Origin: a virus
Length of the DNA stretch: 32,447 nucleotides
IMG/VR virus record: IMGVR_UViG_3300049491_000170
Location: 1 to 32,447 of that record
Reading direction: 5' to 3' (one strand)
The translations under genes were made by a program, and so were the position numbers. Shown piece after piece: positions 1 to 32,447 of this stretch (its first letter is position 1; every line of letters starts with the position of its first letter). Under the pieces are notes generated by a model. That model searched no databases and was not told where the DNA came from. It worked only from the letters and a program-made list of their open reading frames with translations.

Positions 1-174
1 CGCATCGTCCGCCTGTGGGGACGGCTCTGCGTCCGCGTCGAGGACGAGTTCTGGATCGGCCATCGCTTCGTTAAGTTCTTCGGTTTTGAGCCTGTCCTGC
101 ACAACACCGACTCAGCCGGAAACGGCTTCACACTTTATCAATTGAGGAAATCATGGCAGCAGCAGCCGCACTAG
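1..174 (+). CDS. C-terminal fragment of a T7 gp13-like / DUF2833 virion protein
   Basis: Frame 1 is open from the window edge to a TAG at 172-174 and gives 57 residues. The segment HRFVKFFGFEPV, preceded by a Trp/Arg-rich stretch, resembles the end of the acetyltransferase-like gp13 family of T7-type phages (DUF2833), where a similar aromatic block follows the fold's last helix. The position directly before a gp14-like gene fits the T7 order 13-14-15-16-17. It overlaps the next gene by 22 bases, which suggests translational coupling. The family call rests on a short tail plus gene order; another small virion protein is possible. Confidence 0.6.
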   Translation, partial: RIVRLWGRLCVRVEDEFWIGHRFVKFFGFEPVLHNTDSAGNGFTLYQLRKSWQQQPH

Positions 175-785
175 GTTCAGTAGTTCAGGGCGTGACTGGC
201 TTTATGCAGAGCCAGTATCAAGCCAAAGTCGCCAACATGAACGCGAATGTTGCCCTGTGGAACGCAGAGCGGACTCGAGTTCGGACTGGGATCGACGCTC
301 AGGAGAAAGATTACCTCGAGACTCGAGCGGTTCTTGGGGAGCAGGAAGTTGCTCAGGCCGCCTCTGGCGTTAGCCTTGCGGGCAAAAGCCAAATTGCCAC
401 AAGAAACTCGGCGCGCCTGCTTGGACGCAGGGATACTCAGAACATCGTCGAAGAAGGCCAGATGGAGCGGTACAATCACCTTGTCGAAGCAGCAAACTTC
501 AAAGCCGAAAAATCCGCTGCGAAGATCAGCGGCGTATCATCCCTCGTTGGTGGTGTGCTTGGTGCGGCCTCTGCGATGGCAGGATCGTCGATGGCAGGTG
601 GAGCGCAGGCATCCCCCGCTCAGGCCAAGTATCCGCCTAAGCCGGTGCTTAAGCCTCAGCCTTTTAAGACGGCGCCGGTAGCTGCGAAATCAACTCTGAT
701 GCGACCTCGACCAAACCCTCCGATGGGCTTTACTTTCCCTTCGTTTAACCTCATGAAAAGACGTACTTATGGCGGGCCAATCTGA
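153..785 (+). CDS. T7 gp14-like internal virion (core) protein
   Basis: The 210-residue protein starts at an ATG preceded by a GAGG ribosome-binding site. Residues 1-30 are Ala/Gly-rich with a helix, 35-130 are charged helical sequence, 130-155 form a Gly/Ala/Ser/Met-rich hydrophobic stretch (SLVGGVLGAASAMAG), and the tail is Pro-rich. This matches the gp14 internal core proteins of T7-like phages in length, composition and position. In T7, gp14 is ejected first and forms a channel in the outer membrane. The gene ends in TGATG with the following gene (1-base overlap). Function is inferred from composition and gene order, since gp14 proteins diverge strongly in sequence. Confidence 0.7.
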   Translation: MAAAAALGSVVQGVTGFMQSQYQAKVANMNANVALWNAERTRVRTGIDAQEKDYLETRAVLGEQEVAQAASGVSLAGKSQIATRNSARLLGRRDTQNIVEEGQMERYNHLVEAANFKAEKSAAKISGVSSLVGGVLGAASAMAGSSMAGGAQASPAQAKYPPKPVLKPQPFKTAPVAAKSTLMRPRPNPPMGFTFPSFNLMKRRTYGGPI

Positions 786-3700
786 TGCGTGTACCTTCAC
801 CCACGACCGGCACCACTAACCGTTCACGGACTGCGGCGGCTTACCTCCAGCCAGCGACGCCGAACTTCTCTGGCCTTGTTCAGGGCGTAGATGCTCTTGG
901 CAACGCTGTTACGAAAAGTTTCAAAGACAGGGAGAACGAAGCCAAGCAAAACGACCTCTACGAGGCCAACGCTCGCTATGTTGAGTTCAATGCGCAGTCG
1001 GCTGCACAGGCTGAGCGGATCGCCCGCGAGTCTCACCCCGATGATCCGACTCTCAAGGATCGTATTGAGTCTCAACAGTACAACTTTGAGCAGGAGTTTA
1101 TCTCTAGCTTGCCGCCAGAGCTTCAGGAGCGGTTTAAGGTTTCCGTAGCTGAAACTCGTGTGCGTATTCGCGGCCAGACCTCGGATCAGGTTAACCGCAC
1201 GGCGGATAATGCTGAACGGTTCAAGACGACTGAACAGTTTGCTGGCTTCATCAACGAGGCCACGAACGCCGCAAAAGAACTCACCGATCAGGCTGAGCCT
1301 GGCGACGAGACTCTTGCTGACCGCATCAAAGCTGACTACCAAGCGCGTAAAGCTGAATACCTAAAGACGGTGCCAGACAAACTCAAGAACGAGTTTGAAA
1401 TGCGGTTTGCTGAAAGCGACATCAGCCTGGCGAACGGTGCTGACGCAGCGCAGAAGAAGGGACGGCAAGTCTACCAAAGCGATGCCCTTAATCGGATGCA
1501 AAGCGAGGCTAAGGATACGATTACAGTCGATCCAGACTCACTCGAAGGCCAGAAAGCCATCATTGACGAGACTATCGATCACTCGGATTTCACAGAAACC
1601 GAAAAGTTCCTGATGAAGCAGAAAGCTGCGGCGGACCTTGAAAAGACAGGGTACACTGAAGTCCTCAAGCGGCAGAAAGTCAAGACCACTTCCTACATGG
1701 GAGAATTGGTTCAGGGAACGCAGCGCCTGTCGCAAAAGTACGGCCTTCCTGCGAAAGATTTCCTTACGGTGTTCTCGTATGAGACTGGCGGCACCTTCGC
1801 TGTTGATCAGGCGGGCGGCAAGAACAACGCACACCTGGGTTTGATCCAGTTCGGTCCGGCGGAACAGAAAAAATACGGCATCCATAAGGGCATGTCGGTT
1901 AGCGAGCATCTTGATGCTGTCGATCGTTATCTGACCGATCGAGGGTTTAAGCCCGGCATGTCCTTGATAGACCTGTATTCGACGATTAACGCTGGATCAC
2001 CTGGCCGAAACAACACCTCTGATGCGAATAACGGCGGAGCCCCTGGAACTGTGGCTGATAAAGTCACAGACCAGATGGGAGCACATGCGGCGAAGGCTGA
2101 GTCGGTTCTTGCAAACGACACGACAAATGCGCCTCGGCTTCCGGTCAAGTCTAGTGGAGGCGACATTGCCAACGTTGATCCAAAAGTTCTCGACGCTTAC
2201 GAGCGACTGCAGGGAGCCTTTGGCCAGCAAATACTCGTCAAGTCCGGCTTCCGTGACCCAAATAAAAACGCTGATGTCGGTGGAGCCAAGCACTCTCAGC
2301 ATATAGAGGGCACGGCGCTTGACCTCGAGACTGGCGATATGTCTCACGCCGAGCGCCTACGTCTGATTAAGATGGCCTCGGCTATGGGCTTTACCGGCAT
2401 CGGAGTGTATGCGAATAACATCCACCTCGATATGCGGGCAGGCCCTCCTAAAATGTGGGGACCAACGCACAGTGCTGATAGCGTTCCTGCTTGGGCTTAT
2501 GCTGCGGGGATCGAACATCGTGCTCGTAAAGGCGGAAGCCAGCCGGATGGACTCCCTGCGGATTTTTCCAAGCATAAGGCAAACGGTGTGTTGGCTGTGC
2601 GGGGCAAGTTTGCTCCGCCCGATAACCTCGATGAAGACCCTCGCTTCATTAACGTTCCTTTCGAGGATCGTACTGCAATCCGTAATACGATTGACGGAGA
2701 AGTTGCCAGGCTTCAAGCCGCACAGGCTACTCAGCAGGAAGACGCCCGCAAAGCAACTGTTGACGCACTGTATAACAACCTGTTCGACGGCAAAGCTGGG
2801 CTAGCCGACATCGACGAGGCGATGAAAACCGGACTGTTGACCACGTTCGAGGAGCGGAAGAAAGCTGTCGGCATTGTCGAGGAACGTGAGAAGACCGGGC
2901 TTGTTGAGCGGAAAGCAGTCGAACGCCTGGCTAACGGCAATATGTTTGACATTACGAACTCAGATGATAACAAAGCCCTCAACACGTTGTATGGGGACAA
3001 AGGCACGACTGCGATTAATCAGCGGAATCAGAACTATGTCCAGCAAGGTTTGATCCCCCTCGTTGAAAAAGCTGGCGCTATCCCGCCGGACGCAGTAGGT
3101 ACGCTGACCACGATGTCTCGCAGTACTGATGGCCGCAACATGGTGTTTGCGCTGCAGACGCTGAACGCGCTTGAAGACCTCAATCCAAGTGTTTACGGGG
3201 CGCAGGTAACACCAGCCGTTCGCCACAAAGCAGACCTCTATGAGGCTCTCGTTGGCACGATGCCTGATAAGCAATTGATCGAGATGCTCTCAGATGCACC
3301 GACATCGCAAGAGCGAAACGATCGGGAGGCTTATCGAAAGCAAGCTGAAGAAATGCTTCAGCCGAACAGTCCTACACCAGTTCGGTTCGCAGATCAGTTT
3401 GGTGAGATCGACGGCGCACCGCTTACGCCCACCACAGTGCAAGCAACAACCGAGTGGAATACTTTGTTTGTTGAAGCCATGGCTAGGACTCGCGGCAACC
3501 AAGAAGCCTCAGTCGGCCTTGCCAACAAGCAGTTCTCTCGCGTGTGGAAAAAGACTCAGATCGACGGAGTTGACGCTCTGATGAAGTATCCACCGGAGTT
3601 GTACTCACCGACTATTGGTAGCGATCACTCCTGGATGACAAAACAACTTCGCGGAGAGTTGGGGCTTACCGATGCTCAGCGAGTGTTCGTCGTGTCGGAC

Positions 3701-4294
3701 GCAACTACCGCAAAAGAAGTCGCCATGATGCATACGCCTACGGCTGGCGGCAGGGCTGGTCCTTCGGTCGGGCCAAGTGCGACTCGTCCATCGTATCGAG
3801 TGTTCGTGCAGAAAGAGGACGGTTCACTGGACTTTGTGCGAGGCGAAAGCGGCCGCCCCCTCCGTCATGTGTTCACGCCGTCCGAGGACGATATGGCACA
3901 GCACGAACTTGACCTGCGGATCAAGTCGAAGAAAGTCGAACTTGAAACGATCATGAAGATTATGAGCCCGGGGCCGGGGACTGCTCTTATGGGTGTGCCT
4001 GATGAAATCACTAAGCGCGGTGCAGACCTGGCTAAGGAGATTGAAACCCTTCGCAGCCGGGCGCAACAGAAAGCTGTCGAGACGGAGAACTCTTACAAGA
4101 GCCCCGCACAGAAAGAACTCTCCGTTCAGCAAGCTAAGTGGGATGAACTGATCAGCGACATAGGTACTTGGACTGGACCGATCGAAGAATGGCCAAGGTA
4201 TAAAGAACTCGAAGCGGTCGATAAGGCGCTTGAAGCCGCCAAGCCCCTGGCCGAAAAAGAAGCAGAAGCGCAGCGTAAGCGGATCGGAGAATAA
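785..4294 (+). CDS. Internal virion protein with lysozyme-like and M15 peptidase domains (gp15 position)
   Basis: The 1169-residue protein sits where T7 has gp15. Residues 1-300 are helical and charged. Residues 305-440 look like a lysozyme/transglycosylase-like domain: SYETGGTF at 331-338 places a candidate catalytic Glu at 333, followed by HLGLIQFG at 350-357. Residues 465-560 are a peptidase M15 domain with the S-x-H-x2-G-x-A-x-D signature (H506, D513) and a later H547-L-D, the expected zinc ligands. The rest is helical with a Lys/Glu-rich end. Such a protein would open peptidoglycan during DNA ejection by cutting glycan and peptide. It begins in TGATG with the gp14-like gene. In T7 the transglycosylase is on gp16, so the placement differs. 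Confidence 0.85.
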   Translation: MRVPSPTTGTTNRSRTAAAYLQPATPNFSGLVQGVDALGNAVTKSFKDRENEAKQNDLYEANARYVEFNAQSAAQAERIARESHPDDPTLKDRIESQQYNFEQEFISSLPPELQERFKVSVAETRVRIRGQTSDQVNRTADNAERFKTTEQFAGFINEATNAAKELTDQAEPGDETLADRIKADYQARKAEYLKTVPDKLKNEFEMRFAESDISLANGADAAQKKGRQVYQSDALNRMQSEAKDTITVDPDSLEGQKAIIDETIDHSDFTETEKFLMKQKAAADLEKTGYTEVLKRQKVKTTSYMGELVQGTQRLSQKYGLPAKDFLTVFSYETGGTFAVDQAGGKNNAHLGLIQFGPAEQKKYGIHKGMSVSEHLDAVDRYLTDRGFKPGMSLIDLYSTINAGSPGRNNTSDANNGGAPGTVADKVTDQMGAHAAKAESVLANDTTNAPRLPVKSSGGDIANVDPKVLDAYERLQGAFGQQILVKSGFRDPNKNADVGGAKHSQHIEGTALDLETGDMSHAERLRLIKMASAMGFTGIGVYANNIHLDMRAGPPKMWGPTHSADSVPAWAYAAGIEHRARKGGSQPDGLPADFSKHKANGVLAVRGKFAPPDNLDEDPRFINVPFEDRTAIRNTIDGEVARLQAAQATQQEDARKATVDALYNNLFDGKAGLADIDEAMKTGLLTTFEERKKAVGIVEEREKTGLVERKAVERLANGNMFDITNSDDNKALNTLYGDKGTTAINQRNQNYVQQGLIPLVEKAGAIPPDAVGTLTTMSRSTDGRNMVFALQTLNALEDLNPSVYGAQVTPAVRHKADLYEALVGTMPDKQLIEMLSDAPTSQERNDREAYRKQAEEMLQPNSPTPVRFADQFGEIDGAPLTPTTVQATTEWNTLFVEAMARTRGNQEASVGLANKQFSRVWKKTQIDGVDALMKYPPELYSPTIGSDHSWMTKQLRGELGLTDAQRVFVVSDATTAKEVAMMHTPTAGGRAGPSVGPSATRPSYRVFVQKEDGSLDFVRGESGRPLRHVFTPSEDDMAQHELDLRIKSKKVELETIMKIMSPGPGTALMGVPDEITKRGADLAKEIETLRSRAQQKAVETENSYKSPAQKELSVQQAKWDELISDIGTWTGPIEEWPRYKELEAVDKALEAAKPLAEKEAEAQRKRIGE

Positions 4295-4295
4295 G

Positions 4296-7200
4296 ATGCC
4301 ACAATTTGAAGAAAAAACTGTCGATCCGTTCTTTGCCCCAACCGCACCTACTGATGGAGGTATTCTTGACCGCCCCGTTTCTTCTTGGACTGATATTGGA
4401 CGAGCTGCGCTGGAACAGGAAAACGACATTTACAACTTTGGTCAGGCTATCAACCGGGATAAGTTTCCCCCTGTGGATGGTTACGACGAGGTTGATTACC
4501 TCAAAAAGAAGGGGCTTCTCGAGAACGGTGAGCGGTTCCTGGGATCGTCAAGCCCCGCCGAGACAGAGTGGAAGATCGAACAAGTCCGGCGTGAAGAGGA
4601 GAACAAGAGAATACTCGACGCAGGCGGTGTCGCCGCTTTCGGCGCACAGGTCCTTTCAGGCGCAGTAAGTCCAACAACCTTCATTCCGTTTTGGAAAGGC
4701 GCCACAGGCTCAAAAGCGATCTTGATGGGCGCGGCCTCGTTATTCGCTGGCGCGGCCGCACAGGAGATGGTTCTGTACGACAACCAGCTTACTCGCAGTC
4801 CAGGCGAAGTGGCGATGAGTCTCGGGTCTTCAGTTGTCCTTGGCGGAGTACTCGGTGCTATAGCACACACCCTCGCGAAGAAAGATTGGGATAAGCTAGT
4901 TTCGAATACGGATACTTTACCCGATAAAGAATACATATCCGCCCCTATGCGAATGTCTGGCGACCTCAACGCGATGGAAGTGACCACGTTGCAGGACGTT
5001 GGCAAACTTGAGGGAATGGGAGCCGCTGCTCTCTCCCGCCTCCCGATCGCACAGAACCCGATCATTCGAGGTTTGCAACAGTGGAACGCTCCTGCTTTTG
5101 TGAAGGAACAAGGCGGGTCTCCGGTTATTCGCCGGTTCACTGCAGGCTTCTCACAGGACGATCTTGCCCTGCAGAAAAACCAAGACTGGCTTGCGGCTTC
5201 ACCGGGCGGCAACGTGGAGAACCTGAAAAAGACCTATCAAGTCGTGGCTTACAAAGCGCATCAAGCCGTCGAGGGCGCTTATCTGGACTACGCCAAAACC
5301 AGTTCTGGCGTCATGCAAGCTACCCGTGCTAGGATTTCCGCCGCTCGTCAGGGAAAGATGTCCTACGATGAATTTAAGCAAGCAATTATTCGAGATATTT
5401 GGACGGGCTTCGAGAAAAACGCAGCGCCGGAAGTACGCAAAGCGGCTCAAGCTGTTGAAACGGAGGTCTTCAATAAGCTGTATAAAGAGGGCGTTGAAGT
5501 GGGTATTTACAAGGGCGACGAAAAGGTTGTAGGCGATGAGGGCTATGCTCGTCGTGTTTACAACCACACTGCGATTGTGCAGAGGCGCCAAGATTTTGCC
5601 AAAATACTGGCCGATCACTACAAGATGCAGCTTGAGACTGAGTTCGTGAAAGCGAATGAGAAGTTCGTGGCGAGGCAGGAAGCGGACAAGGCCAAGCTGG
5701 AAGCTTGGACTGTGCCGGAGGAAGAAGTCACCAAGCGGAAGATGGAACTTCAGCAGCGGCTTAAGGATGTCCAGGAGCAAACCGATCCGAACGTGCTTGC
5801 AGCTGATGCGGCCGATCGCACGATCACGCGGAACCTTCGTGCGCTGGCTAAGGAGAAAGACGGGCTGTTGGCAACAAAGTCCAACAATCCGAATGAGTTT
5901 TTGCTTCGGGCTGGTCGTATAGCCGAGATCGACGAGCAGATGAAACTTCATGCGAAGGATCAAGCGGACCTTGAGGAAGTGCTTGGTGAAGACCTTGGCA
6001 AGTATCGCAGTGTGGTGCGGGAGATTAACAAGAACCTTGACAACTTGAAGAAAGCCTTCGTCGGGGTTGAGGGCAGGCGCCAAGCTAAGCTCCGCAAGAT
6101 CGAAGGGCTCGAAGAGCAGCAGATCGACACGATCCTCAGCTACAGCGCTAAAATCGAGAAGCTGCGGAAGTTTGCTAAGTCGGCTTCGCCTGAGGCGCTT
6201 GGCAAAGCGATCAAAAAACTTCAGGACGATCTGGCCGACGCCGCAGGCAAGTACGATAAACTTGAGGATACTATTGTCAAAGCCGATGTTGAGAACCTAC
6301 CGGAGGTTCCATTCGCTGCGATTGACAAGCAGGGCGAAGTCGGCGAACGCATGATGAAGATCAATGCGAAGCTGGATGATCTGGAGAACTTCGACAGGGC
6401 TTCATTCGACAAAGCCCTCGACGAGATGAAGCGGACGCTTGGAGAAACTGCAGCAGAACTTAATGCCAAACGGACACTCCGCGCGGAGAAGCTGTGGGCA
6501 CAAGCGGAAAAACTTTCGCCAGAGGCTCGGCTTGCTCGGCAGAAGGCGCTTGAGACTAAGATGAAAGACGACACTGCGGATTTCCGTGATCGTTGGAGAT
6601 TGCGCGGCGCGGTGTCGGATGCTCCGATTACGATGAACGGAGCGGTCGCTGACCTCTCGGAGAAAGCCCGCGAGGACGCCGAAGCGGTCATCAACAAAAT
6701 CCTGGGGTCTGAGCGGCGCTTGGCCTACCATGACATTATCCAGGCCGAGCGCGGACCAGAACTCAAACGTGTGTTGAGCATCTCATCAGATAGCATAGCA
6801 GACTTCCTCGAGACCGACATTGAGAAAGTCATTGCGACTTACACTCGGACGCTTGGGGCGGACATCTCGCTTGCGAGGGTTTTCGGTGAAATGGTTCCTG
6901 GACAGGAGTTCAAAGCCCTCACCGACGAGAAAGATAAGATGCTTCAGGCGGTAAAAGAGGCCACGAAGAAAGACGGGACTCCGAAGTACACGCCAAAACA
7001 ACTGATTAAGGAAAACAAGAAGATCGAGGCTTTCTACGAAGGCGCTCGCAAAGACCTGTATGTGATGCTTGAGCGAGTCCGAGGTATTCGGAACGTACCG
7101 ACCGATCCAGAGGCTTGGTCCTATCGTGGGGCAAAAATGCTGATGGACCTCAACTACCTCCGGTTCATGGGCGGCGTGTTGATTTCCTCGATCCCGGACA

Positions 7201-8345
7201 TTAGCCGAGTTGTGATGAAGCACGGCCTGGCTAACACAATGAAGAACGCAGTGGTTCCGATGATTACGGACTTCAAGACGATCCGCATGTCACAGAGGGA
7301 AGCGCAGCTTGCGGGCACAGCCCTCGATGTTTTGCTTCACACTCGTATGTACTCGATGTCAGACGTTTTCGACGATGCTCATAGGGGGACTTCACTTGAA
7401 CGAGGTGTTCACTTCCTGGCTTCCCGCCTCGGTGTGTGGGGAGGGTTCGATCATTGGAACTCGGCCATGAAGCAAATCACTGCGGGAGTGGTGAACGCTC
7501 GTGCCCTCGACAACATCGCTATCGTGATGAAGGCGCAAAAGGGGAACGAGAAGAAAGCAATCGAGTTCCTCGCCAAGAACAACATCGACCAGGAAATTGC
7601 CGAGACCATCTGGAAACAGGTTACGAACGGCAAGGGCGGCGGCAAGGTAAATGGCATTTGGCTGCCGAACACGGAGCACTGGGACATGTCAGAACCTGGT
7701 GTGGCTCGAGCACAGCGAGCTTATCGTGCGATGCTTGCAGCTGAAGTCGATGCCACCATCGTTACGCCGGGATTGGGTAAGCCAAACTGGACTGACGAAA
7801 ATACATTCTACCGGATGCTGGCGCAGTTCAAATCCTACGGGATGGTCTCGACGCAGAAAGTTATGATGGCGAACCTGCAACAGCATGATGCAGCTGCCGC
7901 TAATGGCATTATGCTATCGCTTGGCCTCGGCGCTATGTCTTACTACCTTTATGCAATAGCAGTCGGCGGTAAGACTGAAGAAGAAATGCGGAATGCAGAA
8001 CTCGACAAATGGGCCGACGAAGCCATCAGTCGCTCAGGCGTAACGGCGGTCTTTGACCAGGTTCAGCGTGTGGCAGAGAAACTCCCGATCCTGCGCGAGT
8101 ACGCCAACTTCAGTGGTCGTGCTTCGACTCGTAGGGGTCAAGGTGATTTAATGGAGGCTGCACTTGGCCCATCTTTTGACTTGATGGAAAAGGCGTTCCG
8201 TGTTATAGAAGACGTTGACGCGCCAACGAAATCAACCATACACGCACTGCGCTTAATGTTTCCGTTACAGAACCTGTTTTACTTCCGACGCATACTTGAT
8301 CAAATCGAAGGAACCGTACCAGTTCCAGATCGGAGACAAAAATGA
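4296..8345 (+). CDS. Large internal virion / DNA ejection protein (gp16-like)
   Basis: I start it at ATG 4296, not the open frame's upstream ATG at 4230, because GGAGA lies five bases before 4296 and one base separates it from the previous stop. The product is about 1349 residues. Near the N terminus there are two hydrophobic Gly/Ala stretches (about residues 110-175), consistent with membrane insertion. Residues about 440-800 are long charged coiled coil rich in Lys, Glu and Leu. The C-terminal third is mixed with another hydrophobic patch (ANGIMLSLGLGAMSYYLYAIAV). Size, position after the gp15-like gene and before the tail fibre, and membrane-active segments fit the largest T7-like core protein. 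I see no transglycosylase motif here. Confidence 0.75.
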   Translation: MPQFEEKTVDPFFAPTAPTDGGILDRPVSSWTDIGRAALEQENDIYNFGQAINRDKFPPVDGYDEVDYLKKKGLLENGERFLGSSSPAETEWKIEQVRREEENKRILDAGGVAAFGAQVLSGAVSPTTFIPFWKGATGSKAILMGAASLFAGAAAQEMVLYDNQLTRSPGEVAMSLGSSVVLGGVLGAIAHTLAKKDWDKLVSNTDTLPDKEYISAPMRMSGDLNAMEVTTLQDVGKLEGMGAAALSRLPIAQNPIIRGLQQWNAPAFVKEQGGSPVIRRFTAGFSQDDLALQKNQDWLAASPGGNVENLKKTYQVVAYKAHQAVEGAYLDYAKTSSGVMQATRARISAARQGKMSYDEFKQAIIRDIWTGFEKNAAPEVRKAAQAVETEVFNKLYKEGVEVGIYKGDEKVVGDEGYARRVYNHTAIVQRRQDFAKILADHYKMQLETEFVKANEKFVARQEADKAKLEAWTVPEEEVTKRKMELQQRLKDVQEQTDPNVLAADAADRTITRNLRALAKEKDGLLATKSNNPNEFLLRAGRIAEIDEQMKLHAKDQADLEEVLGEDLGKYRSVVREINKNLDNLKKAFVGVEGRRQAKLRKIEGLEEQQIDTILSYSAKIEKLRKFAKSASPEALGKAIKKLQDDLADAAGKYDKLEDTIVKADVENLPEVPFAAIDKQGEVGERMMKINAKLDDLENFDRASFDKALDEMKRTLGETAAELNAKRTLRAEKLWAQAEKLSPEARLARQKALETKMKDDTADFRDRWRLRGAVSDAPITMNGAVADLSEKAREDAEAVINKILGSERRLAYHDIIQAERGPELKRVLSISSDSIADFLETDIEKVIATYTRTLGADISLARVFGEMVPGQEFKALTDEKDKMLQAVKEATKKDGTPKYTPKQLIKENKKIEAFYEGARKDLYVMLERVRGIRNVPTDPEAWSYRGAKMLMDLNYLRFMGGVLISSIPDISRVVMKHGLANTMKNAVVPMITDFKTIRMSQREAQLAGTALDVLLHTRMYSMSDVFDDAHRGTSLERGVHFLASRLGVWGGFDHWNSAMKQITAGVVNARALDNIAIVMKAQKGNEKKAIEFLAKNNIDQEIAETIWKQVTNGKGGGKVNGIWLPNTEHWDMSEPGVARAQRAYRAMLAAEVDATIVTPGLGKPNWTDENTFYRMLAQFKSYGMVSTQKVMMANLQQHDAAAANGIMLSLGLGAMSYYLYAIAVGGKTEEEMRNAELDKWADEAISRSGVTAVFDQVQRVAEKLPILREYANFSGRASTRRGQGDLMEAALGPSFDLMEKAFRVIEDVDAPTKSTIHALRLMFPLQNLFYFRRILDQIEGTVPVPDRRQK

Positions 8346-10174
8346 GCCTTTCCTCTACCACGGCCTCAATCACCGCAACTGGGAATGGGGTGACGACTGC
8401 CTTCCCGGTTCCGTTTCTTTTCTATGAGTCTACTGATCTAGTTGTCACCAGGATTTTGATTTCAACTGGCGCTGAGACGGTGCTTTCGCCTTCGGCTTAT
8501 ACGGTTACAGGTATGGAGAACCCGGCTGGCGGCACGGTCACTTACCTCATGGGAGGTTCGCCGCTTTCTACCTTGTATAAACTCCGCATTGATCGAGTTG
8601 TGCCGATGACTCAGGACCTAGTCCTGCTTCGTGAAGGAGTGTTCGATCCAAGTGCGATTGAAGAACAGCTGGATAAGATCGTCATGATGATCCAGCGGAA
8701 TAACTACCTTGCTTCGATTGGCGCTTCGATTATTTTGAGTGGCGCTGGCGCTCCTGCCGAAAGCCTCGGCAAGTACACTGATTACTACATCAACACCTCG
8801 AACGGCGATTTGTACGGGCCGAAGACTACTGCCGGTTGGGGCGCAGTTGTAACTAACGTTAAGGGTCCAACTGGAGCCACGGGCGCAACGGGCGCAACTG
8901 GTGCGCAGGGTATTCAGGGCATTCAGGGTATCCAGGGTATTCAAGGTATTCAAGGCAACGCTGGAACCAACGGTGCCGCAGGCGCAGTGTGGTACAATGG
9001 TGCTGGCGCCCCCGCAGGCGGCACAGGCATCAATGGTGATTATTACCTCGACAACACTAACGATGATGTCTATGCGAAGGCGGCTGGTTCCTGGTCAGTG
9101 ATCACGAATATTCGTGGCGCCTCGGGCTCAGGTACTGGTGATGTTGTTGGGCCAGCCTCGTCAACAGTTAATCGGATACCTACTTTCTCTAGTGGTACAG
9201 GCAAAGCCATTCAAGACAGTGGTGTATTGATTACTGATCTGGTGGCGAAGTCCGGCGGCACGATGACGGGGCCGTTAATTACTCCGGCTTCTGTTGTTGG
9301 GGCAGCTGGTCTCAACGTTCCGCACGGCGTAGCTCCCACCACTCCAAACAACGGAGACATATGGACAACCTCTGGCGCAGTGTTTACTCGCCTCGGCGGC
9401 ACCACGCAGACCTTGATGACGCTGGCGGGCGGAACCCTCACAGGCTTGCTCACCACACTTGCTGCGACAACAGGCGGTGCGGGGCTTAACATCCCTCACG
9501 GCGCTGCGCCGACAACACCTAACAATGGTGATATTTGGACCACGACCTCAGGTACGTTCGTTCGCATCAACGGTACAACTCGAACCCTGATGACAACTGC
9601 AGGCGGTACGTTCTCTGGCAAGGTGATTTTCTTCACTTCCACAACGTCATCTTCTGCAATCAACATTCCTCACGGTGTGGCTCCAACCGCGCCTACTGAT
9701 GGTGATGTGTGGTCAACAACGGCGGCCTTCTTCAATCGTATTAACGGCGTCATTTACACAGTTGCGTACCTGGAAAGCCCGACTTTTACAGGAACTCCAG
9801 CTGCGCCTACGCCAACAGCGAGGGACAACTCGACAAAGATCGCCACCACAGCCTATGTCGATAACGCGGTCGGAAACATTGTTCAAAACGCTCAGACTGG
9901 TACAACGTATAGCACAGTCGCAGGCGATAAGGGCAAACTTGTCACACTGTCTAACGCGGCGGCTATCACAGTCACAATCCCCTCGGCTACTCATGCGGCA
10001 GGCGATCGGATTGACTTTATCCAAAAGGGCGCTGGACAGGTTACCTTCGTCGGTTCAGGTGTGACGATTAACTCATCCGGCGGCAAGCTGAAAACGGCCG
10101 CTCAGTATGCTGGTTGCACGATTTGGTTTGAAAGTGCAACTGTAGCTTATATGGTTGGAGACATGACCACATGA
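8342..10174 (+). CDS. Tail fibre protein with collagen-like stalk and repeated modules
   Basis: The 610-residue protein begins in an ATGA overlap with the ejection protein. Residues 1-120 resemble the tail-attachment domain of T7 gp17-type fibres (TGNGVTTAFPVPF near the start, then the segment FDPSAIEEQLDKIVMMIQRN). Residues 175-214 are Gly-X-Y triplets including five GIQ repeats, a collagen-like trimeric stalk. A NGDYYLD segment follows, then three copies of a roughly 58-residue module with PHGVAPTTPNNGDIW, and a C-terminal beta-rich region. TARDNSTKIATTAYVD is a motif common in tail-fibre and tail-collar proteins. Likely function is host recognition. The receptor-binding end is not recognisable. 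Confidence 0.88.
   Translation: MSLSSTTASITATGNGVTTAFPVPFLFYESTDLVVTRILISTGAETVLSPSAYTVTGMENPAGGTVTYLMGGSPLSTLYKLRIDRVVPMTQDLVLLREGVFDPSAIEEQLDKIVMMIQRNNYLASIGASIILSGAGAPAESLGKYTDYYINTSNGDLYGPKTTAGWGAVVTNVKGPTGATGATGATGAQGIQGIQGIQGIQGIQGNAGTNGAAGAVWYNGAGAPAGGTGINGDYYLDNTNDDVYAKAAGSWSVITNIRGASGSGTGDVVGPASSTVNRIPTFSSGTGKAIQDSGVLITDLVAKSGGTMTGPLITPASVVGAAGLNVPHGVAPTTPNNGDIWTTSGAVFTRLGGTTQTLMTLAGGTLTGLLTTLAATTGGAGLNIPHGAAPTTPNNGDIWTTTSGTFVRINGTTRTLMTTAGGTFSGKVIFFTSTTSSSAINIPHGVAPTAPTDGDVWSTTAAFFNRINGVIYTVAYLESPTFTGTPAAPTPTARDNSTKIATTAYVDNAVGNIVQNAQTGTTYSTVAGDKGKLVTLSNAAAITVTIPSATHAAGDRIDFIQKGAGQVTFVGSGVTINSSGGKLKTAAQYAGCTIWFESATVAYMVGDMTT
8864..8983 (+). repeat. Collagen-like Gly-X-Y repeat coding segment
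   Basis: Thirteen in-frame Gly-X-Y triplets run as GPT, three GAT, GAQ, five GIQ, GNA, GTN, GAA. The GIQ part is a near-perfect 9-base tandem repeat (GGTATTCAG variants) that could expand or contract by slippage and so change fibre length. Confidence 0.9.
9250..9780 (+). repeat. Three tandem fibre modules of about 174 bp
   Basis: Units begin near 9253, 9427 and 9602 with GG-T-x-[ST]-G, then carry N-[IV]-P-H-G-x-A-P-T, GD[IV]W and a R[IL][NG]G-T turn. The first two are closest to each other; the third is more diverged, particularly in its last 15 residues. They look like duplicated beta modules of the fibre shaft. Confidence 0.8.
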
Positions 10175-10836
10175 GTATATCAATGGGGTTTCTTAAACGG
10201 GCCAGCGGAAGTGGCCTTCCGTTGACTTTTCAGCAAATACAGCTTAACTCTGGGTCGCTTACAACTTACTCTTTTGCGTCTTCTACTTTTGGCACAGCTG
10301 CTTTTGATCGTATTATAATTATAGCGGTGTCTACAGGCACAACTCACTCTGTGGTTTCTGCAACTATAGGCGGCGTTTCTGCTACTAAGGCTATAGCCAG
10401 TGGTTCTACCGCTCGTCCGTTGGAACTGTGGTACGCTGCTGTTCCGACGGGAACTACTGGAACCATTTCAGTCACAATGGACAGTCTTTGTAACGATTTG
10501 GCGGTTGCCTCATGGGCAGGTTATCCGGCTTCGTCTACTCCAATCGACGCAGTGGGAAACAACAGTGCGGCAGCGTCAACTGTTAGCATCGTAGACCTCG
10601 ATAAAATAGCTGGCGGTTTTGTTATTCTTGCTGGTTATCATAGCGCCTCAGCGCAGCGTGTTACATTTACACAAACCGGTGCCGAAGCTATTACAGAAGA
10701 CTTTGACCAAGTTGCTAACACTGCCGCTTTTGCTGGTGGCAGATTAGTAGTTACTTCAACTATCTCCACAGATGACTTTACCGGAACCTGGGGCACTTCT
10801 GGTAACGTAGCGCTTGTAGGCGCTTCCTGGAAATAA
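10171..10836 (+). CDS. Putative accessory tail or fibre-associated protein
   Basis: The 221-residue protein begins in an ATGA overlap with the tail fibre. It is rich in Ser, Thr, Gly, Ala and Val in alternating patterns (GTTGTISVTMDS, LVVTSTISTDDFTGTWGT), as expected for a beta-sandwich or jelly-roll protein. There is no signal peptide or membrane segment. The DNA is visibly more AT-rich than the flanking late genes, with many TCT, ACT and ATA codons, suggesting recent acquisition. Position suggests a structural or receptor-binding accessory. No family is recognised. Confidence 0.6.
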   Translation: MSISMGFLKRASGSGLPLTFQQIQLNSGSLTTYSFASSTFGTAAFDRIIIIAVSTGTTHSVVSATIGGVSATKAIASGSTARPLELWYAAVPTGTTGTISVTMDSLCNDLAVASWAGYPASSTPIDAVGNNSAAASTVSIVDLDKIAGGFVILAGYHSASAQRVTFTQTGAEAITEDFDQVANTAAFAGGRLVVTSTISTDDFTGTWGTSGNVALVGASWK

Positions 10837-10862
10837 TTTAACCTCAACAAAAGGACTACAGT

Positions 10863-11159
10863 ATGGGACACATTCCAAAAGACGCGATGGTTAAGAAGGT
10901 AGCTGCCTCAACAGGCCTGCCAGAAAGTGCCGTTGTTGAACTGATTGCGAATATCAGCGACAGGCAGAAACGAGCGGAAACACGGTTGAAAGAACTGGAA
11001 GCGCAGATACTGCAAATCCAGTCCGACATCGTGATCTGGACCGCAACGCTGGAGAAAGCGAATACTTCGTTGGCCAAGCTGGCTGATGAAGCGCCCGATC
11101 CGATCGAGGAAGCTGTTGAAGCGGAGCCTGTGGCAGAAAAACCCGATGGATTGGGTTGA
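10863..11159 (+). CDS. Small coiled-coil protein of the lysis/tail region
   Basis: The 98-residue protein follows an AAAAGGAC ribosome-binding site. Residues 30-75 form a heptad-like coiled coil (DRQKRAETRLKELEAQILQI), and the tail is acidic and Pro/Glu-rich. No signal peptide is present. It overlaps the next small membrane-protein gene by 14 bases. A cytoplasmic or virion-chaperone role is possible; no family is recognised. Confidence 0.65.
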   Translation: MGHIPKDAMVKKVAASTGLPESAVVELIANISDRQKRAETRLKELEAQILQIQSDIVIWTATLEKANTSLAKLADEAPDPIEEAVEAEPVAEKPDGLG

Positions 11160-11403
11160 CCTTATACTACACACATTAGGCACATTGATTATTTGCGGAA
11201 TTGTGCTTATATTTCAATGGCCTGATGCGTGGATGGCGGTGAACATTGTATGGCTTGGCCGAGAGGCCTGGCAACATCGACATTCGCCATCAGACCTGGT
11301 GCTGCGAAAGCAGTGCTTTGTGGAGTGGGCAGTACCATCGGCCCTGACGGTGGGGATTTATTTTGGGAGTGTTAAATGGGAAAGCCTGTTTGGCCCAGTA
11401 TGA
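11146..11403 (+). CDS. Small membrane protein of the lysis cluster
   Basis: I chose ATG 11146, the last Met before the hydrophobic start MDWVDLILHTLGTL; the upstream in-frame ATG at 11086 would add a basic stretch that is a shadow of the previous gene. The 85-residue product has a hydrophobic segment at about residues 5-33 (LIICGIVLIFQW), possibly two helices, and another near the C terminus (SALTVGIYFGSVKW). It overlaps the preceding gene by 14 and the endolysin by 28 bases. The lysis-cluster position makes a holin or antiholin possible, in competition with the protein encoded at 11891. The ribosome-binding site is weak. Confidence 0.6.
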   Translation: MDWVDLILHTLGTLIICGIVLIFQWPDAWMAVNIVWLGREAWQHRHSPSDLVLRKQCFVEWAVPSALTVGIYFGSVKWESLFGPV

Positions 11404-11852
11404 ATAAGCGTGATGCTTTCTACGGGAACCCTCGTGGAAAGAACGGTCAGGCGTCCGAGTCGTGGAAGGCTAAGAACCTCACCACGATCAAGCCGCCGTT
11501 CAAGATGACCTATGCAGGGAAACCTGTGTCGAGCATCACGATCCATCGGAAGTGTGCGGAGAGTCTCAAGCGAGTGTTTGATGCCATCTGGATTGCCTCT
11601 GGTAAGTCGCAGGCCACGATCGCTAAGTGGGGCATGGACATTTATGGAGGGAGTCATAACTTCCGCCTGTCCCGGAACTCAAACAACATCTCGAACCATG
11701 CGTATGGCTGTGCTGTGGACTTTGATCCGGAGAACAAGCCTAACGGGCAGAGCCGCAAGCGGTTTCCTGTCGTGGTCGTGAAGGCTTTCACGGACGAAGG
11801 TTGGGATAACCTGGCTAACGATCCGATGCACTTTGAGGCAATCGACCGATAA
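11376..11852 (+). CDS. Endolysin, peptidase M15 (D-Ala-D-Ala carboxypeptidase-like)
   Basis: The 158-residue protein has the M15 zinc site: SNHAYGCAVDFD with H108 and D115, and DPMHFE with H152. It would cut peptide cross-links of host peptidoglycan at lysis. There is no signal peptide, so it should need a holin. ATG 11376 has GGGAG six bases upstream; an alternative ATG at 11400 lies in an ATGA overlap with the preceding membrane-protein stop and would give 150 residues. Neighbours are lysis genes. It is the second M15 domain of this phage, after the virion one, but clearly different in length and sequence. Confidence 0.9.
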   Translation: MGKPVWPSMNKRDAFYGNPRGKNGQASESWKAKNLTTIKPPFKMTYAGKPVSSITIHRKCAESLKRVFDAIWIASGKSQATIAKWGMDIYGGSHNFRLSRNSNNISNHAYGCAVDFDPENKPNGQSRKRFPVVVVKAFTDEGWDNLANDPMHFEAIDR

Positions 11853-11857
11853 CCCGC

Positions 11858-11877
11858 CGTGGGGCTCACGGATTTTT
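11858..11877 (+). terminator. Weak intrinsic terminator or attenuator after the endolysin gene
   Basis: CCGTG, a five-base loop GGGCT, and CACGG are followed by ATTTTTA. The stem is short, so it would at most reduce read-through into the holin gene, whose AGGAG site begins directly after it. Confidence 0.4.
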
Positions 11878-11890
11878 ATAGGAGTGGAAA

Positions 11891-12196
11891 ATGAACTGGA
11901 CTAACAAACTCACAAACACCTTCGGCACGATCACGGCGTTCCTGACTATGCTCAGCGGCTTCATGGTGAGCCTTGGTTGCAAGCCAGGCGCTGTTGACTT
12001 TGCCGCGACATGCTCGATCTCTTGGCTTCCCGTCGAGTACACAGCTTACGTTGCGATGGCCTTCGGCTTTGTCACTTTCTTGCTGAAGCTGTTCCGGCCA
12101 GGCGGTGTTGTCCGCAATCTGTTCGGCAGCACTGCGGTTGTTACGCCAACCGACAAGCCTGGCACTGTAACTGCGGCTCAGGTCGGAGTTAAGTGA
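11891..12196 (+). CDS. Putative holin
   Basis: The 101-residue protein follows a strong AGGAGTGGAAA leader. It has two hydrophobic segments, about residues 9-30 (FGTITAFLTMLSGFMVSLG) and 48-67 (YTAYVAMAFGFVTFLLKLF), joined by a loop with two Cys, and then a basic and polar tail. Two membrane helices, small size and position directly after the endolysin fit a class II or pinholin-type holin. Holins lack a sequence signature, so this is inferred from topology and context. Confidence 0.65.
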   Translation: MNWTNKLTNTFGTITAFLTMLSGFMVSLGCKPGAVDFAATCSISWLPVEYTAYVAMAFGFVTFLLKLFRPGGVVRNLFGSTAVVTPTDKPGTVTAAQVGVK

Positions 12197-12414
12197 CAGC
12201 AATAAAAGCGATCCAGTTGACTTTGCTTCTGATGAAGTTTGTCAACTGGATCACCCAACGAGTCAGCCAGAAAGAGTGGGAAGCCTCCGGTTACCGCAAA
12301 GCTATGGCCGATGAGGCGGCGAAGTTGCAAGCAAGTGTGAAGTCTGCCGAAGCAGAACTCACCAAGGCCAAGGGCAAGACGATGGAAGAACTTCGAAGGG
12401 AACTCGAAGAATGA
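12193..12414 (+). CDS. Small helical protein, possible i-spanin-like
   Basis: The 73-residue protein begins with GTG in a GTGA overlap with the holin candidate. Residues 3-20 are moderately hydrophobic (IKAIQLTLLLMKFVNWI) and residues 35-73 are a charged coiled coil (KLQASVKSAEAELTKAKG). A short N-terminal anchor followed by a coiled coil is the i-spanin pattern, and the next gene encodes an exported or lipoprotein-like product. It is shorter than typical Rz proteins, so this stays tentative. Confidence 0.5.
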   Translation: MTAIKAIQLTLLLMKFVNWITQRVSQKEWEASGYRKAMADEAAKLQASVKSAEAELTKAKGKTMEELRRELEE

Positions 12415-12623
12415 TTAAGGTAACTTTACTCGTTGCTATTGCTGCCGGACTGGTCCAGTGCGAAGGCAAGACCATCACGGTAAGTGAAGCCTGCGCTATT
12501 GGCAAGGCGACACTTTACTCGGATGGGAATTTCTCATTCAAGGGGACTGAGATTGACGCGCTTGAGCGGCGGAACCAAGTGAAGATCGCCGCCTATAAAG
12601 CGTGGTACAAGAAGCACTGCTAG
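12411..12623 (+). CDS. Small exported protein or lipoprotein at the end of the lysis cluster
   Basis: The 70-residue protein begins in an ATGA overlap. Residues 1-17 are a signal-like segment (MIKVTLLVAIAAGLVQC) with an imperfect lipobox ending at Cys17. The mature part has paired cysteines at 28 and 70, resembling the short two-Cys phage lipoproteins often encoded after holins. It could be an o-spanin partner of the preceding gene, but it is not Pro-rich. Its TAG stop interlocks with the stop of the opposing ATPase gene within one CTAG. Confidence 0.55.
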   Translation: MIKVTLLVAIAAGLVQCEGKTITVSEACAIGKATLYSDGNFSFKGTEIDALERRNQVKIAAYKAWYKKHC

Positions 12624-13867
12624 GCGTCCTTACGAACTCGCGGAACGTACCCGTCGAAAGACTTCGCAAACATTCCAGCTTTGACCATGACCTGAAGTAT
12701 CCTCTCAACAGAATGGGAGGGTACTTTAGCTGCGAGGTACTCGATGATGACGCCCTCATCGAGGGGTTTCTTGGTTTTGTAGTACAGCTTGCAAGCCCAA
12801 TAGTATGCGTCCTCGATGGCCTTTGCATCGCCGCCGACTGAGATTGATTTGAAGATGTCTGGCATGTACATCTCGGCTTCGAGCAGCCAGGACAAAGCGC
12901 GATTGTAATGCTCGAGTGTGATAACCATCTTATTGTCGGCACTGATGCAGGCGATCATGCAAAGTTTCAGCAAGTGTGCGGATCGGCGGGAGTTATAACT
13001 GGCCAGCTTTGGGTGTTCAGGCCTTGGCGGACCTTTGGCCTGATGCCATGCGTCGAGGGCCTCAGCTGCATCGGGCATGAAGATGAAGCGACCTGTGACG
13101 TTGCCGATCGAACGAAGGTCGAATACGAGGTCACGAAAAAGTTCCTCGTTCATGTCGATGGCGTCGAAGAGCGAACGAACAATGTTCTCGCCACTGTGGA
13201 TCAGGATCGTGCGGGAGAGGAAGCCGTGGCCCCACGCTTGCTCAGGCATGGTATCGAACAAGTAAGCCACTGTCGTTGCGCCGAGGAGGTTCAACTGCGG
13301 TGAGTCGAGCATATTGTTGATGTCCTTCGACCGTTTCTTCTCGTGGTAGCGATTGCAGTCATAAAGGTCCGTAAGGGTCGCCATGAACTCCACATCATAC
13401 GCAGGGAGAAATACCCCCATTTCATTCTGCACAACTGCGAGGGAGTTAAATGTCATCACAGGTGGAGTTGATTGTGGCATGACGACTCGGCGCTCGGCAA
13501 GCATCAAGGAGTCAATCAGGGATGCACGACTCACGCTCGATGGGGCAAGGTGATGATCGGACAACTCGCCAAGGAACTTCTGCACAAGGGCGGTCAAGAC
13601 CGACTTACCCACACCCGGAGGTGAAATTAGCATGACGTAGAGGTTTGGATAGAGTGGCCCTATGTTTGTGCGTATCCAAGCCTTGCGCTCCATCGCCATA
13701 GCGAGGATGCAGATACCCGCCCACTTCTTAAACAAGAATGGTGCAGGGGAACCTTTGACATATTCATCAAACTGGTCAAGCCAATCAGGAAGTTTCCGAG
13801 GCTTTACATTAGTAGTGCTTTCAAAGACCTTGCCGAGGGCGCTCTCCGGTAGTCGCTTCCCTTCCAT
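12620..13867 (-). CDS. DUF3987-like P-loop ATPase (replicative helicase/primase-associated)
   Basis: The 415-residue protein has Walker A SPPGVGKS at 82-89 and an N-terminal helical region with a Trp-rich start. Residues about 365-415 look like a small winged helix (DEGVIIEYLAAKVPSHSVE). This is the layout of DUF3987 / phage helicase-primase-like ATPases, encoded here directly downstream of the polymerase. It probably drives unwinding or helicase loading in phage replication. The gene starts inside the polymerase 3' end (64-base overlap) with only a weak GGGG leader. No zinc-binding or TOPRIM primase domain is visible, so priming must come from elsewhere. Confidence 0.75.
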   Translation of the reverse strand: MEGKRLPESALGKVFESTTNVKPRKLPDWLDQFDEYVKGSPAPFLFKKWAGICILAMAMERKAWIRTNIGPLYPNLYVMLISPPGVGKSVLTALVQKFLGELSDHHLAPSSVSRASLIDSLMLAERRVVMPQSTPPVMTFNSLAVVQNEMGVFLPAYDVEFMATLTDLYDCNRYHEKKRSKDINNMLDSPQLNLLGATTVAYLFDTMPEQAWGHGFLSRTILIHSGENIVRSLFDAIDMNEELFRDLVFDLRSIGNVTGRFIFMPDAAEALDAWHQAKGPPRPEHPKLASYNSRRSAHLLKLCMIACISADNKMVITLEHYNRALSWLLEAEMYMPDIFKSISVGGDAKAIEDAYYWACKLYYKTKKPLDEGVIIEYLAAKVPSHSVERILQVMVKAGMFAKSFDGYVPRVRKDA

Positions 13868-15339
13868 TTCGTCAACCCCAATTCGTTATCTACTGAACCA
13901 TCTTTTTTCTCGTTGCGGTCGCCCCAATTCCAACCGACCTTGGCTTCGACAGGGACGAAAAACTCTCGGCCTCCAGCAAGGGTAATGGGGACTCGGAGGG
14001 AAGAGGCTCCGAGGGGTACAAGTTTATCCAAGTCGTCCTCAGGGACTTGGGCTAGGATTGAGTCATGGACCTGGATTAGAAGCTGGAACTTCTGTGTGCG
14101 GAATAAGTTCAGAAGTCCTTTGTTCATTTCGTCCGCAGTCGGAGACTGGCCCATGAAAGCGATGGCCTTGCGGACTGTCGCTTCGTCATTGGCTCGACCC
14201 CAAAATGTGCGCCTGCGACCATGCAACGTGGTGAGCGTACTCGTTTCCCGGAGCATCCGCTTCACATACTCGTGACCGGACTTGATACAAGGGAAAGCTT
14301 TGAAGTATTTGTCTTGGAAAACTCCTACGATGTTCCGGTCGATCTTAGTTTGGAGAGCCATCTGCGGTGCCTGACCGTAGTAATTCGTGCCGTGACCAAG
14401 TTTCTTTGCGGTCTGACGGTACGAGTCCTGACGGTAGAAGATGCGATCGGCTATGGCTCGGTTGGCTTTGATGTCATCGGTCCACTCGAACTCTGCCCAC
14501 GCGAGTTTGCAGACAGTTGTGTGGAGGTCAGCGGACTCACACGCATCAAGATAAGCTCCAGCGTATTCAGGTCCGTGGGACTCGTAAAACCATTGCCAGC
14601 AATTTGCTCCCACATTACGGGAGTCGGCTTGCTCAAGGTCATAATTGACGAAGGCCATTCCCTCGTCTGGAATAAAGACGGAACGCAGGGAGCGGTCAAC
14701 ATTTTGGAGATTTGTTCCAGTTCCCATGTCTGAAAACTTCGAGGAGAACCGTCCGGTGTCTGTGCCGGCGAGGTTAATAGACGTTCTAATTCGTCCATCA
14801 GGATCAATCTCCGTTTCAAGGAACTGGCGTTTCTTTTCAAGATCACGCAGGAGCAAAAGCCGCAAGCAGAATGGTTCGGCTACGAGGTAAGTCGATAGCT
14901 TCTCCAACGCCTCACGGTTTACCGTTGGCATGAACAGGCCGTGAGCGTTCCGCTTCCGAACTGGTTTCAATTGGAACACATCGTAGAACAGGTGCTTGAC
15001 CTGGGCTGGTGAGGACCAATTGATCTTCAGGCCCAGGGCTTCACCGATGATGCGGTTCAGCTGATCGGTGATGAACTTGATCTCGAAGCGGAACCCGTCG
15101 AGGACGTGCTTGCGTTGGGCCTTATCAACCCGCAGCCCCCGCATGTTCATTTCAAGCACAGGCCCCTGCAAAGCCCGGCTCTGATTATAGATCGCCTCGG
15201 TTGTGGGATCGAGATACCCCAACAACTTGTTAAGGATTTCCAGCGTCACGCAGGCATCGAAGCCGTTGTAAACCCAGTCGTTCTCGTCCTGCGTGAGGCA
15301 AGTGTCGTGACGCAGCTCGTCTGAATAAATGACACGCAT
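13804..15339 (-). CDS. Family A DNA polymerase, ORF with exo motif III and the polymerase domain
   Basis: The 511-residue protein carries the full palm-fingers region: TDTGRFSS at 193-200, NLQN at 210-213, motif A VNYDLEQAD at 231-239, motif B R308, K312, Y320-Y-G, and motif C VHDS at 424-427. Residues 21-35 (DWVYNGFDACVTLEI) are exo motif III (Y24, D28) of a 3'-5' proofreading domain; exo motifs I and II are on the ORF at 15696-16700, beyond a DUF1937 gene. The protein must therefore join with that ORF's product for proofreading, or work without it. Motif A has Asp where Pol I has Glu, motif C has Ser for Glu, and motif B has His316 where Pol I has Phe762. The start ATG is in a TAATG overlap. 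Confidence 0.92.
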   Translation of the reverse strand: MRVIYSDELRHDTCLTQDENDWVYNGFDACVTLEILNKLLGYLDPTTEAIYNQSRALQGPVLEMNMRGLRVDKAQRKHVLDGFRFEIKFITDQLNRIIGEALGLKINWSSPAQVKHLFYDVFQLKPVRKRNAHGLFMPTVNREALEKLSTYLVAEPFCLRLLLLRDLEKKRQFLETEIDPDGRIRTSINLAGTDTGRFSSKFSDMGTGTNLQNVDRSLRSVFIPDEGMAFVNYDLEQADSRNVGANCWQWFYESHGPEYAGAYLDACESADLHTTVCKLAWAEFEWTDDIKANRAIADRIFYRQDSYRQTAKKLGHGTNYYGQAPQMALQTKIDRNIVGVFQDKYFKAFPCIKSGHEYVKRMLRETSTLTTLHGRRRTFWGRANDEATVRKAIAFMGQSPTADEMNKGLLNLFRTQKFQLLIQVHDSILAQVPEDDLDKLVPLGASSLRVPITLAGGREFFVPVEAKVGWNWGDRNEKKDGSVDNELGLTKWKGSDYRRAPSARSLKALLM

Positions 15340-15692
15340 TAGTTTTGCTGTCCCTTAGAGGGTGGGAAGTACTCGATGTAATAGACTGGAATGTCGAGGG
15401 CCTTAGCCATAGCGATTTCAGCTGTGACTCCGGCAGATTGATCCCAACCCTCAAGCATGAGTACACTCATCATCGAGGCGTGACGCAGCATGGCGGTGTT
15501 GAACTCCTTCCAAGCCTGAGCGGAAGTGCCAAGCGCAGGCTCGACTTCGTTCAGTGGGTGCCCGTAGGCGATAGGGGAGAACACAGGCTGGCCGATCTTG
15601 AGACAAGCCGCAGCACACAAGCGGGCGGCATTGTAACGAGCCTCACGAACGGAAGCCTCTGGATGGGAGTATGGCGATGCAAGGTAAATCAT
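15339..15692 (-). CDS. DUF1937 / nucleoside deoxyribosyltransferase-like protein inside the polymerase locus
   Basis: The 117-residue protein has the DUF1937 signature: MIYLASPYSHP at the start, FSPIAYGHPL at about 38-47, and LEGWDQSAGVTAEIAMA at about 79-95, the last matching the active-site Glu region of nucleoside 2-deoxyribosyltransferases. It may act on nucleosides or nucleotides, so a role in nucleotide-pool or modified-base metabolism is possible. It starts after a strong GGAGG that is part of the last codons of the upstream UDG-exonuclease ORF, and ends in TAATG with the polymerase ORF. It separates two halves of one exonuclease domain. Confidence 0.8.
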   Translation of the reverse strand: MIYLASPYSHPEASVREARYNAARLCAAACLKIGQPVFSPIAYGHPLNEVEPALGTSAQAWKEFNTAMLRHASMMSVLMLEGWDQSAGVTAEIAMAKALDIPVYYIEYFPPSKGQQN

Positions 15693-15695
15693 GAG

Positions 15696-16700
15696 TTAAT
15701 CCTCCGCTTTAATTGTGTCAACCTTCTTGCGGCCCATAAACTTCCAAGCCACTTCGTCGGTATAAACCGATCCCAGGAAACGTAGGGACTTCTCCATTTC
15801 AGGCTGAAGCGCGTGATGGAGAAGCATAGTGTCTTGGCCCTCGGAGGCCGCAAGAACTGGGATGCCGTAATTCCGCCAAAGGTGGTGCATGTCGTACATG
15901 CCGTTCTGGAAGACTGCGGTTTTCTTCAGGGCGCACATGCGTTTAACCCAACGCCAGGCACCGACTTCGAGCTGGACGCTCGGCCAATAGGGAGTGTTGT
16001 TTGCGTTAACGAAAGGGACTACCAAGGCTACCTCTGGCGTGGGTGCAAAGCCTACGCAGGTGATGATCCGACCCATTGTTTCGATGTCGATCGACAGGTA
16101 TGGGTTTGGCTCGATGTACTCTTGCTCGAATTTGGCGAGGTCCTCAAAGGTCGGCTCGATAAAGATCGAACGGCGGACCTTGCGGATTTCAGGGAAGTCC
16201 ATGTTGCGCCGCAGCTTGTCGAGGTCCGCGATGAAGACAGGGTGCTGAGACCAGTCTTTGTGGATTGCAGCTGGTGCGAAGGTCGGGATGATCTTTGTTT
16301 GGGAGAGGTGGCCGAACCCGTGCATCGGAGTGCCGCGATAGTTACGGATGCCGGATATGCCTGTCAAGGCCCACATGGCTGTGGCGCCGAGGGCCAGGAC
16401 TACCGTGGGCTTGTGATGTTTGATGGCCTCGTGGAGGGCGGTAAGATGTACACCGTACTCGGCGCGGAGGTGCTTACCCTTGACGATGGCGGGAAAACCA
16501 CGAACGCCTTCAGGCGCTTTGCCGCAAAAGGTCTTGATTTCCTTGACGCCGAACGGGAACACTGAGCGAAAGTCAGCATCCCGAAGGTCTATGCCTACGT
16601 GTGAAAGAGACTGGCGGAGGAGGGTCTCTTGGGGTCCGGCAAGCGGACGGCCTGAGAGAAAGCCTTCCTCGTTTGGAGCTTCGTTCACAATCATAAGCAT
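15696..16700 (-). CDS. UDG-superfamily domain fused to the N-terminal half of a DnaQ-like 3'-5' exonuclease (polymerase part 1)
   Basis: The 334-residue protein has two parts. Residues 1-160 resemble family 4/5 uracil-DNA glycosylases (NEAPNEEGFLSGRPLAG near the start, PTVVLALGATAMWALTG at about 98-114, FAPAAI where family 4 has its HPS-type motif; the His is missing). Residues 195-310 are the start of a proofreading domain: exo I D205-I-E207 and exo II N266-x3-D270. Exo III is absent here and lies at the start of the ORF ending at 13804. A UDG domain before exonuclease and polymerase is known from some phage polymerases such as that of SPO1. The last codons (KAED) double as the GGAGG site of the next gene. 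Start ATG 16700 has GAGG upstream; 16694 is an alternative. Confidence 0.82.
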   Translation of the reverse strand: MLMIVNEAPNEEGFLSGRPLAGPQETLLRQSLSHVGIDLRDADFRSVFPFGVKEIKTFCGKAPEGVRGFPAIVKGKHLRAEYGVHLTALHEAIKHHKPTVVLALGATAMWALTGISGIRNYRGTPMHGFGHLSQTKIIPTFAPAAIHKDWSQHPVFIADLDKLRRNMDFPEIRKVRRSIFIEPTFEDLAKFEQEYIEPNPYLSIDIETMGRIITCVGFAPTPEVALVVPFVNANNTPYWPSVQLEVGAWRWVKRMCALKKTAVFQNGMYDMHHLWRNYGIPVLAASEGQDTMLLHHALQPEMEKSLRFLGSVYTDEVAWKFMGRKKVDTIKAED

Positions 16701-16715
16701 AGACGGCCTCGGTAT

Positions 16716-16744
16716 GGATACTGTATTGGGTAAAGTATATGTAT
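16716..16744 (-). promoter_or_regulatory. ATACATATNCT element, copy A, before the polymerase operon
   Basis: On the minus strand this reads ATACATATACTTTACCCAAT followed by ACAGTATCC. The first 11 bases match copies at 22929-22939 and 31210-31220, and CTTTACC is shared with copy B. It lies 16-44 bases before the UDG-exonuclease start and begins at the stop codon of the preceding gene. TATACT could serve as a -10 box but no good -35 is present, so it may be an operator or non-sigma70 promoter. Confidence 0.45.
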
Positions 16745-17028
16745 TAAACCTTGCTATTAATCGCTTGGATCAGCAGCTCCGCCGAACCGATGAGGGCACC
16801 AAGACGATCATTAGCCATGTCGAGTCGCTCGAAGTGAGGTGGCCTCACCTGAACAGCTGCGCCAATGCTGGTTCCCTTAATAGGGACACTGCTTGGTATC
16901 GAGATGAACTTCTGGACCGTTGTTTCAAGACTGTCCACAAGCATTGCCAACTGATCGATGTGGCTTTCGAGCTGGTCCATTGAGTTGGCTGGTTGTACAA
17001 CGGCTGAAAGTGATGGGTATTGGCTCAT
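16744..17028 (-). CDS. Small helical protein of unknown function
   Basis: I start at ATG 17028, in an ATGA overlap with the upstream stop and eight bases after GGAGTAGA; the longer frame from 17076 is basic and lies inside the previous gene. The 94-residue product has a helical, heptad-like region at about residues 16-45 (MDQLESHIDQLAMLVDSLET) and a second near the C terminus. No family is recognised. It is co-transcribed with the methyltransferase group. Confidence 0.6.
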   Translation of the reverse strand: MSQYPSLSAVVQPANSMDQLESHIDQLAMLVDSLETTVQKFISIPSSVPIKGTSIGAAVQVRPPHFERLDMANDRLGALIGSAELLIQAINSKV

Positions 17029-17303
17029 TTGTCTACTCCATTTGCAATCTTTGCATAGCCTGCGATGTCGTCCCAATGATCCTGGAACGAGGCGTCGCCA
17101 GCAATAATGCGCCCGATTTTGTGGAGGATCATGTCCATAGACTCGAGTTGAGTATCGTTTAACATAGGTTGGTTTCTATCAATGCGTTTTCGCAGTTCTT
17201 CGCGGTAAACGGCTTTAAGTTTTATAGTAATCCTGGCATGATCGTTAAACGAGCCGTGGGTTTTGTGGCGCTCGGCCAACAGTTCAGATGTTGTCTGGTT
17301 CAT
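17025..17303 (-). CDS. DUF6378-like small protein
   Basis: I start at ATG 17303 (92 residues). The longer frame up to 17441 is a shadow of the methyltransferase gene. The sequence TSELLAERHKTHGSFNDHA and the later MDMILHKIGRIIAGD ... HWDDIAGYA pattern is that of a common small phage protein family (DUF6378), whose conserved acidic and His residues recall MazG/NTP-pyrophosphatase-like helical folds, although its activity is not established. It overlaps the methyltransferase 3' end by 20 bases; the leader has AAAGGAAG. Confidence 0.7.
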   Translation of the reverse strand: MNQTTSELLAERHKTHGSFNDHARITIKLKAVYREELRKRIDRNQPMLNDTQLESMDMILHKIGRIIAGDASFQDHWDDIAGYAKIANGVDK

Positions 17304-18537
17304 CGAGGTATGCTTCCTTTGCTCTGTTGTAGAACTCGATGTCTCGTTCGAGGCCAAGGACGGCGTGTGCACCTCGTGTCTCGCCTGCGCGGATCGCGTT
17401 TCCGCTTCCACAAGTTGGGTCAAGGAGAGAGGTGTGTTCATCTACGAACATCTCCATAAATTTGGTGAGCATCCCGATAGGCTTTTCGCTCATGTGAATT
17501 TCCTTCGTAGTGGGATGGGAGACTACGTTGGACACAGCGCGGATGATCTTGCGATCGCCTCGCGAAGCCATGAGGCAGGTTTCATAGATACGACGTGGCC
17601 CGCGAGTGGGATCGGGGAGGATGCCCATGTTGTCGGACTTGTGCCAGATCAAGGGGAACGGGTTAACCTTCCACCCCATGTCGGTGAGGTTCTGAACGGT
17701 GTCCTCGTAGAAGTCCATCGAGAACCAAAACATCAAATGAGCTGATGGAGCGATGACGTTCTCCATCGCAGCGGCTAGGCGGTCTAGCAATCCCCAATAG
17801 ACTTCCTCGCTATCCTCGTACCCGCCAAAGGCTGCGGCCTTGCCTTGATCGTGCTTGTCAGCGTTCACCCCGTAGGGGAAATCGCAGTGGATAAAATTGA
17901 ACTTAGGCCCTGAGTATGTCGGCTGCCATTCGTGGAAGTCAGCGTTAAGCAATGGCACAACTTTCTCCGGGATCGCATCAACCCCGAACATCTCGGCCAT
18001 CGACTCGTGAACCACAGTATCCCGCTTGCGTTCGGCATCACGCTGAGTGATACCACGGGCAACGGAGAACTTGGGTGCTTCGAGAACGCGAGTGTTACCC
18101 TTCTGGATTTCGGCAGCTACTGCGCGCTTTGCGGATACGTCCGACTGGCTGACGCCGAGGGCTTCCGCAGTGGCGACGTTGTTCCACTCGGGGTCCAAGG
18201 ACGCCCGAAGCTGGTGGTACTGCTCGACTGCTAGGCACTGGTCCTGCCATGACAGGTCAACCCGCTTGATGTTTTCTTCCAGCTCGATCAAGTGGATTTG
18301 TGCGGGGTCGAGTTCGTCGATGTACTTGGTGTCGATGTGAGTCCAGCCGAGGGACTTGATCGCTGTGTACCGACGTTCGCCTGCGACGAGGACGTTATCG
18401 CGCTTGATGATGATTGGCTGGAGTTGACCTACCTCGCGGATCGAGTTAGCAAGTTCCTCAATCTGCGTGAGTTCCTTGCGTTGTCGCGCAGGACGATCGA
18501 CGATGATGGAGTCAATAGGAAGGGATTGATATGACAT
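17284..18537 (-). CDS. ParB-like domain fused to an adenine/cytosine-N4 DNA methyltransferase
   Basis: I start at ATG 18537 (417 residues) with GGAGC six bases upstream; the frame reaches 18579 but without a better site. Residues 3-90 are a ParB/sulfiredoxin-like nuclease-fold domain with VAGERRYTAIKSLGW at 51-65, and residues 120-140 look like a helix-turn-helix (TAEALGVSQSDVSAKR). Residues 185-415 are an N4/N6 DNA methylase: DFPYG at 219-223 is the DPPY-type catalytic motif, and DPTCGSGNAI at 383-392 is the S-adenosylmethionine motif. Fusions of this kind occur in many phages and probably protect phage DNA or mark it. No cognate restriction gene is adjacent. Confidence 0.88.
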   Translation of the reverse strand: MSYQSLPIDSIIVDRPARQRKELTQIEELANSIREVGQLQPIIIKRDNVLVAGERRYTAIKSLGWTHIDTKYIDELDPAQIHLIELEENIKRVDLSWQDQCLAVEQYHQLRASLDPEWNNVATAEALGVSQSDVSAKRAVAAEIQKGNTRVLEAPKFSVARGITQRDAERKRDTVVHESMAEMFGVDAIPEKVVPLLNADFHEWQPTYSGPKFNFIHCDFPYGVNADKHDQGKAAAFGGYEDSEEVYWGLLDRLAAAMENVIAPSAHLMFWFSMDFYEDTVQNLTDMGWKVNPFPLIWHKSDNMGILPDPTRGPRRIYETCLMASRGDRKIIRAVSNVVSHPTTKEIHMSEKPIGMLTKFMEMFVDEHTSLLDPTCGSGNAIRAGETRGAHAVLGLERDIEFYNRAKEAYLDEPDNI

Positions 18538-18591
18538 GGTTGCTCCGAGAGAGAAGTAAAGGGGCAGCACAATCGCCACCCCTCGTTGTTG

Positions 18592-19059
18592 TTACACTGG
18601 AGCAGTGCGAGCGATGCGTGGGTACTGGACTTCAGGATCATTGCGATCCGGTTCCCAGCGAATGAACATCGCGCAGTGTGCGCCGACTGACTGGTCGATG
18701 AGTTCCTTAACGGACGAACCTTCGTCACCTGGGATTTGCAGGTGGTCGAGGAGGAACCGCTTCAGGTTGAACAGCGTCCGATCGAACGCGGCCTGGTCCT
18801 CCTTGTTGAACATGAACGAGAGGCGCTGTGCAGAGACGGGGCTGAAAGCGCCGTACTTTGCAAGCAACTCAGGATCAACGTCTTCACCGGCCGACACGGG
18901 GATCAGGGTAAACTCGAGAATGTCCCACGATCCCTTGTCCGAGGACTTGGTATCCATTGAAGGAACCTTGGCGACCTTGGCCGTGTAATGGCCGATCGGA
19001 AGTAGGGCGGGGCGTTCAATTTCAGAGGCTTTCTTGTTCAGGACTTCATTGAAGTTCAT
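18592..19059 (-). CDS. DUF669-like, probable ssDNA-binding or recombination accessory protein
   Basis: The 155-residue protein starts MNFNEVLNKKASEIERPALLP, then GHYTAKVAKVP, and has a beta-rich middle and a region with FLLDHLQIPGDEG and GAHCAMFIRW. This is the pattern of DUF669 proteins encoded with phage recombinases, often taken as ssDNA-binding proteins. It begins in an ATGA overlap with the RecA-like gene upstream, so the two products are made together. Family call from pattern only. Confidence 0.65.
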   Translation of the reverse strand: MNFNEVLNKKASEIERPALLPIGHYTAKVAKVPSMDTKSSDKGSWDILEFTLIPVSAGEDVDPELLAKYGAFSPVSAQRLSFMFNKEDQAAFDRTLFNLKRFLLDHLQIPGDEGSSVKELIDQSVGAHCAMFIRWEPDRNDPEVQYPRIARTAPV

Positions 19060-19847
19060 GGTTGTTTTCCTTTAAGCTGTTCAAACAGTGTTGCTAAGCC
19101 AGTGCCCAGGGGTAATTCGGCCTCAACCTTAAAGGGCGCTGATGATTTAAGGTCGAGGAGCGAAGTCGGAACAGTGGTGATGCTCCGCTTCGCCTGCTTG
19201 CCCACGCCTACGGTGTGAGCGAGTATCATGTTGTTGAAGTAGGTCGGGACAAACGGGCCGAGGGCCTTACCGATTGTGTTGGCATACCCACGGACTGAGC
19301 CGTCTGAGGCGGTGACGATCTGAACGTGAGCGATAACGATGACGTTGGCTCGGAACGGTTCGGAGGTGAGCAAGGCGAGGAGTTGATCGACAGCCTGTTG
19401 TGCGGCATGATACCACTGGCGGGGTTCCTTCGCCATCGGGTTCATGCCCTTGGCCCACTCGAAAGCGGCTTTGCCGAGGCCCGTGAGGGAGTCCATCACG
19501 AAGACAGTGTTCGGTCCCCACTCGGCGGGGATCGTACCATCTGGCCACTTGTTAAGCAGGCGCATGGCTTCCGCGAAAGCACGGGCAGGGCCGTCGAGGG
19601 TTGGACCAACTGGACCGCCCTTGTATTTATCACGGCGGGTCTCGAAATCAACGGCATCGAGTTTGTCCGGGCACTCGTTCTTAATATAAGCCGCGAGAAT
19701 GTCAAGGCCGTTATCGAAATCGAGGACGCGGAGTTGGTATCCGGCCTTGACGAGGGAAACGAGGGAACCTGTTTTACCCGTACCGGAGTCGCCAAGGTAT
19801 AGGACCTTGACAAAATCGGAGGATTGGTGGGCGGAAAGTTTAGGCAT
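19056..19847 (-). CDS. RecA-like ATPase of the AAA_24 / Sak4 type (single-strand annealing recombinase candidate)
   Basis: The 263-residue protein has Walker A GDSGTGKT at 19-26 and Walker B VFVMDS at 115-120, followed by a Q/H-type motif (VIVIAHVQIVT) typical of RecA-core phage proteins. Its size and its neighbours (DUF669-like protein, Cas4/RecB-like nuclease) fit Sak4-type recombinases that catalyse strand annealing with an SSB partner. The start ATG lies in a TAATG overlap with an HNH gene, and GGAGTCAAGTA precedes it. Another P-loop role such as helicase loading is possible. Confidence 0.8.
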   Translation of the reverse strand: MPKLSAHQSSDFVKVLYLGDSGTGKTGSLVSLVKAGYQLRVLDFDNGLDILAAYIKNECPDKLDAVDFETRRDKYKGGPVGPTLDGPARAFAEAMRLLNKWPDGTIPAEWGPNTVFVMDSLTGLGKAAFEWAKGMNPMAKEPRQWYHAAQQAVDQLLALLTSEPFRANVIVIAHVQIVTASDGSVRGYANTIGKALGPFVPTYFNNMILAHTVGVGKQAKRSITTVPTSLLDLKSSAPFKVEAELPLGTGLATLFEQLKGKQP

Positions 19848-20344
19848 TACTTGACTCCTAATTGTGCGAACCTGCCATGATATTTTATGCAGGCTTCTTC
19901 GTAGGCTTGAGCAGCAGCTTCTTTGGTTTCAAAAGAACCTAGATTAATTCTTTTGCCGCTTACTCTTATTTTGGCTAACCAAGGTTTGTTTTTGCGATCG
20001 CGCCATGTTACTCCCTTGTATCCATGCGAATTAACTTGAACACTATTATAACCGTTCTCTGATGGACTTGCTTCACGCAAATTGTTTATGGAATTATCTT
20101 TCCTGTCCCTGTTTATGTGGTCTATATAATTACTAGGCCAGTAACCGTAATACAAAGTCCATGCAACTCTATTAACACTTATTTCATGCTCACCTAACCG
20201 AACTGAGTCATTAGTAACTACGCCAATAAACTCTTTCCGACGAGAAGTAAGTCTTGTTAATTGCCCTGTATCGGGATCGTAACTATACAGTTTACGTAAT
20301 TCACTAACAGGGATTGGATCAACTGCTTTTGCCATAACACTCAC
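19847..20344 (-). CDS. HNH homing endonuclease with AP2 DNA-binding domain
   Basis: The 165-residue protein begins with GTG at 20344 in a GTGA overlap; ATG 20335 is an alternative. Residues about 75-95 have the HNH_3 core (NYIDHINRDRKDNSINNLR). Residues 105-165 are an AP2/ERF-like domain (GYKGVTWRDRKNKPWLAKI and LGSFETKEAAAQAYEEA). Such proteins are free-standing phage homing endonucleases. The DNA is clearly more AT-rich than both neighbours, a sign of transfer, yet it is spliced into the operon with minimal overlaps at both ends, so downstream expression is kept. Confidence 0.88.
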   Translation of the reverse strand: MSVMAKAVDPIPVSELRKLYSYDPDTGQLTRLTSRRKEFIGVVTNDSVRLGEHEISVNRVAWTLYYGYWPSNYIDHINRDRKDNSINNLREASPSENGYNSVQVNSHGYKGVTWRDRKNKPWLAKIRVSGKRINLGSFETKEAAAQAYEEACIKYHGRFAQLGVK

Positions 20345-21306
20345 CGACTAATGAGCGGGTTCCACACCCAGCCTGGTTTGAAGGCGGCGGGCAGGAACTT
20401 TTTGCGGGTGGCTGGGTCCATGGCGCAGATGTGGCGAAACTCGCAGCCACCGTAGTTCCCGCACGAAGAGGGGTTCATGGGGAAAGCGCGCTCGGCTTCG
20501 AAAGGGCCTTCGCCAGTGGGCGCCTCGAGAGCCACACGGACATAGCCGTTCACGCGCTCGATGAGTTCCATCACCTGATCGTACCACTCGTCGAGCTGTG
20601 CGTCAGTGCGGAAAGAGAAGCCTCGCTCGAAACGGGAGAAGCCGACCGCGATTTGAGCGCCATCGATGACCACGCCCTTGACGGGGAGCTCCCAGATGGC
20701 ACGGCCTGCGAAGGTGTACATAGACATTTGAGTGTCGGGGTTAAAGCCCTCGAAGAAGCGAGGGGTGATGGTGGAGCCGGTCGTCTTTTGATCAGTGACG
20801 TAGATGTCGCCCATGATCCGGGCCAGGCGGTCGATGTGGCCGCAAAAGATCAGGCCGTTATCGACTTCGAGTTTGAAGGAATACTCGACGGCTGGCTTGC
20901 CGTCTGAAAGGATGATCGTCTCGGAGCCGTCATCGAGGATCGTCTCGAGATACCAGACGATTGAACGGATGAGGGTCTCGCGGTTCTTGTTGTTGTCGTA
21001 GGAGTTCCACGGACGACCAATGGGCTCGCCGTCTTTGGAGCCTGTGATTTCCCAAGTGTCCTTGAGAGTCTGCCAGACAGTTGCTTCAAGAGCCTCGTCA
21101 TGCGAAGCACCGAGCGCACGGGACTTGTGATAACGCTCGATAGCGCTGGCATAGAAGCCACCGAACGTCAGGTGATGGGACTTCATGCCCGACTCCCAAC
21201 CTTCGATATGCTTGTAGAAGAAATATCTGGGGCACTTCTCAGCGGCCTTGAGCATGGTCGAGTCCCATGCGAAGAACGTGCCGTCCTCGTTGCGGTGGCT
21301 GGTCAC
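20341..21306 (-). CDS. Cas4/RecB-like PD-(D/E)XK exonuclease with Fe-S cluster cysteines
   Basis: The 321-residue protein starts with GTG in a GTGA overlap. C25 lies in AAEKCPRYFFYKH. The nuclease core shows a conserved Glu at 141, GHID at 156-159, D172-Q-K174 (the D/E-X-K), and Q193-x3-Y197. A cluster C282, C288, C294 (CGNYGGCEFRHIC) near the C terminus matches the Cas4/AddB-type iron-sulphur arrangement with C25. It probably resects DNA ends for recombination by the adjacent RecA-like ATPase. A good fit to the family in length and motif order. Confidence 0.88.
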   Translation of the reverse strand: MTSHRNEDGTFFAWDSTMLKAAEKCPRYFFYKHIEGWESGMKSHHLTFGGFYASAIERYHKSRALGASHDEALEATVWQTLKDTWEITGSKDGEPIGRPWNSYDNNKNRETLIRSIVWYLETILDDGSETIILSDGKPAVEYSFKLEVDNGLIFCGHIDRLARIMGDIYVTDQKTTGSTITPRFFEGFNPDTQMSMYTFAGRAIWELPVKGVVIDGAQIAVGFSRFERGFSFRTDAQLDEWYDQVMELIERVNGYVRVALEAPTGEGPFEAERAFPMNPSSCGNYGGCEFRHICAMDPATRKKFLPAAFKPGWVWNPLISR

Positions 21307-21503
21307 AGGTCAATATCCCCCGCGTTGATGACTTTCTTCAGTTCGAGGGCCTTGGCCGAAGGGGCTTTCAGCTTCCCTGCGCCGGAGGTGTTGTCGAGCT
21401 TGAACGAGGTCAAGCGGGCGCGGAGGCCTGTGACCAGATCGTGAATGTCCTGCTCGGAGCACTTGAAGGGGTCTTTGGAAAAAATGGTTGCGAGGTCAGA
21501 CAT
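21303..21503 (-). CDS. Small unknown protein with acidic C-terminal tail
   Basis: Two in-frame ATGs exist, at 21509 and 21503. The GGGAG site directly abuts the first but has a proper six-base gap to the second, so I use 21503 (66 residues). It has a short helix (CSEQDIHDLVTGLRARL) and a Lys/Ala-rich region. The last residues are AGDIDL, like several other small leftward proteins here. No family is recognised. Confidence 0.6.
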   Translation of the reverse strand: MSDLATIFSKDPFKCSEQDIHDLVTGLRARLTSFKLDNTSGAGKLKAPSAKALELKKVINAGDIDL

Positions 21504-21678
21504 CGACATCTCCCTTGATTTTGCTTGTGTCTACTTTAGGATCGCGCTTGTCGAGGTAGACTCGGAGCAAGTTGCGAAGGATTGTTGAGGCAGCGCCGTC
21601 GGGATGAAGCTGCTGGAGGCGGGCAAAGTCCCCCTCGAAAAAGAGGATCGTGTGCTTAGAGAGTTTCTCGGATTTCAT
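21496..21678 (-). CDS. Small unknown protein, possibly ribbon-helix-helix-like
   Basis: The 60-residue protein has a beta-strand-like start (KHTILFFEGDFARLQQL) and two helices (GAASTILRNLLRVYLDK), a pattern like ribbon-helix-helix DNA-binding proteins but short on signature residues. It overlaps the preceding gene by 23 bases and the next by 8. The C terminus KIKGDVDV is acidic, though part of this overlaps the next gene's start, which constrains the codons. Confidence 0.55.
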   Translation of the reverse strand: MKSEKLSKHTILFFEGDFARLQQLHPDGAASTILRNLLRVYLDKRDPKVDTSKIKGDVDV

Positions 21679-21859
21679 CGCGTTTAACTATCCATAGTTC
21701 GTTGTCGGGATCAGTGGGTGACAGAACGAAAGAGAGGCAGATGAAACTCACGTCCTCTTTTTTAACCGAATAAAGTTTCTGCCTCAGGCGTAGTGGTTCA
21801 GGGGTATGCACTACAAGTCCGTGTTCCGATGCTACGGCCTGAAGCAGAAGTTCGCGCAT
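21656..21859 (-). CDS. Small unknown protein
   Basis: The 67-residue protein begins in a TGATG overlap with the HIRAN gene. It is mixed alpha/beta (MRELLLQAVASEHGLVVHT, then a strand FICLSFVLS). No motif or family is recognised. Its reality is supported by tight overlaps on both sides. Confidence 0.55.
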   Translation of the reverse strand: MRELLLQAVASEHGLVVHTPEPLRLRQKLYSVKKEDVSFICLSFVLSPTDPDNELWIVKRDEIRETL

Positions 21860-22176
21860 CAGGCGGCGGTCTGCTCGGCAGGATCGAGGGTCTCGATGCT
21901 GATGATTGTGGCCTTGCCTGCTGGCATATCACATGAGCAGCGGGTCAACATACCGCCGTCCATTTCCTGGGCCAGATCAACAGCGACTTCCTTGGCGACG
22001 TAGCCGAGGTGTTCGCCAGTCGCTGGATCGAGGACCATGATCGCGTTGGGGTCGTAAGGATTGTGGGCCTCACGAGCGAGGGTCAATTCGTATCCCTCTT
22101 CGAGTCCCATGACGATTGTCTGCGCCGACACGGGGCGGAAATTCATTCCGCGAAGATTAGCTGAATAAGTTGTCAT
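21859..22176 (-). CDS. Stand-alone HIRAN domain protein
   Basis: The 105-residue protein matches the HIRAN fold along its whole length: GMNFRP at 10-15, LTLAREAHNPYDPNAIMVLD at about 32-51, and the LGYVAKEVAVDLAQEMDGG block. HIRAN domains bind single-stranded DNA 3' ends or damaged and stalled forks in helicases such as HLTF. Alone, it may guide a nuclease or helicase, and both are encoded nearby. The leader is weak (GGAAATC). Confidence 0.82.
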   Translation of the reverse strand: MTTYSANLRGMNFRPVSAQTIVMGLEEGYELTLAREAHNPYDPNAIMVLDPATGEHLGYVAKEVAVDLAQEMDGGMLTRCSCDMPAGKATIISIETLDPAEQTAA

Positions 22177-22208
22177 CTTGATTTCCGATCGTTGATGAAG
22201 GTGGAAGT

Positions 22209-22245
22209 GCCCGCCACAAGGGGAGTCTAATTCCTTGTGGCGGGC
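22209..22245 (-). other. Intergenic hairpin with loop complementary to the phage RBS box
   Basis: A 13-bp stem (arms CCCGCCACAAGG and CCTTGTGGCGGG plus one G-C) encloses an 11-nt loop. In the leftward transcript the loop reads AAUUAGACUCC, which is complementary to GGAGUCUAA. No U tract follows, so it is not a standard terminator. It lies between the gene ending at 22296 and the HIRAN gene. Confidence 0.6.
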
Positions 22246-22248
22246 GAG

Positions 22249-22291
22249 GACTGCGGGTTAAGTCCGGGGGAGGAAGTGTGCCCCCGCAGTC
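22249..22291 (-). other. Second intergenic hairpin next to the anti-RBS hairpin
   Basis: GACTGCGGG and CCCGCAGTC pair over nine bases around a G/C-rich interior that can extend the stem with GGGGG and CCCCC. It lies five bases after the TAA of the gene at 22296-22802 in the leftward transcript. No T tract follows on the minus strand. It may stabilise the upstream mRNA end or cause pausing. Confidence 0.5.
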
Positions 22292-22295
22292 TTTG

Positions 22296-22802
22296 TTAGA
22301 TCGAGAGGTCTTCACCGCCGAGGTCAGGCAGCTTCTTCTTCGAGGCGACACGGCGCTTGGCTTCCTTGATCGTGTCTTCCTGGGCGGCGATCTTCTCGAC
22401 AGCGGCCTCGTACTTTTCCTCGTTGCCTTCGGTGGCGAAGTAGGCCTTGAGCGTGACACCGTACTTCTCGCTGATCTTGCCCTTGACAACTTCCTTGGCG
22501 ATGCGGAAGGCTTCGGCCTCGATCGGGTCGATCGGGGTGCGAGCGTTGCCCGTCATCGAGAAGACGTAGTTCTCGTCGTAACCCTTCAGGTCTTCGAGGA
22601 CCTTCGACAGGGCGGCACTGCGGGCTTCACCTTCAGGCTGCTCAAGCGCGGCCTTGACAGCCGAGCGGAAGTTGTTGCCGATGTTCTCGGCGCGAGTCTG
22701 ATTGAGGGTCTTGGCCTCGGCAGCAGTGATGACATGACCCTCGGCGTATGGGGCAGACACTTCAACAGAAACGCCGCTGATAGAGATTGACTTGGTGGAC
22801 AT
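22296..22802 (-). CDS. Unknown early phage protein with helical C terminus and acidic tail
   Basis: I start at ATG 22802 with AAAGGAAG upstream; the frame continues to 22826 but with no site. The 168-residue product has SAPYAEGHVITAAEAKTLNQ near the N terminus, a central DPIEAEAFRIAKEVVKGKI block, and a charged helical end with EDTIKEAKRRVASKKK before a final GGEDLSI. I have the impression this is a widespread phage family of unknown function, abundant near recombination genes. It has a strong sigma70 promoter and an operator-like palindrome in front, so it is probably highly expressed early. Confidence 0.65.
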   Translation of the reverse strand: MSTKSISISGVSVEVSAPYAEGHVITAAEAKTLNQTRAENIGNNFRSAVKAALEQPEGEARSAALSKVLEDLKGYDENYVFSMTGNARTPIDPIEAEAFRIAKEVVKGKISEKYGVTLKAYFATEGNEEKYEAAVEKIAAQEDTIKEAKRRVASKKKLPDLGGEDLSI

Positions 22803-22852
22803 AATGTAACTTCCTTTGTTGCCCATTGGGCGGTTGTGTTGGTAACGCCCCC

Positions 22853-22881
22853 ACTATACGAAAGCTCGCGGGAAAAGTCAA
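22853..22881 (-). promoter_or_regulatory. Leftward sigma70-type promoter
   Basis: The minus strand has TTGACT, a 17-base spacer, and TATAGT (matches 5/6 and 5/6). Transcription would start near 22846, about 44 bases before ATG 22802. A palindrome GCCCATTGGGC at 22821-22831 lies in the predicted leader and could be an operator. TTGACTTTTC at the -35 recurs in the promoter before the HNH gene. Confidence 0.75.
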
Positions 22882-22902
22882 GCCTTATTTTGGAGGAGCC
22901 GT

Positions 22903-22943
22903 GGGGATACATACGATGCACCCGGTAAAGCATATGTATCCCC
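22903..22943 (-). promoter_or_regulatory. Palindromic ATACATATNCT element, copy B
   Basis: GGGGATACATA and TATGTATCCCC form 11-bp inverted arms around a 19-base centre. The minus strand reads ATACATATGCTTTACC, which matches copy A (ATACATATACTTTACC) in 15 of 16 bases. It lies 22-62 bases upstream of the -35 of the promoter at 22853-22881, a fitting place for a regulator. Confidence 0.55.
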
Positions 22944-22950
22944 TACTCGG

Positions 22951-23640
22951 CTATTTATTTGCTTTGTCCTCTATTTCATTTATGCCGTCGATGATCAGGG
23001 CACGGGCGAGTTCGGCAACGGTCACGCCTATGCGAGTGGCTTCCTTGTGGATGGCGAAGAGCTGTTCGTCAGACAGCCCCTCTACTGTGAACCGCCGAGG
23101 GCCATAGAGGCGGCGCTTGGCTGTGTTCGTGACGTGAGGGACAGAGCAATTAAGTTGCTTTGCTATGTCCCGGTAAGGCACCCCCTGAAGGATCAAAGCG
23201 ATGATGTCAGGGGTGCGAGAGTTGGCGTAGTACTGCGGTCGAGACACTGGGTTGGTCTCGATCCTCAGTCGGGCGGCGGTTTCATTAATCTCAGCTATCT
23301 GTTCGTGTGTCAACTTTCCTCCGCGCCGTTTGTTGAGCATGTCCTGGGTGTTTTCAATGTTTGTTCCGGCTCGAAGATGAGCGGGGTTACAACACGCTCG
23401 ATTATCGCAAGTATGCAGGACGTATAACTTATCTGGAATGGAACCATACTCAATTTCGTAAGCTAGTCTATGCGTTGCATATGGAATACCCTTTATAAGG
23501 GAAATAGTTCCATAGCCATCTGTTACTCTAGCTTTCATCCAAGGCCAACAGTCATCAGGTCCTCGTTTATCTACTCCTTCCCAATAACGTTGAATAAGCC
23601 ACTCTCTACGGGTTAAGTTGTCTGGCTTAATCTTTGGCAT
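22951..23640 (-). CDS. HNH endonuclease with C-terminal helix-turn-helix
   Basis: The 229-residue protein has an HNH core with zinc-type cysteines (LHTCDNRACCNPAHL at 75-89, H76, C78, C83, C84, H88). Residues about 110-175 hold a DNA-binding region (LTHEQIAEIN, then YRDIAKQLNCSVPHVTNTAK, a resolvase-like helix-turn-helix). The end looks like a ribbon-helix-helix (GVTVAELARALIID). It is a free-standing phage homing endonuclease. The N-terminal half is AT-rich. It has its own promoter and is set apart from the operons on each side. Confidence 0.85.
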   Translation of the reverse strand: MPKIKPDNLTRREWLIQRYWEGVDKRGPDDCWPWMKARVTDGYGTISLIKGIPYATHRLAYEIEYGSIPDKLYVLHTCDNRACCNPAHLRAGTNIENTQDMLNKRRGGKLTHEQIAEINETAARLRIETNPVSRPQYYANSRTPDIIALILQGVPYRDIAKQLNCSVPHVTNTAKRRLYGPRRFTVEGLSDEQLFAIHKEATRIGVTVAELARALIIDGINEIEDKANK

Positions 23641-23660
23641 TCATTTTCTCCTTTACGGTT

Positions 23661-23689
23661 TACATAACCTAGTCATAAAGAAAAGTCAA
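23661..23689 (-). promoter_or_regulatory. Leftward promoter of the HNH gene
   Basis: TTGACT, a 17-base spacer, and TATGTA lie upstream of ATG 23640 with its AAAGGAG site. The -10 is weak (3/6). The sequence TTGACTTTTC is identical to that of the 22881 promoter. It overlaps the helicase 3' end by four bases. Confidence 0.45.
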
Positions 23690-25137
23690 ACGGTATTGTC
23701 GAGGAAACTATCCGAGTTCATGTAGGTTAAAGTTCCCTGAGAGCGGGTCTGCGCCACATAAAGTAAATTGGCCTCTTGTCCTTCATCTATTCTTATAAGG
23801 TCTCGATCCAAAACGAAAACATCTTTAAATTCCAAACCCTTACTCTTGTGAACGGTCATCAGCGTGATGGGGCCTTGGGAGTTGAACAGGTGTTCGGCGT
23901 AAGCGAGGGCGTCGCCCAAGTTTTCTCCTTGGTTGGCGAAGATGCGGAGGCAGTCGGCTTGGTCGTCGATCTTAGTTGGGAAGCGGGATTTCTTTTTTCG
24001 TGCCTCGGACCATTGGTCGATCGAGAAGAGGACATCCTTGCGGGGCATCGACGAATTACCGAATTTCTTCATCACCTTCATCAGGTGCTTGCCGATGTCG
24101 TTGCCTACGATCTGAGGGTAGCGCCCGTTCTTCAGGAGCCGGATGGCGCAAGAGAAAAGTGGAGCGTTGTTACGGCAGATGATCGCAGCGGTCTCGGGAA
24201 TGTCCGCAGCATACCACTCGCCCCAAGTACGAACCTCGCCCTCAATCGCCCACTCAGGATAGCGCATGTGAGGCGCCTGCCAGAGAGCCTCGGCCACGAC
24301 TTTGCGAGGACAACGAAAGGAGATAGAAAGCATGAGGGGTTTCATGTTGAACTGCGTGGCGAGAAGAGTCATCGAGTCCTCGTGCGCCCCACGGAAACCG
24401 TAGATCGCCTGGCATGGATCGCCCACTGCGATCAGCCGTTTCTTCACCATCTTCCGCAGCGTGGCGTGGTTGAGAGCGGAGAGGTCCTGGGCCTCGTCGA
24501 TCATGACGACCGGGAACGAGGGGAACATAGCCGGAAACACAGTCGGCATAAGGATTTGATCGTTGAAGTCAATCTTGCCCTCGTAGGCTTGCGCGATGGA
24601 TTTGAGTGTGGCTGCTCGGATGAGGTCTTCCTGGGATTTAGAGGGTCGATCGTCAAGCCCAGCGAAGAACTCCTCGTCCCGCATGAGGGCCTTGGCATTG
24701 GGGTAGTGGCCAGTAGGAATATAGCCAGCCGTCTTGCCAGCCTCGATCATCTTGAGGGTGTCGGCAAACTCCTCAAAGGCATCGGTCTTGTCTCGAGGCG
24801 GAAGGGCGTTGACCAACTCCGTAAGGATCATGAAGGTTTTCTTCGTGTCGAGGATAAGACGTTTGCCTGTCGCCTCTGCCCAAGCACGATGGCCGAGGGA
24901 GTTGAGGGTCATCGACTGGCAGTTGGGCGGAAGGCGCTCGGCCATCTCGACTGCGATCTTTTTATTAAACGCAAGGCATAACACTGACTTGGTTTTAAGG
25001 ACTTCAGCTACCAAAACCAAAGTACTAGTTTTAGCTGCCCCCGCCAGGGCGCTGATGATAATGTTTTCCTCTGAGGCCGTAACTGCCTCAACAATATTCT
25101 GTTGTTCAGGTGTAGGATTATGTTTCATCCGGGACAT
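23686..25137 (-). CDS. UvrD/Rep-like superfamily 1 DNA helicase
   Basis: The 483-residue protein shows SF1A motifs in order: Q-motif TPEQQNIV at about 9-16, Walker A AGAAKT at 32-37 (Ala in place of the usual Gly), DEAQD at 214-218, GDPCQAIYGFRG at 239-250, SFRCP at 273-277, TVHKSKGLEF near 425, and a motif VI-like VAQTRS. It is a compact 3'-5' helicase lacking the long UvrD insertions, similar to short phage UvrD-like helicases. Roles in recombination or replication restart fit the nearby nuclease, annealase and HIRAN genes. TTGGAGTC precedes ATG 25137. Confidence 0.88.
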   Translation of the reverse strand: MSRMKHNPTPEQQNIVEAVTASEENIIISALAGAAKTSTLVLVAEVLKTKSVLCLAFNKKIAVEMAERLPPNCQSMTLNSLGHRAWAEATGKRLILDTKKTFMILTELVNALPPRDKTDAFEEFADTLKMIEAGKTAGYIPTGHYPNAKALMRDEEFFAGLDDRPSKSQEDLIRAATLKSIAQAYEGKIDFNDQILMPTVFPAMFPSFPVVMIDEAQDLSALNHATLRKMVKKRLIAVGDPCQAIYGFRGAHEDSMTLLATQFNMKPLMLSISFRCPRKVVAEALWQAPHMRYPEWAIEGEVRTWGEWYAADIPETAAIICRNNAPLFSCAIRLLKNGRYPQIVGNDIGKHLMKVMKKFGNSSMPRKDVLFSIDQWSEARKKKSRFPTKIDDQADCLRIFANQGENLGDALAYAEHLFNSQGPITLMTVHKSKGLEFKDVFVLDRDLIRIDEGQEANLLYVAQTRSQGTLTYMNSDSFLDNTV

Positions 25138-25273
25138 GACTCCAAGCCTTTCTGTTCTTTATAGCTGATACTTTTGATTGTGAAATTACAAACTCCCAAG
25201 CGATTATCTCTTGAGGTCCTCGTGCTTTTCGTATTGCTCGTACCTGATCATCGCTGAGTTTAGAGGTCCAATT
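25118..25273 (-). pseudogene. Relic of an HNH endonuclease C-terminal helix-turn-helix
   Basis: The open frame between TAG (25274-25276) and TAA (25118-25120) has 51 codons but no ATG, GTG or TTG. It reads KLSDDQVRAIRKARGPQEII and then FVISQSKVSAIKNRKAWSHV, the typical DNA-binding end of free-standing phage HNH endonucleases. The HNH core is gone. It overlaps the helicase start by 20 bases and fills the only sizeable gap in this operon. Confidence 0.7.
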
Positions 25274-25481
25274 CTATTTCAGGGTTGAACGTTGGGCGGC
25301 GAGTGGGAGTAGTTACTCGATGAGTTATACTCACACTTAGATCGGTTACAGGCGGATCGACAATGCGTTCCAACTGTCTAGCGTTGTTGAAGACGGCGAC
25401 CTTGCCGGAAGAAAGGGGAAGCAGGATCACAACGTCGTCGGAGTATTTCCTGCTTTGAGCTTCTTGCTCGTCAGAGGTCAT
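25260..25481 (-). CDS. Small unknown protein with acidic C terminus
   Basis: The 73-residue protein begins in an 11-base overlap with the previous gene. It has two beta-like segments (DVVILLPLSSGKVAVFNN) and a polar tail ending PEIELDL. No family is recognised. This tail is not constrained by an overlapping start codon. Confidence 0.55.
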   Translation of the reverse strand: MTSDEQEAQSRKYSDDVVILLPLSSGKVAVFNNARQLERIVDPPVTDLSVSITHRVTTPTRRPTFNPEIELDL

Positions 25482-25842
25482 CGAGAGTGTCCAGCTTTAG
25501 CCCCTTGGCCAGCTCGAAAATGGAGTCCTCGAGTTGCTTTTCTTCCTCGGTAAGCGGACGAGCTTCCGCGAAGTCGAGGGGCTTGCCGTCGGCGTCCTGG
25601 AGAACGCCCTCGGGCACACGTCGAGCGAAAGTGATGACGTTATCGGATAGCTTCAAAACGAGGTCGTTGTAGCGGTTATCGCCTGCGGCTTGCACCAGCT
25701 TGCGGAAGTAGTAAGCCTCCATTCGCCAGCGGACAGCGGCCTTGGGTGAGGCGCATGTGTAAGTAGCGCCGGGCTTTGCCAGCACCGCATCAAGCACTGC
25801 TTGAATGTGTGCGTAGGCTTCAGGGTTTGAGGGAAGGGCCAT
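25471..25842 (-). CDS. Unknown protein, 123 residues
   Basis: I start at ATG 25842, in a TGATG overlap and eight bases after AAAGGA; the frame's TTG at 25845 is less likely. The protein is mixed, with a helical N terminus (PEAYAHIQAVLDAVLAK), a RWRMEAYYFRKLVQAAGDNRY segment and an acidic end LDTLDDL. The RMEAYYFRKL region suggests a nucleic-acid-associated protein, but no family is recognised. Confidence 0.6.
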   Translation of the reverse strand: MALPSNPEAYAHIQAVLDAVLAKPGATYTCASPKAAVRWRMEAYYFRKLVQAAGDNRYNDLVLKLSDNVITFARRVPEGVLQDADGKPLDFAEARPLTEEEKQLEDSIFELAKGLKLDTLDDL

Positions 25843-26108
25843 CAAATATCGAGTCCTTTCGAGTCGATTTCAAGGAAGGGATTGGTTTCCCGTTGCTTGA
25901 GGAACTTGGAGACGGCTTCGTCAACTTGATCCTGGGTTGGGGCACCAGCCTGACCGAGTTTAGTCTGGCCGAGCTGGCGAGAGATGAGAATGTCTTTGAA
26001 GTAGATCAAGCCCCCGACTGTGGCAGGGATTTGAACGACGTAGTTGTCGCCGTCCGAAAGGAGGAGACTACCGAAAGAGGAAAGGGAGATATGCAAGGGC
26101 GTGTCCAA
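25842..26108 (-). CDS. Unknown protein, probable TTG start
   Basis: The 88-codon frame starts with TTG at 26108, directly after the GHKL-like gene's TGA; no ATG is available, and a second TTG at 26096 is an alternative. The N-terminal half is beta-like (YVVQIPATVGGLIYFKDILI), the rest a polar helix (QDQVDEAVSKFLKQRE). The end is SKGLDI. The weak start leaves the N terminus uncertain. Confidence 0.5.
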   Translation of the reverse strand: MDTPLHISLSSFGSLLLSDGDNYVVQIPATVGGLIYFKDILISRQLGQTKLGQAGAPTQDQVDEAVSKFLKQRETNPFLEIDSKGLDI

Positions 26109-26166
26109 TCAGAAAGAGGGTTCCGGAGACGGCGATGAGGGTGAAGATGAGTTCAATGAGCCGCAT
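26068..26166 (-). CDS. Nested 32-residue membrane-protein candidate
   Basis: ATG 26166 opens a 32-codon frame inside the 3' end of the GHKL-like gene. The product is almost one transmembrane helix (LIELIFTLIAVSGTLFLIGH) with an aromatic and Arg end. The GHKL frame over this stretch is low-complexity Ser/Pro, as expected if this frame shapes the sequence. The leader is weak (AAGG, 12 bases upstream), so it is a candidate only. Confidence 0.4.
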   Translation of the reverse strand: MRLIELIFTLIAVSGTLFLIGHALAYLPFLFR

Positions 26167-27434
26167 CCGAGGAGCCTTGTGATGAGGTTGAGGTAAACGT
26201 GCTGTTGGGCAAGGGTGTGATCGCGGACGCCGTGATAGAGGTGCGTCCACTCCTCGACAAGGGCCTGTGTGAGGCGGGTTGCCCCACAGTTTGCGACTTG
26301 GTGAGAGAGAAGACACCGATGGTTTTTCGTGTCGGCCTCGGCAAGGGTTTCTCTTGATCGGAACTCGGCGAAGTGGAAGGCGGTCTCCGGAGGGAATTTG
26401 ATGTCGTGAGAGGCGAGGAAGGCGAGGCGCTCGTCAACGATCTCCTTTACGCCGATCGGCCAAGGGAGGATTTCGTAGCGGTCGTTGACGCCGATGGAGT
26501 CCTCGATTGTGGGAATGCCAACGTCCGAGGAAAGAACATCGTAAGCGTCTGAGTCGCACCAGAGGACGATTTGGTGAGACTTGATCTTATCATGCAGGGC
26601 AACTCGACTAGTGTTCTGGCCGACATGGGTGTAGGTGAGTTTGAGAATGTCAGTCATTGCGTTTTTAAACTCGGGACTGATGTAGTAGGAATAGGTCCGA
26701 AGGGCCGACCACTCGAGGGAGAGTTTGTTAACCCGCTCGATAAGTTTGTGCATGACTTCGGGCTCACAGCAGGCGCCGAGGAGAAGACCGAGGGCGGAAG
26801 TGCAGGCTTGCGCTGAAACAAGGCGGGACTCTGGGAGAGAAGGACAGTTCTGTGCGGAGAAATTGTAAGAAAAGAGGGGAAGCGGCTTGGCCTCCTGGCA
26901 AATCCAAACGCCCCTGCGGAAGAAGTTGGGGGTTGCCTGCTTGTGGATCGAGCCGAACGAGGGGTGGGTGTATATCGCAAGGACATCGCCAAGGAAGTAT
27001 TGGTCCCAGTAATCGAACATGCTTTGGATCGCAGGGTGATCGCCGATGTGGATGGTGGTGAAGCCTGGGCGGGGCAGAAGCGGAACGCTGTCGGACTTGG
27101 AGGCCTCGCCCTCGTCAAGCGCGTTGGACCACAGTTCGCGGATCGCTTCGCGTGGAGTCCACTTGGGTCCGGTACGGGTCGTGATCGAGGTCCGTTCGCC
27201 GTCGATGATGATGACTCGGAAATCGGAACCGCGGAAAGACTCAGTGACGGTGGAGATATTGATTTCACGGGTGCCGGAGAAGACCGAGAGGTGAATACCC
27301 TCACGGAGGAGACAGGCGATGGCGTACTTGAGGCCGGACCCGAACTCGCCAATGGCATCATCGCCCTTGACTGATGCGCCCATGAGGCGGAGGGCGTTCG
27401 TGTCGATTTCGCCTCGAGATTGGATTGAGAACAT
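26109..27434 (-). CDS. GHKL-like (Bergerat-fold) ATPase of unknown function
   Basis: The 441-residue protein has a strong AAGGAG leader. Residues 28-50 (IGEFGSGLKYAIACLLREGI) match the Hsp90/MutL-type G2 glycine lid. Residues 97-109 (AIRELWSNALDEG) match the N-box with E and N for magnesium and ATP. The order is G2 then N-box, the reverse of classical GHKL proteins, so the domain would be circularly permuted. Residues beyond 150 include several aromatic blocks of no recognised family. A tiny membrane-protein gene lies just upstream and another frame is nested at the 3' end. The role is unknown; an anti-defence or host-takeover ATPase is conceivable. Confidence 0.6.
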   Translation of the reverse strand: MFSIQSRGEIDTNALRLMGASVKGDDAIGEFGSGLKYAIACLLREGIHLSVFSGTREINISTVTESFRGSDFRVIIIDGERTSITTRTGPKWTPREAIRELWSNALDEGEASKSDSVPLLPRPGFTTIHIGDHPAIQSMFDYWDQYFLGDVLAIYTHPSFGSIHKQATPNFFRRGVWICQEAKPLPLFSYNFSAQNCPSLPESRLVSAQACTSALGLLLGACCEPEVMHKLIERVNKLSLEWSALRTYSYYISPEFKNAMTDILKLTYTHVGQNTSRVALHDKIKSHQIVLWCDSDAYDVLSSDVGIPTIEDSIGVNDRYEILPWPIGVKEIVDERLAFLASHDIKFPPETAFHFAEFRSRETLAEADTKNHRCLLSHQVANCGATRLTQALVEEWTHLYHGVRDHTLAQQHVYLNLITRLLGCGSLNSSSPSSPSPEPSF

Positions 27435-27444
27435 GAAGGACTCC

Positions 27445-27513
27445 TTATTTCCAAAGATAGCCAGCGATAAAGCCGACAGTGAAAGGGATCAAGACTGCAA
27501 GGACATCAATCAT
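27445..27513 (-). CDS. 22-residue membrane micro-protein
   Basis: ATG 27513 is in an ATGA overlap with the upstream stop and the frame ends at TAA 27445, just before the GGAGTC leader of the GHKL-like gene. The product is a single hydrophobic helix (IDVLAVLIPFTVGFIAGYLW) with a C-terminal Lys. The perfect overlap and spacing make this a credible gene despite its size. Confidence 0.65.
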   Translation of the reverse strand: MIDVLAVLIPFTVGFIAGYLWK

Positions 27514-27779
27514 CGCATGACCAACTCGCTGGAAGCGTCAGCTTCAGGCACAACGACGTTGAACTGCTCGTCGAAGGTCAGAGACAAGATCAACTCAGCG
27601 AGGACGTTGACCGACATCTGAGGAAGCATTTGCTCCGCATCAGAGAGAGCATATCGAGCACGGATTTTCTCAGCAAGCTGGCCGTGAGTAATGTACCTCA
27701 TTGCCTGCTTTTCGTCAAAGAAAACTACGCCATCGGGGGAAGTCCAGGTGTCGCGCTTGGCGTGAACGAGTTTTGTCAT
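27510..27779 (-). CDS. Unknown protein, 89 residues
   Basis: I start at ATG 27779, in an ATGA overlap and eight bases after GGAG; the frame extends to 27944 but that part is basic low-quality sequence over the previous gene. The protein has a strand-rich start (TWTSPDGVVFFDEKQAM) and a helical middle (QMSVNVLAELILSLTFDEQF). No family is recognised. Confidence 0.6.
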   Translation of the reverse strand: MTKLVHAKRDTWTSPDGVVFFDEKQAMRYITHGQLAEKIRARYALSDAEQMLPQMSVNVLAELILSLTFDEQFNVVVPEADASSELVMR

Positions 27780-28012
27780 GATGATGCTCCGTTGCGGGTG
27801 ATGTTTTCGGCGGCGGCTCGGAGGGCTTTGGCCGCACCGAGGTAGTCGAGGGGCTTGATGTTCTTGCCGCTGATGCGAGCGGCATGTGCAACCGTCTGCT
27901 TTGGGCTGAAGTTGCGATTGGCTTTGATCCGGTGCTTGGCCCACAACTCGAGGGCTTTAGCTTGCACAGTGTACTGGTAAGCGGTGATGTTATTTCCAGT
28001 TATCATAGTCAT
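27776..28012 (-). CDS. Small basic unknown protein
   Basis: The 78-residue protein follows AGGAGAACTCAC and ends in an ATGA overlap. It is rich in Ala, Lys and Asn and mainly helical (TVQAKALELWAKHRIKANRN; LDYLGAAKALRAAAENI). Basic charge would allow nucleic-acid binding, but no motif is present. Confidence 0.6.
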   Translation of the reverse strand: MTMITGNNITAYQYTVQAKALELWAKHRIKANRNFSPKQTVAHAARISGKNIKPLDYLGAAKALRAAAENITRNGASS

Positions 28013-28042
28013 GTGAGTTCTCCTGTGGAAGTCATAATTATA

Positions 28043-28858
28043 TCATCCCTCGGCGGTATTATCAAGGGAAGAGGGGGAGGTGGTGGTTGTTGAGTTTCCT
28101 GCGGCTTTGAGCATGGCGCGGTATGCGTCCCGAACATCGTCAGCGCAAGACGTTCCTGTTGCCTCGCCGCCTATGGTTTCTTTCTGCGAGGGGTGATCTG
28201 GCTCCGATGTGTTCTGCTTGTCCCTGCACCAATCAATCTGGTGATGGCCGGCTCGGATCATTTCGGGCGTTGGCTCCACAGGCACCACCACATAATCAGG
28301 TGATGGTGATTTGAGTGCGAGGATGATTTGGCGAAAGTCTTTGGTCAGCCTCAGAAGCCATAGCCTTGAAACCCTTGGCCCAACCCCTTCAAGGCTGGCT
28401 TTGCTTATGACGGTCAATGCTTGTTCCGCAGCCGCATCCAATGCAGCGTTATATGCCGCTTGCTGGTCTGGTGTCATGGCTTTGGCGGTGTTAATCGGGC
28501 GGCTCAGCAGTTCGGTTGTTTCCCCGACAAGGGCGCACCACTTGCAACCCCGTGCCCAAGGTCCGGGCGCGTGTTCGTCCTCGCAGCGTTCCTTCCACTT
28601 GACAAGCAACACCACCTGTTCACTTGTACGTAGTGTTTCCTGCTGAAACTTGCGCCGTTCCTCATCCAGCGCCGCTTGCAACCTCTCCACATCTGCTGGT
28701 GGAATCCAGCCAAGGGCTTTCAAGGTTTCAATCAACCGTGTCGCAATGTGTCTTGCGGTTTCTGGGGTCGTCTGGACATTGCCGCAAATCAATTGAACTG
28801 CGTGGGTAACAGCCCGGTCTTCCGCCAGTGCTTCCAGCTTTTCTATGTCGAGTGTCAT
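28043..28858 (-). CDS. Unknown protein of a phage family with PTPEMI ... AYRAMLKAA motif
   Basis: I start at ATG 28858, in an ATGA overlap; the longer start at 28900 is a shadow. The 271-residue product has a coiled-coil segment (VERLQAALDEERRKFQQETL) and a CEDEHAPGPWARGCKWC region (two pairs of cysteines could bind a metal). It ends with EPTPEMIRAG and ADDVRDAYRAMLKAA, a pair of blocks common to many small phage proteins of unknown function. A Ser/Thr-rich tail follows. Confidence 0.6.
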   Translation of the reverse strand: MTLDIEKLEALAEDRAVTHAVQLICGNVQTTPETARHIATRLIETLKALGWIPPADVERLQAALDEERRKFQQETLRTSEQVVLLVKWKERCEDEHAPGPWARGCKWCALVGETTELLSRPINTAKAMTPDQQAAYNAALDAAAEQALTVISKASLEGVGPRVSRLWLLRLTKDFRQIILALKSPSPDYVVVPVEPTPEMIRAGHHQIDWCRDKQNTSEPDHPSQKETIGGEATGTSCADDVRDAYRAMLKAAGNSTTTTSPSSLDNTAEG

Positions 28859-29598
28859 GAGCCGGTCCTCAAAGTATGCGCCATGGCACCAAGCCCACAT
28901 TTCTTGCAGACCTGCTCACCTCCATTGCCGTCTGGGAAATTCCGCCACCCACCCCAAACGTGCTCGCATTCAGGTTTCGGGGTTGAGAACATGCGGTGAA
29001 TTTCCTCAATGGGCATCGGCAGTGGTTGCAGGATTTCTTTGTTTGTCGTTTCTCTACTCCTTATGTCCATATGTGAGGGTATAGGGTCGAACGGCCCAGC
29101 CTTATAGTTGACCAAAGTTGACCTGAACCGAACGGAAACAGCGGCCCATTCATCAATCAATTGCAGGGCAAGACTTTCGACTTCCGCCTTGACCCATTCT
29201 TGGCTGCGATAGACGCCCCCGCTGAGGGAACTGTATTGAGAGTAAGCAGGGCACTTATCCCCTGCGTGTGCGCAGTCAAAACCAAGCCACCAAACATTAT
29301 CATCCTCGTTGTTTTCGACAACGTGGCAGATGGACTCGGCTTCGTTACCGTGACTGGATTTGCTGGCAAAGGTCAGTCCGCCGTGTACGTCGAGGTCACA
29401 ATCGTCATAACCTCGTCCGTAGTAAGGATGGTTGTGACTCATGCCGACATAGCCGCACCATGCGCCTGCGTGGTTGCGAACCATGAGGCAAGGGAGGTCG
29501 GATACGGGATCGAGCCACTGGACCTTATCGGGTTCAGTAGTCCGGGGGCCGTCTCCCCATGCGGATTTATCTACTGTGTGGTATGCGATGGTTTTCAT
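28855..29598 (-). CDS. Unknown phage protein with C-terminal zinc-ribbon-like segment
   Basis: I start at ATG 29598, in an ATGA overlap with an AAAGGACG leader; the frame's start at 29727 is in the previous gene. The 247-residue product begins with MKTIAYHTVDKSAWGDGPRT and has LPCLMVRNHAGAWCGYVGMSHNHP, DVHGGLTFAS and WWLGFDCAHAGDKCP, a conserved pattern I associate with a common phage protein of unknown function. The C terminus has C-x-H ... CKKCG, which could bind zinc. Confidence 0.65.
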   Translation of the reverse strand: MKTIAYHTVDKSAWGDGPRTTEPDKVQWLDPVSDLPCLMVRNHAGAWCGYVGMSHNHPYYGRGYDDCDLDVHGGLTFASKSSHGNEAESICHVVENNEDDNVWWLGFDCAHAGDKCPAYSQYSSLSGGVYRSQEWVKAEVESLALQLIDEWAAVSVRFRSTLVNYKAGPFDPIPSHMDIRSRETTNKEILQPLPMPIEEIHRMFSTPKPECEHVWGGWRNFPDGNGGEQVCKKCGLGAMAHTLRTGS

Positions 29599-29915
29599 GC
29601 TGGCGTCCTTTCGATAACTGCGTCGAGGAACGCGAGGACCTCGGCGTGGGTTGAGCGGTCGTTGAAGGCAGTGACTTCCGAGGTGCCCATGTTGAAGGCG
29701 TCCGCCGCGGCACTGATTTTTTCCCACAAACGGTCAGTGGGTAGTTGGACAATAACTGCGCCCATGAGGCAATGGCAGACAGTAGGCTCGACGGGTCCGT
29801 CGTGCCCGAAAGTAACAGACACACCATTGGCGTTCCTGCCGAAGGCATACGTTGTCCAGCCGGACGGCTCCGCGATGAGGGCTCGTGCGGCGATGAGTTG
29901 GGCTTTAGTTATCAT
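29595..29915 (-). CDS. DUF6197-like small protein
   Basis: The 106-residue protein has CHCLMGAV at about 47-54, AFNMGTSEVTAFND at about 73-86 and STHAEVLAFLDAVIE near the end, the layout of DUF6197 proteins of unknown function. It starts in an ATGA overlap with AAAGGAAC upstream. It belongs to the leftward accessory operon. Confidence 0.65.
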   Translation of the reverse strand: MITKAQLIAARALIAEPSGWTTYAFGRNANGVSVTFGHDGPVEPTVCHCLMGAVIVQLPTDRLWEKISAAADAFNMGTSEVTAFNDRSTHAEVLAFLDAVIERTPA

Positions 29916-30181
29916 TTCATGTTCCTTTCGAGGGTTTGTTTGATAGCAAGGTTAACTGCGGCGGATAGGCCCCTGAACAGGGGGACATCGCTGTTGCTAG
30001 ACTCGACTTGTTCGATAACGCCCATGAGCATCACGATAGCGTCAATCGGGTCTGCGTTCGTGATGCGGAGGAGACAGTCGGGTTCTTGTTTCCCGATCCT
30101 CGGCATACGGACGACTGTGAGCCAGGATGAGTCAACTGGAATGTTGAAAGCGTCCTGCTTGAGTTGATCGAGGTGTTTCAA
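29912..30181 (-). CDS. Unknown protein with TTG start
   Basis: TTG 30181 follows a good GGGAGG with an eight-base gap and no better start exists nearby, so TTG use is likely. The 89-residue product has a central segment TNADPIDAIVMLMGVIEQVE and a helical end. No family is recognised. Confidence 0.6.
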   Translation of the reverse strand: MKHLDQLKQDAFNIPVDSSWLTVVRMPRIGKQEPDCLLRITNADPIDAIVMLMGVIEQVESSNSDVPLFRGLSAAVNLAIKQTLERNMK

Positions 30182-30464
30182 GGTTTAGGCCTCCCTCAGT
30201 TGTTGATGGTTGTGATACGAATGCGCTTGCCGTTGCGGACAAGCCACTTGGTTCCGCTTCGATTTTCATTTGGTAGACTCCTTTGGTTGGGTAATTCAAA
30301 ACGAGGGCGGCGCGAGTGACAGTCCAAGGAAAACGGGAAGGCCCGTGCTTGGCCTCGTGTTTGGCAATCCGCCTCTCGACGATGGTTTTGTTCGGATGGG
30401 CCTGCGCAGCCCAAATGTCCCCTTTCGGAGACACTGGAACCCACATTTGGCAGAACTCGGGCAT
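30132..30464 (-). CDS. Unknown protein, C terminus probably frameshifted
   Basis: ATG 30464 is in a TAATG overlap with the previous small gene. The open frame gives 110 residues beginning MPEFCQMWVPVSPKGDIWAA, with a basic helix (KTIVERRIAKHEAKHG). Beyond about residue 70 the sequence turns to Ser/Thr/Ala noise, while the -1 frame reads KWLVRNGKRIRITTINN and stops at 30196, directly before the next gene's GGGAGG. A product ending at 30196 with one extra base near 30253 would be about 89 residues. I list the intact frame. Confidence 0.5.
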   Translation of the reverse strand: MPEFCQMWVPVSPKGDIWAAQAHPNKTIVERRIAKHEAKHGPSRFPWTVTRAALVLNYPTKGVYQMKIEAEPSGLSATASAFVSQPSTTEGGLNLETPRSTQAGRFQHSS

Positions 30465-30613
30465 TAGCGGAAAGTCTCCATACAAGTATCGAGACTGTGC
30501 TTGTCGAGGCATTTGGTAAACGCACGTTCCTGCGCCAAGTACCACTCGAATGTGATGACGGTCATCATCAAGGCCACAAGCATGATAATGCAAACTTCGG
30601 AAAGACTGGGCAT
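30464..30613 (-). CDS. Small single-pass membrane protein, 49 residues
   Basis: ATG 30613 has GAGGGC upstream. Residues 4-23 are hydrophobic (LSEVCIIMLVALMMTVITF), then a charged C terminus with a C-x8-C pair (CLDKHSLDTC). It ends in TAATG with the following gene. Similar small anchor-plus-Cys-pair proteins are frequent in phages but of unknown role; a lysis-related or membrane-regulator role is possible. Confidence 0.65.
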   Translation of the reverse strand: MPSLSEVCIIMLVALMMTVITFEWYLAQERAFTKCLDKHSLDTCMETFR

Positions 30614-30615
30614 GG

Positions 30616-30789
30616 TTAAGCCCTCGCTTCATAGTTGCGTGGGTTCCGCGGGGGGATTAGCGGGAGCGTGATTGGGGCACGCTCGCGAGTGTCGTCAACG
30701 TAATTGACGGGCCTGCGATAGCCAGAGGCCTGCATCTGCACGGCAGCGGACTCGGCAATGTGTTGGGCGAGGTAAACGGTGATGGTCAT
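30616..30789 (-). CDS. First gene of the leftward accessory operon, 57 residues, unknown
   Basis: ATG 30789 has AGGAGTCTATCCAA upstream. The product has an N-terminal helix (VYLAQHIAESAAVQMQASGY) and a Pro/Arg-rich tail (PLIPPRNPRNYEARA). The stop lies two bases before the next gene's start. About 65 bases of leader separate it from the promoter at 30861-30889. No family is recognised. Confidence 0.6.
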   Translation of the reverse strand: MTITVYLAQHIAESAAVQMQASGYRRPVNYVDDTRERAPITLPLIPPRNPRNYEARA

Positions 30790-30860
30790 TTGGATAGACT
30801 CCTGAGTTGATTATGTGCGGACACTCGGCAAACGACTCACCCAATGCGGCGCATGGTACG

Positions 30861-30889
30861 ATTATAACATTCCTCGCGCCGCCCCGCAA
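30861..30889 (-). promoter_or_regulatory. Leftward sigma70-type promoter of the accessory operon
   Basis: The minus strand has TTGCGG, a 17-base spacer, and a perfect TATAAT. Transcription would start near 30854. The -35 is weak (TTG only), so an activator might be needed; repeats and an ATACATATNCT copy lie 155-360 bases upstream. Confidence 0.65.
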
Positions 30890-31043
30890 CACATTTTAAT
30901 GAGGGGGCATATGTGAACCCCATTGGTTTCATCGGGGTTTCATCAGGCGTTCACGCCTCATTCTCCCCTAGTAAAATCCTGATTAGCACCAGATTGCCTA
31001 GGAAACCGTTTACCCCACGTTTGCCGCGCGGATGGCCGCAAGT

Positions 31044-31242
31044 ATACCGATCCGGCACTGGGTCCGTATGCTTTCCGTTCACGAGGTAGGTCAGCCATAC
31101 TGTCCTAATTTTAAAAAAAAAAAAAATTTAAGAATAAACTAAAAAAAGAGCGGATACATATCGTACTCGATAAAAAACCGAGTTTCGATACCGATACTTT
31201 ACGGAATACAGAATATGTATGCAGTCTGGCATACCGATACTT
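31044..31242 (+). repeat. Direct repeats ATACCGATACTT and a half copy, with an A14 tract between
   Basis: ATACCGATACTT occurs at 31188-31199 and 31231-31242, with 43 bases from start to start (about four helical turns). ATACCGAT alone is at 31044-31051. The A14 tract at 31113-31126, flanked by T runs, lies between. Iteron-like layout; binding by an initiator or repressor is a guess. Confidence 0.55.
31153..31220 (-). promoter_or_regulatory. ATACATATNCT element, copy C, with partial dyad
   Basis: The minus strand has ATACATATTCT at 31220-31210. On the plus strand GGATACATATCG begins near 31152, so the two half-sites face each other about 50 bases apart around GATACTTTACGG. TACTTTAC ... AATACAG is also found in copy A. 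It lies upstream of the accessory operon promoter. Confidence 0.45.
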
Positions 31243-31454
31243 GCGGACGGCGACTCGACAAACCCGGTCCCCCCACGAAGTCAGGCAATCTGGTTATAAT
31301 CAGGTTTTGATCAGGGGATAATCAGCCACAAGCGCCGCAAACGGCCCGCCATTGTGATTTGTGGCGCGGCGGCATTGCGGGACCGGATCAAACCCGCCGC
31401 GCAATGGCGCATGGTTTCTGTGGCGGCAATCGGCATGGCAACGCCATGATAAGC

Positions 31455-31487
31455 AAAAACCGCCCCACGGATCATATGGGGCGGTTT
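31455..31487 (-). terminator. Strong intrinsic terminator of the right-end operon
   Basis: AAACCGCCCCA and TGGGGCGGTTT form a perfect 11-bp stem around a nine-base loop, and on the minus strand the stem ends in TTTTT. It lies just after the stop of the gene at 31504-31719. It separates this operon from the control region. Confidence 0.88.
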
Positions 31488-31503
31488 GGCAGATCGTGCT
31501 CGA

Positions 31504-31719
31504 TTAAGCGAACACAAGCTCGCGTTTGAATGTAGCTTCCCAAAGCAGTGTCTTGCCGCCAGCGGCCCAAACTCCTGCCCACCAATAATCGGGACCGAGT
31601 AGTGTGGCAACATGCTTTGCCTGTTTGATGGCCGTATCCAAATCCGACTCAGTATTAACGTCAATCCGATTGACGATAAGCCGTGGCGTGGGGGATGAAC
31701 CAGAGAATTGAATAATCAT
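31504..31719 (-). CDS. Small unknown protein, last gene of the right-end operon
   Basis: I start at ATG 31719 after TGGAGTCTGCT; the frame's earlier Met at 31731 lies ahead of that site. The 71-residue product has strands and a helix (DLDTAIKQAKHVATLLG), then GPDYWWAGVWAAGGKTLLW. The KTLLWEATF end resembles small phage proteins of unknown function. It is followed by the terminator. Confidence 0.6.
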   Translation of the reverse strand: MIIQFSGSSPTPRLIVNRIDVNTESDLDTAIKQAKHVATLLGPDYWWAGVWAAGGKTLLWEATFKRELVFA

Positions 31720-31751
31720 AGCAGACTCCAAATGTTAATGAGTTTGAGAAA

Positions 31752-31782
31752 GGGACTCGGCAGACAATCCCGACCGAGTCCC
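31752..31782 (-). terminator. Attenuator-type hairpin between the two right-end genes
   Basis: GGGACTCGG and CCGAGTCCC form a nine-bp stem around 13 bases, followed on the minus strand by TTTCTC. The short T run suggests partial termination, which would lower expression of the second gene. Confidence 0.5.
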
Positions 31783-31790
31783 GCTTGCGG

Positions 31791-32300
31791 TTAGATGTCC
31801 AAATCAAGCCCGTCTGCCAATTCGGCCGCTTTACGGGCCTTTTCGGCGGCTTCAGTAATCATGGCGTCAACCTGCGGCTTCAACTTTTCCGCGTTCTTTT
31901 CGTAAACGGCATCGAGGTAAGCCACGCCTTTGTCGGCAGACTCGGCCAATACCTTTTTCTTCTCCTTTGAAAGCATGGAAAGCACAAGCCTGCGTGCAAA
32001 CGTGGTGAACGAGTCAACACGATTGCTTGATCCCGCCCGCGCCGTTCGCACATCACCAGCAAGCAGGGCAAGCAATTTCTTCCCCGCCCGTTCGCGCTTG
32101 GCCGCTTGGCATTCTTCCTCGGTCTTGAAGTCATCATACTTGATCGAAGCATGTGAGTCCTGCAGGATATTCTTGAGTCCGATTGCAATCACATGGGCAA
32201 TTGCATCGGGGCGCTTCACAAGCTCGGCAACGTTTTCCGGGGTGATCGTGAAGGGTACGCCTTTGCCACAATCGAGGTTCAGATTGGAATTGATAAGCAT
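31791..32300 (-). CDS. Unknown early protein with helical C terminus and acidic tail
   Basis: The 169-residue protein follows AGGAGTCTAACC. It has GLKNILQDSHASIK at about 41-54, a basic segment, then TTFARRLVLSMLS and long charged helices (KLKPQVDAMITEAAEKARKA), ending ADGLDLDI. The layout recalls the protein at 22296-22802: N-terminal block, central [R]...[A]..[V] helix, charged helices, acidic tail. The two may belong to the same broad family, although direct identity is low. It has its own strong -35 promoter and an operator-like dyad. Confidence 0.6.
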   Translation of the reverse strand: MLINSNLNLDCGKGVPFTITPENVAELVKRPDAIAHVIAIGLKNILQDSHASIKYDDFKTEEECQAAKRERAGKKLLALLAGDVRTARAGSSNRVDSFTTFARRLVLSMLSKEKKKVLAESADKGVAYLDAVYEKNAEKLKPQVDAMITEAAEKARKAAELADGLDLDI

Positions 32301-32333
32301 GGTTAGACTCCTATGGGCACAAGGCCCGTTGCA

Positions 32334-32347
32334 TCACCATTTGGTGA
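32334..32347. promoter_or_regulatory. Operator-like palindrome TCACCA-TT-TGGTGA
   Basis: Six-base perfect arms flank two bases, seven to twenty bases downstream of the promoter -10 and in the leader of the right-end operon. This is the size and place of a repressor site that would block early transcription. Confidence 0.55.
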
Positions 32348-32354
32348 CAATCCA

Positions 32355-32383
32355 CATATGGACCGAGTGCCAGCGAATGTCAA
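32355..32383 (-). promoter_or_regulatory. Leftward promoter of the right-end operon
   Basis: The minus strand has a perfect TTGACA, 17 bases, and a weak -10 CATATG. Transcription would start near 32348, at the palindrome. The weak -10 suggests regulation. Confidence 0.55.
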
Positions 32384-32447
32384 CCCCACACTCGATCACG
32401 AATTGTTACAAAAACCTCGACCCCACCCCCCATTTCTTGCGCAGGCC

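Follow-up and report, generated by a model that had tools for sequence, protein, structure and literature searches.

A two-chain family A DNA polymerase in podovirus-like phages, with a proofreading site very probably shared between the chains and a gene slot at the junction

A divided proofreading polymerase

The virus record analyzed here (IMG/VR IMGVR_UViG_3300049491_000170, 32,447 bases, hereafter the window) very probably encodes a family A DNA polymerase of two subunits that share one proofreading site, the gene having been cut once and the junction having become a gene slot. Earlier accounts treat split phage polymerases as oddities, with introns or homing endonucleases as the cause; in the present case, a deep clade, mostly of uncultured phages but including one isolate that can be worked on, has retained a single cut through a catalytic site. 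The evidence comprises the split itself, the single group formed by the split sequences, their conservation, linkage and purifying selection, and a predicted joint fold. We propose that a large clade of podovirus-like phages descends from an ancestor in which a single UDG-exo-Pol gene was cut once, at a surface loop immediately preceding the exo III helix. UDG-exo would supply exo I and exo II, the polymerase chain would supply exo III and the polymerase core, and both chains would assemble into one Klenow-like enzyme with a proofreading site common to both. The end of the exo gene would carry a ribosome-binding site, the junction would have turned into a gene slot, and DUF1937 or DUF7768, the most frequent slot gene, would be translationally coupled to the polymerase.

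The plus strand of the window carries podovirus-type internal virion proteins and the minus strand a replication operon that consists, in transcription order, of a ParB-methyltransferase fusion, two small genes, UDG-exo, DUF1937, polymerase and a DUF3987/primase-like gene. The first-pass annotation, made from the letters of the window, had proposed an exonuclease domain split between exo II and exo III, and both reading frames and their motifs were confirmed. The UDG-exo gene (15696..16700, minus strand, 334 aa) encodes a UDG-superfamily domain and the first two thirds of a 3'-5' exonuclease domain, with exo I (D205-I-E207; 16080..16088, minus strand) and exo II (N266-x3-D270; 15891..15905, minus strand) invariant in the alignment. 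The polymerase gene (13804..15339, minus strand, 511 aa) encodes exo III (Y24-x3-D28; 15256..15270, minus strand), near the N-terminus of the chain, and the thumb/palm/fingers domain of a family A DNA polymerase (PF00476, E 7.7e-32), in which motifs A, B and C are present and D234, R308, K312, H425 and D426 are invariant. The acidic residues of exo I, II and III and the tyrosine are therefore all present but distributed over two chains; exo and Pol are not on one polypeptide, being encoded by two ORFs in different frames with a gene between them. The two proteins match consecutive stretches of PHROG 17, namely positions 483-789 of 1445 for UDG-exo (E 2.8e-26) and 809-1242 for the polymerase (E 2.2e-48), and so represent two parts of one fused-polymerase family. 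The upstream exonuclease, which might have come from another family, belongs to the same one, and the domain order UDG-exo-Pol of the PHROG 17 subfamily is kept across the two genes.

The UDG-like domain covers residues 2-153 (16242..16697, minus strand), as indicated by its domain match (PF03167, E 1.3e-7) and by motif counts in relatives. Its UDG motif, usually HP[SA], reads APA in the window, which makes glycosylase activity in this phage doubtful. Downstream in the same operon, a DUF3987/phage primase-like gene (12620..13867, minus strand), assigned from profile matches, overlaps the last 64 nt of the polymerase gene, and a similar overlap occurs in a relative (L007).

The cut among relatives

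Scans of IMG/VR with single sequences recovered a single relative for the polymerase half and nothing for the exo half, and small alignments were needed; alignment-based scans yielded 308 contigs with relatives of the polymerase half, of which the best 80 were kept, and 51 with relatives of the exo half. After removal of duplicates, 101 contigs contained both halves in order, the window and Caulobacter phage Kuura, the sole isolate, included. The cut lies at the same position in all 101, just before exo III: about 15 residues separate a WK motif from the end of the exo chain, and the exo III tyrosine is preceded by 18-29 residues of the polymerase chain. Because 101 distinct contigs share the cut, the arrangement is neither chance nor an assembly error, in agreement with its earlier description as settled. 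We found no contig of the split clade with both parts joined, and in contigs showing one half only, the other side runs off or is near the contig end. The genome scan added two MAG contigs only, and a host (Caulobacter) was assigned solely for Kuura.

Unsplit UDG-exo-Pol relatives, for which a search had been advised, do exist and align across the junction. They read there, e.g., WKDEGKEWDEKTGEDQLWVYN, and the split exo chains stop at the position of ...ED. Relatives with a polymerase ORF complete in itself would have told against a split polymerase; in the relatives examined, this ORF is not complete in itself. When the scan was seeded with unsplit relatives, it returned mostly unsplit genes, together with a second, recurrent split after an NLQN motif (L005, L178, L180, L181, L184 and L186). 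Splits have occurred at several sites in this polymerase family, the exo II/III slot among them.

In a tree of 137 rows, all rows split between exo II and exo III, with the exception of the outlier L134, were placed on the same side of a branch whose SH-aLRT was 100. Rooting with SPO1-type polymerases placed the split rows as one group nested among unsplit rows, so the unsplit state is probably ancestral; the trees were built by a quick method, and the placement of long branches is uncertain. The cut probably arose once, a single event being the simplest account of the split clade. Two further arrangements were observed. L134, which stands next to unsplit sisters, is split outside the clade, through either a frameshift or an independent break in the same loop, and in L218 the split lies beyond the YN..D motif, further downstream.

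Conservation, linkage and predicted joint fold

With simple patterns, exo III was detected in all of the polymerase chains (101/101), and among the exo chains exo II was detected in 100/101 and exo I in 92/101, the one contig missing both exo I and exo II being cut off by its contig end. Pairwise distances of the exo and polymerase parts correlate strongly (r=0.83), with 0/2000 permutations as high and the highest at 0.23. For both genes, dN/dS was well below 1 in informative close pairs, and both are under purifying selection. These data bear on the possibility that the UDG-exo chain works alone, in uracil surveillance or as a nuclease, and leaves the polymerase proofreading-deficient. Such independence would suit two separate genes, the lower conservation of exo than of pol in some pairs, and the one contig in which the exo gene is inverted. 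However, all 101 polymerase chains keep exo III, which would have no purpose if exo I and exo II were missing; the two parts diverge together, both halves are present wherever the contig extends far enough, and their joint fold is predicted with high confidence. We consider a stand-alone UDG-exo chain improbable. The inverted exo gene itself (L063, whose reverse is L097) would weaken the need for coupled expression, unless it is an assembly error.

The joint fold was predicted with AlphaFold2 for a zero-gap relative (L036), in which the exo stop codon TAA directly abuts the polymerase ATG in frame; the sequence was read through its stop, which was counted as a residue. The resulting chain had a mean pLDDT of 93.4 and a pTM of 0.91, with pLDDT <50 only at the C-terminus and at residues 311-319, which are the junction. 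The PDB entry that it matched best was an E. coli Pol I large fragment (8oo6), at TMt 0.78 and with 659 alignment columns that span both parts; a Klenow fragment complex and Pol I of phage G20c came next, and a joint sequence profile likewise aligns to the Klenow fragment across both halves. Since the model was made from a single chain, with unsplit homologues in its alignment, it supports the compatibility of the halves and not their affinity. For the polymerase chain of the window alone, the first 40 residues were predicted less confidently (block means 60-80) and the exo III helix was broken in the model; a shallower alignment may contribute to this low N-terminal confidence.

That the two proteins reassemble, as the first-pass annotation had suggested they may, is very probable, and we infer both their physical assembly and a shared catalysis. 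A looser arrangement is also conceivable, in which proofreading is detachable: the polymerase would work alone and gain 3'-5' editing solely upon docking of UDG-exo, and the NDT-like enzyme of the slot, linked through the operon or a complex, would exclude non-standard deoxynucleotides from the phage DNA. We regard this version as rather unlikely.

The junction as a gene slot

The last UDG-exo codons had been read as doubling as a GGAGG for the DUF1937 gene. This Shine-Dalgarno-like word lies at 15701..15705 (minus strand), 8 nt before the DUF1937 ATG, and in 85 of the 101 loci the exo gene has an SD-like word within its last 18 nt, compared with 13.7% of gene-body windows. Among arginine codons, AGG makes up 18/34 in the last four exo positions and 159/2321 in the body. 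The SD-like word and the AGG bias together indicate, at the level of sequence, that the exo gene end doubles as the start signal of the slot gene. The encoded tail is short and conserved (T-x-K-[KR]-[ED]-[DE]). We considered it as a docking peptide and set this aside, as the AGG bias and the 85/101 SD-like words make its conservation at least partly that of a ribosome-binding site.

The slot between the halves varies from 0 to about 1.7 kb and is empty in 3/101 contigs, where stop and start abut or overlap. DUF1937 occupies 49 of the 101 slots and DUF7768 occupies 17, and the two never occur together in a slot (hypergeometric P 3e-6, a value that ignores relatedness). An NDT-like gene is the last before pol in 54/61 cases, mostly with a 4- or 1-base overlap. 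Further occupants are KTSC-domain proteins, MazG, small unknown ORFs and HNH genes. Close pairs (L018/L025 and L020/L021) differ through clean slot insertions.

These features also bear on whether one chain might be restored by splicing, through a self-splicing intron or an intein. Introns are known in polymerase genes of SPO1-type phages. For the split PolA of OM43 phages, introns have been suggested (PMC10580990). Nevertheless, an Rfam search of the window region with E up to 1 gave no match save one snoRNA far below the gathering score, and eight relatives gave none. Three contigs lack an intervening gene, and each half has its own conserved ends and start codon. With zero-gap members and no Rfam match, we rejected an intron at the junction, and splicing of either kind is highly improbable.

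The origin of the cut is a separate matter. Invasion by a homing endonuclease, with slot genes arriving later, is compatible with the two-subunit polymerase, and we give it an even chance of having made the original cut. HNH genes of several families are found in the same slot in some relatives and are AT-rich (GC 0.37-0.44 vs 0.49-0.61 around them); a highly conserved motif directly follows the codons that contain the cut, and elsewhere in the family a different conserved motif, NLQN, is the site of a split. Against this, most slots, including that of the window, have no HNH remnant, and later invasion of an existing slot fits equally well.

DUF1937 in the slot

The DUF1937 gene of the window (15339..15692, minus strand, 117 aa, nucleoside 2-deoxyribosyltransferase-like) stands between the halves with the tight spacing first described: it matches PF09152 at E 2.5e-17, and its stop codon overlaps the polymerase start as TAATG. 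Its GC content is 0.552, against 0.559 and 0.528 in the flanks. It had been called an unusual separator. Its presence is confirmed; the oddity is not, since DUF1937 is the most frequent occupant of a variable slot. For the same reason, slots being variable or empty, DUF1937 was ruled out as the cause of the cut.

DUF1937 had further been suggested as a structural third partner, and a structural or regulatory third polymerase subunit would be in line with its presence in 49/101 slots, usually with a stop-start overlap with pol, and with its position next to unsplit polymerases. This suggestion was not supported: many slots are without DUF1937 and contain DUF7768, KTSC, HNH or nothing instead, DUF1937 is also found before or after unsplit polymerases, no natural fusion was seen, and the residues that it conserves are like those of the active site in the NDT superfamily, which suggests an enzyme. 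We therefore consider a third subunit quite unlikely. DUF1937 adjoins unsplit or otherwise split polymerases in L133, L205, L186 and L004, which indicates that its association with the polymerase is independent of the cut. In the split loci, only two copies were detected outside the slot within the fetched flanks. Its distribution is patchy (13 changes on 83 rows), and its correlation with the polymerase tree is moderate only (r=0.52).

As the window protein also matches DUF7768 and the NDT family, the matches indicate that DUF1937 and DUF7768 are related domain families of one superfamily. Y3, A5, S86, G88 and E92 are invariant; E92 is invariant in 41 sequences, and the motifs YxASPY, SPI and SxG are conserved. 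By comparison with the NDT family, E92 is the candidate nucleophile. The closest solved structure is an uncharacterised protein (1t1j, E 1e-19). We infer an enzyme role: judged by sequence, DUF1937/DUF7768 is most likely not a polymerase subunit but an enzyme of the nucleotide pool, with deoxynucleotides as substrates, and such a role appears plausible beside a UDG-bearing polymerase. NDT superfamily enzymes such as DNPH1 hydrolyse non-standard dNMPs (PMC10483697, PMC10603095); family membership of DUF1937 fixes no substrate. A limited literature collection contained nothing on DUF1937 in phages. The repeated pairing of DUF1937/DUF7768 with the polymerase makes the function of these domains testable.

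Comparison with known systems

The PHROG 17 UDG-exo-Pol proteins of Microcystis phage Mel-JY34, Desulfofustis phage LS06 and SPO1-type phages have the same domains in the same order, with full-length homology. In these known phages, exo and Pol form one chain, whereas the window clade has two chains cut before exo III. Some SPO1-type polymerase genes are interrupted further downstream.

The podovirus Kuura (OQ067476, PMC9959647) is cut at the same place as the window, with 34% identity in both halves, but its slot holds two other small genes instead of DUF1937. Four polymerase or exo queries from the clade were run against 50,697 phage records, and Kuura was the only phage seen to have the cut. 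The passages searched of the Kuura paper report a DNA polymerase and do not mention the split (PMC9959647), and the exo half is annotated as hypothetical. With the exo half so easily labelled in this way, such phages look proofreading-deficient and probably are not. In this clade, nature provides a means of uncoupling proofreading from synthesis and of examining what stabilises a broken enzyme, as well as an example of a broken gene that became an insertion slot with its own ribosome-binding site.

A polymerase in two chains also occurs in Aeromonas phages 25 and 44RR, where the replicative polymerase is split into gp43A and gp43B; the phage 25 proteins co-purify and show polymerase activity, and in phage 25 there is an associated seg-like homing endonuclease (PMC2988022). 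That enzyme belongs to family B and its gene is unrelated, whereas the window polymerase is family A. In most of the group of OM43 phages that includes MEP401 and MEP402, the family A PolA is encoded by two ORFs with a small ORF between them (PMC10580990). There the cut falls inside the polymerase domain, and in the window clade it falls in the exonuclease site; a cut of the OM43 kind, within the polymerase domain, appears here at NLQN, in the loci listed above.

Additional splits of the polymerase family

Within the same polymerase family, a second recurrent split was found in the relatives L005 (5659-6191), L178, L180, L181, L184 and L186, located immediately after a conserved NLQN motif, with an intervening gene in some cases and none in others. 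The site is possibly of the same kind as that of the OM43 phages, whose PolA is cut inside the polymerase domain (PMC10580990). In podovirus ctLwi270 (MW202554; L218, 1727-4364), UDG-exo-Pol is encoded as two CDS and the split point lies farther downstream, past an exo III-like motif; this is a further independent split. On one 5.8-kb contig (L063, with its reverse L097), the exo half (703-1722) and the polymerase half are on opposite strands, which reflects either an inversion or a misassembly. HNH genes have invaded the polymerase slot of relatives; the window encodes two HNH endonucleases (19847-20344 and 22951-23640) in the replication region, outside this slot.

UDG-like domain and neighboring genes

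The UDG-like domain of the window (16242-16697) has APA in place of the HP[SA] motif that is present in most relatives. Because this motif is missing, the domain, though retained, may be inactive in this phage. Upstream of the UDG-exo gene, the window encodes a fusion of a ParB N-terminal domain and a DNA methyltransferase (17284-18579), and ParB-methyltransferase-like genes occur near the polymerase in L007 and several unsplit relatives. Downstream, the end of the polymerase gene overlaps a DUF3987/primase-like gene by 64 nt (13804-13867); L007 has a comparable overlap (6476-6545), and the primase-like genes of both begin with MEGKR. A tail fibre protein encoded at 8342-10174 matches several tail-fibre families, one of them a collagen-like minor tail family.
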